Shown piece by piece: positions 1 to 64,000 of a stretch of DNA of 64,000 nucleotides. The stretch is from NCBI RefSeq assembly GCF_900258505.1, contig NZ_LT984895.1, positions 1,145,952 through 1,209,951 on the forward strand, in the 5' to 3' direction. Source of the stretch: Brachybacterium timonense (GTDB lineage Bacteria > Actinomycetota > Actinomycetes > Actinomycetales > Dermabacteraceae). Under the pieces are notes generated by a model. That model was not told the DNA's origin. It ran no database searches and worked only from the letters and a program-made list of their open reading frames with translations. Position 1 is the first letter of the stretch. Each line of letters opens with the position of its first letter. The translations under genes were made by a program, and so were the position numbers.

Positions 1-405
1 ATTCCGCCCGTCGTTCTCGATGATGTCCACGAGGACGGTCGCGAGGAACGCGGCGAACGCCAGCACCAGCAGCAGCGCTTCGAGGATGCGCAGGGGCATC
101 TGCCGGGCGCCTTGCTCCGCCCGCGCGGCGGATTCCAGTTCATCGGGCATCGGGTCGATGCCCTCCTCGAGCGCCACTCGTCGTTCGGAGGCGACAAGGT
201 CGACGAACTCTTCCACGCCCAGTTCTCCGTCCCGGTCCCAGCCTGAGACATGTGCATAGGCTGCTCGGCGTTCGGGGCCGAGCCAGTCCGCCACCGCGAT
301 GGCGTGGGCGAGTGCTTTCTCTGGCGGTTCCAGATCGGAGGAGGCGGCAGCGCGCAGCCGAGCTACAACTCTGTCGCGCCCCAGCACGTTCACGAGCATG
401 CCCAT
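1..405 (-). CDS. Hypothetical membrane protein, 3'-truncated by the window edge
   Basis: An open frame of 135 codons runs from an ATG at 405 off the left edge. GGAGG stands about eight bases before the ATG, so the start is well supported. The visible part has a soluble, charged N-terminal region of about 100 residues containing WLGPERRAAYAHVSGWD and ASERRVALEEG. A hydrophobic segment follows (roughly residues 106-128, ILEALLLVLAFAAFLATVLV). The protein continues beyond the window. It is clearly related to the next gene upstream (start 1186), which shares the WLGPE...GWD...FV..LA.ERR.AL pattern. That makes a tandem duplicated family of small membrane proteins. No known family was recognised. 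Confidence 0.72.
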   Translation of the reverse strand, partial: MGMLVNVLGRDRVVARLRAAASSDLEPPEKALAHAIAVADWLGPERRAAYAHVSGWDRDGELGVEEFVDLVASERRVALEEGIDPMPDELESAARAEQGARQMPLRILEALLLVLAFAAFLATVLVDIIENDGRN

Positions 406-521
406 TGCTGTCCTCCAGAGTTGAGGGGGCTGATCCCGCCAGCGTATCGGGACGCGGGCTCGTCAGCTGCCGACGGTGTGAGTGCTCCGTCGTGTGATGC
501 CGCATCCGGTGGACGGATGTT

Positions 522-1186
522 CTAGGGCCAGCGCAGAAACCCGAGCTCCCGGGCCTGGGACGGGGTCAGGGCGGCGCGTCCCCGGGCGATCGACCGCACG
601 CGCCAATGCATGCGCAGCGCAGTGCCAACGCCACCGATGAACAGGAGTACGAGGCCGACGCCCGTCAACGGGAGGGTCTGACCGATGCTCGGCCCGTCGG
701 ACGAGCCGGAGACCACGATGATCAGAGTCATGAGGCCGCCAGAGAGAGCCGTGAATCCACCGCCGGTCAGCAGCAGGATGGGGCCGATGGTCGCGATGAT
801 GGCCCCGAGCGCCGGTTCATGCTGCAGGGGCGGTGTGGCCGGGATGCCATGGGCGATCCCGCGGCCTTGGCGAGCGGCCTCGGGCTTCGGGCGCTGAGGA
901 CCGGCTGCTCGAGAGCGCGGTCTCCGGCGTCGCCAGACGCCAGGAGCGCCGCCCTGCGCTCAGCGGCGAGCTGCTCGACGAACCGTTCCTCGTCGGCCGT
1001 GTCCCAGCCAGCCGCGGCGGCGCAGACGGACCGCAGCTCTGGGCCGAGCCACGTGGACAGCGCGGCGGCGTTGTCGCGCGCCATGGTGTCGGGACTCTGC
1101 GCAGAGGCCTTGCGGAGCTGCAGAAGGACGGGACGGACTACGGTGCCGTTCCTTCGAGGGGCGGCTGGTGTGTGCGACGCGGTCAT
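522..1186 (-). pseudogene. Paralogous membrane protein gene split by an apparent frameshift
   Basis: The gene starts at an ATG at 1186, with GGAGG eight bases upstream. Its first about 95 residues (WLGPELRSVCAAAAGWD, then LAAERRAALLASG) match the neighbouring gene that starts at 405. In that frame the hydrophobic part is missing and the frame ends at 767 in low-quality sequence. A different frame carries the expected membrane helices (GAIIATIGPILLLTGGGFTA and PLTGVGLVLLFIGGVGTAL) down to a stop at 522. Joining the two frames somewhere around 860-950 gives a protein of about 220 residues with a cytoplasmic head and two to three helices. The break may be a real mutation or a one-base sequence error. 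Two separate genes are possible but less likely, because the second frame has no good start. Confidence 0.6.
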
Positions 1187-1273
1187 GGGATCTCGCCTCC
1201 GGGGCCGTGATATCGCGCCAAGCCTAGTGAACATACAGCGGGTGCACTGCTGGTGCCGGGCGATACTGGGTCG

Positions 1274-3061
1274 ATGACCTCCCGCAGCGCGACCCGCCAG
1301 CATCCCGCCGACGAACGCCGCGCGCGGGTCGCGGTCGTCGGCATGGGGCCGCGCGGCACTGCGGTGCTGGAGCGGCTCGTGGCCGCCTCCTCCACGTCGA
1401 CCTGGCAGGGCCAGGTCGACGTCCACATCATCGATCCGCACGTCGGCCTCGGCGGCGCCGTGTGGCGGTACGACCAGTCGCCTGTGCTTTTGATGAACAC
1501 CGCGACCAGCCAGACCACCCAGTATCCCGATGAGAGCTGCCACCCGATCCTCCCGGTGCCGCACCGAGAGACCCTCGCTGACCATGCCGCGGTGGCAGGC
1601 ATCGCCGCTGCTGAGTGCGCGCCACGAGCCGCCTTCGGTCGCTACCTCGCTCACGTTCTCGAGCAGGCCGAGCACGAGGCCGACCCGACGCGGCTGCGCA
1701 TCCATCGCCACAGCAGCGAGGTGATCGACGCGACCGGCGATGCCGACGGCTCACAGTTGCTACTCCTTGCCGACGGGACCCGCCTGTCCGTCGACGCCGC
1801 CGCCTTCGCCCTGGGGCACCTGCCCACCGCCCACGGGCCGCGCTCTCGCCAGTACGCGGAAGCTGCGCGGCGCCACGGCCTCGTGCACATCGGACCCGCC
1901 AACCCTCTCGACGTCGACTACACGAGTCTGCTCGGTCGTGAGCGCATCGCCGTGCAGGGGCTGGGCCTGAACTTCTACGACGCGATCGGCATGCTCACCC
2001 ACGTGGCCGGCGGCCGCTTCGTACCGGATACATCCGCCCCCAGCGGTCTGCGCTACCTGCCCGGCGGCAGTGAGCCGACGCTGCTGGTGGGCTCGCGCTC
2101 CGGCATGCTCTACCGGCCCAAGCCTGAGCTGCCCGGCATATTGCCCGAGCCGTACACGCCGCAGGTCCTCACCGGTGAGCGCGTCATGGACCTCGCTGTG
2201 CGTGCCGACGGCGTGGATCATCACCGTGATGTGCGGCCCCTGATGGTCGCCGAGCTGTCTCGTGCGCTCACCCAGGCCGGGCACCACAAGCTGGCCGAAG
2301 AGCAGACGTTGATGGCCCTGCTGTACCCCCACGGCCGCGGCGGTGGCGCTGTGCCTGATGCGCATGCGATGAGTGTCGACGTGCTGCAGCAGGCGCTCGA
2401 GGCCAGCGCCGGCACCCCGGACCGGCCCGGGCCCGATCCGGCCTGGCTGCTGATCTTCCGTGTGCTCACCGCCCTGCGTATCCAGATCAATCGCCTGGCG
2501 GGACTCGGCGCCTACACCACCGACTCGCTCGTCGCTGACGTCGACGGTCAGCTGAAGAACGCCTTCGCCTCGTGGGCCTCCGGACCGCCCGTGCTGCGGG
2601 TGAGGCAGGTGCTCGCGCTCGCCGAGGCCGGTCTGCTCGAATTCACCGGCCCCGGTATGCGCCTGGAGATCGATGATGAGAAGGGATGCTTCCTCGCCGG
2701 GGCAGGGGAGCGGCGCCTGTCCTGTGACGGCCTGCTGGAGGCACACTTGCCGCCGGTGGACCTCTCCGGTTCGGCGAGTCCGCTGCTGCGTGCGTGGAGG
2801 GAACGCCGCGAGATTCGGCGCGATCACTGGGACGCGCGTGGGCCCCGACAGGTCGCCACCGGATCGATCGCCGTGGACGGTCTGTACGCCCCGATCGGGG
2901 CCGACGGGCGGGTGTACGAGCGCCGCCTGATGCTCGGGGTTCCCGTCTCCACAGCGCAGCCCGGTTCGCAGATCTCGGCCCAGCCCGGCACCGGTGCGCA
3001 GCTCCTGGTCAACGCAGAAGCGGTTGCCGTGCGGCTCGCCCATGCCGCCGGGGTCCTCTGA
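1274..3061 (+). CDS. FAD/NAD(P)-binding protein (NAD_binding_9-type flavoprotein)
   Basis: The product has 595 residues. Near its N-terminus it has a dinucleotide-binding Rossmann motif (VAVVGMGPRGTAVLERL, glycines of GxGxxG). A second glycine-rich turn (VQGLGLNFYDAIGML) lies around residue 225. This arrangement is typical of the PF13454 type of FAD-NAD(P)-binding proteins, which resemble N-hydroxylating monooxygenases. The substrate cannot be told from the sequence. I chose the ATG at 1274 because it starts the conserved-looking N-terminal region; an ATG 21 bases upstream is in frame but adds only a short unconserved tail. No strong ribosome site is visible. It is divergent from the gene starting at 1186, and a hairpin terminator follows it. 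Confidence 0.78.
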   Translation: MTSRSATRQHPADERRARVAVVGMGPRGTAVLERLVAASSTSTWQGQVDVHIIDPHVGLGGAVWRYDQSPVLLMNTATSQTTQYPDESCHPILPVPHRETLADHAAVAGIAAAECAPRAAFGRYLAHVLEQAEHEADPTRLRIHRHSSEVIDATGDADGSQLLLLADGTRLSVDAAAFALGHLPTAHGPRSRQYAEAARRHGLVHIGPANPLDVDYTSLLGRERIAVQGLGLNFYDAIGMLTHVAGGRFVPDTSAPSGLRYLPGGSEPTLLVGSRSGMLYRPKPELPGILPEPYTPQVLTGERVMDLAVRADGVDHHRDVRPLMVAELSRALTQAGHHKLAEEQTLMALLYPHGRGGGAVPDAHAMSVDVLQQALEASAGTPDRPGPDPAWLLIFRVLTALRIQINRLAGLGAYTTDSLVADVDGQLKNAFASWASGPPVLRVRQVLALAEAGLLEFTGPGMRLEIDDEKGCFLAGAGERRLSCDGLLEAHLPPVDLSGSASPLLRAWRERREIRRDHWDARGPRQVATGSIAVDGLYAPIGADGRVYERRLMLGVPVSTAQPGSQISAQPGTGAQLLVNAEAVAVRLAHAAGVL

Positions 3062-3093
3062 GGTCAGCCTCGGGAGCGCCGCCGGAGCACGAC

Positions 3094-3120
3094 AGAGCCC
3101 GCCCCAGCGGGACGGGCTCT
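3094..3120. terminator. Hairpin terminator between convergent genes
   Basis: AGAGCCCG and CGGGCTCT form an 8-bp stem, extended inward by CCC/GGG after one mismatch, with a short loop. It lies between the ends of the FAD-protein gene and the DUF3817 gene, so it can serve both strands. There is no clear T-run on either side. Confidence 0.65.
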
Positions 3121-3152
3121 CACGCAGGTCTGATGAGACCAGGCCAGCACGC

Positions 3153-3680
3153 TCACGCGAACCACTGGGTGGGTGGGCCCAGGCTCACCAGCACCGAGAA
3201 CACCACCGCGACCACCACGAGAGCAACCACACTGGACAGCACCGGACGGCGCAGCGCGATTGCGACGAGCGACTCGATCGGACCCGTCGGCTGATCCTCG
3301 CGCAGCCGCCAGGTAGAGCCGAGCAGGCCCCGACGCTCGGCCCACCGCTCGAAGGGGATCGTCAGGTACGGCACGATCGCGGAGCCCAGACCCAGCAGGA
3401 TCCGGCCCACGCCCCAGCGGCCATCGATGCCCACCAGCACCGTCACAACGCAGTAGGCGAGGAACACAAAACCGTGCAGGCCACCGCCGATCCGCACGCC
3501 GAGCTCCGTGACCTGCAGACCGTACTTCAGGACCATGCCGAAGATCAGCAGAGTCCAGGTGATCGTCTCGCCGAGTGCCAGCAGCCGGTACAGGCGGCGC
3601 GGCGCAGAGAACACGGAGCGGCGGGTGCGGGCGTCCGACGGCGCTGAGGCCGCGGCGGACGGGGCAGGGGAGGTCGTCAT
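3153..3680 (-). CDS. DUF3817 family membrane protein
   Basis: This 175-residue protein has four predicted membrane segments between about residues 40 and 170. It includes the family-typical N-terminal core (LYRLLALGETITWTLLIFGM) and the loop GGGLHGFVFLAYCVV. DUF3817 proteins are actinobacterial integral membrane proteins of unknown function, and the same fold occurs as an extension in some transporters. I use the ATG at 3680 (MTTSPAPS); a longer frame reaches 3791 but would run through the 5' region of the divergent dapE gene and adds no membrane segment. The C-terminus ends just after the last helix (VVALVVVAVVFSVLVSL). Confidence 0.83.
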   Translation of the reverse strand: MTTSPAPSAAASAPSDARTRRSVFSAPRRLYRLLALGETITWTLLIFGMVLKYGLQVTELGVRIGGGLHGFVFLAYCVVTVLVGIDGRWGVGRILLGLGSAIVPYLTIPFERWAERRGLLGSTWRLREDQPTGPIESLVAIALRRPVLSSVVALVVVAVVFSVLVSLGPPTQWFA

Positions 3681-3760
3681 GCCTCTATCCTGCCCAGCGT
3701 GCCTGGAGATCGCCTCCATCGAACGATGGATCCTGCTCACAGCGGTGCCATGATGGACGC

Positions 3761-4888
3761 ATGAGCTCCGCACCCCATCCCGCAGCAGCACTGGAACCCC
3801 ACGCCGACATCGTCGACCTCACCGCGGCGATCGTCGACATCGAATCCGTCTCCGGGAACGAGCGGAGTCTGGCCGACGCCATCGAGCAGGCCCTGCGCAC
3901 CCATGGCAGCCACCTCGAGGTGATCCGCGACGGCGACACGATCATCGCCCGCACCCAGTACGGCCACGACTCGCGCGTGGTCATCGCCGGGCACCTCGAC
4001 ACCGTTCCTGTCGCCGACAACCTTCCCTCCTCCCGCCGCGAGGGCGAGCACGGCGAAGAGCTCGTCGGCCGTGGCACCTGCGACATGAAGGGCGGTGTCG
4101 CCGTCATGCTCGCCCTGGCCGTCCACGAGCACCGTGAGCCGCGCGACATCACCTGGATCTTCTACGACCACGAAGAAGTCGAGGCCACCAAGAACTCGCT
4201 CACCCGGATCGCGCGCGAGCACCCCGAATACCTCGCAGGTGACGTCGCGATCCTCGGCGAACCCACCTCCGGTGCTGTCGAAGGCGGATGCAAGGGCACC
4301 ATGAAACTCGAGGTCACCGCTCGCGGCATCGCCGCCCACTCAGCCCGCGACTGGGTGGGGGACAACGCCATCCACAAGCTCGCCCCCGTGCTGGAGCGTC
4401 TTGCCTCTTATGAGGCCCGCACCGCGGTCATCGACGGCCTTGAGTACTGCGAATGCCTCAACGTCGTGTCGATCAGCGGAGGCATCGCCGGCAACGTCAT
4501 CCCCGACCATGCGCAGGCACTGATCAACTATCGCTTCGCCCCTGACACCAGCTGCGCGCAGGCTGAGGCCCACGTGCGGGAGCTGCTGGACGGCCTCGAC
4601 GTGGAGATCGCCGTCGTGGACCAGGCCGAAGGTGCGTTGCCTGGCCTGGACACGCCCGCGGCGGCGGCCTTGCTCGCCGCACTCGGAGACAGCGTCGAGA
4701 TCCGCGCCAAACAGGGATGGACCGACGTCGCCCGCTTCAGCGCGCTCGGCACCCCGGCGATCAACTTCGGTCCTGGAGACCCGCTGCTGGCCCACACCGA
4801 GGACGAGCATGTCCCCGTCAGCGACCTGCGCGAGGTGCTCGCCGCACTCGGACGATTCCTCGGCAGCGCGGCTACGCTCAAGGCATGA
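3761..4888 (+). CDS. dapE: Succinyl-diaminopimelate desuccinylase
   Basis: The 375-residue M20-family zinc hydrolase removes succinate from N-succinyl-LL-2,6-diaminopimelate, the penultimate step in meso-diaminopimelate/lysine synthesis for peptidoglycan. Visible metal and catalytic motifs are IAGHLDTVPVAD (metal His plus Asp, about residue 80), GRGTCDMKGGVAVML (bridging Asp), YDHEEVE (catalytic and metal Glu), ILGEPTSG and the final metal His in LLAHTEDEHV. The central dimerisation domain includes GIAAHSARDWVG. The ATG at 3761 is the first good start after the divergent DUF3817 gene. No Shine-Dalgarno motif is obvious, so a leaderless or weakly initiated start is possible. Its stop overlaps the next gene's start (ATGA), suggesting translational coupling. 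Confidence 0.93.
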   Translation: MSSAPHPAAALEPHADIVDLTAAIVDIESVSGNERSLADAIEQALRTHGSHLEVIRDGDTIIARTQYGHDSRVVIAGHLDTVPVADNLPSSRREGEHGEELVGRGTCDMKGGVAVMLALAVHEHREPRDITWIFYDHEEVEATKNSLTRIAREHPEYLAGDVAILGEPTSGAVEGGCKGTMKLEVTARGIAAHSARDWVGDNAIHKLAPVLERLASYEARTAVIDGLEYCECLNVVSISGGIAGNVIPDHAQALINYRFAPDTSCAQAEAHVRELLDGLDVEIAVVDQAEGALPGLDTPAAAALLAALGDSVEIRAKQGWTDVARFSALGTPAINFGPGDPLLAHTEDEHVPVSDLREVLAALGRFLGSAATLKA

Positions 4889-5640
4889 GCGAGAACAACC
4901 ATCGCAGAGGCCACCGCAAAGGCCCCATCACGCTGCGCGGTGCGCAGCGGCCCGACCGCACCACCGACCAGCGTCTGCTGGAGGAGGACGCCCCCGGCGA
5001 CTGGGTGCACTCCGACCCGTGGCGGGTGCTGCGGATCCAGGCGGAGTTCGTCGAGGGCTTCGGCGCGCTCGCCGAACTGGGCCCGGCCATCTCGATCTTC
5101 GGCTCCGCCCGTCTACGTGAAGGCAGCGAACAGTACGAGCTCGCCCGCGAGATCGCCGCGGGCATCGTTGGCCTCGGGTATGCCGTGATCACCGGCGGCG
5201 GCCCCGGCATCATGGAGGCAGGCAACCGCGGCGCGAGCGACGCCGGCGGAGTCTCCGTGGGGCTCGGCATTGAGCTGCCCCATGAGCAGGGCATGAATGA
5301 GTTCGTGGATCTGGGCGTGGACTTCCGGTACTTCTTCGCCCGCAAGACCATGTTCGTGAAGTACTCCAGCGGTTTCGTCGTGATGCCCGGCGGGTTCGGC
5401 ACCATGGACGAGCTGTTCGAGGCGCTCTGCCTGATGCAGACCCACAAGATCACCATGTTCCCCGTGCTCCTTGTGGGCAGCCACTACTGGAACGGGCTGC
5501 TGGAGTGGATGCGCACGGCGATGGTCGAGGGCGGCATGATCAGCCCCGGTGATATCGACCTCGTGCGCGTTGTCGATACGGCGCAGGAAGCCATCGATGC
5601 ACTGCGCGAGGCTGCCGGGGACGTCAGCCCCCGACCATGA
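4885..5640 (+). CDS. LOG family protein (TIGR00730 Rossmann fold)
   Basis: The 251-residue protein has the signature MPGGFGTMDELFE at about residue 170 and the nucleotide-binding GGGPGIMEAGNRGA at about residue 105. Proteins of this fold include cytokinin riboside 5'-monophosphate phosphoribohydrolases; many bacterial members are annotated only as LOG-family proteins. The start overlaps the dapE stop by four bases and its own stop overlaps the start of the 56-residue membrane ORF. The three therefore look co-transcribed and translationally coupled. The dapE-LOG arrangement is also found in mycobacteria (Rv1202-Rv1205 region). A hydrolase acting on an AMP-like substrate is likely, but the physiological substrate is unknown. 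Confidence 0.88.
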   Translation: MSENNHRRGHRKGPITLRGAQRPDRTTDQRLLEEDAPGDWVHSDPWRVLRIQAEFVEGFGALAELGPAISIFGSARLREGSEQYELAREIAAGIVGLGYAVITGGGPGIMEAGNRGASDAGGVSVGLGIELPHEQGMNEFVDLGVDFRYFFARKTMFVKYSSGFVVMPGGFGTMDELFEALCLMQTHKITMFPVLLVGSHYWNGLLEWMRTAMVEGGMISPGDIDLVRVVDTAQEAIDALREAAGDVSPRP

Positions 5641-5807
5641 CAGCGGTCAGTGCGATGGTCCTGCTTCTCCTCGGGACCGCAGGTGTGGTGGCCGTGCTCG
5701 GCGTGCTCACCGCGCTCGGACGCGGCGGAGACGGCATCGACGTTCCGCCCCGGCCTCCCCGGACACGACGTCGGCACCGCGCCCGGACGCCCCGTCGTAG
5801 GACCTGA
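5637..5807 (+). CDS. Small single-helix membrane protein (DivIVA-like N-terminus only)
   Basis: The ATG at 5637 overlaps the LOG-gene stop (ATGA). The frame encodes 56 residues: an N-terminal helix (VLLLLGTAGVVAVLGVL), then GRGGDGIDVPPRPP and an arginine-rich tail, ending at a TGA at 5805-5807. In many actinobacteria the gene at this place encodes a membrane-anchored DivIVA-domain protein that begins with the same pattern (one helix, a GRGDG-like turn, then a PP motif). Here the coiled-coil part is absent. The start overlap and the membrane pattern make translation plausible. Whether it is a functional mini-protein or a decayed DivIVA-type gene is open. Confidence 0.6.
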   Translation: MTAVSAMVLLLLGTAGVVAVLGVLTALGRGGDGIDVPPRPPRTRRRHRARTPRRRT

Positions 5808-5888
5808 GATACTAGGGGAGTCCATGTGCTGGCCCGACCCTCGGTCGGGAGGGATGACCGGGGCCAGCGACACAACACAGGAGGCACC

Positions 5889-6059
5889 ATGGCTGCTATG
5901 AAGCCGCGCACAGGGGATGGACCGCTCGAGGTGGTCGAGGAAGGTCGCGCCATCATCATGCGCGTCCCGCTCGAGGGTGGCGGCCGCCTGGTCGTCGAGA
6001 TCAACGAGGACGAGGTGACGGCGCTGCGCGACGCTCTGGACGGTGTCCGGAAGGCCTGA
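5889..6059 (+). CDS. DUF3117 domain-containing protein
   Basis: This is a 56-residue protein (MAAMKPRTGDGPLEV...) with the full DUF3117 pattern: KPRTGDGPLEVVEEGR, then MRVPLEGGGRLVVE and the ending LRDAL. DUF3117 is a small, strongly conserved actinobacterial family of unknown role (Rv1211 in M. tuberculosis). A strong ribosome site (AGGAGG) stands six bases before the ATG at 5889, so longer in-frame starts upstream are rejected. A possible -10 element (GATACT) lies about 75 bases upstream, so the gene may have its own promoter. A strong hairpin follows at 6095. Confidence 0.93.
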   Translation: MAAMKPRTGDGPLEVVEEGRAIIMRVPLEGGGRLVVEINEDEVTALRDALDGVRKA

Positions 6060-6094
6060 CGCCTCTCGCACGGTCCGCACCGGCCTAGACAGGC

Positions 6095-6130
6095 ACGACC
6101 CCGCATCCGGGTTGCCCGGGGCGGGGTCGT
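6095..6130. terminator. Hairpin terminator between DUF3117 and methyltransferase genes
   Basis: ACGACCCCGC and GCGGGGTCGT form a perfect 10-bp stem with a 16-base loop. The position between two convergent genes suggests bidirectional termination. No long T-run follows. Confidence 0.75.
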
Positions 6131-6148
6131 TGCGTATCACATGGCGTT

Positions 6149-6802
6149 TCAGGGACGCAGCACAGCGGCGAGAACACCGTCACCGCTGCCGGTGAGCGCT
6201 GCGACCAGATCCTCTGACTCCTGGACCGAACGCAACAGAGCGCGCACCGACTGTGTGGTGGCGTCGCGGGCTGTCGGATCCGCCACCCGGTCGTGGTACA
6301 GCGCGTGGGGGAGCACCAGGACGCCCCCCGGCCGCAGCAGCCGGCGGGCATGGTCGAGCAGTTCCACGGCATGCGGCGCATGTGCCGGGAAACTCACCAG
6401 GTCGTAGGCGTGATCTGTGAGCCGACCGATAACATCACGCGGCTGACCCGCGATCGTGCGCACCCGGGCCGGCCGGATGCCGGCCTCGTTGAAGGCGAGC
6501 CGTGCCGCTCGCTGATTCTCGACCTCGGGGTCGATCGTCGTGAGCACACCGTCGGCCGCCATCCCAGCCAACAGATACAGGGATCCCACCCCGGAGCCGG
6601 TACCGATCTCAACGGCAGCGCGAGCCCCCACCGAGGCCGCGAGCAGACGCAGCACGGCGCCAGCGCCCGGCAGCACCGGATCGGCCCCCAGCTCGGCACC
6701 GCGCTCACGGGCCCGGGCGAGCACGCCGTCATCGGCGTACAGGGTCTGCTCGTCGATGAACTCCTCGCCAAAGGACCACCCGGCCACCTTGCCCGACACC
6801 AT
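6149..6802 (-). CDS. Class I SAM-dependent O-methyltransferase
   Basis: The 217-residue protein resembles the M. tuberculosis Rv1220c type of O-methyltransferase. The SAM-binding motif AVEIGTGSGVGSLYLLAGM lies at about residue 53, followed by the acidic LTTIDPEVE and later LLRPGGVLVLPHAL. The substrate is unknown; the related catechol-type family methylates small hydroxylated molecules, but that is not shown here. The start at 6802 (MVSGKVAGW) is preferred because AAGGAGG lies about ten bases upstream and the conserved sequence begins there. An in-frame ATG at 6868 is less likely. Divergent from tatB. Confidence 0.85.
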   Translation of the reverse strand: MVSGKVAGWSFGEEFIDEQTLYADDGVLARARERGAELGADPVLPGAGAVLRLLAASVGARAAVEIGTGSGVGSLYLLAGMAADGVLTTIDPEVENQRAARLAFNEAGIRPARVRTIAGQPRDVIGRLTDHAYDLVSFPAHAPHAVELLDHARRLLRPGGVLVLPHALYHDRVADPTARDATTQSVRALLRSVQESEDLVAALTGSGDGVLAAVLRP

Positions 6803-7038
6803 GTGCCACAGCCTCCTTCGGCCGCTGGGCGACCCTCGACGTTCACGCGGCCGCGAGCGCTCATGCACAGCAGCTGCACGGCCTCCGCGGATCCGAATAC
6901 CCAGAGTACGTCAGCTCGGGTCGCATACGGCGCGGCACCCAGGTGCGCTCTGCCATAATGGCCGCTGAGTCGGAGCGGATCAGGCTCCGCGAATGGACAC
7001 GAGACCGGCCCGGGTGCCGATGAGGACGGTGACGCTCT

Positions 7039-7461
7039 GTGAGCTTCATTCCCAGTGGCTGGGAGTTCTTCGTCCTGATCATCGTGTTCCTGCTCATCGT
7101 GGGTCCGCAGCGCATGCCGGAGTACACGCGCAATGTGATGCAGTGGGTGCGGCGCACGCGGCGCTGGGTGGAGGACTCCCGCGCCACGGTCGAGGACGAG
7201 ATGGGTATCGCCATCGACGACCTGCGTAAATACGACCCCCGTCAGTACGATCCGCGTCGTATCATCCGCGAGGCCTGGGGCGATACGAGCCTGGATGACC
7301 TGATGCCGTCCAAAGAGTCGATGACGGTCGCTGCAGGCGGAGCCGCTGCTGGCGGAGCCGCTGCCGCGTCTCGCAAGGTGTCCTCCAGCTCATCGAGCTC
7401 GACGAGCTCGAAGAAGGACGAGGGCCCTCAGCGGGCCCCCTTCGACCCCGAGGCCACCTGA
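7039..7461 (+). CDS. tatB: Sec-independent translocase TatB-like protein
   Basis: The 140-residue protein begins at a GTG and has a single N-terminal membrane helix (WEFFVLIIVFLLIV). This is followed by the family signature GPQRMPEYTRN, a variant of GPERLP, and an amphipathic basic helix (MQWVRRTRRWVEDSR). TatB recruits twin-arginine precursors to the TatABC translocon in the cytoplasmic membrane. The tail is low complexity: alanine/glycine, then a long serine run, then basic residues. A CATAAT box at about 6953-6958 could be the -10 element of its promoter. The placement next to mrp matches mycobacteria (tatB, Rv1224). TatA versus TatB cannot be fully separated by sequence, but the GP motif and context favour TatB. 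Confidence 0.8.
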   Translation: MSFIPSGWEFFVLIIVFLLIVGPQRMPEYTRNVMQWVRRTRRWVEDSRATVEDEMGIAIDDLRKYDPRQYDPRRIIREAWGDTSLDDLMPSKESMTVAAGGAAAGGAAAASRKVSSSSSSSTSSKKDEGPQRAPFDPEAT

Positions 7462-7476
7462 GGACAGCCCGAGGCG

Positions 7477-8661
7477 TTAGGAACGCCGCACCGCCAGCGG
7501 CAACGACATGCCCCCGAGCCCGCGCGGCTGATGGGTCAGCTCATGCGCAACCCGCCGCAGCTCCGCCGCCGCCGGATCTTCGGGGCTGGAGACCACGAGC
7601 GGCACTCCCGCGTCAGCGCCCTCACGCAGCGCGGGCTCCAACGGAATCCGACCCACCACCGGCACATCACGCCCCGACGCCTCACTGAGGGACGCCGCCA
7701 CCCGGTCCCCGCCGCCGGTGCCGAACACATCCAGCACGGAGCCGTCCGGCAAAGTCAGCCCGGCCATGTTCTCCACCACCCCGGCGATCTCCTGCTCGGT
7801 TGAGCGCGCCAACGAACCGACCCGCTCTGCCACAGACGCAGCGGACTGCTGCGGGGTGGTCACCACCAGCATGCGCGCTGTCGGCAGCAGCTGCGCCACC
7901 GAGATCGCGACGTCACCTGTTCCGGGCGGCAGGTCCAGCAGTAGCACATCCAGGTCGCCCCAGAACACGTCGGCAGCGAACTGCTCGATCGCGCGATGCA
8001 TTTTCGGGCCGCGCCATACGACCGCTTGCCCCTCGGGCACGAACATGCCGATGCTCATCACCGACACGCCGTGCGCCGTCGGCGGCATCAGCAGGTCGCC
8101 CACCTTTGTGGGCCGGTCAGCCACGCCGAACATGCCGGGCATGGAGAAGCCGTGGATGTCGGCGTCGATGACGCCCACCCTGAGGCCCTGGGCTGCCATT
8201 GCGGCCGCCAGGTTCGCGGTCACGGTCGACTTGCCCACGCCGCCTTTCCCGGAGCACACCGCGAAGATCCGCGTCAGCGTGCCGGGCTGGTTGAAGGGGA
8301 TCTGGCGTCGGCCCTGGCGCAGTCGGGCGGTGAGCTCGGAACGCTGCTGCTCGGTCATCGCCTCGGACTCCACACGCACCGCAGACAGCCCCGGCACGGT
8401 GGCGGTGGCCTCGGCGGCGTCGCGCTCGATTCGATCCCGCATCGGGCAGCCTGCGATCGTCACGAGAACGGTCACGTGCGCAGTGTCATCCGCGTCGATA
8501 CGAACGTCTCCGACCATGCCGAGCTCGGTGATGGGCCGACGGATCTCCGGATCGATCACAGAGCCGAGCGCCTCATGGATGCGCGCGATACGCGGATCCT
8601 GCGCCGACTCCTGGGACGCGGAGCCGTCGGGGCGGGATGCGGGGGACTGCGGGGCGGTCAC
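7477..8661 (-). CDS. mrp: Mrp/NBP35-type iron-sulfur cluster carrier ATPase
   Basis: The 394-residue protein has an N-terminal MIP18/DUF59-like domain (residues about 25-110, DPEIRRPITELGMV) and a C-terminal P-loop ATPase. The deviant Walker A is CSGKGGVGKSTVTANLA. Further motifs are VGVIDADIHGFSMPGMFG and LLLDLPPGTGDVA. Mrp/ApbC proteins carry and transfer Fe-S clusters to apo-proteins. The ATPase part lacks the CxxC motif commonly seen near the C-terminus of many Mrp proteins. The start is a GTG that overlaps the upstream gene's stop (GTGA), so it is the third gene of the mgtE-like/DUF1003/mrp operon. Confidence 0.9.
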   Translation of the reverse strand: MTAPQSPASRPDGSASQESAQDPRIARIHEALGSVIDPEIRRPITELGMVGDVRIDADDTAHVTVLVTIAGCPMRDRIERDAAEATATVPGLSAVRVESEAMTEQQRSELTARLRQGRRQIPFNQPGTLTRIFAVCSGKGGVGKSTVTANLAAAMAAQGLRVGVIDADIHGFSMPGMFGVADRPTKVGDLLMPPTAHGVSVMSIGMFVPEGQAVVWRGPKMHRAIEQFAADVFWGDLDVLLLDLPPGTGDVAISVAQLLPTARMLVVTTPQQSAASVAERVGSLARSTEQEIAGVVENMAGLTLPDGSVLDVFGTGGGDRVAASLSEASGRDVPVVGRIPLEPALREGADAGVPLVVSSPEDPAAAELRRVAHELTHQPRGLGGMSLPLAVRRS

Positions 8662-9368
8662 CGAGACGGGTCCTCCTGATCGGTGTGGATCGGCTGGTCG
8701 GTCGGGTTCTGCGGGAGGGGTGTGGCCTGTGGGTCGCGTTCGGCGAGTGCCGCCCGCACCTCCTCGCGCAGCAGGGCACGCAGCACCGCGTGATGCTCGC
8801 GGCTCGTCGGCACTGCATCCGAGGCGTCGGGCGCCCCATCGTGCTGCCGATAGCTCTCGGTGGTCTCCGGCTGCTCGAGGTTCTCCGCCTCGAGCTCCTC
8901 GAGCAGGGTGCGTAGCTCGCCGCGGACGAAGTCGCGCGTGGCCACGTCATTCAGGGCGATGCGCAGCGAGGCGATCTCGCGGGTGATGAAGTCTGTGGTG
9001 GCGTGGTTGCGCTCCGCGGACTGGCGGTCCTGCTCCAGCTGGACGCGGTCGCGGTCATCCTGACGGTTCTGCGCCAGCAGCAGCAGGGGCGCCGCGTACG
9101 AGGCCTGCAGGGACAGGATGAGCGTGAGCAGGGTGTAGTTCAGCGCCCGCGGGTCGAACTGGGCCTCTTCCGGCAGGAACGTGTTCCAGCCCAGCCAGAC
9201 GGCGCAGAAGATGGTCATGCCCACAAGGAAGCCGGGCGTACCCATCAGGCGGGCGAACGCTTCGGCGCCGCGACCGAAGGCGTCCCCGCGCAGCGGATGG
9301 GGCAGAGAGAACCGGTGGCGTCCGCGAGGCGCGGGGTCATCCAGCGGGCTTGGTGCGCGGTCAGCCAT
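8658..9368 (-). CDS. DUF1003 family membrane protein
   Basis: The 236-residue protein has two central membrane helices (FLVGMTIFCAVWLGWN and ALNYTLLTLILSLQASYAAPLLLL) typical of DUF1003. A long charged, probably coiled-coil cytoplasmic region rich in Glu, Arg and Gln follows (residues about 105-236). Its function is unknown. A GGGAGAG ribosome site lies inside the end of the upstream mgtE-like gene, and the start codon is three bases after that stop. Its stop overlaps the mrp start. The MgtE-like/DUF1003 pairing is common in actinobacteria and hints at a role in metal or envelope homeostasis (inference). Confidence 0.88.
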   Translation of the reverse strand: MADRAPSPLDDPAPRGRHRFSLPHPLRGDAFGRGAEAFARLMGTPGFLVGMTIFCAVWLGWNTFLPEEAQFDPRALNYTLLTLILSLQASYAAPLLLLAQNRQDDRDRVQLEQDRQSAERNHATTDFITREIASLRIALNDVATRDFVRGELRTLLEELEAENLEQPETTESYRQHDGAPDASDAVPTSREHHAVLRALLREEVRAALAERDPQATPLPQNPTDQPIHTDQEDPSR

Positions 9369-9371
9369 TGG

Positions 9372-10694
9372 TCACTCTCCCTTCGCCGTCGTGCGGTCGG
9401 TGCCGCGGGCGATCTCGGCCAGATCGATCTGGCCGGTGGTGGGCGCGGGCTCATCCATCTCGCGCCAGTCCTCCGGCAGCACATGGTCAAGCACGTCGTC
9501 CACGGTCACCGCGCCCAACAGATGCCCGTCCTCATCCACCACCGGCAGAGACACCAGGTTGTAGGTGGCCATCTCGCGGGTGAGCTCGCCCAGCTGGGTG
9601 GTGGGCGGCACAGCGTGGCTCTCCCGATCGAGGATCTCGCCGACGGCACGGTCCGGCCTTGCACGCAGCAGCAACTGGAAGTGGACGATCCCGAGCAGCC
9701 GACCCGTCGGCGTCTCCAACGGCGAGCGGCACACGTGCACCGTCGAGGCCTGCGCGGCAGGCAGCTCCTCACGGCTGATCATGGCCAGGCAGTGCGCCAC
9801 CGACGCTTCGGGTGGAACGATCAGCGGCTCGGTGGTCATCATGCCGCCGGCGGTGTACTCGTCGTAGGCGAGCAAGCGGCGCACATCCTCCGCTTCCTCC
9901 GGCTCCATCAGACCCAGCAGATGCTCCGCCACAGGCTCGGGCAATTCCTGCACCAGGTCGGCGGCGTCGTCGGGGTCCATCTCATCGAGCACGTCGGCCG
10001 CGCGATGGGATTCCAGGCCCGTGAGCACCTCGATCGCGGTGTCCTCCGGGAGCTCCTCGAGCGCGTCGGCCAGTCGCTCATCCGACAGTTCATCAGCCAG
10101 TTCGATGCGGCGTTTGGACTCCAGCTCCTGGATCACTTCGGCGAGATCCGCGGGCTTGAGGTCCTGGTAGGAGGCGGCGAGCAGGGCAGCGGACTGCTCT
10201 GCCTGAGTGCCCCACAGCCCGGTGACCTCGTCCCACGAGACCGTGAGCGTCTCGCCGCGGGAGACCCACCGGCCAAGGCCCCCACGGCCGCGCCGCTGCA
10301 GGTGCAGACGGGAGATCTCCCAGCCGCGCCGACGGGTGTGGTCCAGGGCCACATCCTGCACCGAAGCCGACGAGGAGTCCTCCTTCAGCGTGACCACGCG
10401 ATCGAGCAGATCGCCGATCACCAGCAGCTCTGCGGAGCGCTTCTCGAAGCGACGCAGGTTCAGCAGCCCTGAGGAGATCACCTGTCCCGGCGAGATCGAC
10501 GTGACGCGGGTGACGGGCATGAACACGCGCCGCTTGCCCGGCACCTCCACCACGAAGCCGACCGCTCGGGCGGGTGTGCGCGGTTGCGGCACCACCACGA
10601 CATCTCGGATGGTGCCGACGCGATCGCCGATCGGATCGAACACCGAGGTGCCGACCAGACGTGCCGCATAGAAGCGCTGCTGCTGGGAACTCAC
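9372..10694 (-). CDS. MgtE N-terminal/CBS-domain protein without a channel domain
   Basis: The 440-residue protein opens with a PRC-barrel-like region (RLVGTSVFDPIGDRVGTIRD, residues about 10-150). It then has an MgtE N-domain of helical repeats (LEELPEDTAIEVL, LDEMDPDDAADLVQELP) and two CBS domains (about 270-410, ending AVTVDDVLDHVLPEDW). In true MgtE these cytosolic domains sense Mg2+ and gate a five-helix channel. Here the C-terminal channel domain is absent, as in Rv1232c-type actinobacterial proteins, so it is probably a soluble sensor or partner. The start is a GTG with no strong ribosome site. It is first in an operon with DUF1003 and mrp. Confidence 0.85.
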   Translation of the reverse strand: MSSQQQRFYAARLVGTSVFDPIGDRVGTIRDVVVVPQPRTPARAVGFVVEVPGKRRVFMPVTRVTSISPGQVISSGLLNLRRFEKRSAELLVIGDLLDRVVTLKEDSSSASVQDVALDHTRRRGWEISRLHLQRRGRGGLGRWVSRGETLTVSWDEVTGLWGTQAEQSAALLAASYQDLKPADLAEVIQELESKRRIELADELSDERLADALEELPEDTAIEVLTGLESHRAADVLDEMDPDDAADLVQELPEPVAEHLLGLMEPEEAEDVRRLLAYDEYTAGGMMTTEPLIVPPEASVAHCLAMISREELPAAQASTVHVCRSPLETPTGRLLGIVHFQLLLRARPDRAVGEILDRESHAVPPTTQLGELTREMATYNLVSLPVVDEDGHLLGAVTVDDVLDHVLPEDWREMDEPAPTTGQIDLAEIARGTDRTTAKGE

Positions 10695-10729
10695 GGGACC
10701 AGGGTAGTGCTCCCGCTCTGGCCAGGTCC

Positions 10730-12373
10730 TCAGTCAGCCCGCGTGAGAGATGCCATCCACGCCTCGACCTCCGCGACAGTGCGCGGGGCGCGGGCGGAGA
10801 GGTTCTCCACGCCATCCTCGGTCACCAGCACGTCATCCTCGATCCGTACGCCGATCCCGCGCATCTCCTCGGGCACCAGCAGATCGTTCTCCTTGAAGTA
10901 CAGGCCGGGCTCAATGGTGAAGACCATGCCGGGACGCAGCTCGGCGTCCAGATACATCTCCCGGCGCGCCTTCGCGCAGTCGTGCACATCCATGCCCAGG
11001 TGGTGGCTCGTGCCGTGCACCATCCAGCGGCGGTGCCACTGGCCGCTCGGCGCAAGCGATTCCTGTGCGGTCCCCGGCAGCAGCCCCCACTCCTCGAGGT
11101 GGCCAGCGACGACCTCCATCGCGGTGGCGTGCAGGTCACGGAACTTCAGGCCCGGCTTCGCGACCGCGAACACGGCATCGGCTGCCTCCAGGACCGCTTC
11201 ATAGATGCGGCGCTGAACGGGGGAGAAGGTGCCGTTGATAGGCAGAGTGCGAGTGACATCCGCTGTGTACAGCGAATCCACTTCCACGCCGGCGTCGATC
11301 AGCACCAGATCACCCTCGCGCACCGAGCCGTCGTTGCGGATCCAGTGGAGGGTGCACGCGTGGTCGCCGGCGGCTGCGATCGTGTCATAGCCAACGCCGT
11401 TCCCGTCGGCGCGCGCAGTGCGGGCGAACACACCCTCGATCACACGTTCGCCGCGGTGGTGAGCCACGGCCTCGGGCAGGTGGCGCACCACGTTCTCGAA
11501 GCCATCGATGGTGGCGTCCACGGCTGTGCGCATCTGCGCGATTTCGTAGCCATCCTTGATCAGGCGCTGCTCACTGGCGACCTCGTGCAGCCGGTCGTTC
11601 TCGCGTTCCGCGTCCGCGCCACCGGGCAGACCGTTCTGCTCCCGGATCTCGGCGACCATCGCCTCCACGGACGCGTCCACCTGCGGCATCACCGCAAGGG
11701 ACAGAGAACCGCCGACGTCTTTGGCCAGATGATCGCGCAGCTCGTCAATATGGCGGCATTCAATGCCAAGTCGCTGAGCGTTCTCGGCCAGGGTGGGCCG
11801 ACGCCCCACCCACATCTCGCCGTAACGGGAGTCGGCGTAGAACTCGGAGGTGTCGAAACCGGCGCGCGGGCGGAAGAAGTAGGTTGCTGTGGCGGTGTGG
11901 GGGTCCTCGGCCGACGGCTCCACCACGAGCACACTGTCCGGCTCCTCATCCGCCTGCAGACCGCCGTAGTAGGCGAAGGCGGTGTCCGGACGGAACGGAT
12001 AGTCGGTGTCGTTGGAGCGGACCTTCAATACGCCGGCGGGCAACACGAGACGGGTGGCGGGCAGGGCACGCACCAGGGCGTCGCGACGTGCCGGGGTGTA
12101 GTCCGCGACCTCTCGCCGTGCGGCATCGGGCACGGTCTCATCCCAGTTGCCGGAGATGAAATCGCGGAACTCGTCATTGGTGGGGCGCTGCGAACGCGAA
12201 TCGCCGCGTGAGGCCAGTTCCTCTGCTGTGGGGCCCGGCGTCGATGCCGGGGCCGACGGTGCGGAGGTGGTGTCCCTGCCGGTCGAGGTCTGCGCCTGCT
12301 CGGTGCTGCGGGCCTGCGCTGCGGTGGTGGTGTTCTGGGTGCTGTCGGTGCTCTCGGTGTTCACGCCCGCCAT
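10730..12373 (-). CDS. Xaa-Pro aminopeptidase (aminopeptidase P family, M24B)
   Basis: The 547-residue protein is a pita-bread-fold metallopeptidase that removes N-terminal residues preceding proline. An N-terminal Ser/Thr/Ala-rich low-complexity stretch of about 60 residues is followed by the creatinase/prolidase N domain (YPFRPDTAFAYYGG) and the M24 domain. Dinuclear-metal ligands can be seen in LVLIDAGVEVDSLYTADVTRT (two Asp), HGTSHHLGMDVHD (His), FTIEPGLYF (Glu) and GVRIEDDVLV (Glu). I start at the ATG at 12373; an upstream in-frame ATG at 12454 runs into the divergent SRAP pseudogene's promoter region. This gene marks the left border of an accessory island. Confidence 0.9.
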   Translation of the reverse strand: MAGVNTESTDSTQNTTTAAQARSTEQAQTSTGRDTTSAPSAPASTPGPTAEELASRGDSRSQRPTNDEFRDFISGNWDETVPDAARREVADYTPARRDALVRALPATRLVLPAGVLKVRSNDTDYPFRPDTAFAYYGGLQADEEPDSVLVVEPSAEDPHTATATYFFRPRAGFDTSEFYADSRYGEMWVGRRPTLAENAQRLGIECRHIDELRDHLAKDVGGSLSLAVMPQVDASVEAMVAEIREQNGLPGGADAERENDRLHEVASEQRLIKDGYEIAQMRTAVDATIDGFENVVRHLPEAVAHHRGERVIEGVFARTARADGNGVGYDTIAAAGDHACTLHWIRNDGSVREGDLVLIDAGVEVDSLYTADVTRTLPINGTFSPVQRRIYEAVLEAADAVFAVAKPGLKFRDLHATAMEVVAGHLEEWGLLPGTAQESLAPSGQWHRRWMVHGTSHHLGMDVHDCAKARREMYLDAELRPGMVFTIEPGLYFKENDLLVPEEMRGIGVRIEDDVLVTEDGVENLSARAPRTVAEVEAWMASLTRAD

Positions 12374-12470
12374 GCTCTCACGTGCATCTGAGCTGGGCAT
12401 GATTGGTGATGCCGAGGCGGGCTGGGGCGAGCGCTCTAGGCTCGACCTCATCAACGATGAGGAGGCCGCG

Positions 12471-13194
12471 ATGTGCGGGAGGTTCGTTCTCGACTACGAC
12501 TAGGCGGGGCTGCTCCACGCCTCCGTCGCCACCAAGGCTGATCGCGAGGGCCCGGACTGGTCTCCGGTCTTCTCCATCGCCCCGTCCACGCTCGTTCCCG
12601 TCGTGCGCGAGCACTTCGACGACGGCGGCGAGCTCGTGCGCACTGGAGCCGGCTCACTGGGGTCTGCGTCCCTCGTGGGCCAAGGAGAAGGGCCTGCGGC
12701 CGATCAACGCCCGCTACGAGACGGTGACGACCAACGGCATGTTCCGCGGCTCGTTCTCCTCGCAGCGCGTCGTCGTGCCGATGACCGGCTACTACGAGTG
12801 GGGCGAGCAGGAGGACGGCACCAAGCAACCCTACTTTGTGCACCCCAAGGACGGCGGCCTGCTGAACGCTGCCGGCCTCTCTGCCGCGCGGAGGTCCGAG
12901 GACGGCGAGTCTTGGGACATCACCTTCACGATCATCACCCGCGAGGCCAAGGATGCCGCCGGCGAGGTCCACGACCGCATGCCCGCCTACCTCCCGGACG
13001 ACAAGCTGGGGGAGTGGCTCGCCCCCGGCAAGCTCGACGACGACGAGAAGGCGGACCTCTACCAGGGACTCGGCGAGGTCTCCGAGGAGATCGCTGCGAC
13101 CTTCGTGACCCACCCGGTCAGCCGCGAGGTCAACAACGCCCGAAAGGTCGACCGCACGGACCCCTCGCTCATCGAGCCTGTCGAGCTCGACTGA
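12471..13194 (+). pseudogene. SOS response-associated peptidase (SRAP/YedK) pseudogene
   Basis: The start MCGRFVLDYD with a GAGGAGG ribosome site is the classic SRAP N-terminus, where Cys2 forms the DNA-protein crosslink at abasic sites. Codon 11 is TAG (12501-12503). The frame then continues as recognisable SRAP sequence (GPDWSPVFSIAPSTLVPVV). A one-base shift near 12645-12655 moves the coding sequence into another frame, which holds the rest of the domain: PAHWGLRPSWAKEKG, INARYET, VPMTGYYEW and VHDRMPAYL with the catalytic His. Cys2, Asn/Arg/Glu and His are all present. Only the two lesions disable it, so the decay is recent or the sequence is faulty. Family role: protection of abasic sites in single-stranded DNA (HMCES/YedK). 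Confidence 0.85.
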
Positions 13195-13231
13195 CGCGGG
13201 CCGGCCACCCCACCGACCGGGAGATGAACTG

Positions 13232-13408
13232 ATGAACAGCGTCACGGTCCACGCCACTCGTTGGGAGCTTACGCTCGGCGACGACGTCGTCACGCAGGCC
13301 CACGATCTCGCCGAGGCGGGCCAGCAGGTCCGCGACTACCTCGACACGGTGGATCCCTCGACGGACCACAGCCTGTGGGTGGTCTCGGTGGTCACTGATG
13401 GCTGGTAA
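13232..13408 (+). CDS. Small HicB-like hypothetical protein
   Basis: A 58-residue frame starts at an ATG at 13232, behind a GGGAG site and 37 bases after the SRAP stop. Its residues (VTVHATRWELTLGDDVVTQ, then AEAGQQVRDYLDTV) have the beta-beta-helix look of HicB-type antitoxins, in which a short N-terminal beta strand pair is followed by a helix. No HicA toxin gene is adjacent. The resemblance is from appearance only and is weak. A 12-bp-stem hairpin follows at 13423. Confidence 0.45.
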   Translation: MNSVTVHATRWELTLGDDVVTQAHDLAEAGQQVRDYLDTVDPSTDHSLWVVSVVTDGW

Positions 13409-13422
13409 GTGGGGTGGGCGCG

Positions 13423-13475
13423 TTCGCCGCCCTCACGTCGCGCCTCTTTTGGGCACTCGTTGCGAGGGCGGCGAA
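13423..13475. terminator. Long-stem hairpin between convergent small genes
   Basis: TTCGCCGCCCTC and GAGGGCGGCGAA form a perfect 12-bp stem around a 29-base loop that contains a TTTT. It lies between the HicB-like ORF and the end of the small membrane-protein gene on the other strand, as expected for a bidirectional terminator. Confidence 0.6.
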
Positions 13476-13528
13476 TCAGTGCGTTACCGGACGTCCAGTC
13501 TGGATGGACCATCCGCGGACAGGCGAAA

Positions 13529-13699
13529 CTACTCCCGCGCTTGCCGCAGCCTAACCTCGGCAATCAGCACAATGATGATCCCAATGGTCGGCAGTATTGT
13601 GACGAAGGCCGGTGGATGGATTACGCCAAGGAAGGTGAGTACTCCCAGGAGAATCCCGATGGCTACAAGTATGTATCCTATTGGTCGAAGGCTTCGCAT
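13529..13699 (-). CDS. Small two-helix membrane protein, possible immunity protein
   Basis: A 56-residue frame runs from an ATG at 13699 (AAAGGA site about eight bases upstream) to a TAG at 13529. The product is almost entirely two membrane helices: IGYILVAIGILLGVLTFLGV and AFVTILPTIGIIIVLIAEV, joined by a short HPP turn and ending in a basic tail (RLRQARE). Its base composition is less GC-rich than the surroundings. It lies 33 bases after the stop of the secreted bacteriocin-like gene on the same strand, so the two are probably one transcript. Small two-helix proteins in this position often protect the producer from its own secreted peptide; that is inference only. Confidence 0.65.
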   Translation of the reverse strand: MRSLRPIGYILVAIGILLGVLTFLGVIHPPAFVTILPTIGIIIVLIAEVRLRQARE

Positions 13700-13732
13700 T
13701 GACCAATCCTTTCTTGGCGCGGATTAAGCGGG

Positions 13733-14391
13733 TCAGGCGAAGGGGTTGCACCCGCCATGCCCGGTGAGCAGCCAGTACCAGGTCACGCAGCCGTCCTCTT
13801 CGGCGCACATCCCGATGATTCCACTTGCGGCAGCGAGTGCGGTCGCGACGACTCCGCCGGCGATACCCCCTACAGCGGTTTCGGACGTCGCGAGGCCGAT
13901 GCCTCCGGCAATGGCGGAGGCCGTAGCGGTCCCCGCGGTGATCTTGCCGGCAAGGTAGCTGTCGAAGTGGATCTTAAGGCCGTACCAGTGGCCCGAGATG
14001 GATCCGTGTAGATGCTCTTGCCGCCGGCCTGGGGCGTGATGGCTCCGCTGGTACTTCCGGCCCCGACACTCTCGTTCCAGTCCTCGACAGCCTTGCGCAC
14101 CTCGTCGGTGGCGGATGGGCCGAGTTCACGTTCGGCGGCCGCTTCGTCCAGCTCGTAGGCCGTGCCGTTCTGGGTAACGAACTTGTCGGCAGCGGCAATC
14201 TGCTCGTCCGTGAGGTCGAGGGTTGCAGACTTTCCTGTCGCGCTCTTGCCTTGCGGGAGGGGCTGCGTCGGTGAGGCTGAGGCCGAGGTGGTAGTCCCGG
14301 TGCCGACCAGGGCTACGGCCAACGCGCCTCCCCCCAGTACAAAAGCGCGTCTGCGATCGACGTTCAGTTCAGCAAAAATGGACATTTCCAT
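13733..14391 (-). pseudogene. Secreted bacteriocin-like protein, frameshifted
   Basis: The ATG at 14391 has a GAGGGG site. The product begins with an export signal (RRRAFVLGGGALAVALVG, then ASASPT). A helical, charged propeptide-like part follows to about residue 125 (DLTDEQIAAADKFVTQ, AAERELGPSATDEVRKAVED). Near 14000-14015 the coding frame shifts. The new frame carries SISGHWYGLKIHFDSYLAG, then a glycine/alanine-rich hydrophobic stretch (TATASAIAGGIGLATSE, GGIAGGVVATALAAASGIIG) and three Cys in CAEEDGC and GHGGC, ending NPFA at a TGA at 13733. The intact product would have about 218 residues. A WYG-like motif before glycine-zipper helices recalls uncharacterised secreted actinobacterial proteins. 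The break may be genuine or a sequencing error. Confidence 0.6.
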
Positions 14392-14451
14392 TCATCCCCT
14401 CGGTTTGACTGCATGGCGGCCCCATTCCGCCATCTCCATCGGGGCGCAAGC

Positions 14452-14480
14452 AGGCTATGTACGGCTAAAGAGTGAGTCAA
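14452..14480 (-). promoter_or_regulatory. Putative promoter of the secreted bacteriocin-like gene
   Basis: On the minus strand TTGACT (complement of 14475-14480) and TAGCCT (complement of 14452-14457) are separated by exactly 17 bases. They lie about 60 bases upstream of the ATG at 14391. The -35 match is good and the -10 match moderate. Confidence 0.45.
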
Positions 14481-14783
14481 ATCGCAGCCGTCGCTCCTGA
14501 TGTCTTCGGGTCCCTACCGGGATGCTCGTCCCCTTCGTCTCGCGTTATGGCGAACGCAGAGTTGTAGGCGGAGGTGGGGCGGGGAGGTGTGCGCTTGTGT
14601 ATTGACCCGAGCAGCGCTCGTCGCGGACGAGGCGGCGGCTAAGCGAGGCATCCTGCCGCTCTCGACGAGCTGCGATTGTCGCGATCGCACATCTGCGGGT
14701 GGTCGTGGGAAGAGTATGCATCAGGGGGTCGGTCTTTCTCACAAATGCACGAGTTCGAATGACGTCGCTCCGAGAGCCTCAGT
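14481..14783. other. Intergenic region without a recognisable gene
   Basis: This stretch between the promoter of the secreted-protein gene and the end of the ATPase gene has short open frames on both strands. None has a good start, a plausible ribosome site or a protein-like composition. It may be decayed sequence of the accessory island. Confidence 0.4.
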
Positions 14784-16025
14784 TCAGTAATCCTCGGAGA
14801 GCTCGGGCCAGTCCCGGACCAGGTGTGCCTCGAGCGCCCGGTGGCGGAAACTGTAGTTCGCTCCGCGGTTGATGAGCCCGCGGGTCGCATCCAGCCGCTT
14901 GGCGAAGGAGGCGACCTGCGTGGAGTTGGAGTAGCCCATCTCGGAGGCGATGTTCTTCAGCGCCCGCTCCTCGGGGGCCAGTGTCGCCATCGCTTGGATC
15001 ATCTGCGCCTCCTTCTCCGGGAGACGCTCGAGGATCCGCTCGACGTGGTCCCGCGCCTCGCGCTTGGCCGTCTGCCAGCCACGCAGCACCTGGGCCCTGG
15101 TGATGACCTCCGAGTCCCCGGCGTACCAGGCGTGGTAGCCGGCCAGCTGGAACAGGAACGGCTCGCCCTGGCACAGGTCCAGGATTGCGTCACGCGCAGC
15201 AGGTTCCATGCCTATGCGCATCGTGCCGCCCTGCTCGTCCGGCACGGGCCAGCCGTCGAGGACGAAGGACTGTAGTGCCATCTCGAGGTCCTCGTCGCTC
15301 AACGGGGAGAGCACTCTGCGGTCGAATCGGCGTCCGAAGGTGGCACCGCGCCGGGCGGAGGCCATGTCCCAGAAGTCCGGCAGACCTGTGAGGTAGACGG
15401 CGATCGGCAGGTAGCGCTCGATGACCATGTTCGAGGCCGTCGTGACGCCGATCTTCTTTGAGGTGACGTCCCCGAGAATGATGAGCAGCTGCGAGAGCAC
15501 CGCGGGGTCGGTGATGTTCTGGACCTCGTCGAGGTGGATCAGGACGACAGTGTCCTTCCGGTGCGCCGCGGCCTCGCCGATGCGGATCATCAGCTCGCGC
15601 AGGGCTGCGAATGCCTCCGGCGTCTCTTGCTCGCGCATTGCCACAGACACCCCCTTGGCTGAGATCGAGGTGACGCGGGCGAGCAGGTTGCCGATCTTCG
15701 TGTCGGCCTTGCTGAAGCCGATCTCGCCGGACAGGTCCAGGAGCGCGCTGGCGAGGATCGCGAGCGGATCGGCTCCGAGAGGGATCCGCAACTGGCCGGT
15801 GACGAGATCCCCGCGCTCCTTCGCGTTCTCGGTGATGTAGCCGACGAGCGTCGACTTGCCGAGCCCGGCCTCCGCGAGGATAAGGCGGGGGCGTTCGGGG
15901 AGCCCGTCCACTCTGCGCGGGCGCACGATATCCACCCAGTCGTTGACCTCATCGTGCCGACCGGCCCAGATCGGCGGAACGACATCTGGCTGGGTGCTGA
16001 AGGGGCAGTCCACGGATCGGCGCAT
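14784..16025 (-). CDS. Stand-alone AAA/STAND-like ATPase
   Basis: The 413-residue protein has Walker A LAEAGLGKSTLVGYI (about residue 52), Walker B VVLIHLDEVQNI (about 165), a sensor-like GVTTASN, and an arginine-rich segment RRGATFGRRFDRRVL that may hold an arginine finger. The C-terminal part (GEPFLFQLAGYHAWYAG, then a winged-helix-like ALKNIASEMGYSNSTQV) matches the layout of a widespread, often mobile, actinobacterial ATP-binding family of unknown function. No Shine-Dalgarno motif precedes the ATG at 16025. Instead a GTTAAC-containing repeat begins four bases upstream, so initiation may be leaderless or controlled by a bound repressor. Confidence 0.8.
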   Translation of the reverse strand: MRRSVDCPFSTQPDVVPPIWAGRHDEVNDWVDIVRPRRVDGLPERPRLILAEAGLGKSTLVGYITENAKERGDLVTGQLRIPLGADPLAILASALLDLSGEIGFSKADTKIGNLLARVTSISAKGVSVAMREQETPEAFAALRELMIRIGEAAAHRKDTVVLIHLDEVQNITDPAVLSQLLIILGDVTSKKIGVTTASNMVIERYLPIAVYLTGLPDFWDMASARRGATFGRRFDRRVLSPLSDEDLEMALQSFVLDGWPVPDEQGGTMRIGMEPAARDAILDLCQGEPFLFQLAGYHAWYAGDSEVITRAQVLRGWQTAKREARDHVERILERLPEKEAQMIQAMATLAPEERALKNIASEMGYSNSTQVASFAKRLDATRGLINRGANYSFRHRALEAHLVRDWPELSEDY

Positions 16026-16028
16026 GCT

Positions 16029-16096
16029 GTTAAGGTTAACAAGAGCCGCGCTCGTTGTTAAGGTTAACGAGACTCTTCGGCCGAGCTAACGTTAAC
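16029..16096. promoter_or_regulatory. Three GTTAAC-type repeats with exact 28-bp spacing
   Basis: GTTAAGGTTAAC occurs at 16029-16040 and 16057-16068, and the variant GCTAACGTTAAC at 16085-16096. The start-to-start distance is 28 bp in both intervals. Each repeat contains the palindrome GTTAAC. The array fills the divergent region between the ATPase start (16025) and the truncated parD (16136). It is probably an operator array, perhaps for the ParD protein or for another regulator of the ATPase. Confidence 0.65.
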
Positions 16097-16135
16097 GGGC
16101 GAGTGCGCGGTCTCCAGAGTTGGCATCCTTACAGC

Positions 16136-16255
16136 ATGGCTCAGAGCATCTCTGTCACCCTCGATGACCACTATGCGCGCTTCGTCGCCGAGGAAGTCGC
16201 CTCAGGGCGCTACCGGCCGCCACCTCGGCCGGGTCTGGACAGAGTCTTGCTTTGA
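16136..16255 (+). pseudogene. Truncated ParD-type antitoxin
   Basis: The ATG at 16136 opens MAQSISVTLDDHYARFVAEE, followed by VASGRYR. This is the ribbon-helix-helix N-terminus of ParD1 antitoxins, in which SISVTL is the DNA-contacting strand. After SGRYR, where helix 2 should continue with an SEVVR-like sequence, the protein changes into unrelated residues and stops at 16255. The break coincides with an IS110 transposase fragment read on the opposite strand. The toxin-neutralising C-terminal part and any ParE gene are gone. The surviving DNA-binding domain and the repeat array upstream suggest a decayed autoregulated parDE locus. Confidence 0.7.
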
Positions 16256-16460
16256 AGATCTCTCCGGTCTGGACGTCCATCGCATGCGCCACGACGCTGC
16301 GGGCATGCACATCCAGACCAACACTCGTACGCTCGGTAAACAACCGGGGCCTCCCACGTATGTCGGAAAGGCCAGACAGGCCCACCCTGTCCGGCAACCC
16401 ACGCATCGTTGCGCGGTGAGGCCCCGGCCTGCCAGAGCCCTCACCCCAATCCGGGGCCAC
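16212..16460 (-). mobile_element. IS110-family transposase remnant (5' end)
   Basis: On the minus strand a TTG at 16343, preceded by GGGAGG, opens FTERTSVGLDVHARSVVAHA followed by MDVQTGEIFKARL and PDPAEV. This is the RuvC-like N-terminus of IS110-type recombinases, with the first catalytic Asp in GLDVHA. The frame is cut after about 45 residues at the junction with parD near 16212. The sequence upstream (16344 to about 16460) may be the element's 5' non-coding part; it contains GGCCCCGG and CCGGGGCC arms. No second half of the transposase is present, so the element is dead. Borders are approximate. Confidence 0.65.
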
Positions 16461-16482
16461 CCATACCGTCTAGGCTGGGCCC

Positions 16483-17370
16483 ATGTCCACCCCGCCCTGT
16501 GCGCCGGGCAGTGATGCCCGTATCGATCTGCATGCCCATTCCACGTGGTCCGATGGCACGTGCAGTGTGCCAGAGCTCTTCGCGCAAGCCCGGGCGGCGC
16601 AGCTCGACGTGCTCGCTCTGACGGATCACGACACCGTGCGCGGCTGGGCCGAGCTGCCTGCGGCTGTTGCGGCGAGTGGCGTCGTCGCGGTGCCGGGGAT
16701 CGAGGTGTCTGCCGAGCATGACGATCTCAGCGTGCATGTTCTCGCCCTGCTGGTGGACCCGTCCGAGTCCACCGAGCTGGCGTCGGAACTGGCTCAGGCG
16801 CGGCGCTCGCGTGGCGAGCGTGCACAGCGCATGGTCGAGCTCATCAGCCAGGACCATCCGATCACCTGGCAGGATGTCCTGGACCAGGTGGGCGATAACG
16901 ACACCACGATCGGACGGCCGCATATCGCCGACGCGCTGGTCGCAGCCGGGATCGTACCGGACCGCTCGGCGGCGTTCCACACGCTGCTGCGCTCCGACAG
17001 CCCCTACTACGTGCGCCACTACGCCCCGTCGCCCGGCCGCGCTGTAGAAGTGATCGTGCGCGCCGGCGGCGCCGCGATCGCGGCCCATCCCGCGTCCGGG
17101 ATGCGGGGCACTGCGGTGCCGCATGACCTCCTGCACGAGATGATCGATGCCGGGCTCGCCGGCATTGAGGTCGATCACCGCGAGCACGATGAGGCTGCCC
17201 GCGCTGAGCTACGCGCCCTGGCCGATCGAGAAGGACTGCTGGTCACAGGCGGAAGCGACTATCATGGATCGGGCAAGCCGAACCGGCTCGGAGAGCATCT
17301 CACCGGCGGGGAGGTCCTTGACACGCTCCTGGCCCTTGCCCGCAGCACCACCGAGGTCATCCTTCCGTGA
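16483..17370 (+). CDS. PHP-domain metallophosphoesterase (RNase AM/YciV type)
   Basis: The 295-residue protein has PHP metal-binding motifs: DLHAHSTWSDGT (about residue 14), LTDHDTVRGW, GIEVSAEHDDLSVHVLAL, a late HPASG and GGSDYHG near residue 260. Related proteins are 3',5'-nucleoside bisphosphate phosphatases or 5'-3' exonucleases acting on RNA ends. The exact substrate is not visible. No ribosome site precedes the ATG, but TAGGCT lies six bases upstream as a possible -10, so the transcript may be leaderless. Its stop overlaps the GTG start of the MarC gene. It forms the right border of the accessory island. Confidence 0.87.
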   Translation: MSTPPCAPGSDARIDLHAHSTWSDGTCSVPELFAQARAAQLDVLALTDHDTVRGWAELPAAVAASGVVAVPGIEVSAEHDDLSVHVLALLVDPSESTELASELAQARRSRGERAQRMVELISQDHPITWQDVLDQVGDNDTTIGRPHIADALVAAGIVPDRSAAFHTLLRSDSPYYVRHYAPSPGRAVEVIVRAGGAAIAAHPASGMRGTAVPHDLLHEMIDAGLAGIEVDHREHDEAARAELRALADREGLLVTGGSDYHGSGKPNRLGEHLTGGEVLDTLLALARSTTEVILP

Positions 17371-17996
17371 ATCTGATTGATCTGCCGTTCTTCGCGAGTG
17401 TCTTCGTCACGCTGTTCGTGATCATTGACCCGCCCGGCATCATCCCGATCTTCATGGCGCTGACCGCCACGATGACTCACACGCAGCGCCAACGCGTCGC
17501 CGCCATGGCCGTGGGCGTGGCCGTGCTGATCATCAGCGTATTCGCTGTGTTCGGCAGGCTGATCCTCACCTACATGCACATCTCGCTGCCGGCGCTGCAG
17601 TTCTCGGGTGGTCTTCTCCTGTTGCTCATCGCGCTGCAGCTGCTGGCCGGCAAAGAGGAAGAGATGGGCGGCAGTGAGGGCGTCAACGTGGCCCTTGTTC
17701 CCCTGGGCATGCCATTGCTGGGCGGCCCGGGCGCGATCGTGGCCGTCATGCTGTTCGCCGAGCAGGCCGAGGGGCGCACCAGTCACGTCGTGGCGATGGT
17801 GCTCGCGCTGATCGCCATGGCCGTGCTCATGTATGTGTTCATGCGCTTCTCCGGGGTGATCGCCCGGGTGCTGGGCCGCGGCGGCGTCACGCTCGTCACC
17901 CGTATCTCCGGCGTGCTGCTGGCCGCGATCTCCACCCAGATGATCTTCGACTCGCTACAGCAGGTGCTCACGGAGTGGGGCATCATCCCCGCCTGA
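17367..17996 (+). CDS. MarC family integral membrane protein
   Basis: The 209-residue protein has six predicted membrane helices. Family-typical motifs are VFVTLFVIIDPPGIIPIF near the N-terminus, PALQFSGGLLLLLIALQLL, and VPLGMPLLGGPGAI in the middle. MarC/YchE/UPF0056 proteins sit in the cytoplasmic membrane; their function is unknown, and the once-proposed antibiotic-resistance role was withdrawn. The start is a GTG overlapping the preceding PHP gene's TGA, so the two are translationally coupled. It ends 29 bases before the convergent helicase gene. Confidence 0.9.
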   Translation: MNLIDLPFFASVFVTLFVIIDPPGIIPIFMALTATMTHTQRQRVAAMAVGVAVLIISVFAVFGRLILTYMHISLPALQFSGGLLLLLIALQLLAGKEEEMGGSEGVNVALVPLGMPLLGGPGAIVAVMLFAEQAEGRTSHVVAMVLALIAMAVLMYVFMRFSGVIARVLGRGGVTLVTRISGVLLAAISTQMIFDSLQQVLTEWGIIPA

Positions 17997-18025
17997 ATAC
18001 CCGCCTGAGAGCTGCGATCAGAGTC

Positions 18026-19801
18026 TCAGCCCGAGACGTCGCCCGTGCCGGAGGCGCCACTCTCAGAGCCGGTCGATGGCTGTGCCGACGAACCGCCTCG
18101 ACCGCGACCACCGCGCCCGCGACCGCCACGGGAACGACGCCGACGCGTCGGCCCGTTGCCAGAACCGGTTGACGACTCGCCACCCGCTGGCGGCGCCGAC
18201 TCGGAACCGCTCTCGTGGGGGGAGGCCCCGTTGCCCTGCGAGGAGACGACCTCGCCCGCTACCCGCTTGGTGCGCCGACGGTTGCGACGACGCCTCGGCT
18301 TCTCCTCCGAGCGCGCTCCTTCCCCATCCCGACGGGCGGATCCTTCAGAGCGGCCGGCCCCACGGGAACCCGAACGCGACCGCCCACCAGCGCGCTCGCG
18401 ACGGGACTCGGGGCCGCCCAGATCCTCGATCTGCTCAGCATGCAGGCCCGCACGGGTACGAGCCTCCTTGGGCAGCGTGCCCTTCGTGCCCTCGGGGATG
18501 TCCAGGTCGGTGAACAGGTGCTCGGAGGTGGAGTAGGTCTCCACGGCTTCCGTGGACTCCATGCCGAGCTGTCGGGCGATCAGCGCCCAGCGGGCCAGAT
18601 CCTCCCAGTCCACGAAGGTGACAGCCGTGCCCTTCCTCCCCGCGCGGCCGGTGCGGCCGGTGCGATGCAGATAGGTCTTGTCATCATCGGGGCAGTTCCA
18701 GTTCACCACGTGGGTGACGTCCTCGACGTCGATGCCGCGGGCCGCGACGTCGGTGGCGACGAGCACGTCGATCTTGCCGTGGCGGAAGGCGCGCAGCGCC
18801 TGCTCGCGAGCGCCCTGCGAGAGGTCGCCGTGCAGGGGAGCCGCAGCGAAGCCGCGCGAAGCCAGATCCTCGGCCACGCGATCCGCTTGGCGTTTAGTGC
18901 GCATGAACACGATCGTCAGACCGCGGCCACGAGCCTGCAGCAGACGTGCCATCACCTCGATTTTGTCGAGCTGGTGAGCGCGGTAGACCACCTGTTTGAT
19001 GTCTGCCTTCGTGCGGGACTCGTCACCGGGGTCGTGGGCGCGAATATGCGTGGGACGATCCATGAAACGTCGCGCAAGAGCGAGGATCGGGCCGGGCATG
19101 GTGGCGGAGAACAGCATCGTCTGACGCTTCGCGGGCACACCGCGCAGGATCGTCTCGATGTCCTCCAGGAAGCCCAGGTCGAGCATTTCGTCGGCCTCAT
19201 CAAGCACCGCAGTGCGCACATGCGAGAGGTCCAGGTGCTTCTGGCGCATCAGATCGATGAGACGGCCCGGAGTGCCCACCACGATGTCCACGCCCTTGGC
19301 GAGTGCTTCGATCTGCGGCTCATAGGCGCGGCCGCCATAGACGGTGAGCACGCGCACCGGACGCTTCGCGGAAGCATCCTGCAGATCCTGCGCGACCTGC
19401 ACGGCAAGCTCGCGCGTGGGCAGCACCACGAGCCCCTGGGGCTTGCCGAGCTCACGCCCGTCGGGATTGTCCTCCCCAGGCGCCACGGTGGCCTGCAGCA
19501 TCGGGATGCCGAAGCCGAGGGTCTTGCCGGTACCGGTCTTCGCCTGGCCGATGATGTCGCGGCCACGCAGCGCCACCGGCAGGGTCATTGCCTGGATGGG
19601 GAAAGGGGTGACGATACCTTTGGCGGCAAGTGCCTGAACGATGTCGGGGCGCACGTCGAAGTCGGCAAAGGTGCGCTCGGCGGGGACCTCGGCAGCGACG
19701 GCGGTTTCGGTAGCGCCGACGTGAGCGGCGATGGGTTCGGGGGCGCCGGAGCTCTGCTCGACGGCGGCGGCCTCGGGGGTGTGCTGGCTGGTTTCGGGCA
19801 C
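18026..19801 (-). CDS. DEAD-box RNA helicase with basic RGG-like tail
   Basis: The 591-residue protein has a complete set of superfamily 2 motifs: Q motif FPIQAMTLP, motif I AKTGTGKTLGF, motif II VLDEADEMLDLGF, motif III LFSATMPG, and motif VI HRTGRTGRAGRKG. The last about 160 residues (from RTRAGLHAEQ) are extremely rich in Arg, Gly, Ser and Glu (RRRRNRRRTKR, GGRGRGGRGRGG). Such tails bind RNA in DeaD/RhlE/CsdA-type helicases that help ribosome assembly and RNA turnover, especially in the cold. The start is a GTG at 19801. It is monocistronic, with 189 bases upstream for a promoter. Confidence 0.92.
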   Translation of the reverse strand: MPETSQHTPEAAAVEQSSGAPEPIAAHVGATETAVAAEVPAERTFADFDVRPDIVQALAAKGIVTPFPIQAMTLPVALRGRDIIGQAKTGTGKTLGFGIPMLQATVAPGEDNPDGRELGKPQGLVVLPTRELAVQVAQDLQDASAKRPVRVLTVYGGRAYEPQIEALAKGVDIVVGTPGRLIDLMRQKHLDLSHVRTAVLDEADEMLDLGFLEDIETILRGVPAKRQTMLFSATMPGPILALARRFMDRPTHIRAHDPGDESRTKADIKQVVYRAHQLDKIEVMARLLQARGRGLTIVFMRTKRQADRVAEDLASRGFAAAPLHGDLSQGAREQALRAFRHGKIDVLVATDVAARGIDVEDVTHVVNWNCPDDDKTYLHRTGRTGRAGRKGTAVTFVDWEDLARWALIARQLGMESTEAVETYSTSEHLFTDLDIPEGTKGTLPKEARTRAGLHAEQIEDLGGPESRRERAGGRSRSGSRGAGRSEGSARRDGEGARSEEKPRRRRNRRRTKRVAGEVVSSQGNGASPHESGSESAPPAGGESSTGSGNGPTRRRRSRGGRGRGGRGRGGSSAQPSTGSESGASGTGDVSG

Positions 19802-19990
19802 AGTTCAACTCTCTGATCTCGGATATGCCCTGCCATGGTAGCCCGGCACAGGACGCCCGCCCCGTATGCCGCCCGGCGGCGCGAGAGGAGTCACGCCAGC
19901 AGCACGGGCACGCTCACCGCCGTGGAACACCCAGCGCTGCGGGACGCTCGAGCTGTGGCCATCAGCCAGCTTTGGCCGGTGAGCCCTCGG

Positions 19991-21703
19991 TCACTGTTCG
20001 CCGTCTGCAGGGTCCTGGTCTAAACGGCCACTCCGGCTGTTCCGCTCGTTCTGACGCGGGTCGGCAGGGGGCTCACCGCCGGCATCGCTCGCAGGCCACG
20101 GATGCGCGGGATCCGTCGGCGTCACGCGCTCCTGGTCGGGAACAGACTCGCCTTCATCCTGGTGGATCGGCGAATCAGGCGTGGGCTCACCCTCCGGCGG
20201 GCGCAACTCGGCGTGCTCAGCAGGCATCTGATGGCGAGACACCGACACGGAGACAAGCCCGAGACCACCCATCACGATGTCGTCGTAGGAAATGAGGTCA
20301 CCGGTGGACCGGTCGAAGTGCAGCAGACGCGCGGTGAGGTCCCGCGGCTTACCGCCGGCGAGCACGGGGCGCACACCGCCGCTGGCGAGTGCGCCACCCG
20401 TGGAGCCCACGACCATCCAGTCGGTGCCGCTGCCATCGCGGTCCAGATGCACCTCAGAGGTGTGCATATGCCCGGACAGCACCAGATCAGTGCGCCCGAG
20501 CAGGCCAGCAGGCTCACTGGGATCATGGATCAGCGCGACGTCCACAGGGGAATCGGGGTGGGCGTTGTTGTAGTCCTCAATGGTGTCGCCTAGTTGGAAA
20601 CCGGACGCTTTGACTGCTTCCTTCCCCTCACGCCAGCCGCCAGCGTCGGAGTCGTCGTCGGCCGCAAAACGCGGATCACCGATGCCCGCGATGGTCAGAC
20701 CTTCCACCTCGGTCACCTCATTATCGAGCACGATGCCATTGGGCTGGTTCTCGACCATCGAGGCGGTGGCGGCGCCGTCATGGTTGCCCTTGATGTATAC
20801 GTACGGCACATTCAGGCGGCCGACGGCACTGAGCAGATCGTTCTCCCAGCTCGTTCCCCACGAGACGATGTCACCGGTGTCGATCACGAGATCCAGGTCG
20901 AACTGGTTGTCCAGTTGTTCGATCACGTCGAAGGCCTGCACGTTGTCGTGAATATCGGAGACGTGCAGCACGGTGACGACGTCCTCATCGGAGAAACCGG
21001 CCGGCAGCTGATCGGCAGCGATGTAGAGCGCGGAGACCTGCCCCACGAACTCGGCGAGGATCGAGCGGTAGTTCGCGTAGTTCACCACAGTGCCCTGGCC
21101 CAGATCCGCCACGTAGGCGGCCTGTGACAGGAGCCCGTCGAACCGCGGCTGGTTCAGCGACTCGGGGCGGAACGTGGCGGTCGTCAGCGCTGCGCTGCCC
21201 AGGACCACGCCAGCAGCGACACCGCCGGCGATCAGCGATCGGCGTGTGCGGCGGAAAGCCAGCGCGACGGCGACGCCGGCGCCGAGCGTCGCGAACAGGG
21301 TGTTCAGTGCTGCGTTGGTTGCAGCAGCAGAAGTGATCGCGTTCGGCGCCGTGGACTCGAGCTCGGCCAGGGCATCATCCGAGTACAGAAGCTCCTCGGC
21401 CTTGCCGATATCGACCCCTGTCACCCGCGCCTCAATACGCACCGGGGCACGGTGAGAGTCGAAAATGACCTCGCCAGCCGGCGGCAAGAGAATTGCGGTG
21501 TCGGACGCGAAGGAGGGGCGCAGATGCACAGTCGCTGTCAGGGGGCCGACGGTCGTCTGCGTGGCCGGAACCAGGGCGATGCCGATGGCTGCGCCGATGA
21601 GCGCTACGAGAACGGTGAGCAGCAGCTGCAGCGCGCGCAGGCGGCGGCGGGGCCAGCGCTTCGGTGCTGCAGCATCGTCGGCGGTGCGCTCAGAAGCACT
21701 CAC
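19991..21703 (-). CDS. Membrane-anchored metallophosphoesterase
   Basis: The 570-residue protein has an N-terminal membrane helix (LLLTVLVALIGAAIGIALV). An extracytoplasmic domain of about 100 residues follows, then two further hydrophobic segments around residues 130-185. The calcineurin-like phosphoesterase domain shows HVSDIHDN, DTGDIVSWG, KGNHDGA and LSGHMHTSEVHL, which supply the dinuclear metal ligands. The C-terminal about 80 residues are hydrophilic and Pro/Glu/Asp-rich. The substrate is unknown. The catalytic domain probably sits outside the membrane, but the topology is not certain. The start is a GTG, 21 bases after the DUF3107 gene, so the two are probably one operon. Confidence 0.82.
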   Translation of the reverse strand: MSASERTADDAAAPKRWPRRRLRALQLLLTVLVALIGAAIGIALVPATQTTVGPLTATVHLRPSFASDTAILLPPAGEVIFDSHRAPVRIEARVTGVDIGKAEELLYSDDALAELESTAPNAITSAAATNAALNTLFATLGAGVAVALAFRRTRRSLIAGGVAAGVVLGSAALTTATFRPESLNQPRFDGLLSQAAYVADLGQGTVVNYANYRSILAEFVGQVSALYIAADQLPAGFSDEDVVTVLHVSDIHDNVQAFDVIEQLDNQFDLDLVIDTGDIVSWGTSWENDLLSAVGRLNVPYVYIKGNHDGAATASMVENQPNGIVLDNEVTEVEGLTIAGIGDPRFAADDDSDAGGWREGKEAVKASGFQLGDTIEDYNNAHPDSPVDVALIHDPSEPAGLLGRTDLVLSGHMHTSEVHLDRDGSGTDWMVVGSTGGALASGGVRPVLAGGKPRDLTARLLHFDRSTGDLISYDDIVMGGLGLVSVSVSRHQMPAEHAELRPPEGEPTPDSPIHQDEGESVPDQERVTPTDPAHPWPASDAGGEPPADPRQNERNSRSGRLDQDPADGEQ

Positions 21704-21724
21704 AGCGTGCAGAAGGGGGCGGGC

Positions 21725-21946
21725 TCAGCCCAGGAAGCCGACGCGACGCGGTTCGTCGCTGCCGACCTCGATGTAGGCGACCTTCGCGCCCGGCACGATC
21801 ACCGTGCGGCCGCGCGCATCCTTCATCGCGATGGTGCTGCCTTCGTCCACACAGGTACGCAGGGTCTCGGTGACCGCCTCGGCGGCGTCGTCGGACTCGA
21901 TCACAATCTCCCGCGGGGAGTGCTGGATGCCGATGCGGATCTCCAC
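21725..21946 (-). CDS. DUF3107 domain-containing protein
   Basis: The 73-residue product begins VEIRIGIQHSPREIVIESD, as expected for DUF3107, and ends in the conserved VPGAKVAYIEVG region. I choose the GTG at 21946 because AAGGA lies six bases before it; an in-frame ATG at 21961 lies upstream of that ribosome site and would add five unconserved residues. DUF3107 is a small ATP-binding-protein-like actinobacterial family of unknown function, often beside TetR genes, as here. The metallophosphoesterase gene follows on the same strand. Confidence 0.88.
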   Translation of the reverse strand: MEIRIGIQHSPREIVIESDDAAEAVTETLRTCVDEGSTIAMKDARGRTVIVPGAKVAYIEVGSDEPRRVGFLG

Positions 21947-22100
21947 TGGTGTCCTTCCCATCGCTGTGCCGGGCTGACGGTGCTGAGCGCGTCACAAGCC
22001 CGTCGTTCGTGTCTGCGTAGCGAGTGTAACGGGGCTCCCACTCCGACGGTGCGTTGGCCGATAGCTGCTCGCCCCGCCGGTGGTCGCCACGTGGGGTGGG

Positions 22101-22727
22101 TCAGCCTGGGGATACCTCACCGGCCACGCGCGGTTCGTCCAACGGCGCGAATCCCGTCAGACCGCGGACGATCAGGCTCGTGGTGACCGTGACGATCTGG
22201 TGACGTTGCTCAGGAGAGACGGACTCATCGAGCATCACGGCGGTGGCCTGGGTGAGGCCGAGGATGGCGCGGCCGAGCACGCGAGCTTGCTCGTGGTCGA
22301 TCTGGCGGGAGTCAGTCAGCACTTTCGCGAGTGCAACCGAGCCCTGGTCGAGGATCTCGCTCACCCGCTGCTGCACCTCCGGCGAGATGGTCTCGTGGCC
22401 GGTGAACAGACGCAGCGTGTTGTCCAGGCGCACCACGTCGTAGAACTTCGCGATGCCGTGGCGGACGCGCTCTTCAGTGGAGCCGGGGATCGTTCCGAGC
22501 GCTACCACTGAATTCAGCAGCCGCTTCCCGGTGATCTCGATCACCACGCCGTACAGCTCCTCTTTTGAGGAGAAATGCTGGTACAGCACAGGTTTGGTGA
22601 CCCCAGCCGCGCCCGCAATGTCGTCCATGGAGGTGCCCTGGAATCCGCGCTCGATGAACAGCTCCGTGGCGAGTTCGAGAAGTTGGGCTCGACGCTGTTC
22701 GCGCGGCATACGGGGCGTTGACGCCAT
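22101..22727 (-). CDS. TetR/AcrR family transcriptional regulator
   Basis: The 208-residue protein has an N-terminal TetR helix-turn-helix (LLELATELFIERGFQGTSMD, then IAGAAGVTKPVLYQHFSSKE, residues about 16-60). A C-terminal ligand-binding helical domain follows. GGAGG stands five bases before the ATG at 22727. It is divergently placed to adnA with a 219-base gap, where its operator would be expected, although I could not single out a convincing palindrome. The ligand and targets are unknown. Confidence 0.9.
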   Translation of the reverse strand: MASTPRMPREQRRAQLLELATELFIERGFQGTSMDDIAGAAGVTKPVLYQHFSSKEELYGVVIEITGKRLLNSVVALGTIPGSTEERVRHGIAKFYDVVRLDNTLRLFTGHETISPEVQQRVSEILDQGSVALAKVLTDSRQIDHEQARVLGRAILGLTQATAVMLDESVSPEQRHQIVTVTTSLIVRGLTGFAPLDEPRVAGEVSPG

Positions 22728-22946
22728 AGGGACCTCCGGGCGGCAGGGCCCCGGTGGCAGTACGGGAGCCCAGCAAAATCGTGGACAACAGACACAGTGC
22801 GTGCGGCAAGTCTAGGGCTGTCGGGCTCCTTCCCGGACCGGCGCATCGTCTGTCGGACGGCGATGATCGAATAGGACCCGTTGCACGCGCAGCCGTCACG
22901 ATGTGGAACGCAGGCACGATGCGGAGCGCAGGAAGGAGAGCTGCCG

Positions 22947-25900
22947 GTGGTACCCAGGTCACGAACACGTCGAACGGGCCTGTCGGAGCGGATTCGCCTG
23001 GTCGCACCGGATCGTGAGGCAGCATGGATGCTCCTGTCGCCGGACGAGCTCGACCACGACCAGCTGCGAGCGCTCGAGCTGTTCCGCGCCGGGCGCAGCG
23101 TTCTCGTGCACGGAGCACCACGCAGCGGGCGAACCACGGTGGTGCTCGCCGCCGCTGACGTTCGACCTGCTGGCATAACCCACGCTGCGGCTGAGGGCGA
23201 GGTGATCGTGCTGGCTCCTCGCCGCTCCCTCGCCGCTCATCTGCAGAACATCCTGGGTGCGCACAGCCGGGCTCACGTGAGGGTGATGACGCCAGCGGCC
23301 TTCGCCTTCGCACTCATCAGGGACGCCGAGGTTCACGCCGGTCGGCCCGAACCCTCACTCGTGACCGGCGCAGAGCAGGACGCGCTCCTGGCCGAGCTGA
23401 TCAGTGCTCGCCATGGCTGGCATCTGAAGGCGGATCCCGCAGCCCGTCAGCTTCCCGGGTTCCGGACACAGCTGCGTGAGACAGTGACGCGGGCCGGCGA
23501 CCTTGGGCTCACCCCCCGGCGCTTAGCAGAACTGGGCGAGCTCCACGCGCGCCCGGCGTGGGTCGATGCCGCCGACCTGCTCGAGGACTATCTGGGAGTG
23601 CTCGACCTCGAATCAGCGACGGCGCTGGATGCGGGCCGACGGCTCGACTCAGGCAGTCTTGTGCGCCAGGCCGCGCGCCGTGCGGAGGGCGGCGCGACAC
23701 GGCTGCCCCGGCGCGTGATCGTCGACGATGCCCAGGACATGACCTCCGCCGCTGTTGACCTGCTCAGTGCACTCGTGCGCGCCGGATCCCAGGTGCTCGT
23801 GACCAGCAGCCCGGATCAGGCAGTTGAGAGCTTTCGCGGGGGCGTGCCGCACGCCAGCCGTCTCTGGGCGGACGCACTGGGGGACCAGGTGGACGAGGTC
23901 ACCCTGACCGCCACCACCCGTAGCGATGCCCGCATCACCTATCTGGTGAGCGGACTGCGAGGGCGGCTCCCGCTGGCCGGTGCCCCGGCAACCACACGTC
24001 GAAGCCCCCAGACGCAGGCGGAAAACACCGACGATGGCTCCGCGGCAGCCGAGCCGCTGACGGCCGCGGGAGTCGCGACCGCGCTCGCCGTGGATGACGC
24101 TGAACAGGCACGGTTCATCGCCAACGCCCTGCGCCATGTCCATCACGATGACCAGGTCCCCTACGACGAGATGGCGGTCATCTGCCGCTCTGGCGCCGCC
24201 GTGGATCGTCTCGCGGACCACCTCACTCGAGCCGGGCTGCCGGTGCGCACCCCCCGACGGCTCGGCGCACTGCGCGACGAACAGGTGATCGCAGACCTTC
24301 TTGACCTCGTCGAGATCGCGGTGTCCTGTGCAGACCGCGCGTCGGATAGCGAGGGCACCGAGCCTGATCCGCAGCATGCCCTGCGGCTGCTGCGCGGACC
24401 CTTCGGCGATGCGGATGCGCTACGCCTGAGGCGGGTCCGGCGAGACCTGCTCGATGCGTCACGCCATGGCGCACCTGAGCCCTCACGTGATGCACAACCG
24501 CACCCGCCGGTGGACTCTGCCCGGCTGCTCGCCCGTGCCCTGGTGCGCGAGAACATCCCCGGTCTGCTGCCTGCTGACCATGCAGACCGCCGCACCGCAC
24601 CGGTGCACCGGCTGCGCGCCATGATCCGCGCCGCACGCCGTGCCGCCGCGGACGGTCCTGCCCAGACCCTGTGGGCAGCCTGGGACGCGGCCGGGCTCTC
24701 CTCCGGCTGGCAGCGGGCGGCCGTCGAGACCGGCACCGAGGCGCAGGCCTCGCGTGCGCGCCTGATCGGCCGTCGCTTAGATGCACTCACGGCACTGTTC
24801 GCCGTATGCGAGCGGTTCGTCGAACGCAGGCCCCAGGCCGACGTCCAGGACCTCATCGATCACGTGCGCAGCCAGGCCATCCCCGAAGACACGCTCGCCC
24901 CGACTGCGCAGCGCCGCGGCCTGGTCGATGTGCTGACACCCGCCCAGCTCGCCGGCCTGAGCCGTGACACCGTTGTGCTTGCCGGGCTGCAGGAGGGGGC
25001 CTGGCCGAACCTGCAAATCCGCTCGAGCGTCTTCGGCGCCGAGCAGCTGGCGCTCGCCGATGCCGCGCAGCATCCGTTGAGCCTGCCCGAGGTGCGCGCG
25101 GCGCAACGTCACAGCGTGCTTGCCGACGAACTACGCCTCGCGGTCAGCGCCATGTCGCGGGCGCGTCGCCGCGTACTCGTGACCGCCGTGGATGGTGCGG
25201 ATCTCAGTCCGTCGGCCCTCTTCACCGCGATCGAACGCGCCGCCGTGCAGCACGCAGAGCCGTGGGTCGATCCCGCGGTGCTCACCAGTGACCCCGGGCC
25301 GTCTCCCGACGCGCGACGCCTGGTCGCGGCGCTGCGTCGCACGCTGCACACCGGCAGCGACGACCGTGCCCGGGATGCGGCCGCCCAACTCGCCCTGCTC
25401 GCCCGCGCCGGGGCGCCCGGAACAGACCCCGATGCCTGGTACCACCAGCGCCCCAGTAGCACCGAACCGCTGCGCGTACCGGGGGCTGCACTGCGACTGT
25501 CCCCATCGGCACTCGACCTCGCGCACCAGTGCCCGGTGGCGTGGCTGCTCGAACGCTCCGGCGGCAGCCGCGCTCCCTCCCCATCGCAGGCCATCGGAAC
25601 GGCACTGCACGCTCTGGCCCAGCAGCATCCGCATCCCACACCCGAGCAGATCCCTGACCTGCTCGCCGAGCTCCACGCCCGGCTGCGCCCTCTGCGCCTG
25701 GAGGCCACCTGGAGCGGCCGACGCACACGTGAACAGGCGGATGCGGCGGCGCGCAGTCTGCTCGGTTATGTGGCAGCAACGCCTGCCCCCCTGGCGGTCG
25801 AAGCGCCGTTTGCGATCGACCTGGACGGTGTGCACCTGCGCGGAAGCATCGACAGGATCGACGGCGATGCCGCGAGCGTGCGCGTGATCGACTTCAAAAC

Positions 25901-26246
25901 GGGGCGACGCGCGAAGAGCGCCCGACAGGCCGAGGAGGACCTTCAGCTCGCCGCATATCAGGCGGCGGTGCGCGACGGAGCCATCGATGACACCCTCGGC
26001 GGCGGTGCCGGCGAACGCCTCGCAGGGGCATCGCTCGTGTATGTCGGCACGGGCACCCGTAAGGCGGCAGTGCGCACCCAGACCGCGCTGCCCAGTGCCG
26101 AGGTCCCGGACTGGTTCGACCGGATCGTGGCGCAGGTGGGGGAGAGCCTCGCCGATGCACAGGTGCAGGCGCGCCGCTGCGGCCACTGCGACCTGTGCGC
26201 GGTGCGCACATCCTGCCCCCTGCAGACGGAAGGAGCGCAGCTGTGA
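22947..26246 (+). CDS. adnA: AdnA-like helicase-nuclease subunit
   Basis: The 1099-residue protein has a UvrD-like motor domain and a C-terminal RecB/AddB-type nuclease. The nuclease shows GSIDRIDGDAASVRVIDFKTG and LQLAAYQ. Its Fe-S cluster cysteines are in AHQCPVAWLL and in CGHCDLC followed by TSC at the end. In mycobacteria AdnA and AdnB form the heterodimeric motor-nuclease that resects double-strand breaks. Unusually, Walker A reads GAPRSGRTT: the catalytic Lys is Arg62. Motif II reads VDDAQD instead of DEFQD, so this motor may be weak or inactive. The GTG at 22947 is chosen because AAGGAGAG precedes it. The stop overlaps the adnB start (GTGA). Confidence 0.87.
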   Translation: MVPRSRTRRTGLSERIRLVAPDREAAWMLLSPDELDHDQLRALELFRAGRSVLVHGAPRSGRTTVVLAAADVRPAGITHAAAEGEVIVLAPRRSLAAHLQNILGAHSRAHVRVMTPAAFAFALIRDAEVHAGRPEPSLVTGAEQDALLAELISARHGWHLKADPAARQLPGFRTQLRETVTRAGDLGLTPRRLAELGELHARPAWVDAADLLEDYLGVLDLESATALDAGRRLDSGSLVRQAARRAEGGATRLPRRVIVDDAQDMTSAAVDLLSALVRAGSQVLVTSSPDQAVESFRGGVPHASRLWADALGDQVDEVTLTATTRSDARITYLVSGLRGRLPLAGAPATTRRSPQTQAENTDDGSAAAEPLTAAGVATALAVDDAEQARFIANALRHVHHDDQVPYDEMAVICRSGAAVDRLADHLTRAGLPVRTPRRLGALRDEQVIADLLDLVEIAVSCADRASDSEGTEPDPQHALRLLRGPFGDADALRLRRVRRDLLDASRHGAPEPSRDAQPHPPVDSARLLARALVRENIPGLLPADHADRRTAPVHRLRAMIRAARRAAADGPAQTLWAAWDAAGLSSGWQRAAVETGTEAQASRARLIGRRLDALTALFAVCERFVERRPQADVQDLIDHVRSQAIPEDTLAPTAQRRGLVDVLTPAQLAGLSRDTVVLAGLQEGAWPNLQIRSSVFGAEQLALADAAQHPLSLPEVRAAQRHSVLADELRLAVSAMSRARRRVLVTAVDGADLSPSALFTAIERAAVQHAEPWVDPAVLTSDPGPSPDARRLVAALRRTLHTGSDDRARDAAAQLALLARAGAPGTDPDAWYHQRPSSTEPLRVPGAALRLSPSALDLAHQCPVAWLLERSGGSRAPSPSQAIGTALHALAQQHPHPTPEQIPDLLAELHARLRPLRLEATWSGRRTREQADAAARSLLGYVAATPAPLAVEAPFAIDLDGVHLRGSIDRIDGDAASVRVIDFKTGRRAKSARQAEEDLQLAAYQAAVRDGAIDDTLGGGAGERLAGASLVYVGTGTRKAAVRTQTALPSAEVPDWFDRIVAQVGESLADAQVQARRCGHCDLCAVRTSCPLQTEGAQL

Positions 26247-29200
26247 ATTCACCGTCACCGCACCTGAGCGCGGCGCAGGTTGCGGACCTGCTGCAGCAGC
26301 CAGCACCGACCGATGAGCAGGTGGCGATCATCGAAGCGCCGTTGGAACCGATGCTCGTGGTCGCCGGCGCCGGATCCGGTAAGACGGAGACGATGGCCTC
26401 GCGCGTGGTCTGGCTGATCGCCAACGAGATCGTTCGCCCCCGTGACGTCCTGGGCCTCACCTTCACCAGGAAAGCCGCTCACGAGCTCGCCGAACGTATC
26501 GGTGCACGCCTTGCCGCCCTCACCGGTGTACTGCGCACCAACGGGATGCCCGTGCCCGACGGCCTCTCCCGCAGCGAGGACGACGTGATCGGCGAGCGAC
26601 CCGTGGTCCACACCTACAACGGGTTCGCCCTCGACCTGGTGATGGAACACGCCCTCGCGATCGGCCTCGATTCCGAGCTGACCATGATGTCGGCCTCTGC
26701 CGCCTGGCAGCTTGCGCACGAACTCGTCGAAGCCTGGGACGCCCCGGCCACCACCACGGCATCAGCCGCCACCCTCACGGCGGCCGTGATCTCGCTGACC
26801 TCCTCACTCGCCGACCATCTGCGCACGCCCGCCGAGCTGCGCGATGAGCTGGAGGCAATGCGGCATCACCTCACCTCCATCCCGCTCCAGGCGGAAGGCC
26901 GAAAGCGCACGGCACCACCGGCCGTCGCCACGACACTCACCGGACTGGAAGCACGCCTGGACCTCGTGGATCTCCTCGAGGCGTTCACCGCCGAGCGGAT
27001 GCGCAGCGGCCGACTCGACTTCGCCGACCAAGTGGCCCTCGCTGCACGGATCGCACGCGAGGTACCAGCTGCGCGCGACCTCGCCCGCACCCAGCACCGC
27101 GTCGTGCTGCTCGACGAGTTCCAGGACACCTCTGTGGCCCAGCTGCAACTGCTCGCCGACCTGTTCGGTGCTGGGCATCCCGCGATCGCCGTCGGCGACC
27201 CCCAGCAGGCCATCTACGGATGGCGCGGCGCCTCCGCCGCGTCCCTGGCATCCTTCACCCGCGCCTTCGCCACCGAGCAACCGGTGACGCAGCGCACGCT
27301 GTCCACCTCCTGGCGCAATGACCAGGCCGTGCTCGCCCTCGCCAACCGGATCGCCCAGCCTCTGCGCAACGCCGCCGCCGGTCTGCGCGTGCCAGAGCTG
27401 CGGGCACGCCCCGGCGCTGGCGAAGGTGCGGTCGAGATCTGCGAGGCGGCCGACACCCAGCGCGAGGCACAAGCCATCGCAGCCTGGATCCAGCGGTGCC
27501 GCGACACGGCTGAGCCTGACGCACCCCTGAGCGCAGCGGTGCTCGTGCGAGCGCGACGGCAGATCCCCGTGATCGCCCAGGAACTGGAGGCAGCCGGTCT
27601 CAGCGTCGACGTGGTGGGGCTCGGTGGTCTGTTGCACCGGCCCGCCGTCGCCGATGTTCGTGCCCTGCTGACCTGCGCACATGATCCGTCTCGCGGGGAT
27701 GCCCTGATGCGCCTGCTCACCGGTCCGCGGATCCGACTGGGGGCTCGTGATCTGGCGGTGCTCGGAGCCTGGACGTCCCATCTCGGCTCCCGTCGCCGCG
27801 CCGGTTCCGGTGCACCTGACCCGTCGGCCCCGCCCGATGACGCTGATCAGGTCACCCTGGTTGATGGGCTCGACGATCTCCCACCCGAGGACTGGACCGA
27901 CCGCGACGGTCGTTCCCTCAGCGCCACGGCCCGGCGCCGACTCGCCATCCTCCAGAAACACCTGCGAGACATCCGGCGGCTGTTGCCCCTGCCGCTGCCG
28001 GACCTCATCACCGCTGCGGTACAGGCTCTGGATGTGGATCTTGCCGTCCTGAATAGAGAAGACGACACCACAGGCGCCCATGGCCGCCGCGCGCTTGCCG
28101 ACCTCGATGCCCTGCGTGACCACGCTGCCGCCTTCGCCCGCACAGCCCGTAGCGCGGACCTGGGTGCATGGCTGGACCTGCTCGAAATCAGCGAGGACCG
28201 TGAAGCCGGGCTCAGCGTGGGGGAGCAGCATGCGGTCCCGGATCCCGCCGCCGTCACCGTGGTGACCATGCACTCCGCCAAAGGCCTGGAATGGGATCTC
28301 GTGGCAATCGCCGGGCTCACGGAGGGATCGGTGCCCTCCTACGATCTGCGCCGAGCGCGCGCCGACGACACGGGCCGCGTACGGGTTCCCGATAGCGGGT
28401 GGCTCGGCCCGCTCGCTGATGCCACTGTGCCCACGGCGCTGCGCGGCGACGCCGACACACTGCCGGAGCTCGCCTGGGCTCAGGCTGACACACAGGTCGA
28501 CGCGGAGCGGATCCTTCAGGACTGGTATCTGGCCAGCGGCGAGGAATCCCTGCTGGAGGACAGGCGTCTGATGTATGTCGCGATCACCCGTGCGCGTCGG
28601 CGGCTTCTGCTGACCTCAGCCGCGTGGCGCGAGGGGCTGTCCACCGCTCGCCCACGCTCCCGTTACCTCCAGGAAGCGCTCGACCTGGTTCCCGAACGGT
28701 TCCGCACGAGCGAGACGATCCCGGAGGAGAACCCCCTCGACGCGGCCCCGCGCATCGCTCTGTGGCCGCCCGAGACGGGGGCGGCCGAGCAGGCGCGTGA
28801 CCGCGCCTCCGACCTGCTTTTCGAGGCTCTGCGCGCTCCCGCGGTGGCGCCGGAGGAACCCGTGCGGCGGGTGCTGGCGGACCTCGCCGCTCGCACCGCA
28901 CGCCACGACGTGCCGATGCCCGTGCAGCAGTCTGCCTCTCGACTCGTGCGCCTGGTCGATGACCCCGAGGCCGCGGCGCTCGCGCTTCTGCGCCCCGTGC
29001 CGCGTCGCCCCTCACCTGCTGCGCGTCGCGGCAGCGCCTTCCACGCCTGGCTCGAGCACAGGTGGAGCGACGCAGCTCTGCTGGATCTCGAGGACCTCGA
29101 CGACCTCACCGATCTCGAACCGGATGACCCGGATGCGCCCTCCCTGGAGGAGCTGCGCCGTGCCTTCACGGATTCGTCCTGGTCCGGGCGAACGCCGATC

Positions 29201-29533
29201 GCCGTCGAACGCAGCGTGCAGGTGCAGCTCGGTCCCTTCATGGTCCGAGGTGTCATCGATGCGGTGTTTGCGGATCCTGACGGCACCGACGGACCCGATG
29301 GGGTGATCATCGTGGACTGGAAGACGGGGCACGCACCGCCGCCCGCACGGCGCCGCGCGCTCGCACTGCAGCTATCCGTGTACCGGCTCGCCTGGCATCA
29401 GATCACGGGGCTGCCCCTTGAGCGGATCCGCACCGCGTTCCACTACGTGCCAGACTCACGCACCATCGAGGTGAGCGACCACCCCTCCGTCGACGAGATC
29501 CTCGACCACCTCGGCGAGTTCCCGTCCGCATGA
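26243..29533 (+). CDS. adnB: AdnB-like helicase-nuclease subunit
   Basis: The 1096-residue protein has an intact UvrD/Rep motor. Motifs are VVAGAGSGKTETMASR (Walker A), LTFTRKAAHELAERI, VVLLDEFQDTSVAQL (motif II), GDPQQAIYGWRGAS and VTMHSAKGLEWDLVAI. A C-terminal nuclease domain follows (VRGVIDAVF, IIVDWKTGHAP, ALQLSVYRLAW). No AddB-type CxxCxxC cluster is visible at the end, unlike AdnA. The role is end resection and recombinational repair together with AdnA; the intact motor suggests that AdnB drives translocation. The start is a GTG at 26243 overlapping the adnA stop, with GGAAGGAG upstream. Confidence 0.9.
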   Translation: MNSPSPHLSAAQVADLLQQPAPTDEQVAIIEAPLEPMLVVAGAGSGKTETMASRVVWLIANEIVRPRDVLGLTFTRKAAHELAERIGARLAALTGVLRTNGMPVPDGLSRSEDDVIGERPVVHTYNGFALDLVMEHALAIGLDSELTMMSASAAWQLAHELVEAWDAPATTTASAATLTAAVISLTSSLADHLRTPAELRDELEAMRHHLTSIPLQAEGRKRTAPPAVATTLTGLEARLDLVDLLEAFTAERMRSGRLDFADQVALAARIAREVPAARDLARTQHRVVLLDEFQDTSVAQLQLLADLFGAGHPAIAVGDPQQAIYGWRGASAASLASFTRAFATEQPVTQRTLSTSWRNDQAVLALANRIAQPLRNAAAGLRVPELRARPGAGEGAVEICEAADTQREAQAIAAWIQRCRDTAEPDAPLSAAVLVRARRQIPVIAQELEAAGLSVDVVGLGGLLHRPAVADVRALLTCAHDPSRGDALMRLLTGPRIRLGARDLAVLGAWTSHLGSRRRAGSGAPDPSAPPDDADQVTLVDGLDDLPPEDWTDRDGRSLSATARRRLAILQKHLRDIRRLLPLPLPDLITAAVQALDVDLAVLNREDDTTGAHGRRALADLDALRDHAAAFARTARSADLGAWLDLLEISEDREAGLSVGEQHAVPDPAAVTVVTMHSAKGLEWDLVAIAGLTEGSVPSYDLRRARADDTGRVRVPDSGWLGPLADATVPTALRGDADTLPELAWAQADTQVDAERILQDWYLASGEESLLEDRRLMYVAITRARRRLLLTSAAWREGLSTARPRSRYLQEALDLVPERFRTSETIPEENPLDAAPRIALWPPETGAAEQARDRASDLLFEALRAPAVAPEEPVRRVLADLAARTARHDVPMPVQQSASRLVRLVDDPEAAALALLRPVPRRPSPAARRGSAFHAWLEHRWSDAALLDLEDLDDLTDLEPDDPDAPSLEELRRAFTDSSWSGRTPIAVERSVQVQLGPFMVRGVIDAVFADPDGTDGPDGVIIVDWKTGHAPPPARRRALALQLSVYRLAWHQITGLPLERIRTAFHYVPDSRTIEVSDHPSVDEILDHLGEFPSA

Positions 29534-29664
29534 GGGGCACTGGCCCGAAGCACGTCCTCGGACGCAGTGAGGGAAGCGGCCCGAGGTGATGCGCGCCGGG
29601 TCGTCCCGGTCGAGCCTGGCGCTGCGTCGGTGCCCCAGCCGGTCCGGGTGAGTGTGCGCTGGGA

Positions 29665-30621
29665 TCAGCTGGGGTTCACGTCCATATCGTCATAGGTGCG
29701 CTCGGCCTGCTCGCGTGCAAGCTGCGCGAGGTCGTTGTCGAGGTCAGCCAGCATCTCCTGGGCGTCGGCGATGATCTCCTCATCCTCCGCGTCCACTCCA
29801 TGCAGCAGCCAGGACAGCACCGCGAACTCACCGAGGGCCTGCGCCCGTTCCATCAGACGTGGATGTGGCACCGTCGGCAGCTCCTGCCGATATCCGGCGT
29901 AGACGGCGTCGAAGGAATCCGAGTCCAGCCCGGTGATCAGCCACGCGAGGTCCTGCGCCGGATCGCCGATGTGCGCTGAACTCCAGTCGCGTACCGCCCG
30001 GACGCGGTCCCCGTCGAAGAACAGCGCATCCTCGGACAGATCCCCGTGGACGAACTGAGAGGAGTGGTTCCACAGCTCGTCATCCTCGAGCAGACGCTCC
30101 CAGCGCTGCGCCACGGCAGTGGGCAGCAGCTCTGCCTCCTGGGCGCGCTGACAGCGCTGTCGATGCCCCTCTCGCAGCACTTCTGCGCTGAACGTCTCCG
30201 CCCCGGTGGCTTCCGCTGCGTACCGCGGCACCGCATGGATCCGCGCGATGGCTCCGCCCAGACTGCGGGCGAGAGCGCTGTCGGCACTGACCGCGTCGAG
30301 CGTGAGCGGGATGCCGTCGGGGGCTGCTGTCACGCAGGCGCGGCCACCATCGGGCAGCTTCACGGAGCCCAGCACGGGCGGGACCACGGCACGCAAGGAC
30401 GTGCCCAGCAGCGACTCCGACACATGCAGGTCCTGCTCAAGAGCCGCGCCTGCGGCTGCGGTCACCGGAGCGGTCACGATGACTCGACGACCGTCCTCGC
30501 CCACGACGCCTGCGCACTCGAGCCCCTCGAGGGGAGCGGTCAGCGTGGTGGTCTGCTGCGGAACCAGACCGGGGACCGCGGCGACCGCCAGAGCCGCCAG
30601 GGCGTAGGAATTGCGTTGCAC
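29665..30621 (-). CDS. Aminoglycoside phosphotransferase-like kinase (APH/choline kinase fold)
   Basis: The protein of about 318 residues has the kinase-like catalytic motif FVHGDLSEDALFFDGDRV (Brenner-type HGDLxxxN, here with Asp-Ala in place of the usual Asn) and the metal-binding VRDWSSAHIGDPAQDLAW. These place it in the APH fold. The typical catalytic-loop Asn is not obvious, so activity is uncertain. Homologues commonly begin with a pattern like VQRNSYALAALAVAAVPGL, so I take the GTG at 30621, which has GGAG close by. An ATG at 30672 is in frame but overlaps the divergent nudC start. The substrate is unknown, and a drug-resistance role is not implied. Confidence 0.72.
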   Translation of the reverse strand: MQRNSYALAALAVAAVPGLVPQQTTTLTAPLEGLECAGVVGEDGRRVIVTAPVTAAAGAALEQDLHVSESLLGTSLRAVVPPVLGSVKLPDGGRACVTAAPDGIPLTLDAVSADSALARSLGGAIARIHAVPRYAAEATGAETFSAEVLREGHRQRCQRAQEAELLPTAVAQRWERLLEDDELWNHSSQFVHGDLSEDALFFDGDRVRAVRDWSSAHIGDPAQDLAWLITGLDSDSFDAVYAGYRQELPTVPHPRLMERAQALGEFAVLSWLLHGVDAEDEEIIADAQEMLADLDNDLAQLAREQAERTYDDMDVNPS

Positions 30622-30670
30622 GCGCTCCACCGTACCGTCCCTGATGGAGCACTCCTCGTAGGCTCGGCCC

Positions 30671-31594
30671 ATGATACGGATTCGCGGCCCTCACCTGAGC
30701 ACCCCGCTGTCGGTGCTCATCTCTGCACGGGATGCCCTGGCTCGGCGCGATGCTGACCAGCCCGGCCCCGACGCGCTCTACCTGCCCACCCGGTCAGGCG
30801 CGGTGGCGCTATCTGAGCGGTACGACGGCCGCCTGGGCCTTGCCGTCGAGGATGCCGACCCCCGCCGTGGTGGGCGGGCTGTCGCGGTGTTGCTCGGACG
30901 CTTCGAGAACCGCCCCCTGTATGGCGTGGAGCTGCTGGAGATCCGCGAGGAGATCGACGATCCGGGGCGCGATCTGCGTGACCTGCGGCACTGTGCGGAA
31001 CGGATCGCCCCCGGCGACCTCGACCTGGCGCTCGCCGCAGTGGCCATGGGGGCGTGGCATCGCTCGATGCGTGCCTGCACCGACTGTGGTGGGCCGCTCG
31101 TGCCGGAGCAGGGCGGCTGGGTGCTGTGCTGTGAGACCGACGGCCGCGAGCATTTCCCGCGCACCGATCCGGCCGTGATCATGGCGGTGCGCGATAGCCA
31201 GGATCGTCTTCTGCTCGCTCAGGGAGCTGGCTTCCGGGGCCGTTTCCATTCCGTCCTCGCCGGCTTCGTTGAACCGGGGGAGACCGCTGAGGCGGCTGTG
31301 GCTCGTGAGACCGCGGAGGAAACAGGTATCACGGTGGAGAGCGTCGAGTACGTCGGCTCCCAGCCGTGGCCCTTCCCGCGCACCCTCATGCTCGGTTTTC
31401 GCGCGTGGGCGCCTGGAGCAGCCGAGCTGCGCCTCCAGGATGAGGAGATCGTGCGCGCCCGCTGGTTCAGTCGTGACGAGCTGGCGGCAGCGCTCGCCGA
31501 TGGCACCGTGGAGCTGCCCGGCACTGCCTCGCTGGGGCGCGCCCTGATCCGTGACTGGTATGAGGCCGACGGGCGCAGTCTGGGCGAGCACTGA
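30671..31594 (+). CDS. nudC: NAD+ diphosphatase (NADH pyrophosphatase)
   Basis: The 307-residue protein has the complete NudC layout: an N-terminal domain, a zinc ribbon (CTDCGG at about residue 136 and a CC pair near 157) and a Nudix domain. The Nudix domain starts HFPRTDPAVIMAV, has the Nudix box GFVEPGETAEAAVARETAEE, and carries the diagnostic SQPWPFP. It cleaves NAD(H) into NMN(H) and AMP, and NudC enzymes also remove NAD caps from RNA. One part of the usual four-Cys zinc site is altered to CC...H, so metal binding may differ. Position between adnAB and uvrD2 matches mycobacteria (Rv3199c). Confidence 0.92.
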   Translation: MIRIRGPHLSTPLSVLISARDALARRDADQPGPDALYLPTRSGAVALSERYDGRLGLAVEDADPRRGGRAVAVLLGRFENRPLYGVELLEIREEIDDPGRDLRDLRHCAERIAPGDLDLALAAVAMGAWHRSMRACTDCGGPLVPEQGGWVLCCETDGREHFPRTDPAVIMAVRDSQDRLLLAQGAGFRGRFHSVLAGFVEPGETAEAAVARETAEETGITVESVEYVGSQPWPFPRTLMLGFRAWAPGAAELRLQDEEIVRARWFSRDELAAALADGTVELPGTASLGRALIRDWYEADGRSLGEH

Positions 31595-31797
31595 ACCGCA
31601 GCGGCGCCCAACCCACTGCGCAGCCGGTTCTCCCGACGCCGGTCCACCGCGTAACCGCTGTGGTGGAGAAGTGCGTCGTGGCGTCCGCATCGGGACATCC
31701 CTCCGCCATGCAATCGCGTACTCCTCCACAGGCGCCGGTGCTCCACAGCGTGTCCGCGACGGCTCGTGTGTCGGCGTCTCCTGGCAGGATGAAGAGC

Positions 31798-33951
31798 GTG
31801 AGCACACCGGAAAGCGCTAGACCCCTCGCCGCTGCACCGCCCGTTCCCGGGGGCGACCCGGAGGCGATCCTCGCTGCCCTGGATCCTGAACAACGGCAGG
31901 TCGCCACGACGTTCGGGCAGCCGGTGTGTGTGCTCGCTGGCGCGGGCACCGGCAAGACTCGCGCGATTACGCACCGGATCGCATATGGCGTCACCACCGG
32001 ACAGCTGAACCCGCGCCACGTGCTCGCCGTGACGTTCACAACGAAGGCGGCCGCAGAGATGCGCTCGCGCCTGCGGGACCTGGGTGTCCCCGCCGTGCAG
32101 GCCCGCACCTTCCACGCGGCGGCGCTGCGCCAGCTGCGCCATTTCTGGCCGCGTGCGATCGGTGGGGGAGTGCCTGAGCTGCTGCCGAACCCGTTCGCCG
32201 GCATCGGCGAGGCATGCCGACGCCTGCATCTGAGTGTGGATCGCGCCGCGCTGCGCGACATCGTGGATGAGATCGCGTGGGCGCGCGTGGGCATGGTCAC
32301 CCCGGAGGCCTACCCGGAGGCCGCCGAGCGCGCGCGACGCAGTGGCGTCGCCGGATTCGAGGCGCGCACGATCAGCCGCATCATGACGCAGTACGAAGAG
32401 GTCAAGAAGGAACGCGGCGTCATCGACTTCGACGACGTTCTCCTGCACATGGTGGGAATTCTCTCCGAGCGTCCAGACATCGCACGCGAGGTGCGCAGCC
32501 AGTACCGCCACTTCGTGGTTGACGAATACCAGGACGTCTCGACCCTGCAGCACGCGCTCCTGCGGCTGTGGCTCGGGCCCGGGGATGACCTGTGCGTGGT
32601 GGGAGACGCCGCCCAGACCATCTACACCTTCGCCGGTGCCCGCTCCGGCTACTTGTTGCGTTTCGGTAAGGAGTTCCCGCGCGCTGCGACGATCCGCCTT
32701 GAGCGCAACTACCGTTCCACTCCGCAGATTGTGCGTCTGGCCAACACCGTGCTGGACGCAGCCCGCGGCGCCACGCTGCAGCATCGCCTCACCCTCGTTG
32801 CCCAGCGGGAGGATGGCCCTGCCCCCGGCATCGAGTCCTTCCCGGACGATCCCGCTGAGGCGCAGGGCGTTGCCGATCGCATCGCCGAGCTCATCGAGCA
32901 GGGGCGATCCGCCTCTCAGATCGCGATCCTGTTCCGCACCAACAGCCAGTCAGAAGCGTTCGAAGATGCACTGACCGCCCGCGGCATCGGCTATCTTGTG
33001 CGCGGCGGCGACCGCTTCTTCGAACGTCAGGAGGTGCGCCGCGCAATGGTGGCGCTGCGCGCGGCCGCCCGGCTGGAAACCGATGACGTGCCGCGCACTG
33101 TCCGGGATGTCCTCTCTCAACTCGGGTGGTCGCCGCAGGAACCCTCCACGACGGGTGCGATCCGTGAGCAGTGGGACTCGTTGAACGCCCTCGTGGGGCT
33201 CGCCGATGTGATCGCGGCGCGGCCCGGCGCAGGAATGAACGACCTGGTGCAGGAGCTCGAGGAGCGCGCCGAGGCGCAGTCCGCTCCCGAGGTGGATGGC
33301 GTCACCCTCGCATCCGTGCACGCGGCGAAGGGCCTTGAATGGCCCGCGGTGTTCCTCGTCGGCGCGAGCGAGGGACTGATGCCCATTTCGATGGCGAAGA
33401 CAGCCGCTCAGGTCGAGGAGGAGCGGCGCCTGTTCTACGTGGCACTCACACGCGCCCGTGACGAGCTGACCATCACCTGGGCTGCAGCACGCACCCCCGG
33501 GGCACGGGGCAGCCGCAAGCCCACTCGCTTCCTCGACGGCATCAGCGACCATCCGTCGAACGGCGGATCACCCTCGCCGCATTCGAGGCGCACAGGTCGC
33601 CGCACCGCGACCACGTACACCTCCTGCCGCGTCTGCGCGAAGGGGCTCGAGACGCCGCGCGAACAGCGCCGTGGCCGCTGCGATACCTGCCCGCCACTGG
33701 CCTCCGAGTCCCTCATGGACGAGCTGCGCCTGTGGCGGCGTGAGAAGTCACGTGAGCTCGCCGCACCGGCGTACACGGTCTTCACCGACGCGACCCTGGA
33801 GGCCATCGCCGAGCGCAGGCCCGCGACCGACGACGAGCTGCTCGTCGTGCCCGGCATTGGACCTGCCAAGCTCGAGCGCTTCGGAGAAGACATCCTCGAC
33901 CTCCTGCGGAACGCACCGGACAACGGCGACAACAGTGCAGGTCAAAAATAA
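31798..33951 (+). CDS. uvrD2: ATP-dependent DNA helicase UvrD2
   Basis: The 717-residue SF1 helicase has Walker A LAGAGTGKTRAITHRI, motif II FVVDEYQDVSTLQ, motif III GDAAQTIYTFAGA, RNYRSTPQIV and SVHAAKGLEWPAVFLV. After the motor come the UvrD2-specific tetracysteine (CRVCAKGL and CDTC around residue 615) and a C-terminal HRDC domain (DATLEAIAERRPATDDELL, GIGPAKLERFG). UvrD2 is an essential 3'-5' helicase in mycobacteria. I choose the GTG at 31798 since AGGA lies eight bases upstream; the ATG nine bases earlier is a close alternative. The whiB7 promoter AT-rich element overlaps its stop codon. Confidence 0.92.
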   Translation: MSTPESARPLAAAPPVPGGDPEAILAALDPEQRQVATTFGQPVCVLAGAGTGKTRAITHRIAYGVTTGQLNPRHVLAVTFTTKAAAEMRSRLRDLGVPAVQARTFHAAALRQLRHFWPRAIGGGVPELLPNPFAGIGEACRRLHLSVDRAALRDIVDEIAWARVGMVTPEAYPEAAERARRSGVAGFEARTISRIMTQYEEVKKERGVIDFDDVLLHMVGILSERPDIAREVRSQYRHFVVDEYQDVSTLQHALLRLWLGPGDDLCVVGDAAQTIYTFAGARSGYLLRFGKEFPRAATIRLERNYRSTPQIVRLANTVLDAARGATLQHRLTLVAQREDGPAPGIESFPDDPAEAQGVADRIAELIEQGRSASQIAILFRTNSQSEAFEDALTARGIGYLVRGGDRFFERQEVRRAMVALRAAARLETDDVPRTVRDVLSQLGWSPQEPSTTGAIREQWDSLNALVGLADVIAARPGAGMNDLVQELEERAEAQSAPEVDGVTLASVHAAKGLEWPAVFLVGASEGLMPISMAKTAAQVEEERRLFYVALTRARDELTITWAAARTPGARGSRKPTRFLDGISDHPSNGGSPSPHSRRTGRRTATTYTSCRVCAKGLETPREQRRGRCDTCPPLASESLMDELRLWRREKSRELAAPAYTVFTDATLEAIAERRPATDDELLVVPGIGPAKLERFGEDILDLLRNAPDNGDNSAGQK

Positions 33952-33981
33952 GATGCCGAGCCCGTGCGGGTGGGCTAAACT
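33943..33981 (+). promoter_or_regulatory. Putative WhiB7-responsive promoter of whiB7
   Basis: CAAAAATAAG (33943-33952) is directly upstream of a weak -35 region and is followed by TAAACT at 33976-33981 as the -10. In mycobacteria WhiB7-activated promoters carry an AT-rich tract just above the -35, contacted by the AT-hook of WhiB7. The tract here is striking in such GC-rich DNA and overlaps the uvrD2 stop codon. Confidence 0.6.
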
Positions 33982-34029
33982 CATCCCGTCCATCGTCCAC
34001 GTCGCAGCTCGGGAAACCGGGAGGCGCGC

Positions 34030-34053
34030 ATGAGAAAGGAGGTGTCGCCGTGA
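34030..34053 (+). CDS. Very short upstream ORF (MRKEVSP) in the whiB7 leader
   Basis: The ATG at 34030 has GGGAGG six bases upstream and encodes MRKEVSP before a TGA. Its stop overlaps the GTG of the longer upstream ORF (GTGA), so reading it could feed ribosomes into that ORF. It also covers that ORF's AAAGGAGGTG site. No expression evidence can be seen in the sequence. Confidence 0.35.
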   Translation: MRKEVSP

Positions 34054-34178
34054 TCATCAGGAACTACAGGATCGTGAGCGCTCTGCATACCCGCAGCGCC
34101 CTGTCCGCGGTCATCGGCACCCTCCCGGGTGCGCCGATCCCCGTGCGGCAGCGGCCCGCCAACGCGGAGCTCCCGTAG
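34050..34178 (+). CDS. whiB7 leader upstream ORF (42 residues)
   Basis: A GTG at 34050 preceded by the near-perfect ribosome site AAAGGAGGTG opens VIIRNYRIVSALHTRSALSA, then VIGTLPGAPIPVRQRP, and ends at a TAG at 34176-34178. It lies 117 bases upstream of whiB7 within its leader. In mycobacteria and Streptomyces a translated upstream ORF lets ribosome-targeting antibiotics relieve transcription attenuation of whiB7; position and ribosome site fit that role. Its 3' half overlaps a stable hairpin (34113-34138). The peptide sequence itself may matter less than where ribosomes stall. Confidence 0.7.
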   Translation: MIIRNYRIVSALHTRSALSAVIGTLPGAPIPVRQRPANAELP

Positions 34179-34236
34179 CCGATCCTGACGGTGCCGCCGA
34201 CGATCTGACGAGCTCAGCCTCGCTGCGTCGCGGCAC
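34113..34236 (+). promoter_or_regulatory. Attenuator-like RNA structures in the whiB7 leader
   Basis: ATCGGCACCC and GGGTGCGCCGAT (34113-34138) form a strong hairpin inside the upstream ORF. Downstream, GTGCCGCCGACG (34191-34202) pairs with CGTCGCGGCAC (34226-34236). The first arm can instead pair, through TGCCGC, with GCGGCA at 34145-34150. These mutually exclusive pairings are what a ribosome-controlled attenuator needs. No T-run is present, so the terminating structure is uncertain. Confidence 0.5.
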
Positions 34237-34295
34237 TGTCACCGCGACCCCGCCCCTTCGGGCACGTTCCACGACGACCGTGAAGCAGCGAGACG

Positions 34296-34580
34296 ATGAC
34301 GACCACAGCATTCCCCACCATCACCCGCACCATGCGCGCGCAGCAGAGTCTGCCGTGCCGTGACGAGAACGCCGCCGCGCTCTTCTTCTCCGAGCGCCCA
34401 TCCGACCTCGAAGCAGCGAAGGAACTCTGCATCGGATGCCCGCTGCAGAACGCCTGCCGCCAAGGCGCGATTGACCGCGCCGAGCCCTGGGGCGTCTGGG
34501 GCGGCGCGATTTTCGAATCCGGGCGGATCATTGCGGTCAAGCGCGGCCGCGGCCGGCCTCGCAAGCAGCAGGCCGCCTGA
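34296..34580 (+). CDS. whiB7: WhiB7-type redox-sensing transcriptional regulator
   Basis: The 94-residue protein has the four WhiB cysteines (Cys21, Cys45, Cys48, Cys54; spacing C-x23-C-x2-C-x5-C) that hold a [4Fe-4S] cluster. It has the G(V/I)WGG turn at about residues 66-70 and a C-terminal AT-hook GRGRPRK (84-90). The AT-hook is diagnostic for WhiB7, which binds the sigma factor and AT-rich promoter elements to activate intrinsic antibiotic-resistance genes. Position just after uvrD2 is as in M. tuberculosis (Rv3197A). The 344-base leader carries an upstream ORF and alternative RNA hairpins. A 16-bp-stem terminator follows. Confidence 0.93.
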   Translation: MTTTAFPTITRTMRAQQSLPCRDENAAALFFSERPSDLEAAKELCIGCPLQNACRQGAIDRAEPWGVWGGAIFESGRIIAVKRGRGRPRKQQAA

Positions 34581-34587
34581 GACGCCA

Positions 34588-34621
34588 GGAGGGGCGCCCC
34601 GAACGTTCGGGGCGCCCCTCC
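34588..34621. terminator. Strong terminator after whiB7
   Basis: GGAGGGGCGCCCCGAA and TTCGGGGCGCCCCTCC form a perfect 16-bp stem with a two-base CG centre, eight bases after the whiB7 stop. No T-run follows, as often in high-GC actinobacteria. It may also stop the convergent DUF5679 transcript. Confidence 0.85.
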
Positions 34622-34719
34622 ATGCTGGTGTCGCCGTTCTCTCAGCGGCTCGCAACGCGGCCAACTGCGGCGACGCGGTCGACGCTCAGCGTGACGACCG
34701 GTTCACTGATCGTGGGCGC

Positions 34720-34878
34720 TCAGGCCTTGCCCAGGATGCGGTTGAGCTTGGTGCCGCACTCCGGGCACACAGCCTTCGCCATGCGGCGGTTGTTGGAGAC
34801 AACGACATCGCCCTGCGCCTCGCGCTTCTCGCGGCATTTCACGCAGTAGAACTCACCGCTGTAGGTCTCGTCAGCCAT
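34720..34878 (-). CDS. DUF5679 zinc-ribbon protein
   Basis: The 52-residue protein begins MADETYSGEFYCVKCREKRE and ends AVCPECGTKLNRILGKA. It therefore has two CxxC knuckles, CVKC and CPEC, about 28 residues apart, a small zinc ribbon. It fits DUF5679, a small actinobacterial family of unknown function. GAGGAG lies about five bases before the ATG at 34878. It is convergent with whiB7 and divergent from the YgjP-type metallopeptidase gene, across a 496-base intergenic region. Confidence 0.85.
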   Translation of the reverse strand: MADETYSGEFYCVKCREKREAQGDVVVSNNRRMAKAVCPECGTKLNRILGKA

Positions 34879-34994
34879 GGGGACTCCTCAGATTGTGGGT
34901 GGGGGTGTGCGCGTGCGCTGGCGCAACACGGGCCCGGCCACTCTACGGCGCCTGACCAGCATGGACGAATCGACAATGAGTCCCGATAGGCGAC

Positions 34995-35153
34995 GGCCCG
35001 ACGCACGCTTCGGGTCAGGAGGCCACAAGGCCGAGGAAGTGCGTGCGTCGGGCCGATGTCATCAGCCGTCTCTCAGGCCGTGAAGCCCCAGGGGCGCTCA
35101 GCACCACGCGCACCTTCCCCGTGTGCGTCCTGCTAGTTATCCCGGGGCTTCAC
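34995..35153. repeat. Two long inverted repeats in tandem (possible structured RNA)
   Basis: GGCCCGACGCACGC (34995-35008) and GCGTGCGTCGGGCC (35041-35054) form a perfect 14-bp stem around a 32-base loop that itself contains GGCC-ACAA-GGCC. Thirty bases on, GTGAAGCCCC (35080-35089) and GGGGCTTCAC (35144-35153) form a second, 10-bp stem around 54 bases. No protein-coding frame was found here. It could be a terminator pair, a small RNA or the leader of a neighbouring gene. Confidence 0.6.
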
Positions 35154-35211
35154 GTGCTGGGAAACTTAGTCCCCGCGGAGCACACGGGTCAAAGCCGCGT
35201 GGGGGATGAGC

Positions 35212-35337
35212 TGTGGACAACCCGGCCATCTGCTGTGGACAGGCGGGGGGAGACGGTGTGGCCGCTGTGGATACAGTCGCACTCGGTACGATGAACAGTC
35301 GTTGACCACGACGGATGCCGTGCACAGCTGTGGACGA
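35212..35337 (+). promoter_or_regulatory. Cluster of four DnaA-box-like nonamers
   Basis: TGTGGACAA (35212), TGTGGACAG (35234), TGTGGATAC (35266) and TGTGGACGA (35329) lie in the same orientation within 126 bases. The first is the exact reverse complement of TTGTCCACA, a common actinobacterial DnaA box. No dnaA, dnaN or other origin gene is near, so this is probably not oriC. It may titrate DnaA or regulate the gene at 35375, or the motifs may recur by chance. Confidence 0.45.
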
Positions 35338-35374
35338 GGAAAGAATCCGACCAGTTTTCTGAGAGGACCCCCAC

Positions 35375-36103
35375 ATGCAGCGTCTGACCCACTATCCGGA
35401 CGCTGAAGGTCCCGCTGGGGAACGGGTTCTCGTGCGGCGTTCGAGTCGGCGGCGGCGCACCGTGGACATCACGCGCCGCAACGGTGAGCTCATCGTGTCG
35501 ATCCCCGACCGTTTCAGCGCGCGCGAGGAACGCGAGTGGGTGCAACGGATGATCGAGCGCCTCGCCGCGAAGGAGCGCCGCGCGGGAACGGCGCACCGCA
35601 GTGACGATGACTTGCAGCGTCTCGCAGACGATCTCTCCGGCCGCTTCCTCGATGGACGCGCCCGACCCCACGCGGTGCGGTGGTCTGGCCGCCAAGAGCG
35701 CCGCTGGGGATCATGCACACCAAGCACGGGGGAGATCCGGTTGTCCACCCGCCTGCAGGGCATGCCGGCATATGTGATCGAATCCGTGCTCGTTCATGAG
35801 CTTGCGCACCTACTCGAACCCGGACACGGGCCCGGGCACCGAGCTCTCACTGATCGCTACCCGCACACGGAACGCGCCGATGCCTTCCTCGCGGGTGTCG
35901 TGTGGGCACGGGATATGCCGGTCGAGGCATCGCAGCCAGGCGCCGAGTGTGAGAACGACGCCGACGTCGATGACCCCTTTTCCGCCGGCGCCGGTGACGC
36001 CGCGTCCGCCGACGTCGACCACCTCGCGTCCGCCGACGTCGACCACCTCGCGTCCGCCGACGTCGACCACCTCGCGTCCGCCGACGGCGATCAGCTGGAA
36101 TGA
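35375..36103 (+). CDS. YgjP-type (DUF45) metallopeptidase with repeated C-terminal tail
   Basis: The 242-residue protein has the gluzincin-like motif VLVHELAHLLEPGHGPGH (HELAH plus a third metal His) at about residue 140, and the YgjP signature WGSCTPSTGEIRLSTRL. Related YgjP/DUF45 proteins are zinc-dependent peptidases of unknown substrate, some of them partners of restriction systems. The last about 60 residues are acidic and contain ASADVDHL three times in a row, encoded by a 24-bp tandem repeat. The ATG at 35375 has GAGAGG nine bases upstream. The 3' end overlaps the convergent Nudix gene by 13 bases. Confidence 0.82.
   Translation: MQRLTHYPDAEGPAGERVLVRRSSRRRRTVDITRRNGELIVSIPDRFSAREEREWVQRMIERLAAKERRAGTAHRSDDDLQRLADDLSGRFLDGRARPHAVRWSGRQERRWGSCTPSTGEIRLSTRLQGMPAYVIESVLVHELAHLLEPGHGPGHRALTDRYPHTERADAFLAGVVWARDMPVEASQPGAECENDADVDDPFSAGAGDAASADVDHLASADVDHLASADVDHLASADGDQLE
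36002..36086 (+). repeat. 24-bp tandem repeat inside the metallopeptidase gene
   Basis: The unit GCGTCCGCCGACGTCGACCA plus CCTC is present three times without change (36002-36025, 36026-36049, 36050-36073), followed by a partial fourth copy to 36086. It adds the octapeptide ASADVDHL per copy. Perfect identity suggests recent slippage and likely length variation between strains. Confidence 0.9.
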
Positions 36104-36705
36104 GTCGGGCCCGCTCCGTGCTCCGCGATGACACCGGCCAGGAGATCAAGCTTCCCCGGCATGTCCGCCACGGTGCCGTCCGGCAGATGAGCCGTCGAGC
36201 GCGCAGGACCGCCGCTGATCAGTGGCCACGGCATCCAGCGCGCCACGGGGGCTTCCGTGCTGACCCCCAGGGGCTGCTGTGCTGCGGCGTGAGGGGTACG
36301 CAGAAGGAACTGCACATCCCAATGCTCGCGGCATGCCCCAAACGCCGCGGAAAGCCAGTGCCGGTGCAGCAGCGCGGGTCCCCGCACGACGGCCAACAGG
36401 TCTCGCAGACCCAGCTCCTCAGCGACCTCACGGCGTGCGGAGCTCTCCAGATCGGGGTCCGCAGGCTCAATGTGACCGCCGGGCTGGACCCAGAACTGCC
36501 CTTTGGCATGCCACAGCAGCGCGACGTGCTCGATCGGCGCATCCACCACGACGGCGCTCGCCGTGAGATGAATCGGTCCGCCGTCGCGATGCAACGCCCG
36601 CGGGTTCTGTTCGAGCAGGTCGAGGTAACGAGCGCGGTCAGCGTCTCGGATCGCGGGGGAGGACGCTGCGCTGAGCTCAGCAGCAGCTGCCCGAATGCTG
36701 GTCAT
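36091..36705 (-). CDS. Nudix hydrolase
   Basis: The 204-residue protein has a Nudix core with the box beginning GGHIEPADPDLESSARREVA and ending EELGL. This is one residue longer than the canonical spacing, a variant also seen in related Nudix families. An N-terminal helical extension of about 45 residues precedes the fold. The substrate is unknown; nucleoside diphosphate derivatives are typical. The start overlaps the DUF2342 gene's stop (ATGA), so it is the second gene of that operon. Its end overlaps the convergent metallopeptidase gene. Confidence 0.85.
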   Translation of the reverse strand: MTSIRAAAAELSAASSPAIRDADRARYLDLLEQNPRALHRDGGPIHLTASAVVVDAPIEHVALLWHAKGQFWVQPGGHIEPADPDLESSARREVAEELGLRDLLAVVRGPALLHRHWLSAAFGACREHWDVQFLLRTPHAAAQQPLGVSTEAPVARWMPWPLISGGPARSTAHLPDGTVADMPGKLDLLAGVIAEHGAGPTHSS

Positions 36706-38351
36706 GCGGCAGGCGTCGGCCCGGAACCGGACTCATCCGACTCATCCGGATCCTCTGGTGCGTCCGGATCGATCGGCCTCCGCGCATCGTTCGGATCGTT
36801 CGGCCCCTCCGAGCCGCGTGCGCCCGAAGCGTTCCGTTCACGCAGACCGCCCTGTTCGTCCTCCATCGGCGCCGACTCGGCATTCTCTCCCGAGAGCAGC
36901 CGTTCGAGCTCCGCATCGAAGTCAGCGGGGAACTCCACATCGGCGAGCGACCCCGGCGCATCCGCGCTCGCGCGCGCAGTCCCGCCGCCATCGGTGATCG
37001 ACGCGGCGTCGGGGGAGGGGGAGACCTGGTCCCGTGGTGCCTGAGGCGCCCCGGAGAGCACATCAGAGCCGGGCAGCAGATCCGGGTGCTCCCACACCGC
37101 GTCCCGGCCCTGCATGCCCTCCGTAGCCAGCACACTCTCCCACCATGCGAGCGCCTCGCGCACGCGGCGTGGACGCAGTTCGATGCCGACGGTCTGAGCC
37201 AGCATCTGCTCGGCCGGGCTGCCTGTTGCGCGGCGACGCCGCACCACCTCACGCAACGCCTCGATCTGCGGCAGTTTCCCCTCGAGAGCCTGCGCCGTGA
37301 CGTGATCCACCCAGGACTCGATCAGTGCGAGCGTGGTCGCAAGCTCCTCGAGCGCCCGGTCCTGCGCGGCACGCCGCGTGAAGACGAACAACTCGTCCGG
37401 TCGCTTCGCCTGCATGGCGGACGGGTCCGACAGGTCGAGGTCCCGCACCATCTCATCCAGCGCATCCAGGTCCAGGGTGATGCCCCGCGCGTAGTCATCG
37501 ATCGCGGAGAACAGGGCCCGACGCAGCCACGGGTGCGCAGCGAACAGCGCGGTATGCGCGAGCTCGCGGGTGACCAGGAAGATCCGGGCCGCGGCTGGGT
37601 CCAGGCTGTGCTCGCGCACCAGGTCATCGATGTTCAGCGCCACCACCGCGGCCTCGCCTTCGCGGCCCAGAGGAAGCGACAGGTCGGTGGTGCCGCACAC
37701 CTCGCGCGCCAGCGCCCCGATCGCGTACCCGAACTGCACCCCGAACATGGTGCCGCCCACGCGCTCCATCATCGCCGCGGGATCGCCCGGTATCGGCATC
37801 GGTGCGGACTGCATCTGCGCGGCGATCGCCTCACCGATCGCGCCCGCCATGTACTGCGCGACAGGTTCCACGATCGACTGCCACCGCGGCAGCGTGCGGG
37901 CCAGCCAGGTGCCGCGGCTGTACACACCGAGCTCAGTGGCAGGCAGATCGATCGACAGCACCGGATCCAGCCAGAGCCGCGCCACGCCCTCCGCCTCGCG
38001 AAGCGCTTTCAGCTGTGCATCGGTGGGACCCGGGTCCCCTGGGGTCCCCGACGGCTCCGGAAGCCCTGGCACTGTGGTCGACGATACGGCGGTCTGCCGC
38101 GCCACATCCTGTGCGAGCTTCCAGTTCACCGGACCGTCCCCGGAACTTGCGAACAGATGCTGCATCTGCATCGCGGCAGCCCTCAGCTGCGCGGGATCCT
38201 GCGGCAGATTCGCCTGCTGTGCCAGCTGTGACAGATCCATGCCCTCGAGCGCTTCTTCCGGAAGTGCCCCTCCGAACGCCTCGCGCAGGAACCGCCGCAG
38301 GTTCTCCTCCTCCGGGCTTCCTGAGCCCGGCGTGCTTGCGCCGCTGTTCAT
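36702..38351 (-). CDS. Zinc-dependent metalloprotease, DUF2342 family
   Basis: The 549-residue protein matches the actinobacterial DUF2342/zincin-like family in length and layout. An N-terminal helical region includes NWKLAQDVARQTA. Near the middle is the catalytic-like segment FLVTRELAHTALFAAHPWL, and helical repeats extend to about residue 410. The last about 130 residues are disordered and rich in Asp, Glu, Pro and Ser (DPDESDESGSG). The family resembles Rv3195 and lies next to the PDZ/Lon protease gene as in mycobacteria. A classic HExxH is not present; metal binding is assumed from the family. AGGAGG precedes the ATG at 38351. Confidence 0.85.
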   Translation of the reverse strand: MNSGASTPGSGSPEEENLRRFLREAFGGALPEEALEGMDLSQLAQQANLPQDPAQLRAAAMQMQHLFASSGDGPVNWKLAQDVARQTAVSSTTVPGLPEPSGTPGDPGPTDAQLKALREAEGVARLWLDPVLSIDLPATELGVYSRGTWLARTLPRWQSIVEPVAQYMAGAIGEAIAAQMQSAPMPIPGDPAAMMERVGGTMFGVQFGYAIGALAREVCGTTDLSLPLGREGEAAVVALNIDDLVREHSLDPAAARIFLVTRELAHTALFAAHPWLRRALFSAIDDYARGITLDLDALDEMVRDLDLSDPSAMQAKRPDELFVFTRRAAQDRALEELATTLALIESWVDHVTAQALEGKLPQIEALREVVRRRRATGSPAEQMLAQTVGIELRPRRVREALAWWESVLATEGMQGRDAVWEHPDLLPGSDVLSGAPQAPRDQVSPSPDAASITDGGGTARASADAPGSLADVEFPADFDAELERLLSGENAESAPMEDEQGGLRERNASGARGSEGPNDPNDARRPIDPDAPEDPDESDESGSGPTPAA

Positions 38352-38494
38352 GGTTCGCCTCCTGGATGCTGCGTGCCGCTGTGGCGTCCCGTGGGGACGT
38401 CGGTGCGGCGTGCCGTCGATTGCGCTTCAGCGTACCGAGCCGGTGTGGGCCCAGCTGATCATCTCCGCATGGCACGTCGTGCCGCTGGGGCACA

Positions 38495-39649
38495 ATGGCA
38501 TGCGTGACCGAGCAGACGCCTGCAGACCCCCAGCACCCCACGCGGCCGCTGCTGCGCACACGAGTGGCACGCGCCTGGGATCGTGCCGTCGAGGAGTCGC
38601 AGATGCCACGGCCGATCACCGCGATCGTGTCGCTGGGAATCCTGTGCATCATGCTCGTCGTCGGCGCATCCCTGCCGGTTCCCTACGTGATCGAGCAGCC
38701 TGGCCCCGCGATCGATGTCCTCGGCGAATACGAAGACGAGCAGGTCATCACCATCAGCGGGCGCACCACATACCCCACCGAGGGTGAGCTCATGATGACC
38801 ACCGTCGCTGTCGACGGCGGCCCCGGGTATCGCGTCACCCCCGCGGAGGTCATCGGCGCCTGGTTCCGCCCCAGCCGCACTGTCATGCCGCGCGAGCTGC
38901 TTTTTCCCGCAGACCAGACGCGAGAACAGACCACCCTGCAGAACACGGTGCAGATGACCACCTCGCAGCAGGGTGCGATCGCCGTGGCACTGGATGAACT
39001 GGGCATCGAGTACACCTCCACCGTGTTCATCGCGGGCGTGCTAGAAGGAACTCCCGCAGACGGTGTGCTTGAGGCCCGCGACGAGGTGCTCGCGATCAAC
39101 GGCGAGAGCGCCGAGAACGCCCTCGGCTATCAGCGCCTCGCGGCCGCCACAGCCCACGGACAGCCGGTGCGGATGCGCGTGCGGCGCGACGGTGAGGAGA
39201 AGGACCTCGAGGTGCCCACAGAGGTCGTGGACGGCGCGCCAAGAATGGGCGTGACCCTCGCTGACGGCTACGACTTCCCGATCGACGTGTCCATCTCCGT
39301 GGGCCACGTGGGCGGTCCGAGCGCCGGCACCATGTTCGCACTCGCCATCTACGACGAGCTGACTCCTGGCCCGCTTACCGGCGGCAAACGCATCGCCGGC
39401 ACCGGCACGATCGATGACCAGGGCATGGTCGGCCCCATCGGTGGGATCCGACAGAAGATGGTCGGTGCCCGCTCGGCCGGCGCCGATTACTTCCTGGCAC
39501 CCGCCGACAACTGCAACGAGGTCGTCGGCCACGTGCCCGAGGACCTGCATGTGGTCTCGATCGCCACCTTTGACGAGGCCCGTGCCGCCGTCGAGACCAT
39601 CGCGAAGACCGGCTCCACCGAGGGCCTGAAGACCTGTGAGGAACCATGA
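38495..39649 (+). CDS. PDZ-domain Lon-like S16 serine protease (YlbL type)
   Basis: The 384-residue protein has an N-terminal membrane anchor (AIVSLGILCIMLVVGASLPVP), then a PDZ domain (TVFIAGVLEGTPADGVLEA, EVLAINGES) and a Lon-type catalytic domain. The Ser-Lys dyad is in SVGHVGGPSAGTMFAL and in IRQKMVGARSAGADYFL. The active site is extracytoplasmic. Function is unknown in this lineage; Rv3194c is the mycobacterial counterpart. The first possible start is the ATG at 38495; a GTG at 38504 (VTEQTPADP) is also plausible. The stop overlaps the HAD gene start. Confidence 0.9.
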   Translation: MACVTEQTPADPQHPTRPLLRTRVARAWDRAVEESQMPRPITAIVSLGILCIMLVVGASLPVPYVIEQPGPAIDVLGEYEDEQVITISGRTTYPTEGELMMTTVAVDGGPGYRVTPAEVIGAWFRPSRTVMPRELLFPADQTREQTTLQNTVQMTTSQQGAIAVALDELGIEYTSTVFIAGVLEGTPADGVLEARDEVLAINGESAENALGYQRLAAATAHGQPVRMRVRRDGEEKDLEVPTEVVDGAPRMGVTLADGYDFPIDVSISVGHVGGPSAGTMFALAIYDELTPGPLTGGKRIAGTGTIDDQGMVGPIGGIRQKMVGARSAGADYFLAPADNCNEVVGHVPEDLHVVSIATFDEARAAVETIAKTGSTEGLKTCEEP

Positions 39650-40332
39650 GCAGCAAACGCCGCACATCCCCGAGCCCCACCGTCGTCTTCGATTACGGCG
39701 GTGTGCTCAGCGCCGGACACGACCCGATCGACGACCTGCACGACGTGCTCGGCGGTGACCGCGACGCACTTGAACGCGCCGTGTGGGAGCACCGGCTCGG
39801 GCATGACAGCGGTGAGCTGGACGCGCCGGCCTACTGGGGGCGTATCGCCGCGGATCTTGGCATCGAGAACCTCACCGACTCCGCCGCCGAGGAGCTGCAG
39901 GACCTCGACAACCGGTACTTCCTGCGCATGGATCCTGCCGCACGCGCACTCATTCACGACCTCGCACGCAACCGTGTGCGCCTGGCACTGCTGTCGAACG
40001 CCTCGGCCTCCTTCGGGCAGGCCGTGCGCCGCGCCGACTGGTTCGAAGCGTTCTCCTTCGCTGTCATCTCCGCGGAAGAGCACGTGGTGAAGCCAGACCG
40101 CGAGATCTACGACATCCTGCTGGACGCGCTCGCCCACGAAACCGGCGGCGTGAGCGTGCCGAAGGCCGTCGTCTTCTTCGATGACCGCGAGGCGAACGTC
40201 GAGGCCGCACGTGCGCTCGGTATCGACGCCCATCTGTGGCCGCGCAATGGCGATGACCATGGCGACGGCGCCCGCCACGGCGCCGATATCGCGCGCGAGA
40301 TCCTGACCGCACGCGGGATCCCACTGGACTGA
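39646..40332 (+). CDS. HAD family hydrolase
   Basis: The 228-residue protein has HAD motifs: TVVFDYGGVLSAG (nucleophile Asp; the second Asp is Gly as in the YihX-like subgroup), LALLSNASASFG (motif II Ser), EEHVVKPDREIYD (motif III Lys) and VVFFDDREANVEAA (motif IV). An alpha-helical cap lies between motifs I and II. It probably hydrolyses phosphorylated small molecules such as sugar or nucleotide phosphates; loss of the second Asp of motif I is usual in some subfamilies. The start overlaps the protease stop by four bases. Confidence 0.85.
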   Translation: MSSKRRTSPSPTVVFDYGGVLSAGHDPIDDLHDVLGGDRDALERAVWEHRLGHDSGELDAPAYWGRIAADLGIENLTDSAAEELQDLDNRYFLRMDPAARALIHDLARNRVRLALLSNASASFGQAVRRADWFEAFSFAVISAEEHVVKPDREIYDILLDALAHETGGVSVPKAVVFFDDREANVEAARALGIDAHLWPRNGDDHGDGARHGADIAREILTARGIPLD

Positions 40333-40520
40333 CCGCAGCCATCGGCGCTTCATGCCGACGCGCGGGCACCGCCGCACTGCCTGTTCTCTAGGTGCCGGTT
40401 CCCGCTGACGGCAGCTCTCTCAGGCGGTAGGAGCGACGCAGAGGAGAGCAGGTAGAGTCGGTACCGGCTCGCGCAGGGCCGCACAGACCACCTTTCCACC
40501 CTTCTACCAGCGGAGATGCA

Positions 40521-42203
40521 GTGGCAGAGTTCATCTACACCATGTATAAGGCCCGGAAGGCCGTGGGCGACAAGGTCATCCTCGATGACGTCACCATGAG
40601 CTTCTACCCCGGCGCCAAGATCGGCATGGTCGGCCCCAACGGCGCCGGCAAGTCGACGATCCTGAAGATCATGGCCGGCCTGGACCAGCCCTCCAACGGC
40701 GAGGCACGCCTGAGCCCCGGATACAGCGTGGGCATCCTGCTGCAGGAGCCGCCGCTGGACGAGTCCAAGACCGTGCTGGAGAACGTGCAGGAAGGCATGG
40801 GGGACCTCTACCGCAAGGTCCAGCGCTTCAACGAGATCGGCGAGGAGATGGGGCAGCCCGACGCCGATTTCGACTCCCTCATGGAGGAGATGGGCACGCT
40901 CCAGACCGAGATCGACGCTGCCAATGGCTGGGACATCGACTCCCAGCTCGAGCAGGCGATGGACGCGCTGCGCTGCCCGCCCGGCGACGAAGCGGTCACC
41001 CATCTCTCCGGAGGTGAGCGCCGTCGTGTGGCGCTGTGCAAGCTTCTGCTGGAGAAGCCCGATCTGCTGCTGTTGGATGAGCCCACCAACCACCTGGACG
41101 CCGAGAGCGTGCTGTGGCTCGAGCAGCACCTTCAGCAGTACGAGGGTGCCGTCATCGCCGTCACCCACGACCGCTACTTCCTGGATCACGTCGCGCAGTG
41201 GATCGCCGAAGTCGACCGCGGCCACCTGTACCCCTATGAGGGCAACTACTCCACCTACCTGGAGAAGAAGGAAGAGCGCCTGCAGGTCCAGGGCAAGAAG
41301 GACGCCAAGCTCGCCAAGCGCCTCAAGGAGGAGCTGGAGTGGGTGCGCTCGAGCGCCAAGGGCCGGCAGGCGAAGTCCAAGGCCCGTCTGGCCCGTTACG
41401 AGGAGATGGCCAAGGAAGCCGAGTCGATGCGGAAGCTCGACTTCGAAGAGATCACCATTCCGCCGGGCCCGCGGCTGGGCAACGTCGTGATCAATGCCCA
41501 GAACCTCGAGAAGGGCTTCGGCGACCGCAAACTCATCGACGGACTGTCGTTCTCGCTGCCCCCCAACGGGATCGTCGGCGTCATCGGCCCGAACGGCGTG
41601 GGTAAGACCACTCTGTTCAAGACCATTGTGGGCCTCGAGCCGCTCGACGGCGGCGAGCTGAAGATTGGCGAGACCGTCAAGATCAGCTACGTCGACCAGG
41701 GCCGCTCGAACATCGACCCCGAGAAGACCCTGTGGGAGGTCGTCTCCGACGGTCTGGACTTCATCGAGGTGGGCAAGGTTGAGATCCCCTCGCGTGCCTA
41801 TGTGTCCCAGTTCGGCTTCAAGGGGCCCGATCAGCAGAAGAAGGCCGGTGTGCTCTCCGGCGGCGAGCGCAACCGCCTGAACCTGGCCCTCACCCTCAAG
41901 GAGGGTGGCAACGTGCTGCTGCTCGATGAGCCGACCAACGACCTGGATGTGCAAACCCTGGGTTCACTCGAGAACGCGCTGCTGAACTTCCCGGGCTGCG
42001 CCGTGGTGGTCTCCCACGATCGCTGGTTCCTGGACCGCGTGGCCACGCACATCCTCGCCTACGAGGGCACCGAGGAGGAGCCCGCGAACTGGTACTGGTT
42101 CGAGGGCAACTTCGAGGCCTACCAGAAGAACAAGGTTGAGCGCCTGGGTGAAGAAGCGGCACGCCCGCATCGCGTCACCTACCGCCGCCTGACCCGCGAC
42201 TGA
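40521..42203 (+). CDS. ettA: Energy-dependent translational throttle EttA (ABC-F ATPase)
   Basis: The 560-residue protein has two ABC domains: Walker A GPNGAGKST and GPNGVGKTT, signature motifs LSGGERRRVAL and LSGGERNRLNL, and DEPTNHLD and DEPTNDLD. The linker and toe region between the domains, charged and helical (ERLQVQGKKDAKLAKRLKE), is typical of EttA. EttA binds the ribosomal E site and gates the first peptide bond according to ATP/ADP. No membrane domain is present. The start is a GTG at 40521 with GGAGAT eight bases upstream. A 13-bp-stem terminator follows. Confidence 0.93.
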   Translation: MAEFIYTMYKARKAVGDKVILDDVTMSFYPGAKIGMVGPNGAGKSTILKIMAGLDQPSNGEARLSPGYSVGILLQEPPLDESKTVLENVQEGMGDLYRKVQRFNEIGEEMGQPDADFDSLMEEMGTLQTEIDAANGWDIDSQLEQAMDALRCPPGDEAVTHLSGGERRRVALCKLLLEKPDLLLLDEPTNHLDAESVLWLEQHLQQYEGAVIAVTHDRYFLDHVAQWIAEVDRGHLYPYEGNYSTYLEKKEERLQVQGKKDAKLAKRLKEELEWVRSSAKGRQAKSKARLARYEEMAKEAESMRKLDFEEITIPPGPRLGNVVINAQNLEKGFGDRKLIDGLSFSLPPNGIVGVIGPNGVGKTTLFKTIVGLEPLDGGELKIGETVKISYVDQGRSNIDPEKTLWEVVSDGLDFIEVGKVEIPSRAYVSQFGFKGPDQQKKAGVLSGGERNRLNLALTLKEGGNVLLLDEPTNDLDVQTLGSLENALLNFPGCAVVVSHDRWFLDRVATHILAYEGTEEEPANWYWFEGNFEAYQKNKVERLGEEAARPHRVTYRRLTRD

Positions 42204-42262
42204 TCCACAGCGGCTGCGCAAGGGCACCCGGCGCAGCCGACGATGGACGACCGACACAGCAC

Positions 42263-42299
42263 GACGGCGCCGCCGCTGACCTCGCACGGCGGCGCCGTC
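42263..42299. terminator. Strong terminator after ettA
   Basis: GACGGCGCCGCCG and CGGCGGCGCCGTC form a perfect 13-bp stem with an 11-base loop. It separates ettA from the sugar-transport operon that starts right behind it. Confidence 0.85.
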
Positions 42300-42303
42300 G
42301 GCG

Positions 42304-42355
42304 TACAGTGGGCCAGGTGACTCTCGCCCCCGCACCCGAAACACCGCGCCCATGA
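42304..42355 (+). promoter_or_regulatory. Possible promoter and leaderless leader-ORF before the permease genes
   Basis: TACAGT (42304-42309) could be a -10; a GTG lies seven bases on (42317) and opens VTLAPAPETPRP, whose TGA (42353) overlaps the permease ATG (ATGA). The permease has no Shine-Dalgarno motif, so translation could depend on re-initiation after this 12-codon ORF. Confidence 0.3.
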
Positions 42356-43218
42356 TGCGTCCGCGCCACCCGCTGATCGCCTGGTTGCTGATCATCCCGA
42401 GCCTGATCGGCGTCGTCGCCTTCCTCATCCTGCCGGTGCTGCTCTCCTTCGCGGTCTCTCTGTATCGGTGGGACCTCATCGGCACCCGTGAGTTCGTTGG
42501 CCTGCAGAACTACCGCGACCTATTCTCCGACGGCGTGCTCACGAACTCGCTGATGGTCACCGCGATCTTCACCGTGCTCGCCGTGCCCGTGACATTGATG
42601 CTCGGACTGCTGCTCGCCACCCAACTGGTCCGCGCCCTGCCCGGCACGTCGGTAGTGCGGGTGCTCGTGGTGATCCCCTGGGTGTGCGCACCGCTGGCGC
42701 TTGGCGTGGTGTGGAAGTGGATCTACCAGCCCTCCACCGGTGCACTGAACGCCCTGCTGGGTACACGCATCGAGTGGCTGAGCACCCCGGGGCTCGCCCT
42801 GGCAGCGGTGTCCTTCGTGGCCATTTGGCAGAACGTCGGTTACGTGTCCCTGTTCTTCCAGGCCGGGCTGCAGCGCATCCCGACGTCGATCTATGAGGCC
42901 GCCCGCCTGGATGGCGCCGGCCCACTGGCTCAGCTGTGGCATATGACCATTCCGCTGCTGCGGCCCACCACGTTCTTCCTTGCCGTCACCCAGGTGGTCG
43001 CGAGCTTCCAGGTGTTCGACACCGTCTACGCCCTCACAGGCGGTGGCCCGCGCCGAAGCACGGAAGTGGTGGCCTCGCTGATCTACAACGAAGCTTTCGT
43101 CGGCTTTCGCCTGGGCCGTGCCAGCGCCGTGGCTGTCATCCTGTTCATCCTGCTGGTGGTGATCACAGTGCTGCAGCAGCGCTGGTTCGCCCCACGCATC
43201 ACCTACGACATGAGCTGA
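42352..43218 (+). CDS. Carbohydrate ABC transporter permease (MalF-like)
   Basis: The 288-residue inner-membrane protein has six helices and the binding-protein-dependent transport signature EAARLDGAGPLAQLWHMTIP (EAA loop), which contacts the ATPase. The N-terminus PLIAWLLIIPSLIGVVAFLI is typical of sugar permeases of the UgpA/MalF type. The partner is the permease at 43229 and the binding protein at 44251. No ATPase gene is in the operon, so a shared MsiK-like ATPase is likely (inference). No ribosome site precedes the ATG; see the leader-ORF entry. Confidence 0.9.
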   Translation: MMRPRHPLIAWLLIIPSLIGVVAFLILPVLLSFAVSLYRWDLIGTREFVGLQNYRDLFSDGVLTNSLMVTAIFTVLAVPVTLMLGLLLATQLVRALPGTSVVRVLVVIPWVCAPLALGVVWKWIYQPSTGALNALLGTRIEWLSTPGLALAAVSFVAIWQNVGYVSLFFQAGLQRIPTSIYEAARLDGAGPLAQLWHMTIPLLRPTTFFLAVTQVVASFQVFDTVYALTGGGPRRSTEVVASLIYNEAFVGFRLGRASAVAVILFILLVVITVLQQRWFAPRITYDMS

Positions 43219-43228
43219 GGCGATCATC

Positions 43229-44092
43229 ATGAACGCTCCCGCTCCCACACTGCGCCCCTCGGCACGGCGCCGACTGCGCGCCGGGCACATCGCCACCTAC
43301 CTGGTGCTGCTCACCGCGGCTCTCGCGACCCTTGCACCGTTTTTGATGTCGGTGTCCACGGCGCTGCGCGACAAGAACGATTTCGTGCGCCAGGGGCCGC
43401 TGCACCTGCCGTCCCCGCCCGTACTGGACAACATCGCTGCGCTGTTCGAGGGCACGGACGGGTTCATCACCCCGGTCGTGGTCACCGTGCAGATGGTCGC
43501 GGTGATCCTGGTGGGGCAGATGGTGTTCTCCGTGCTGGCCGCCTTCGCTTTCGCGCTGCTGCGTTTCCCGGGACGCGATGTGCTGTTCTGGGTGTACGTC
43601 GCGACGCTCATGGTGCCGCAGGTCGTGGTGGTCGTCCCGCTGTACCTGATGTTCGCCGAAGCGGGGATGCGCAACACCTTCTGGGCTCTCGTGGTGCCGT
43701 TCATGTTCGGCAGCCCATACGCGATCTTCCTGCTGCGAGAGAACTTCCGCACCATGCCGTCGGAACTGATCGATGCGATGCGCATCGACGGTGCGGGGGA
43801 GCTGCGCCTGCTGTGGAACCTCGTCCTGCCGATGAACCGGCCGATCGTGGTCACCCTCATCCTGATCACGGTGGTCACCCACTGGAACAGTTTCATGTGG
43901 CCACTGGTGATCACCTCGGGCCCGACCTGGCGGACGGTCACGGTGGCCACCGCCGCACTGCAGACGCAATATGACGATAATTGGCCGCTTGTGATGGCAG
44001 CGACCACACTCGCCATGATTCCGCTTGTTCTGCTGTTCCTGGCGTTCCAGAAGCAGATCACGCGGTCCATCGGCGCGTCGACACTGCGCTGA
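43229..44092 (+). CDS. Carbohydrate ABC transporter permease (MalG-like)
   Basis: The 287-residue protein has six membrane helices and the EAA loop DAMRIDGAGELRLLWNLVLP. It is the second subunit of the permease heterodimer. It starts ten bases after the first permease behind a GAGG site. The closing segment PLVMAATTLAMIPLVLLFLA, then FQKQITRSIGASTL, is characteristic of MalG/UgpE-type subunits, in which the C-terminal tail contacts the ATPase. The substrate is not fixed by sequence; the glucan phosphorylase nearby suggests maltodextrins or related glucans. Confidence 0.9.
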   Translation: MNAPAPTLRPSARRRLRAGHIATYLVLLTAALATLAPFLMSVSTALRDKNDFVRQGPLHLPSPPVLDNIAALFEGTDGFITPVVVTVQMVAVILVGQMVFSVLAAFAFALLRFPGRDVLFWVYVATLMVPQVVVVVPLYLMFAEAGMRNTFWALVVPFMFGSPYAIFLLRENFRTMPSELIDAMRIDGAGELRLLWNLVLPMNRPIVVTLILITVVTHWNSFMWPLVITSGPTWRTVTVATAALQTQYDDNWPLVMAATTLAMIPLVLLFLAFQKQITRSIGASTLR

Positions 44093-44250
44093 ACAGACGG
44101 CGCCCGACTGCGCCAGCGGCGAACATGGCGCCGGCGGGGATGCCATGGCGAGGCCGACGGGGCAGAATGGATGAAACCTGTATCATCTGTGGGTGCCCGG
44201 TCAATGTTTGTGATTGCCCGCCGAGCCCCCGCCCCCCGGAAGGAAACCCC

Positions 44251-45588
44251 ATGTCTGCCGGACTGACTCGCCGTCATCTGCTCGCCTCCGCCGCCGCGAC
44301 CGGCGTGCTCGCCGCAGCCGCCTGCTCGCCCTCGAACTCGGGTGGTGGATCAGGCTCCTCCGACGGCGGCGGGAAGAGCCTCACCTTCCGCCTGTGGGAC
44401 GAGGCCGCCAAACCCGCCTACGAGGAGTCCTTCGCCGCCTTCGAGAAGAAGACCGGGTGGAAGGTCGCCATCGACGTTGTGCCGTGGGCCGATTACTGGA
44501 CGAAGCTGCCCCTGGATGTCTCCAGCGGGGAGATGGCCGACGTCTACTGGATGAACTCCGCGAACTACGTGCAGTTCCAGGCCTCAGGTGACCTGCTGAA
44601 CATTGACGAAGCTGGCGTTGAGGGGAAGGACACCTGGGAGAAGTCCGTGGTGGACCTCTACACCCGCGACGGCAGCCTGTGGGGCGTCCCGCAGCTCTGG
44701 GACTCGATCGCGCTGTACGTCAACAAGCAGCTGGTGGACGAGGCCGGCGTGGATATCTCCCGCCTGACCTTCGACCCGGCGGCCGACACAGATCCGCTGC
44801 GTGAAGCGGGCAAGGCGCTCACCGTCGATGCCTCCGGCAAGCACCCCGGTGACGAAGGCTTCGCTGCGGACTCCCGTAAGGTGTTCGGCTTCAACGCGCA
44901 GGCCGACCGTCAGGCAATCATCGGGCCGTTCCTCGCCAGCAATGGCGCCACCTGGCAGGAGGACGACGCGTACGTGTTCGCCTCCCCAGAGGGCATCGAG
45001 GTCTTCGAGTATCTCTCCAACCTCATCAACAAGGACCTCATCGCCCCGAGCGCCGCAGACACCAATGAGAACGGCGATATGACGCGTGACCTGTTCGTGC
45101 AGGGCAAGCTCGGTCTGTTCCAGTCCGGCCCCTACAACCTCAAGGCGATCGACGACGGTGTGGCTGACTCCTTCGAGTGGGAGATCGCCCCGATGGTGGC
45201 AGGCCCCGCTGGCGCGAAGTCCCTGGTGCACGGCGTGGTCGCGGTGGGCAATGCGAAGGCGCCCGAGGACCGTCAGGAGGGTGTGAAGGAGCTTCTGACG
45301 TGGCTCGGCTCCGCCGAGGGGCAGAAGCCGCTGGGTGCCCAGGGCATCGCCTTCCCGGGCAACACGGAGGCCCAGAGCGAGTTCGTGGACTTCTGGAAGG
45401 ACAAGGGCGTGGATGTGCAGCAGTTCATCGACGCGACCGAGGACCCGGCTCAGGCCGACACCGGCGCGAAGGCGAACGCTGGCCTGCTGGCTGCCATGCC
45501 GATCTTCCAGGAGATCCTGATCGGCCGCACGGACGCCGCGGATGGCCTGCCCAAGGCCCAGGAGGAGGGCAACAAGGCGATGCAGTGA
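44251..45588 (+). CDS. Sugar ABC transporter solute-binding lipoprotein
   Basis: The 445-residue protein begins MSAGLTRRHLLASAAATGVL and has the lipobox LAAAAC, so it is anchored to the outer face of the membrane; the RRH pair may direct Tat export. It is followed by a Gly/Ser linker and a two-lobe substrate-binding fold (DVSSGEMADVYWMNSANYVQ, GSLWGVPQLWDSIALYVNKQ). GGAAGGAA lies about six bases before the ATG at 44251. An in-frame upstream ATG (44168) would add a cysteine-rich leader and is rejected. A bidirectional hairpin follows. The orphan protein at 50410 is a clear paralogue. Confidence 0.92.
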   Translation: MSAGLTRRHLLASAAATGVLAAAACSPSNSGGGSGSSDGGGKSLTFRLWDEAAKPAYEESFAAFEKKTGWKVAIDVVPWADYWTKLPLDVSSGEMADVYWMNSANYVQFQASGDLLNIDEAGVEGKDTWEKSVVDLYTRDGSLWGVPQLWDSIALYVNKQLVDEAGVDISRLTFDPAADTDPLREAGKALTVDASGKHPGDEGFAADSRKVFGFNAQADRQAIIGPFLASNGATWQEDDAYVFASPEGIEVFEYLSNLINKDLIAPSAADTNENGDMTRDLFVQGKLGLFQSGPYNLKAIDDGVADSFEWEIAPMVAGPAGAKSLVHGVVAVGNAKAPEDRQEGVKELLTWLGSAEGQKPLGAQGIAFPGNTEAQSEFVDFWKDKGVDVQQFIDATEDPAQADTGAKANAGLLAAMPIFQEILIGRTDAADGLPKAQEEGNKAMQ

Positions 45589-45597
45589 CGCCCGGGT

Positions 45598-45634
45598 GGA
45601 CGCCGACGCATCGAGACCTCAGCCCTCGGCGTCC
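45598..45634. terminator. Bidirectional terminator between binding-protein and anti-sigma-like genes
   Basis: GGACGCCGA and TCGGCGTCC form a perfect 9-bp stem around a 19-base loop. The right arm overlaps the last codons of the convergent gene that ends at 45619. Confidence 0.6.
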
Positions 45635-47277
45635 GCCTGTGCGGGATTGATCGCGGCCACGATGCGCTCCGATGGCGTCCCGGACTCATTGCGCGGAGCG
45701 TTCTCCCGGGTGATCAGCAGACGGTCGGCCTGCTGCTGGGCACTGACCCGAATGCTGCCGTCCGGCGCCGGACGGATGACACCCAGATCGGTCGTGGTCG
45801 CATCATCAACGGCCCACAGCTGCAGTACCTCATCGCTGTACCCTTCGACCCCGGTGGCGCTCAGAGCGAATGCCTCCGGAGTCATCACTGCCCGCCATGT
45901 GCCGTTGTCAGACGTGCCCACCATGGCGCGGGCGTCCGGTTCAACGCTGAGCTGCGCCCACGTGTCGGCGAAAGCACGCGCCTGCTGAGCTGAGCCGCGC
46001 TCGCCGATCCATGCGAGGGACGTTGCCACCAGGGCCACGGCAAGCACCACGGCGCTGATCGCGCTGACCCAGGTCCCCCAGGAGGAGCCGCGGCCGACGC
46101 GTCTCCGCTGGCGCCGATGGCTGCGCTCGTCGGCCGGCCGGAAGCTGAATGCCGGTGGGGCCTGTTCCGTGGACTCCGTCGCGTCGGGCACTGTCATCGA
46201 CTCAAGTGGCGTTGACGACGACGCAGGGGCATCCGCGAGCACGTTGCTGCGCACCGGCGGGCCCACGACACGCTGCTGCGATGACGTGCCGAGCACGGGT
46301 GTGGCGTAGGTGCCGTGATACGCGGCCTCCTGTGACGGGGAGCTGAGAGAGGCAGGGCTGGGGCTGCCGCCGTTGCCGTGCGGTGGTGTCATCGGCGTGG
46401 CCGGAGCATCACTGGCAGCACCATGGGGAGAAGGAGGCGGGGCGAGCTGCGTTGGCTGTGAGGAGGATGGGGGGAGCGTGTCCTCGTCCACGGTGGCGAG
46501 GCCCGTCAGCACTGCTTCGGAGATATCGCCCTCCGGGGCGCGCGCCGTGAGGAGGGTGAGGCGGGCAGCTGCCTCGATGGCGTGCCGGTGCACCGCGGCG
46601 GTGTGCGGCTGCGAGGTGAGCGAGCGCAGGGCTGTGCGCTCGTCCTGGTCGGCCAGTGCTAGCGCATCGAGCGCTGCCAAGGAGACCAGTGGCTGCTGGT
46701 CATCCCCGAGGGTGACGATCTGGTCGAGAATACTGGCGAGGCGGGCGGCAGCCGCCATTCGGTCCGGCTCCAGAGCCTGGACACGGCCCTGGGCGGCTGC
46801 CTCCACCAGTGCTCGATCTGTCGCGGGGAGGGAGATCAGCACCCGTACGACATCGATTTCGCGACGGTCGCGGGTGCGATCGGGCATGGCGAGGTCGTGC
46901 GACGCAAGTGACCGCACAGCGCCATCGCCGGCGAGGGGGACAGCGGTGCGCCGGGCGCGGTCCAGCGCCGCGGCCTCCCCGGGCAGGCCGCTGTCAGCGA
47001 GCTGCTGCGCATCCTGCACGCAGGAACGGAGCACGGCGACGGTGATTCTCTCCGCCCGTCGTGCGGAACCAGTGACATGCAGCGCGAGTCCATAGACACG
47101 AGCGCTGAGCGCATCGATGAGTCCGCCTCGCGCGTCTACGTCGCCTCGAGCAGTGCGACGCAGAAGGGTGCGCACCGGGTCCAGCCGCTCGCCCAGGGAG
47201 AGGGTGTCCTCGGGTATCTCCGGCACCTCACCGGTGGAGGTGTCCTCCTCCGCGATGCGTCCCAGCTCCCCGGTCAT
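45619..47277 (-). CDS. Membrane protein with degenerate sigma-like N-domain and RskA-like anti-sigma C-domain
   Basis: The 552-residue protein begins with a segment resembling ECF sigma region 2 (LLRRTARGDVDARGGLIDAL, RVYGLALHVTGSARRAERIT). A central helical part follows (LAALDALALADQDERTALR) that looks like the globular part of an anti-sigma factor. Then comes a long low-complexity Pro/Ser/Thr linker (about residues 275-375) and one membrane helix (WVSAISAVVLAVALVATSLA). The outside domain has the RskA-type pattern (AMVGTSDNGTWRAVMTPEAF, GYSDEVLQLWAVDD). Region 4 of a sigma factor is not recognisable. AAGGAG precedes the ATG at 47277. No separate sigma-factor gene is adjacent. Confidence 0.65.
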   Translation of the reverse strand: MTGELGRIAEEDTSTGEVPEIPEDTLSLGERLDPVRTLLRRTARGDVDARGGLIDALSARVYGLALHVTGSARRAERITVAVLRSCVQDAQQLADSGLPGEAAALDRARRTAVPLAGDGAVRSLASHDLAMPDRTRDRREIDVVRVLISLPATDRALVEAAAQGRVQALEPDRMAAAARLASILDQIVTLGDDQQPLVSLAALDALALADQDERTALRSLTSQPHTAAVHRHAIEAAARLTLLTARAPEGDISEAVLTGLATVDEDTLPPSSSQPTQLAPPPSPHGAASDAPATPMTPPHGNGGSPSPASLSSPSQEAAYHGTYATPVLGTSSQQRVVGPPVRSNVLADAPASSSTPLESMTVPDATESTEQAPPAFSFRPADERSHRRQRRRVGRGSSWGTWVSAISAVVLAVALVATSLAWIGERGSAQQARAFADTWAQLSVEPDARAMVGTSDNGTWRAVMTPEAFALSATGVEGYSDEVLQLWAVDDATTTDLGVIRPAPDGSIRVSAQQQADRLLITRENAPRNESGTPSERIVAAINPAQADAEG

Positions 47278-47640
47278 CTGCGCTCCTTCGTGCTCTCATG
47301 TGCGCGGACCCGCTCGGGCGGAAACTCTCCGCGTGCTCAGAGTGCGGCGCGCATCCCGAACCCGTGATGCACACCATGCGGCTGTTCCAACCCCCGCTCT
47401 ATTGTGCCGTGCCTCGCAGCAGCAGGAGAATCGTTGTGGACAGCACCGTCGCATCCCGCATACCCGCGAAGATGAAGGATCTTGCAGAATTGGCGCCCGG
47501 TTGGCGTGCATCGATAGGGCAAAGCGCAGAGATAATCGCCATTCAGTCCGCTGACCTGCTCTCATGTCGACAGTGCCTACCCGATAGCTGCCTGCAAAGG
47601 ATGTGCAAGAGGTCCCGCCCGCCTCAGGTACCGTGGAGCC
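47278..47640. other. Divergent intergenic region upstream of the glucan phosphorylase
   Basis: This 363-base gap has no convincing gene. It is less GC-rich than its surroundings near 47440-47600 and should hold the promoters of both divergent genes. GATAGGG near 47510 and several AT-rich stretches are the only promoter-like signals, and none is convincing. Confidence 0.4.
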
Positions 47641-50199
47641 ATGAAGCCGCTGCATACCATCACGGTCGCCTCCGACCTCCCTGCCGCTCTCGAGCCGCTG
47701 CGCGAGCTCGCCCTCAACCTCCGATGGACCTGGCGCCGCCAGACCGCTGACCTGTTCCGTACCCTCGACCCTGACGCCTTCGACCGCAGTGGCGAGAACC
47801 CCATCGCCATGCTGTCGATGGTCTCTGCCACACGCCTTGCCGAGGCCGCCCGCGATGAGCGCTTCCTGTCGCGCCTGCGCTCCGAGACCGGTGACCTGCG
47901 CACCTATCTCGACTCCGGTCGCTGGTTCCAGCGCACCGTCAACAATGCAGCCCAGGCCGAGACCACCATCGCGTACTACTCGATGGAGTTCGGCATCACC
48001 CCCACGCTCCCCATATACTCCGGCGGCCTGGGAATCCTCGCCGGTGACCACCTCAAGTCCGCCTCCGATCTGGGCGTGCCGCTGATCGGCATCGGCCTGC
48101 TCTACCAGTGGGGCTACTTCAGCCAGAGCCTGGATCGCGAGGGCTGGCAGCAGGAGAACTACAAGCACAACGATCCCGACAAGCTCCCCGTGCGGCCCGT
48201 GCTGGATAACGACGGTGAGCAGCTCACCGTCGAGGTATCCCTGCCCGAGGGGCGACGCGTCGTGATCGCCGTGTGGAGCGCTCAGGTGGGTCGCGTGCCG
48301 CTGCTGCTGCTGGACACCGACGTCGAGCAGAACGACGAATCCGCCCGCGCCATCACCGACCGTCTCTACGGCGGCGACCACGAGCACCGGATCGTGCAGG
48401 AGATCGTGCTCGGCATCGGTGGCACCCGCGCCGTCAACCGCTACACCGAACTCGTCGGCCGACCCACCCCCACCGTGGCCCACCTCAACGAGGGGCACGC
48501 AGGCTTCTCCGGGCTCGAGCGCGTCGGCACCCTCATGCAGAAGGGCGCGAGCTTCGCCGAAGCTCTCGCCGAGGTGCGCGCAGGCACCGTGTTCACCACG
48601 CACACCCCGGTTCCCGCAGGCATCGACCGCTTCGGCGTGGATGAGCTGCGCCGCTACCTCGACGCCGACGAGAACGGCATTTCCCGCGTGGTTCCGTCGC
48701 TGCCCGTCGAGGCCGCGCTGGCGCTCGGCACCGAGGACGGCGGCGAGGTCTTCAACATGGGCCACATGGGCTTCCGCCTTGCCCAGCGCGCCAATGGCGT
48801 GGCCAAGCTCCACGGCGCCGTCTCTCGCGGCATGTTCCAGTCGCTCTACCCCGGATTCGATGTGCCCGAGGTTCCCATCGGCTCCGTCACCAACGGTGTG
48901 CACCGTCGCACGTGGACGTCCGCCCCGATGGACGACTTGTACATCAAGGCAATGGGCGACGTGGACATCTCCGCCACCTCGGACTGGAGCCCGCTGGCCA
49001 CACTCACCGACTACGAGCTGACCCAGGCGCGCAACCAGCTGCGCTCGAACCTGGTCGACATGGCTCGCCGGCAGGTGCGGGAATCCTGGCTTCGCCGCGG
49101 GGCCGACGCTGCCGAGCTCGCCTGGACCGACACGATCCTCGACCCGAATGCGCTGACCATCGGTTTCGCCCGTCGCGTCTCCACCTATAAGCGGCTGACG
49201 CTCATGCTGAACGATCCGGAGCGTCTGCGCCGCATCCTCCTGAACGAGGAGCGGCCCGTGCAGTTCGTGATCGCCGGCAAGTCCCACCCGGCTGATCGCC
49301 CCGGCAAAGAGTTCCTCCAGCAGCTGGTGCGCTTCGCCGACGAAGCCGGCGTGCGTCACCGCATCGTGTTCCTCCCGGACTACGACATCAAGATGGCCTC
49401 GGTGCTGATCGCCGGCTCTGACGTGTGGCTGAACAACCCGATCCGTCCCGAGGAGGCATCGGGCACCTCCGGTATGAAGGCCGTGCTCAACGGTGGGCTC
49501 ACGTTCTCGATCTCCGACGGCTGGTGGGATGAGATGGCCTGCGACGCCGGCTGGACGATCCCCACCGCGCAGGTTGAGGACCAGGCCGAACGCAACCGTC
49601 TGGAGGCCGAGGCGCTGTACGAGATCCTCGAGCATCGCATCGTGCCACTGTTCTATGAGCGGGATGAGCGCGGCATGCAGCACGGCTGGATGTCGACCGT
49701 GCGCGAGTCGCTCGTACGGATCGCCCCGCAGATCGTCGCGGCCCGCATGGTGCGCGACTACGTCACCGATCTGTACCTGCCTGCCGCTCGCGCGGCGGCC
49801 GAGTTCACCTCGAATCCGCAGCTGGCCCGCTCCTTCACACAGTGGCGCACCGAGATCCTCGAGGCATGGCCACAGGTGAGCGTCACCGATGTTCGCCTGG
49901 ACGGCAGCCGCGACGACCGCGTCGCCACCGGTGCCGAGGTCACACTGTCTGCCGCAGTCGACCTTGCCGGTCTGCGCGAGAAGGACGTCATGGTCGAAGC
50001 CGTGATCGGTGACATCGCCGAGGACGGCGAGATCGCCGATCCGCAGATGATTCCGCTGCAGCGCACCGACGATGGCCGCTGGGCTGCCCGCTTCGCGCTG
50101 GCGGTTCCCGGTGAGGTGGGCTACACCGTGCGCGCGATCCCGCAGCACTCTGTGCTCGCCTCCCGAGCTGAGCTCGGACTGGTGGCCACAGCCTCCTGA
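47641..50199 (+). CDS. glgP: Alpha-glucan (maltodextrin/glycogen) phosphorylase
   Basis: The 852-residue protein has the N-terminal DUF3417 region (ELALNLRWTWRRQTADLF) found in the actinobacterial/archaeal type of phosphorylase. The GT35-like catalytic region shows HLNEGHAGF, TVFTTHTPVPAGIDRF, TNGVHRRTW, TIGFARRVSTYKRLTL, and the pyridoxal-phosphate lysine region EEASGTSGMKAVLNGGLTFS. It releases glucose-1-phosphate from alpha-1,4-glucans in the cytosol. The neighbourhood of a sugar importer and two sugar-binding lipoproteins fits use of imported maltodextrins or of glycogen. A 14-bp-stem terminator follows. Confidence 0.93.
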   Translation: MKPLHTITVASDLPAALEPLRELALNLRWTWRRQTADLFRTLDPDAFDRSGENPIAMLSMVSATRLAEAARDERFLSRLRSETGDLRTYLDSGRWFQRTVNNAAQAETTIAYYSMEFGITPTLPIYSGGLGILAGDHLKSASDLGVPLIGIGLLYQWGYFSQSLDREGWQQENYKHNDPDKLPVRPVLDNDGEQLTVEVSLPEGRRVVIAVWSAQVGRVPLLLLDTDVEQNDESARAITDRLYGGDHEHRIVQEIVLGIGGTRAVNRYTELVGRPTPTVAHLNEGHAGFSGLERVGTLMQKGASFAEALAEVRAGTVFTTHTPVPAGIDRFGVDELRRYLDADENGISRVVPSLPVEAALALGTEDGGEVFNMGHMGFRLAQRANGVAKLHGAVSRGMFQSLYPGFDVPEVPIGSVTNGVHRRTWTSAPMDDLYIKAMGDVDISATSDWSPLATLTDYELTQARNQLRSNLVDMARRQVRESWLRRGADAAELAWTDTILDPNALTIGFARRVSTYKRLTLMLNDPERLRRILLNEERPVQFVIAGKSHPADRPGKEFLQQLVRFADEAGVRHRIVFLPDYDIKMASVLIAGSDVWLNNPIRPEEASGTSGMKAVLNGGLTFSISDGWWDEMACDAGWTIPTAQVEDQAERNRLEAEALYEILEHRIVPLFYERDERGMQHGWMSTVRESLVRIAPQIVAARMVRDYVTDLYLPAARAAAEFTSNPQLARSFTQWRTEILEAWPQVSVTDVRLDGSRDDRVATGAEVTLSAAVDLAGLREKDVMVEAVIGDIAEDGEIADPQMIPLQRTDDGRWAARFALAVPGEVGYTVRAIPQHSVLASRAELGLVATAS

Positions 50200-50220
50200 C
50201 GGCCAGCACCCGATCACGTC

Positions 50221-50268
50221 CACCCGACCCGCCCGCATCGCCTCCCGGCCGCGAGGGCGGGTCGGGTG
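50221..50268. terminator. Strong terminator after glgP
   Basis: CACCCGACCCGCCC and GGGCGGGTCGGGTG form a perfect 14-bp stem with a 20-base loop, starting 22 bases after the glgP stop. Confidence 0.85.
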
Positions 50269-50409
50269 CACAATGGCAGGCGCCGCCTGCAGGCGCGCGG
50301 CCACCCCGCACGCGCCCGAGTGGCCCATGCCCGCGAGAACTCGGCGCCGCAGACATGGCCGAACCCCGCACGCGCCCACGTGGACCGTGCCCACGGGGAG
50401 GGAGCCGCC

Positions 50410-51732
50410 GTGATTGCACGCCGACGACTCCTAGGCGCGATGACCGCCTCAGGCGCCGCACTGGCTCTGAGCGCCTGCGGCAGCCGGCGCCGACGGACGA
50501 AAGACACGGAGACGCCGCCGCTGCGTTTGCGCGTTTGGTCCGAGCCCGCAGCCGCGGCCTACCGTGCGGCACTGTCCAGCTTCCGTTCCACCTCGGGGCT
50601 CGCGGTTGAGGTCGAGTCACAGCCTTGGGATGACTATTGGGCCTCGCTCCCGTTGGATGTGGCTGACCGCAGCGCTCCCGACCTGCTGTGGATGAACACG
50701 GCGAACCTCGCTCAGCTGCAGGCGAACGAGGTGCTCCTGGACGTGGGCGAGCTGGTGGGGGATGCCACATCCGCGATCGAACCGATCACCGCCGACATGT
50801 ACCGGATCGACGATGTGCTCTGGGGGCTGCCGCAGCTGTGGGAGCGCACCGTGCTGGTGGCGAACCGCAATCTGACCGAGGCGGCCGGAGTGGACCCGTC
50901 GGCTCTCGCCTTTGACCCGTCGGCCCCGTCCGACGCACTGCGAGATGCAGCGCGGAGCATCACGGTCGACGAGGGCGGGCGCCATCCCGGTGATGAGGGC
51001 TTTGATGCCGAGCATGTCGCCGTCACCGGCTTCTCATCGCATCCTGACCGCTCTGCACTGCTCGGACCGTTCATCGCCGCCCACGGTGGGCATTGGCAGA
51101 ACGCGAAGGGGCAGGCAGATTTCGCGTCCCCCGAAGGGATCGCTGCCGTGCAGTACCTGGCTGACCTCGCGCTGAAGGACCAGGTGGCGCCGCCCGGCGA
51201 GCTGACCGTGAGCGATCCGAGCCTGTGCCGGCAGCGATTCGTCGAGGGCACCCTGGGGCTGCTGCAGACCGGCACCTACAACCTCGACGCCCTCCAGGCC
51301 GGCATCGACGGGTCCTTCCCCTGGGACCTTCACCCGCCCGTTGCCGGCCCGCACGGCGTGCGCCCGCTCGTGCACGCGATCGCTCTGGTGGCGGTCCGCC
51401 CGAAGAAGGACGAGCGCACCGAGGCGATCGGTGAACTGCTTGCGCACCTGGCCACGCTCGAGGCGCAGCGCCCGCTCGCCGAGGCTCGCCTGGGCATCCC
51501 TGCGCACCGTGATCTGCGCGGCGCGTGGGAGCAGGCGTGGAAGGACGCAGGGGTGGACGTCTCCGTGCTCGGCGACGCCCCGGCCGAGATCGCCTGGCCC
51601 GAACGCGGCGTGCGCTCCGCAGAGGCGGTCGACGCCGCCATGGGGCCGATCGCCGAGGTGTTCACTGGGCAGAAGCCCGCTCAGGAAGCGCTGCCGGAGG
51701 CGCAGACCGCCGCTCGCGACGCCGTCGGCTGA
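50410..51732 (+). CDS. Orphan sugar-binding lipoprotein (paralogue of the protein at 44251)
   Basis: The 440-residue product begins VIARRRLLGAMTASGAALAL and has a lipobox LSAC. The mature part follows the first binding protein motif for motif: SLPLDVADRSAPDLLWMNTA, LWGLPQLWERTVLVANRN, HPGDEGFDAEHVAVTGF and GTLGLLQTGTYNLDAL. No permease gene accompanies it, so it may feed the permease pair at 42352-44092 with another ligand. The GTG at 50410 has GGGAGGGAG just upstream. An upstream ATG at 50266 would give a low-quality extension and is rejected. No regulator gene is adjacent. Confidence 0.88.
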   Translation: MIARRRLLGAMTASGAALALSACGSRRRRTKDTETPPLRLRVWSEPAAAAYRAALSSFRSTSGLAVEVESQPWDDYWASLPLDVADRSAPDLLWMNTANLAQLQANEVLLDVGELVGDATSAIEPITADMYRIDDVLWGLPQLWERTVLVANRNLTEAAGVDPSALAFDPSAPSDALRDAARSITVDEGGRHPGDEGFDAEHVAVTGFSSHPDRSALLGPFIAAHGGHWQNAKGQADFASPEGIAAVQYLADLALKDQVAPPGELTVSDPSLCRQRFVEGTLGLLQTGTYNLDALQAGIDGSFPWDLHPPVAGPHGVRPLVHAIALVAVRPKKDERTEAIGELLAHLATLEAQRPLAEARLGIPAHRDLRGAWEQAWKDAGVDVSVLGDAPAEIAWPERGVRSAEAVDAAMGPIAEVFTGQKPAQEALPEAQTAARDAVG

Positions 51733-51859
51733 CCGCAACCCATCGCCCCGGCGCCGCTGAACGTTCTGCGAGGCATACCCCGGACCAGGCTGCGGGGCTC
51801 AGGTCCGGCAACGCGCGCAGCGCTGCATCCGGGGAGGGCCCGGACTGCGGCCGCCGGGC

Positions 51860-52768
51860 TCAGGCCTGCGGCTTCACCCGCAGCATGCCCTCCTGGGTGA
51901 CGGTCGCCACCAGGTCACCGGAGCGGTCGTACACCTGCCCGTGCGTGAGGCCGCGTCCGCCCGAGGCCGACGGGGAGCTCTGCACATACAGCAGCCACTC
52001 GTCGGCCCGCACATGCCGATGCCACCAGATCGCGTGATTGATGGTCGCCAGCCGCAGCCCGGGCGTGATCCAGCTGAGACCTTGCCGCCGCAGCATCGGC
52101 TCGAACGGAGTGTAGTCGCTTGCGAACGCCAAAATGGCGTCATGCAGCAGCCCCGGAGCCTCCATCGGCTCGAGGGTGCGCATCCACACCATCTGCGTAT
52201 CGGCAGCGTTGCCGTCGGGCCGCAGGTAGATCGGGTCAGTCACGTGGCGGATGTCGATCGGCCGCTGCGTGGCCCAGTACCGCGCCGTTGGATGATCGAT
52301 GCCTGCAAGCGCCTCAGCCGTGGTGGGCAGCCCCTCCGGATCGGGAGCCGCCGGCGCGCGCAGCTGATGCTCAAGCCCGTCCTGCTCCTCCTGGAACGAG
52401 GCAGTCATCGCCAGGATCGTCTGCTCACCGCTGTGGGTGGCCTGCACCGCAAGTACACGCCGCACTGAGAACGAACCGCCGTCCCGCAGCGCATCCACCC
52501 GGAAACGGATCGGCTGCGACGGATCGCCCGGCGCCAGAAAGTACGAATACATCGAATGGATCCGTCGGCCCTCCGGCACTGTGGAGCCCACCGCCATGAC
52601 AGCCTGCCCCATCACCTGACCGCCGAAGACGAAGTTGCCCGGATGCGCCTCAGAGTCCGCCTCGAACACGCCCGCTCCCGCCGCCGTGTCCTGATCTGTC
52701 GGCTCCACACGGCGCAGGTCCAGCAGGTGACGCAGCGCGTCCGACGGTGTGGGGGTCTGCGGGGACAT
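51860..52768 (-). CDS. tesB: Acyl-CoA thioesterase II (TesB type)
   Basis: The 302-residue protein has the double hot-dog layout of TesB. N-terminal FVFGGQVMGQAVMAVGSTVP and SYFLAPGDPSQPIRF are typical; the C-terminal half has GLLHDAILAFASDYTPFEPM and TINHAIWWHRHVRADEWLLY. These carry the conserved Asp and the ending MLRVKP. It hydrolyses acyl-CoA to free fatty acid and CoA in the cytosol. It is divergent from the 4HBT thioesterase gene across 98 bases, so the two are likely to be co-regulated. Confidence 0.92.
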   Translation of the reverse strand: MSPQTPTPSDALRHLLDLRRVEPTDQDTAAGAGVFEADSEAHPGNFVFGGQVMGQAVMAVGSTVPEGRRIHSMYSYFLAPGDPSQPIRFRVDALRDGGSFSVRRVLAVQATHSGEQTILAMTASFQEEQDGLEHQLRAPAAPDPEGLPTTAEALAGIDHPTARYWATQRPIDIRHVTDPIYLRPDGNAADTQMVWMRTLEPMEAPGLLHDAILAFASDYTPFEPMLRRQGLSWITPGLRLATINHAIWWHRHVRADEWLLYVQSSPSASGGRGLTHGQVYDRSGDLVATVTQEGMLRVKPQA

Positions 52769-52866
52769 GAACTCTCCTGATGGTCGATGGCGAAACGAGG
52801 CTCAGACTACGCGGATGCTGACAAGCCCCGCGCCCGCTCTGGCCGGGCACCTGCGACACTATCGCC

Positions 52867-53349
52867 ATGGCTCATATCGACATCCCCGTGCCCGTGCGCT
52901 GGAGCGACGTGGACGGCTACGGGCACGTGAACAACGCCACGATGCTTCGCCTGCTGGAGGAGGCACGCATCCGGGCTTTCTGGCGACCTTCGCCCGAGCA
53001 GGAGGCGCTGGGGGCAGAGGTCTACCCGACGGCGCTCCCTGTGGTGGATCCCGCCCGCGGCGTCCACACCGTGGTGGCGTCCAACCGGGTGGAGTACCGC
53101 CGTGAACTCGGGCATCGCCTGGACGGCGTGATCGTCCGCATGGGCATCAGCCGGCTCGGCGGAGCGAGCCTGACACTCGACTATCTCGTGCTCACCCGGG
53201 ATGATCCTGAGGGGGAACAGCCGTACGCGATCGCCCGGACTGTCCTGGTCGTGGTGGACGCCGCCACACGGGCGCCGCAGCGGATCAGTGCCGAGGACCG
53301 TGCGTCGTTGCAGGCCTACGTGATCGAACCACTCAGCTTCCGCGACTGA
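52867..53349 (+). CDS. Acyl-CoA thioesterase, 4HBT (YbgC/FadM) family
   Basis: The 160-residue single hot-dog protein begins MAHIDIPVPVRWSDVDGYGH, followed by VNNATMLRLLEEAR, the 4HBT catalytic signature with Asp in the DVDGYGHVNN motif. The ending YVIEPLSFRD is a usual acyl-CoA thioesterase terminus. The natural acyl-CoA is not known. The start lies close to a weak ribosome site (ACACTATCGCC), so initiation strength is uncertain. It is paired divergently with tesB. Confidence 0.88.
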   Translation: MAHIDIPVPVRWSDVDGYGHVNNATMLRLLEEARIRAFWRPSPEQEALGAEVYPTALPVVDPARGVHTVVASNRVEYRRELGHRLDGVIVRMGISRLGGASLTLDYLVLTRDDPEGEQPYAIARTVLVVVDAATRAPQRISAEDRASLQAYVIEPLSFRD

Positions 53350-53358
53350 TCCTTGCTT

Positions 53359-53459
53359 GCCGCAGCACAGCCGGTCAGGCGCTGCGGCCGGCTCGTTGTC
53401 GCCAGCTCAGCCATCGTGCCCGTGTGCACGCCGCAGCACAGCCGGGCAGGTGCTGCGAC
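53359..53459. repeat. Two near-identical hairpins 71 bp apart, possible tandem terminators
   Basis: GCCGCAGC and GCTGCGGC (53359-53366 and 53381-53388) form a perfect 8-bp stem. A near copy (GCCGCAGC at 53430, GCTGCGAC at 53452-53459) shows the same spacing and a similar loop (ACAGCCGG, then TCAGG or GCAGG). The pair fills the gap between two convergent genes. Confidence 0.6.
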
Positions 53460-53533
53460 AGCCACGCGCGGTGGGCTCGTCAGCAGCCGAACCCGCGGCG
53501 GGAATCGAGTGAGGCCGACGACGGGGCGTGGTC

Positions 53534-53971
53534 TCAGTCGAGCCGGTCCGGCACCTGGTGGCCGGCCATCGGGGCCTCGCCCCCATCTGGCGTGTTGATG
53601 AGTGAACGGGCTGCCCGCTCCACGTAATCCCGCAGCGCTTCATCGTGCAGCGAGGCAAGCTGCAACGTATCGATCGCCGCGTTCATGTGCGTGAGCCAAG
53701 CCTGCGCGGCCGACGGCGAGACAGGGAAGACCGCATGTCGCATCCGCAGACGCGGGTGACCGCGCTGGGCCGAGTAGTCCTTGGGACCGCCCCAGTACTG
53801 GACGAGGAACATGCGCAGCCGCTCCTTCGCCCCCGTGAGGTCTTCTTCGGGATACATCGGACGCAGCAGCGGATCGCCAGCAACACCTTCGTAGAAGCGG
53901 TCGACAAGGCGAACGAACGTCTCCTCGCCGCCGATGGCGTCATACAGGGTGTGCTGGGTCGAGTCCGTCAT
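53534..53971 (-). CDS. glbO: Group II truncated haemoglobin (trHbO)
   Basis: The 145-residue protein has the trHbO fold: TLYDAIGGEETFVRLVDRFY at the N-terminus and FLVQYWGGPKDYSAQRG with Trp at G8, then proximal His in HPRLRMRHAVFPVSPSA. Group II trHbs bind oxygen tightly and are thought to support respiration or handle NO and peroxide. It follows the mscS gene by 26 bases on the same strand, so the two are probably co-transcribed. Confidence 0.93.
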   Translation of the reverse strand: MTDSTQHTLYDAIGGEETFVRLVDRFYEGVAGDPLLRPMYPEEDLTGAKERLRMFLVQYWGGPKDYSAQRGHPRLRMRHAVFPVSPSAAQAWLTHMNAAIDTLQLASLHDEALRDYVERAARSLINTPDGGEAPMAGHQVPDRLD

Positions 53972-53997
53972 GGGGATCCTGTTCGTCGACGGGGCGG

Positions 53998-54948
53998 TCA
54001 GTTGCCCGTGGCCTCGGTGAAGCGGGGCAGAGCGAAGTCGATGTCCGCTTCACGGAAAGCACGGCGGATCCGTCGGCGCATCTCCTGCTCGACGCTCCAC
54101 TGCTGTCCGGGAGCCACGTCCACCGTGAGCCGCCGCTGGAACCGTGCACCATCCACCGTGAGGATGCCGCTGATGGTCACGGCGCCCTGCAGCTCGTCTG
54201 CCCAGTCCTCGTCCTGCTCGAACTCGCGGGCGACCTCCTCAAGCACCCGCGTGACCTCGAGATTGTCGGCCTGGGCGTCGATATCCAACAGCACGAGCGC
54301 GGTGGAGTAGCCGCGGGACATATTGCCGATACGGATGATCTCTCCGTTGCGCACCGTCCACAGCACCCCGTCGATAGAGCGCACCTGGGTTACCCGGAGG
54401 TTGATCTCGACCACGGTGCCGGTGGCGTATTCGAGGTCCACCACGTCTCCCACGGCCACGATGTCCTCGAACAGCATCACGATGCCGGCCACGAAGTCCT
54501 TGATGATGGTCTGCGCGCCGATACCGGCAGCCAGACCGATCACACCCAGGGAGGCGATCACGGGGGCGATGTTCACCCCGATCTCGGAGAGGACCATCAC
54601 GATTGCGATCGCCCAGATCACCATGCGAGCGATGTTCCGCGCCACGTTCGAGAAGGTTTCCGCGCGCTGACTGCGTCGCTGCTGTGCGGCCTTCATCTCA
54701 CGCTGCGTGCGTTTGACCACCACGCTGGTGGCGTTCGACAGCGCCGTGGAGGAGGTGACCATTGTGGAGACGAACCGTTTGATCAGCCAGTTCACGACGG
54801 CGCTCAGCACCGTGGCGAGCAACAGGATCACGACGATGCGCAGGCCGCTGTCGATCAGCCACGCCCACAGGGAATCCAGCAGGGAGCGGGCAGCCTCCGG
54901 GGAGGGCGCGGCCAGCAGGGAGTCCGTCAGCTTCGCGGGGGAGATCAT
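53998..54948 (-). CDS. Mechanosensitive channel of the MscS family
   Basis: The 316-residue protein has an N-terminal helix region (LRIVVILLLATVLSAVVNW), two helices around residues 100-150 (IARMVIWAIAIVMVL) and the pore-lining helix with the glycine/alanine-rich pattern ASLGVIGLAAGIGAQTI. A cytoplasmic MscS domain follows (IVAVGDVVDLEYATGTVVEI). It opens under membrane tension to release solutes on osmotic downshock. It lies upstream of glbO. There is no obvious extra sensor domain. Confidence 0.9.
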   Translation of the reverse strand: MISPAKLTDSLLAAPSPEAARSLLDSLWAWLIDSGLRIVVILLLATVLSAVVNWLIKRFVSTMVTSSTALSNATSVVVKRTQREMKAAQQRRSQRAETFSNVARNIARMVIWAIAIVMVLSEIGVNIAPVIASLGVIGLAAGIGAQTIIKDFVAGIVMLFEDIVAVGDVVDLEYATGTVVEINLRVTQVRSIDGVLWTVRNGEIIRIGNMSRGYSTALVLLDIDAQADNLEVTRVLEEVAREFEQDEDWADELQGAVTISGILTVDGARFQRRLTVDVAPGQQWSVEQEMRRRIRRAFREADIDFALPRFTEATGN

Positions 54949-55029
54949 GTCTCGACCCTAGCGGCACGGCCTGACAGCGGTCACAGTGCGGTGGTGGCGT
55001 CGTGGGGCCGCACGTGTGTCCCGAGGGAA

Positions 55030-55064
55030 AGCGGGGCCCGCGCATCGTGTGCACGAGCCCCGCT
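55030..55064 (-). terminator. Hairpin terminator after pepN
   Basis: AGCGGGGC and GCCCCGCT form a perfect 8-bp stem around a 19-base loop, 43 bases beyond the pepN stop on the minus strand. Confidence 0.55.
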
Positions 55065-55106
55065 CTGGGGCGAGACGGGCCGCTTCAGAGTCGGCCCGGA
55101 CCGGGA

Positions 55107-57659
55107 TCAGGCAGAGACGTCGGCAGCCTGGACCCGCAGCTGACGGGCCACGCTGTCGCGGCCTTCGATGATGGGCCGACGCAACCCGAAGGGAGCATCC
55201 TCGTTGCCTTCAAGCCAGTCGTCGGCGCGCTCGAGCACGGAGCGATCCGCGTGTGCGGCAGGGAAGTAGCCCTGCACCAGACGGTTGGCGATCTCATTGG
55301 AGCGCGAATCCCAGATGCGCCGCAGCTTCTCGAAGTAGAGCGCCTGGTAGTCAGCGATCAGTGACGGATCGGCCACCCGCGCAAAGCCCTGGATCACGGC
55401 GGTCAGCGACTCATTGGGCAGCGCGTCTTCTTCCACGGTGCGATGCCACGCCTGAGCTTTCGCTTCCGCCGTGGGCAGTGCGGCGTGTGCGGTCAGGGCA
55501 CTCTTGCGGCCAGACTGGGTATCGTCCTTCGCGAGCACTGCATCGATGCCGTCGGCGTCGATACCACCGAGCGAGGCGAGCGCAATCACCAGGCTCCAGC
55601 GCAGATCCGTGTCGATCTCACGACCGGGCAGTGTCACGGAACCATCGAGCAGGCCAGCGAGGATACGTGTCTGCTCCTCGCTACGCGCGAGTCGCGCGAA
55701 AGCGCCGAGATACTGGAACTGCGCGTCGGAACCGGCCTCTGCCTGCTGCGCGAGGTCCCAGACAGCATCTGCTGCCTCACGGGTCCGCTCGGAGCGACGC
55801 TCCGGTGCCGCGTAGGGTCCAGCAACGGTCTCCAGCTGGCCCAGCAGAGTGCGGACCACCGACGAGGACTGCTCCGCCGTGATGTTGGCGAGCACCAGCT
55901 GCTGGAAGCGGCCCGAGGGCAGCTCAGCGTCGCGGGTCATATCCCAGGCGGCGGAGAAGATCAGCGTGCGGGCCAGTGGATCGCTCAGCTCGCGCAGATG
56001 GTCCATCGCCACAGCGAGAGATGCCTCGTCCAGACGGATCTTGGCGAAGGTGAGGTCGTCATCATTCAGCAGCCACAGGTCGGCCTTCTTACCCACCAGC
56101 TGCGGCACCTCGGTGAAGGAGCCATCGACGTCGAGCTCCACCTGCTCGGTGCGCACCAGGGCGCCGTCGCGCAGGCTGTAGCCGCCCACGCGCACGCGGT
56201 GCGGGCGCAGCGTCGGGTGCTCCTCCGTGGCCTCTTGCGCGATCTTGAAGGAGGTGACGACCCCGTTCTCATCACGTTCCACACGCGGGCGCAGCAGGTT
56301 CACGCCTGCGGTCTCGAGCCAGGCGGCAGACCAGGCACGCAGATCACGGCCGCTGGTGGCCTCGAGCTCGATGAGCAGATCCTTCAGCTCCGTGTTGCCC
56401 CAGGCATGCTTGCGGAAGTACGACCGCAGGCCAGCGAAGAACTCGTCCTTGCCCACGTACGCCACCAGCTGGCGCAGCACCGAGGCCCCCTTCGCATAGG
56501 TGATGCCGTCGAAGTTCGTCTCCACCGCCTCGAAGTCGACCATGTCGGCGACGATCGGGTGGGTCGAGGGCAGCTGATCCTGACGGTAGGCCCAAGCCTT
56601 CTCCGAGGAGGCGAACGTGGTCCAGGCATCAGTCCAGCGGGTGGCCTCGGCCGAGCACAGGGTGGAGGCGTACTCGGCGAAGGACTCGTTCAGCCACAGG
56701 TCATCCCACCAGCGCATGGTCACGAGGTCGCCGAACCACATGTGCGCCAGCTCGTGCAGGATCGTCAGATCGCGACGTTCGCGGATCGCGTCGGAGACCT
56801 CGGAACGGAACACGTAGGACTCCACGAAGGTGATCGCCCCCGGGTTCTCCATCGCGCCCATGTTGTACTCGGGCACGAACACCTGGTCGTACTTCGGGAA
56901 CGGGAAATCGCAGTCGAAGGCCTCTTCGTAGAAGTCGATACCGGCTTTGGTCACGTCGATGACGTACTGGGCGTCCACATGCTTGCTGAGGCTGCGGCGC
57001 GCGTACACGCCCATGGGGATGGTGCGGCCATCGCGCGTGGTGACCTCACCCTCGCCGCCCTGGTAGTCGCCGGCGATGAGTGCCACGAGGTAGGTGGAGA
57101 TCCGGGTGGTCGGCTCGAAGGACCAGGTGGCGACCTTCTCGCCGGCGGGCGTCGGCTCCGGCGTGGGGGAGTTGGAGATGACCCGCCAGTGCTCCGGCGC
57201 CGTGACGGTCAGCTGATAGGTGGCCTTCAGGTCCGGCTGCTCGAAGCAGGCGAACATGCGGCGCGCGTCAGAGACCTCGAACTGGGTGTAGAGGTACACC
57301 TCGTCGTCAACGGGGTCGACGAAGCGGTGCAGACCTTCGCCGGTGTTCATGTAGTTTCCGTTGCCGAGGATGCGCACGGTGTTCTCGCCCTCGCGCAGAG
57401 CGGGGAGCTGGACCCGGGCGCCGTCGAAGCGGGATGCGGGATCCTCGAGAAGCTCGCCGTTGAGCTCGATCTCGGTGACGTCCTTGGCGATGAAGTCGAC
57501 GAACGTCTCGCGCGCCTCGGTCGAGGAGAAGCGGATCGTCGTCTCGGAGACGAAGGTCGTCGGCCCAGTGGTCAGGTCCAGGCGGATCTCGTAGGTGTCG
57601 GTGCTGAGGAACGAAGCGCGCTCGCGCGCCTCATCGCGTGTGAGGTTCTCATTGGCCAT
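55107..57659 (-). CDS. pepN: Aminopeptidase N (M1 family)
   Basis: The 850-residue zinc aminopeptidase has the substrate-recognition motif NMGAMENPGAITF and the catalytic ILHELAHMWFGDLV plus NESFAEY (HExxHx18E zinc site). The C-terminal half (ERAP1-like helical domain) is complete. It removes N-terminal residues from peptides in the cytosol. The ATG at 57659 gives the usual N-terminus MANENLTRDEARERA; two ATGs 9 and 12 bases upstream are in frame but less likely. It is monocistronic, with a hairpin terminator following. Confidence 0.93.
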   Translation of the reverse strand: MANENLTRDEARERASFLSTDTYEIRLDLTTGPTTFVSETTIRFSSTEARETFVDFIAKDVTEIELNGELLEDPASRFDGARVQLPALREGENTVRILGNGNYMNTGEGLHRFVDPVDDEVYLYTQFEVSDARRMFACFEQPDLKATYQLTVTAPEHWRVISNSPTPEPTPAGEKVATWSFEPTTRISTYLVALIAGDYQGGEGEVTTRDGRTIPMGVYARRSLSKHVDAQYVIDVTKAGIDFYEEAFDCDFPFPKYDQVFVPEYNMGAMENPGAITFVESYVFRSEVSDAIRERRDLTILHELAHMWFGDLVTMRWWDDLWLNESFAEYASTLCSAEATRWTDAWTTFASSEKAWAYRQDQLPSTHPIVADMVDFEAVETNFDGITYAKGASVLRQLVAYVGKDEFFAGLRSYFRKHAWGNTELKDLLIELEATSGRDLRAWSAAWLETAGVNLLRPRVERDENGVVTSFKIAQEATEEHPTLRPHRVRVGGYSLRDGALVRTEQVELDVDGSFTEVPQLVGKKADLWLLNDDDLTFAKIRLDEASLAVAMDHLRELSDPLARTLIFSAAWDMTRDAELPSGRFQQLVLANITAEQSSSVVRTLLGQLETVAGPYAAPERRSERTREAADAVWDLAQQAEAGSDAQFQYLGAFARLARSEEQTRILAGLLDGSVTLPGREIDTDLRWSLVIALASLGGIDADGIDAVLAKDDTQSGRKSALTAHAALPTAEAKAQAWHRTVEEDALPNESLTAVIQGFARVADPSLIADYQALYFEKLRRIWDSRSNEIANRLVQGYFPAAHADRSVLERADDWLEGNEDAPFGLRRPIIEGRDSVARQLRVQAADVSA

Positions 57660-57970
57660 GGTTCCCATCATGTCACCGCTGGGGGTGACGCGGTTGACAG
57701 AGAGGGGTGCATGCAGGCTCGCGTGGCCCGAACTCCCCTCGCCTCCGCCTTCGTCAACGAACGCGGTGCGAAGTGCAGGTCACATGTCCGGCTTGGCATG
57801 TTCTTCGCACCACGTTCGGCTGAGCTGATGGAGCCGACTGATCGACGGTGACCGCGGTCCGGAGCCCAGCGGTACTGGAGCGTGGCGTCACCCGCCTCCA
57901 GAGCCGCGGCCACACGCTGCAGTACCGATTCCCCTCAGACCCCGCCGCGGCAGTGCGTCGGCCGGTGCCT

Positions 57971-58054
57971 GTGCGCCACCCGGGGCCGGTGCGCCACCCG
58001 GGGCCGGTGCCTGTGCGCCACCCGGGGCCGGTTCCGGTGCGCCACCCGGGGCCG
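57971..58054 (+). repeat. GC-rich tandem repeat upstream of an ABC transporter gene
   Basis: GTGCGCCACCCGGGGCCG occurs four times, starting at 57971, 57989, 58013 and 58037. Unit spacing is 18, 24 and 24 bases; the extra six bases are GTGCCT or GTTCCG. All spacings are multiples of six. The repeat lies in the 466-base gap between pepN and the ABC gene, in which no convincing gene was found. A regulatory or slippage origin is possible. Confidence 0.8.
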
Positions 58055-58125
58055 GTGCAGGGATCGGGTGAGTGGGATAGAAAAAAGAGGGTGCACGAGG
58101 GGGGGATTTCCGTAGTGTCGACCTC

Positions 58126-60051
58126 ATGCCGGATCGCTTGTCCCCGCCCGCGACTTCGTCCCCGCCCGCGACCTCGTCCCCGCCCGACACCGCACCCCCG
58201 CCCGACACCGCACCCGCGCTCGGCACCGCACCCCCGCCCGACACCGCGTTCGAGCCTGATGACGCGCTCGAACACATGGCTCCGCCGACCCTCGACACCC
58301 CACAGCCTGGTCGACGTGTCGGCCTCCGGGCGGTCCTCGCGGGTGCGGCGTGGTCGCTCGGGCGGACCTGGACGGCGGCACCCGGGTGGTTCCTCGCCGT
58401 CATCTTCTCGACGGTGCTGCTCGCCCTCATCCCGGCGCTGCAGGTACACACCGTCGCGTGGCTGGTCGGCGATGCCGCGGATTCGACGTCGTGGCTGGAC
58501 CTGATCGTGCCGCTCATACTGCTCACGCTGCTCGTGTGCCTCACGGAGGTGATCTCCAGCGTGCAGAATCTCATCGGACAGCGAGCCGGGCTGCGGTTGA
58601 AGCGCCGACTCGACCTCGAGATCGCGGAGGTCGCCAATCGCAGAGACCCGGCTCAGATCGCCGATGATCGGATGCACGCCATCCTCGACGGAGTCCGCAA
58701 CGACACCTATCACCTGTCGCAGTCACCGGGTTCAGTGATCGGTGCGGTCGGTGCTGTGCTCACGGCAGCCGCTCTGGCATTCTCCCTGTGGTCCTTCTCC
58801 GGGCTCGCCGCGGTGCTCATTGTGTTGGCTCTGGTGCCGACGCTGATCAACTATGGCTGGTCGGCGACTATGCAGGATCGCCATTTCGAAGCCATGGGTA
58901 CGCATTCGACACGATCCCGATACCTGATGGAGCAGCTGGTCGATCAGCGCTCAGCGCTGGAGCTCGCGACGCTCGGATCAGGACCGCTTGCGCGCCGTCG
59001 CCTGGAGCGCGCCACGCTCGAGCACGATCGGTTGATGGACCGCATGCTGGCGCTTCTCATGCGCGGTGATGTGCTTGGCGGTCTGATCACGGCAGTGCTG
59101 CTGGGTGCTGCGCTGATCTGCGTGATCGGCGAGAGCGGAGGCGCGGCGGGGCTCTCGGCCGGCATCCTGGGCATCATCTCTGGGCTGCAGACCACGCGTG
59201 CGGCGGGGTATGCCATGGGGGACGTGCTCGGCAATACCCCACGCATCGCCCGTTTCCGCGAGCTGAAGGACGCGGTCCCGCCGTATGAGACACAGCAGAT
59301 CATCTCTGTTTGCGAAGAGCTGGCGGTGCAGGAACTCACGGTCACCTACCCGGGGGCCGAACGTCCCGCGCTGCAGGACGCCTCTCTTACTGTCCGCCGC
59401 GGTGACATGGTCGCCGTGGTCGGGGTCAACGGCGCAGGGAAGACGACCCTTGTCAACGCCGTCATCGGCGTCGTGACCGCGCAGCATGGCTCGGTCACGG
59501 TCGACGGGGTGGATCTTTCCACTCTCACCACGGCGCAGCGGTTCGCCCGCTTCGGCCTGCTCACCCAGGAATTCGGTCGCTACGAGATGACGGTTCGCGA
59601 TGCGGTGGCCCTGGGTAGCCCCCGCGAGAGTGTCAGTGATGAGGAGGTCTGGGCTGCGCTCGATGCTGCGCACGCCAGTGAGCTGGTGCGCGCGATGCCG
59701 GATGGCCTCGACAGCATGCTCGGTCAGCAGTTCGGTGGCAGAGGCTTGTCCGGCGGGCAGTGGCAACGTGTGGCGCTTGCCCGCATTCACCTGCGTGGCG
59801 CTGGGATCTGGATTCTCGACGAGCCGACCTCGGCGATCGACGCCGAGGCTGAACGGGACGTTTTCGCGCAGTTGCGTCGTACCAAGGCGGAACGTATCAC
59901 CGTGGTCGTGTCGCATCGGGCATGGACGCTGCGTGGCATGGATTGCATCTATGTCGTCGACGATGGGCGCATCGTCGAATCCGGCACCTACGACGAGCTC
60001 ATGGCGGCGCAGAGTCGCTTCGCTGAGATATTCGCCCAGCAGGCAGACTGA
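58126..60051 (+). CDS. ABC transporter, fused permease-ATPase (exporter-type half transporter)
   Basis: The 641-residue protein has a Pro/Ser/Thr-rich repeated N-terminus (SPPATSSPPATSSPPDTAPP, residues 6-40). Five to six membrane helices follow (from about 65 to 330), then an ATP-binding domain with VGVNGAGKTTLVNAVIG, GRGLSGGQWQRVALARI, WILDEPTSAIDAEAE and VVVSHRAW. It looks like a homodimeric exporter; the substrate is unknown. The ATG at 58126 is preceded by no strong ribosome site. A later in-frame start (ATG at about 58276, MAPPTLDTPQ) would remove the repetitive tail and may be the true one. Confidence 0.82.
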   Translation: MPDRLSPPATSSPPATSSPPDTAPPPDTAPALGTAPPPDTAFEPDDALEHMAPPTLDTPQPGRRVGLRAVLAGAAWSLGRTWTAAPGWFLAVIFSTVLLALIPALQVHTVAWLVGDAADSTSWLDLIVPLILLTLLVCLTEVISSVQNLIGQRAGLRLKRRLDLEIAEVANRRDPAQIADDRMHAILDGVRNDTYHLSQSPGSVIGAVGAVLTAAALAFSLWSFSGLAAVLIVLALVPTLINYGWSATMQDRHFEAMGTHSTRSRYLMEQLVDQRSALELATLGSGPLARRRLERATLEHDRLMDRMLALLMRGDVLGGLITAVLLGAALICVIGESGGAAGLSAGILGIISGLQTTRAAGYAMGDVLGNTPRIARFRELKDAVPPYETQQIISVCEELAVQELTVTYPGAERPALQDASLTVRRGDMVAVVGVNGAGKTTLVNAVIGVVTAQHGSVTVDGVDLSTLTTAQRFARFGLLTQEFGRYEMTVRDAVALGSPRESVSDEEVWAALDAAHASELVRAMPDGLDSMLGQQFGGRGLSGGQWQRVALARIHLRGAGIWILDEPTSAIDAEAERDVFAQLRRTKAERITVVVSHRAWTLRGMDCIYVVDDGRIVESGTYDELMAAQSRFAEIFAQQAD

Positions 60052-60191
60052 GACAGGAGCTGTGTGTCCACCTGCGGCTCAAGGACGTGCCCGTCCGGGT
60101 TGGCGGCCCAGGCAGGCGCCGCGTGTGCGCGTAGCGACGACGGCGAACGTGGCAGTGAGGAACTGTTTCCACCACACGCTGCGTGCGCGCG

Positions 60192-60875
60192 TCAGCGACA
60201 CTCGGATGCCGGTGGGGTGCCGCGACGACGTGTGAGGTCCAGATCCCAGCTGTAATGCTCGGGCAGCTCGGGAATTGGCCACCGCGGGTCCGGGAAGAAA
60301 TACTCGAAGCCCGCGGAGAACGGGTACGACCATTCGGCGATGTGCTGCTCGGCCTCGCGGCCAGCTTCCCGGATCTCCTCGACCTCCTCGGGGGAGAAGT
60401 AGCCGGTGCGCTCAGCGCCTTCGAGCTCGTCCTCGTCCTTGTAATGCCAATCGCGCCGCGGCAGCACGACAAGGTCGAGCACGAGGTCACGCGTGCGGAT
60501 GCCTTCGACGGTGCGTTCGTAGGGCGTTTCGAGGTTCACGTAGTAGCAGCCCAGCGATCCGTCGTCCTTGTAGAACAGCCAGATCGAGTACGGCTTGTGA
60601 GGCAGCGCGATCATGAGGATCCCGTTGCCGGTCCACAGTTGCTTGGACTGGACACGCTTCTGCGTGAACATGCCGTCGTCACCGGCGCGGCGCAATGCGG
60701 CGCCCGATTCGAGCACCGGCAGCAGCACCTCGGTGCCGGGCGCGATCCAGACGACGACCCCGCGGTCGTCATCGAGCACCACGGTGCCAGGGCGTACCGT
60801 GCGCGTGGGGTGTTGGAGGGTGTAGTAGGTCCAGGTCACCTGGTCGCCGGGCGACCAGCGGTCAGTCGCAGACAT
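60192..60875 (-). CDS. DUF402 domain-containing protein
   Basis: The 227-residue protein begins MSATDRWSPGDQVTWTYYTL and has the DUF402 barrel signature, including YYVNLETPYERTVEGIRTRD and LDLVVLPRRDWHYKDEDELE, with the acidic residues that bind Mg2+ in related nucleoside diphosphate phosphatases. A helical C-terminal region follows to residue 227. Related proteins (SCO4506/FomD-like) are phosphatases or act on nucleotide derivatives; the substrate here is unknown. A GC-rich palindrome at 60920-60935, upstream of its start, could end the kinase transcript. Confidence 0.85.
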   Translation of the reverse strand: MSATDRWSPGDQVTWTYYTLQHPTRTVRPGTVVLDDDRGVVVWIAPGTEVLLPVLESGAALRRAGDDGMFTQKRVQSKQLWTGNGILMIALPHKPYSIWLFYKDDGSLGCYYVNLETPYERTVEGIRTRDLVLDLVVLPRRDWHYKDEDELEGAERTGYFSPEEVEEIREAGREAEQHIAEWSYPFSAGFEYFFPDPRWPIPELPEHYSWDLDLTRRRGTPPASECR

Positions 60876-61079
60876 GATGTTCCCGGCCGGGTAGGCCTGC
60901 GCGGGCGCCCCGTGCTCGTCCGGCCCTCGGGCCGGGGCTGCTCTGCCCGCTCAGGGGAAGGAGTATGGGCCGACCATACCGCGCGGCGGCCGAAACGTCT
61001 GTGATGCGAGCCGGTCCGCGCGGCGCCGATGGTTGGCCGTGGCAGCAGCGCCGACGCGGTCGGCGGATCCAGGAGCAGG

Positions 61080-62516
61080 TCAGAGCACAGTGAATGCAGC
61101 GATGCCGAGTCCGGCGCTTACGAGCCCAGCCAGGGCGGAGACGATCAGCAGGGCGATCCCCGTGCCGCGACGCCTGCCGCGTGAACCGGCGGTGGGCGCC
61201 GCCGACGGTGACTGAGGTGTCGACGTGACCGCGATAGGAGCGCTGTGGGGCGTCGCCGACGGTGCCTGAGGTGCCGACGCTGCCGCGAAGGGAGCGCTGA
61301 AGGGCGCCGCTGGGCTGCCAGGGGGCGGTGGTGCAGACGCTACTGGGGCCGACGGGACGGATCCGGCGGCGTCTTGATGCGACGTCTGCGCCGAGGGATG
61401 CGGCACGGACGAACTGTTGAGGCCGCTTTCGCCGTCACTGCTCTGCGGAGTCGAGACCCGGGTCGGAACGTTCTTCAGCGCCTCGGTCGGATCCGACGTT
61501 GGTGACGGGCTCTCCCGTGTGCTCGCAGCAGCGTGTGAGCGCGCCGACAGTCGCTCATGCAGGGATCCGCGTGTGAGCGCAAGCTCGTCGGGGCCAGCCA
61601 GCGGAACCTCCGGAAGCCCCCAGCCTGGCGATCCTTCCTGCAGTGGCTCGACCTGATCGGGCACCGTGAAGCGCGCGCCGTCAGCTGCTCGGGACCATTC
61701 CTCCAGCGGCCCGTCGGTCGTGGGAAGCATGTCGAGGGCCTCCCGCACGGAGGGACGCGCCTCTGCCACGGGATCGAGCAGTGCCCCGAGGGTGCGAAGC
61801 AGCGCCTGGGAGTGCGCATCGAGGCCGGGATGCATCAGCTCATGCAGCGGTTCGATGCGCTGCATCGGCTCACGGCGTGTCCGTGGCGGCGTGGGCGCGA
61901 GTGCCTCGGCCATCGTGGCGCCCGCCGCCCAGAGATCGGCCGACGTCGTTGCGGTCAGTCCAGCCATCGCCTCAGGCGCCATGAAACCGGGGGTGCCGTT
62001 GATCATGCCGGTGGCGGTCAGCCGTACATCCCGTTCATGCAGCGCGATGCCGAAGTCCGCCAGCAGCATGTGTGGCGACCCAGCGCCCGTTGCGTCCAGG
62101 AGCATGTTCGCCGGCTTCACGTCACGATGTACCCAGCCGGCCTCATGCATGGCGCCCAGTGCCTCGAGCAGGTGCCGTGTCAGATGCGCGACCAGGGGCA
62201 TCGACAGTGGTCCGTGGCGGTCGATCGCGCCAGCGAGGGTTCCGCCGTGGATAAGGGGCATGACCAGCACGATCGTGTCGTCTTCGGCCACCCATGTGTA
62301 GGGCGGTAACAGATTCGGGTGCTCGCCGAGCCCGCGGGACCCGCCCACGGTCTGCTCGCGTACGAACCGCAGCACATCTGCGCCGTCGCGCTGGCGCATG
62401 ACCTTCGCTGCGCAGATGGCGTTGTAGCGCTGATCGATCGCACGCCACAACGACCCGCTCGCACCGCGGGCGAGCGGGTCCAGGAGCGCTATGCGGCCCG
62501 CGATGAGATCGGTCAT
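61080..62516 (-). CDS. Serine/threonine protein kinase with C-terminal membrane anchor
   Basis: The 478-residue protein has a Hanks-type kinase domain. It shows the glycine-rich loop LARGASGSLWRA, VAIK-like CAAKVM, HRD motif GWVHRDVKPANMLLDATG, DFG as LLADFGIALHE and APE as FMAPEAM. A Ser/Pro/Ala-rich linker of about 150 residues leads to a single helix (IALLIVSALAGLVSAGLGIA) at the extreme C-terminus. There is no extracellular sensor. The ATG at 62516 fits the domain border. The neighbour gene starts only ten bases away on the other strand. Confidence 0.88.
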   Translation of the reverse strand: MTDLIAGRIALLDPLARGASGSLWRAIDQRYNAICAAKVMRQRDGADVLRFVREQTVGGSRGLGEHPNLLPPYTWVAEDDTIVLVMPLIHGGTLAGAIDRHGPLSMPLVAHLTRHLLEALGAMHEAGWVHRDVKPANMLLDATGAGSPHMLLADFGIALHERDVRLTATGMINGTPGFMAPEAMAGLTATTSADLWAAGATMAEALAPTPPRTRREPMQRIEPLHELMHPGLDAHSQALLRTLGALLDPVAEARPSVREALDMLPTTDGPLEEWSRAADGARFTVPDQVEPLQEGSPGWGLPEVPLAGPDELALTRGSLHERLSARSHAAASTRESPSPTSDPTEALKNVPTRVSTPQSSDGESGLNSSSVPHPSAQTSHQDAAGSVPSAPVASAPPPPGSPAAPFSAPFAAASAPQAPSATPHSAPIAVTSTPQSPSAAPTAGSRGRRRGTGIALLIVSALAGLVSAGLGIAAFTVL

Positions 62517-62526
62517 GATAGGCGCC

Positions 62527-63813
62527 ATGGTAGGTCACTCACGCCGTCCCGTCCTCGCGCTGTGCGTGGTGCTCGCCCTGGTATCGCTGTTCGCGGCGCC
62601 GGCGAGCGCTGAGCCAGAGACCGGGGTGGGATACGCGGCGTACGGTCCTGCCGTCGAGGGAGGCGGGTCGCTGGCACAGGCGCCGACGCTGACCCCGGGC
62701 ACCTACTCCGACACTCTCGAGCGGGGTGATACGAGCGAGGACGATTCCGGCTCGGACGGCACGACGCGCTTTTACAGGGTGAGCCTGCAGGAAGGCGAGC
62801 GGCTCCACGCGGCAGCCACGCTGATCGCGCCCCGCTACCCGACGGGCATCCCCGAGGAGCCGCCGTCCGCGTCGCTCTCGTTGGACGTGCTGACCGCGTC
62901 CGGCGCCAGCTGCTTGTCGGGCAGCACATCGGAAGTCGGCCAACCGGATTCCGGCAGCGGACCGGTCACGGTCTCGGGGTATACGGAGGAGATCGGCGAG
63001 CATTGCACCGGACCTGATCTCTTCGTCTCCATTCAGCGCACCGGCTCGCGTGCAGCCGATCAGCCCCTGCCCATCGAGCTGCAGCTCGCCGTGGAGAAGG
63101 CGGGAGCCATCACCGGTGAACCGGTTCTCGAGGAGGCACAGGACTCCACGGCGGCTTCCCCGACGGCGCCGGTCAGTGATGAACCGCTCGCGGCGGGCCG
63201 TTCCTGGGCGGCGTCCACGCCCGTGGAGGAGGGCTCCTATGTGCTGGAGCTCGTTCCCGGTCAGGTGGCCGCTGTGCGTCTACCGGTTGGGATCGACCAG
63301 TCGCTCCGCTGGCGCATGGAGGTCATCTCCGATGTTCCCGAGGATGGGGGCGAGGTTGTTTTGCGCGTGACGAATCCGGTGCGTGAGCCTGTCTCCGTGG
63401 ACGGCGGTGGGTGGAGCTTCTCCGAGCGCGGAGAGGTCACCGGCGGCAGTATGGCCGCTCCTGTCTCGCCCGGGAACCGATCAGCAACCTGGACCGATAT
63501 CGCTGAGGCCTGGCTTCCGGGGGACTATGGCGTCATGGTCGAACGGCCGCAGCTCGCGCAGGAGGCGCCTGAGGAGGCGCAGGCGCCGATCCGCCTGATC
63601 CTCACGGTGCAGACCCACGGAGAAGCAGGTGAGGAGTCCGATCCGGCGACATACGTCGACCTGGGGGAGGCGCATTTCGGGGCATCCGGCAACGGTGCAG
63701 CGCTGCTGGGAGGCCCCTGGCCGCGGCGACTTGCGCTGGGCGGCGCCGGCATCGCGTTGAGCGTCTGCCTGGTCACCGGCATCAGCGGTCTGGTGCTCCT
63801 GCGCCGCCGCTGA
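62527..63813 (+). CDS. Secreted, C-terminally membrane-anchored protein of unknown function
   Basis: The 428-residue protein has a signal peptide (RRPVLALCVVLALVSLFAAP, then ASA) and ends in a membrane helix followed by a positive tail (LALGGAGIALSVCLVTGISG, then LVLLRRR). The mature domain is extracellular. Its parts (GTTRFYRVSLQEGERLHAAA, SLDVLTASGASCL, LELVPGQVAAVRLPVGIDQ, TWTDIAEAWLPGDYGVMVE) look like repeated beta domains of about 120 residues. No family was recognised; related genes often sit with kinase or VWA-domain genes in actinobacteria. It starts 10 bases from the divergent kinase start. Confidence 0.72.
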   Translation: MVGHSRRPVLALCVVLALVSLFAAPASAEPETGVGYAAYGPAVEGGGSLAQAPTLTPGTYSDTLERGDTSEDDSGSDGTTRFYRVSLQEGERLHAAATLIAPRYPTGIPEEPPSASLSLDVLTASGASCLSGSTSEVGQPDSGSGPVTVSGYTEEIGEHCTGPDLFVSIQRTGSRAADQPLPIELQLAVEKAGAITGEPVLEEAQDSTAASPTAPVSDEPLAAGRSWAASTPVEEGSYVLELVPGQVAAVRLPVGIDQSLRWRMEVISDVPEDGGEVVLRVTNPVREPVSVDGGGWSFSERGEVTGGSMAAPVSPGNRSATWTDIAEAWLPGDYGVMVERPQLAQEAPEEAQAPIRLILTVQTHGEAGEESDPATYVDLGEAHFGASGNGAALLGGPWPRRLALGGAGIALSVCLVTGISGLVLLRRR

Positions 63814-63842
63814 GTGAGGACCCGGATCCTGCCCCGGGGCTG

Positions 63843-63864
63843 GGGCACCCGCTTCACGGTGCCC
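63843..63864. terminator. Hairpin terminator between convergent genes
   Basis: GGGCACC and GGTGCCC form a perfect 7-bp stem with an 8-base loop, between the secreted-protein gene and the end of the next gene on the opposite strand. Confidence 0.6.
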
Positions 63865-63939
63865 GGGCTCGATCCGCGCCGAGAACGTCGGGCCCGGCCT
63901 CCCGCGCCAGCCTGTGCTAGCCCACAACGCGGGCGGGGC

Positions 63940-64000
63940 TCACGCGCTCCACGCTTCCCACAGCCGCGCGTACACGCCGCCGCGATCGACCAGCTGCCGA
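63940..64000 (-). CDS. C-terminal end of an ABC transporter-like protein (partial)
   Basis: The last 20 codons of a minus-strand gene are visible, reading RQLVDRGGVYARLWEAWSA before a TGA at 63940-63942. This GGVYARLWEAW ending is the usual C-terminus of fused ABC exporter ATPases. The rest lies beyond the window. The call rests on this short match only. Confidence 0.55.
   Translation of the reverse strand, partial: RQLVDRGGVYARLWEAWSA

What the first reader, a model, noticed from the sequence alone, without database searches (positions are those of the whole stretch)
13529..14391. Secreted bacteriocin-like protein with an adjacent two-helix membrane protein: candidate toxin-immunity pair
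A signal peptide, helical propeptide, WYG-containing glycine-zipper hydrophobic domain and three C-terminal cysteines are followed 33 bases later by a 56-residue two-helix membrane protein on the same strand, behind one promoter-like signal (14452-14480). The architecture fits an undescribed class of actinobacterial secreted antagonists. Here the precursor is frameshifted near 14005, so producer activity may be lost while immunity is kept.
Basis: partly seen in the sequence, partly recalled or inferred. Interest (0 to 1): 0.75.

Follow-up and report, generated by a model that had tools for sequence, protein, structure and literature searches.

The report
Broken bacteriocin gene beside kept immunity
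This bacterial genome carries a damaged gene for a secreted bacteria-killing protein next to an intact small membrane-protein gene that probably protects against it, and intact relatives of the pair in a few other bacteria point to a small, still unnamed bacteriocin family.

Summary
On the minus strand, 14391-14021 encodes a signal peptide plus helical propeptide. The ~90-residue hydrophobic WYG/Cys domain (13733-14020) lies one frame over, and an intact 56-aa two-helix membrane protein (13529-13699) starts 33 nt later. The two frames match consecutive parts of one family profile, so the break is real in this sequence. The promoter claim did not hold. No Pfam, NCBIfam or PHROG model matches. 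Eight related actinobacterial copies were found (one also in this genome), thinly scattered: 1 of 38 congeners. Seven of nine copies have a two-helix gene next to the toxin, six on the same strand from -34 to +57 nt; otherwise 0 of about 123 ORFs do. Toxin genes are broken in four of nine; in the three of these with a partner, the partner is intact. Of 177,635 PDB sequences only one scores significantly: a bacteriocin, circular enterocin NKR-5-3B (E 1e-4). Two Macrococcus plasmids carry more distant relatives. Two geobacillin-26-family genes, including the proven bacteriocin alicyclobacillin 24, have the same two-gene layout, but these proteins fail that family's membership test. Best reading: a membrane-acting exported bacteriocin with its immunity protein, the toxin dead here and immunity kept. 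A new variant of a known kind.

The parts
14021..14391 (-). Signal peptide (twin-arginine-like RRRAFVLGGG...SASA) and acidic helical propeptide of the toxin precursor, frame 1 (the ORF itself runs on out of frame to 13870)
   Evidence: ORF list; family profile hit to propeptide at 14044-14325, E 2.9e-8, from a profile that did not contain it
13995..14045 (-). Frame break between propeptide and toxin domain
   Evidence: Profile positions 24-125 and 140-232 hit in two frames either side; intact relatives are read in one frame
13733..14020 (-). C-terminal toxin domain (HGSISGHWYGLKIHFDSYLAGKI...CAEEDGCVTWYWLLTGHGGCNPFA), frame 2, stop at 13735-13733; conserved W, glycine-rich helical hairpin and two conserved cysteines
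   Evidence: Relatives by single-sequence search in other genomes down to E 2.9e-24; alignment; profile hit to bacteriocin NKR-5-3B
13707..13712 (-). Ribosome-binding site AAAGGA before the small gene
   Evidence: Sequence
13529..13699 (-). 56-residue two-helix membrane protein, probable immunity protein; intact
   Evidence: ORF list; two hydrophobic segments 10-26 and 31-47; conserved neighbour in relatives, background 0 of about 123 ORFs

Best explanation
A bacteriocin locus. The larger gene encodes a precursor exported by the general secretory (Sec) or Tat pathway. After signal-peptide removal, and probably cleavage of the propeptide by an extracellular protease, the ~90-residue C-terminal domain is released. 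It has strands flanking a glycine-rich helical hairpin, and two conserved cysteines that probably form a disulfide. The hairpin would insert into or permeabilise the membrane of related bacteria. The 56-residue hairpin membrane protein, encoded directly downstream and probably made from the same transcript, protects the producer by binding the toxin, or its membrane receptor, in the membrane. In this genome the toxin gene is frameshifted, so only the immunity protein can be made in full, giving a strain that is immune but does not produce. Shown: the two halves in two frames, the family, the conserved neighbour, the intact small gene, and the sequence similarity to a membrane-acting bacteriocin. 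Inferred: killing activity, proteolytic maturation, the disulfide, the shared transcript, the immunity function, and that the frameshift is a real mutation rather than a sequencing error.
For: Relatives in other actinobacterial genomes are full-length in one frame with signal peptide and propeptide. A two-helix small protein lies at the 3' side in seven of nine loci: same strand at +33 (window), +14, +57, +55, +4 and -34 nt, and once convergent at +72. Background: of 125 gene-like ORFs in the same contigs only three have such a neighbour within -20..+80 nt, and all three cases are this family's own small genes. Three of the four broken copies (window, L006, L020) keep an intact small gene; one intact copy carries three two-helix ORFs in tandem. 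The domain profile's only significant hit in the PDB is enterocin NKR-5-3B, E 1.1e-4; none of 20,000 shuffles of the matched stretch scored as high in each of eight leave-one-out profiles. Alicyclobacillin 24, secreted and antibacterial with membrane damage (PMC13176240), and its A. fastidiosus homologue have a two-helix ORF 60-63 nt downstream. Signs of mobility: 1 of 38 congeners, relatives on Macrococcus plasmids, a resolvase gene beside one copy, lower GC than flanks (0.61-0.63 against 0.66-0.70).
Against: No member has been tested for killing. No curated family model matches. The small proteins are hardly alike in sequence (13-27% identity to the window's), so co-ancestry of the partners is not shown. 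Two distant actinobacterial relatives (L036, L038) and both Macrococcus loci have no such neighbour. The structure model was too poor to use (mean pLDDT 42). The NKR-5-3B similarity covers 44 residues only, and no other circular bacteriocin in the PDB scored. No reads were available to check the frameshift.
Confidence: 0.72

Rival explanations
1. The secreted protein is not an antagonist but a surface or signalling protein of the producer (for example an envelope-anchored protein held by its hydrophobic hairpin), and the small membrane protein helps export or anchoring.
For: No activity is known for any member; no immunity family matches; one relative (L036) has a long proline/threonine tail like a wall-spanning protein and no small partner.
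Against: Very patchy occurrence (1 of 38 congeners), location with mobile genes and on plasmids, decay of the secreted part with retention of the partner, multiplied partners in one locus, and similarity to a bacteriocin only.
Confidence: 0.15
2. The locus is a working toxin-immunity pair and the frameshift is a sequencing or assembly error.
For: Only one base step separates the frames and both halves still match the family well; no reads could be checked. The second copy in the same genome (L038) is broken at a run of seven G, a typical error site.
Against: The break in the window is not in a long homopolymer. Many long ORFs of the window are intact. The neighbouring SRAP gene (12470-13194) carries an in-frame stop codon as well as a frameshift, which points to real decay here. 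Broken copies also occur in two other genomes.
Confidence: 0.2
3. The frame change is a programmed ribosomal frameshift that regulates the toxin.
For: Several copies switch frame near the propeptide/toxin border.
Against: The shifts differ: -1 in the window, +1 in L020 and L038; there is no shared slippery sequence; the best-preserved relatives are read in a single frame.
Confidence: 0.04

Closest known systems
Geobacillin 26 / alicyclobacillin 24 (NCBIfam NF035925, Geo26A_fam)
   Same: Signal peptide, ~240-aa precursor, C-terminal hydrophobic glycine-rich helices near an ETxV motif, and in two of three loci a 54-62 aa two-helix ORF about 60 nt downstream; alicyclobacillin 24 is antibacterial and membrane-active (PMC13176240).
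   Different: No sequence membership: NF035925 does not hit these proteins or this genome; profile comparison only 35-37% probability over the hairpin.
Enterocin NKR-5-3B and circular bacteriocins
   Same: 44-residue stretch SYAAKKVI...GSAVA...GGG...AGIVATA aligns with the hairpin, E 1.1e-4.
   Different: Circular bacteriocins have leaders, head-to-tail closure and an ABC/DUF95 gene set (general knowledge; PMC10888436 describes one); here there is a signal peptide, a long propeptide, a Cys-bearing tail and no such genes next door.
Closticin 574
   Same: 309-aa preprotein with a 27-aa signal peptide, processed to an 82-aa C-terminal peptide (PMC10888436).
   Different: Sequence relation not tested here (sequence not available in the tools).
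Dysgalacticin with DysI, streptococcin A-M57
   Same: Sec-exported class III bacteriocin with an adjacent membrane-associated immunity protein, plasmid-borne; disturbs membrane potential (PMC8308785).
   Different: Sequence relation not tested here.

Membership tests
Geobacillin-26 family (NF035925) | Match to the curated profile over 40 bits | tested here: not met
   No hit in window proteins or relatives at E up to 10 or 1; genome search no hit; alicyclobacillin 24 hits at 123.6 bits as a positive control
Geobacillin-26 family (NF035925) | Signal-peptide precursor of ~240 aa with C-terminal hydrophobic helix | tested here: met
   Intact relatives 228-258 aa; hydrophobic domain in alignments
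Geobacillin-26 family (NF035925) | Antibacterial, membrane-damaging activity | not testable with these tools
   Needs protein and indicator strains
Circular bacteriocins | Sequence similarity in the helical hairpin | tested here: met
   NKR-5-3B E 1.1e-4; 0 of 20,000 shuffles reach the score in each of 8 leave-one-out profiles
Circular bacteriocins | Neighbouring ABC/DUF95 (SpoIIM) biosynthesis genes and no long propeptide | tested here: not met
   Long propeptide; neighbours are a two-helix ORF, SRAP and an AAA ATPase
Circular bacteriocins | Head-to-tail closure of the mature peptide | not testable with these tools
   Needs the isolated product
Toxin-immunity pair | Conserved adjacency of toxin and small membrane protein above chance | tested here: met
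   7 of 9 actinobacterial loci (6 same strand); 0 of about 123 other ORFs
Toxin-immunity pair | Small protein protects against the toxin | not testable with these tools
   Needs expression in a sensitive strain

The most novel reading that the evidence does not exclude
A separate, unnamed bacteriocin family: linear, signal-peptide-exported proteins whose C-terminal killing domain is a distant relative of the circular-bacteriocin helical hairpin, held by a disulfide between two conserved cysteines instead of by backbone closure, and needing only one small two-helix immunity gene instead of an ABC/DUF95 cluster. The family has spread across Actinobacteria and to Staphylococcaceae plasmids.
Probability: 0.25. 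Interest if true: 0.65.

Novelty: new variant of a known kind. Interest (0 to 1): 0.45.

Why it matters
Bacteriocins exported with an ordinary signal peptide and immunised by one tiny gene are easy to produce and easily missed: neither half has a family model, and the ~50-aa immunity ORFs often go unannotated (even beside alicyclobacillin 24). The sequence pattern (HG...HWYG...D...K, glycine hairpin, C...C) plus the downstream two-helix gene gives a way to search for them, and the geobacillin-26 loci suggest the two-gene layout may be general. The loci where only the small gene is intact are natural cases of immunity without production.

Tried and rejected
Pfam, NCBIfam, PHROGs and PADLOC scans of the toxin and small proteins gave nothing above cut-off. 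tblastn of the domain against phages and plasmids was empty; only the relative L007 found Macrococcus plasmids, weakly (E 0.06), and a profile comparison then supported that link (93%, E 2.7e-7 for the single comparison). Profile hits to leader regions in one genus (L024 and L025 examined; the other hits at the same profile positions not inspected) are other exported proteins sharing only signal-peptide-like composition, and were dropped. L008-L015, L042 and L048 were weak hits, mostly in long unrelated frames, and were not used. The structure model was too poor for a fold search. Programmed frameshifting was rejected because the shift differs between copies. The promoter was not confirmed. 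Searches of the viral contigs found no relatives.

Full report
What is there. Reading the minus strand from 14391, the sequence encodes MEMSIFAELNVDRRRAFVLGGGALAVALVGTGTTTSASA, a signal peptide with a twin-arginine-like motif, followed by an acidic helical stretch (LDLTDEQIAAADKFVTQNGTAYELDEAAAERELGPSATDEVRKAVEDWNESV). This frame runs on without meaning to 13870. The hydrophobic domain HGSISGHWYGLKIHFDSYLAGKITAGTATASAIAGGIGLATSETAVGGIAGGVVATALAAASGIIGMCAEEDGCVTWYWLLTGHGGCNPFA lies in the neighbouring frame and ends at 13733. The 56-residue ORF 13699-13529 starts 33 bases later behind AAAGGA. It has two hydrophobic segments and charged ends, so it should form a membrane hairpin with both ends inside (topology inferred).

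The frame break. A profile built from relatives, with the window's leader left out, hits the leader frame (14044-14325, profile positions 24-125, E 2.9e-8) and the domain frame (13739-14014, positions 140-232). The domain hit is partly by construction because that row was in the profile; the leader hit is not. So the two ORFs are one gene in two frames. The break is not in a long homopolymer. Many long ORFs of the window are intact, while the adjacent SRAP gene has both a frame change and an in-frame TAG. I take the break as real decay, but no reads were available.

Relatives. One of 38 genomes of the genus has the gene. In a sample of 396 genomes of the order, relatives occur in L004 (E 2.9e-24), L005, L006 and L007, and by profile also in L036 and L046. 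Others are Nocardia vaccinii L020 and a second copy in this same genome, L038. L004, L005 and L007 are full-length precursors in one frame (235, 228 and 258 aa) with signal peptide, a propeptide ending near an HGYIKSHWYG-like start, glycine-rich helices and two conserved cysteines. Macrococcus plasmid proteins share the propeptide pattern and the WWG motif (profile comparison 93% probability), so the family probably crosses phyla.

The neighbour gene. A two-helix ORF follows on the same strand in the window (+33 nt), L004 (+14), L006 (+57), L007 (+55), L020 (+4) and L046 (overlap of 34 nt), and lies convergently at +72 nt in L005. L007 has three two-helix ORFs in tandem. L036, L038 and the Macrococcus loci have none. 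Among 125 gene-like ORFs on the same contigs and the window, three had such an ORF within -20..+80 nt, and all three involve this family's small genes. In the broken copies window, L006 (5'-truncated) and L020 (frame break), the small gene is intact; broken L038 has none. The small proteins are divergent, which is common for immunity proteins of divergent toxins (general knowledge).

What it does. [quoted passage not shown] 0.0013 with the four-row profile). With the matched stretch shuffled 20,000 times, none reached the true score in any of eight leave-one-out profiles (the run with the full profile gave no output and is not used). Independently, the two-gene layout recurs with geobacillin-26-family proteins. 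Alicyclobacillin 24 (PMC13176240; secreted, narrow-spectrum, membrane-associated killing) has an unannotated two-helix ORF 63 nt downstream, and its A. fastidiosus homologue an annotated one at +60 to +69 nt. The proteins studied here are not members of that family by the curated profile, and profile comparison is inconclusive (35-37%). Closticin 574 (PMC10888436) and dysgalacticin/DysI (PMC8308785) are further known examples of parts of the design. I therefore judge this a membrane-acting exported bacteriocin with its immunity protein, with the toxin inactivated here.

Limits.

Noticed in passing
window 12470-13194 (+): SRAP (SOS-response-associated peptidase) gene beside the locus is broken: in-frame TAG after MCGRFVLDYD and a later frame change; Pfam matches only from profile position 50.
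   Followed up: partly
own genome C1:409083-409379 (locus L038, 1495-2215, - strand): Second family member in the same genome, also out of frame, at a run of seven G after the leader; no two-helix gene next to it.
   Followed up: partly
L052 25951-26139 (- strand), Alicyclobacillus acidoterrestris plasmid NZ_CP080468: Unannotated two-helix ORF 63 nt downstream of the alicyclobacillin 24 gene, similar to an annotated 54-aa protein (L060:2272-2436) beside the A. fastidiosus homologue; a candidate immunity gene for the geobacillin-26 family.
   Followed up: partly
L007 661-1391 (- strand): Three tandem two-helix ORFs behind one intact toxin gene, the first two clear paralogues.
   Followed up: partly
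L006 1261-1676 (- strand): Toxin remnant lacking its 5' part behind a TetR-like gene, with an intact two-helix gene.
   Followed up: partly
window 14784-16025 (-) and 16015-16070: AAA_16-type ATPase ORF upstream of the locus, with a 28-base direct repeat (GTTAAGGTTAAC core) at its start; an IS110-like transposase fragment appears at 16155-16460 (by eye).
   Followed up: partly
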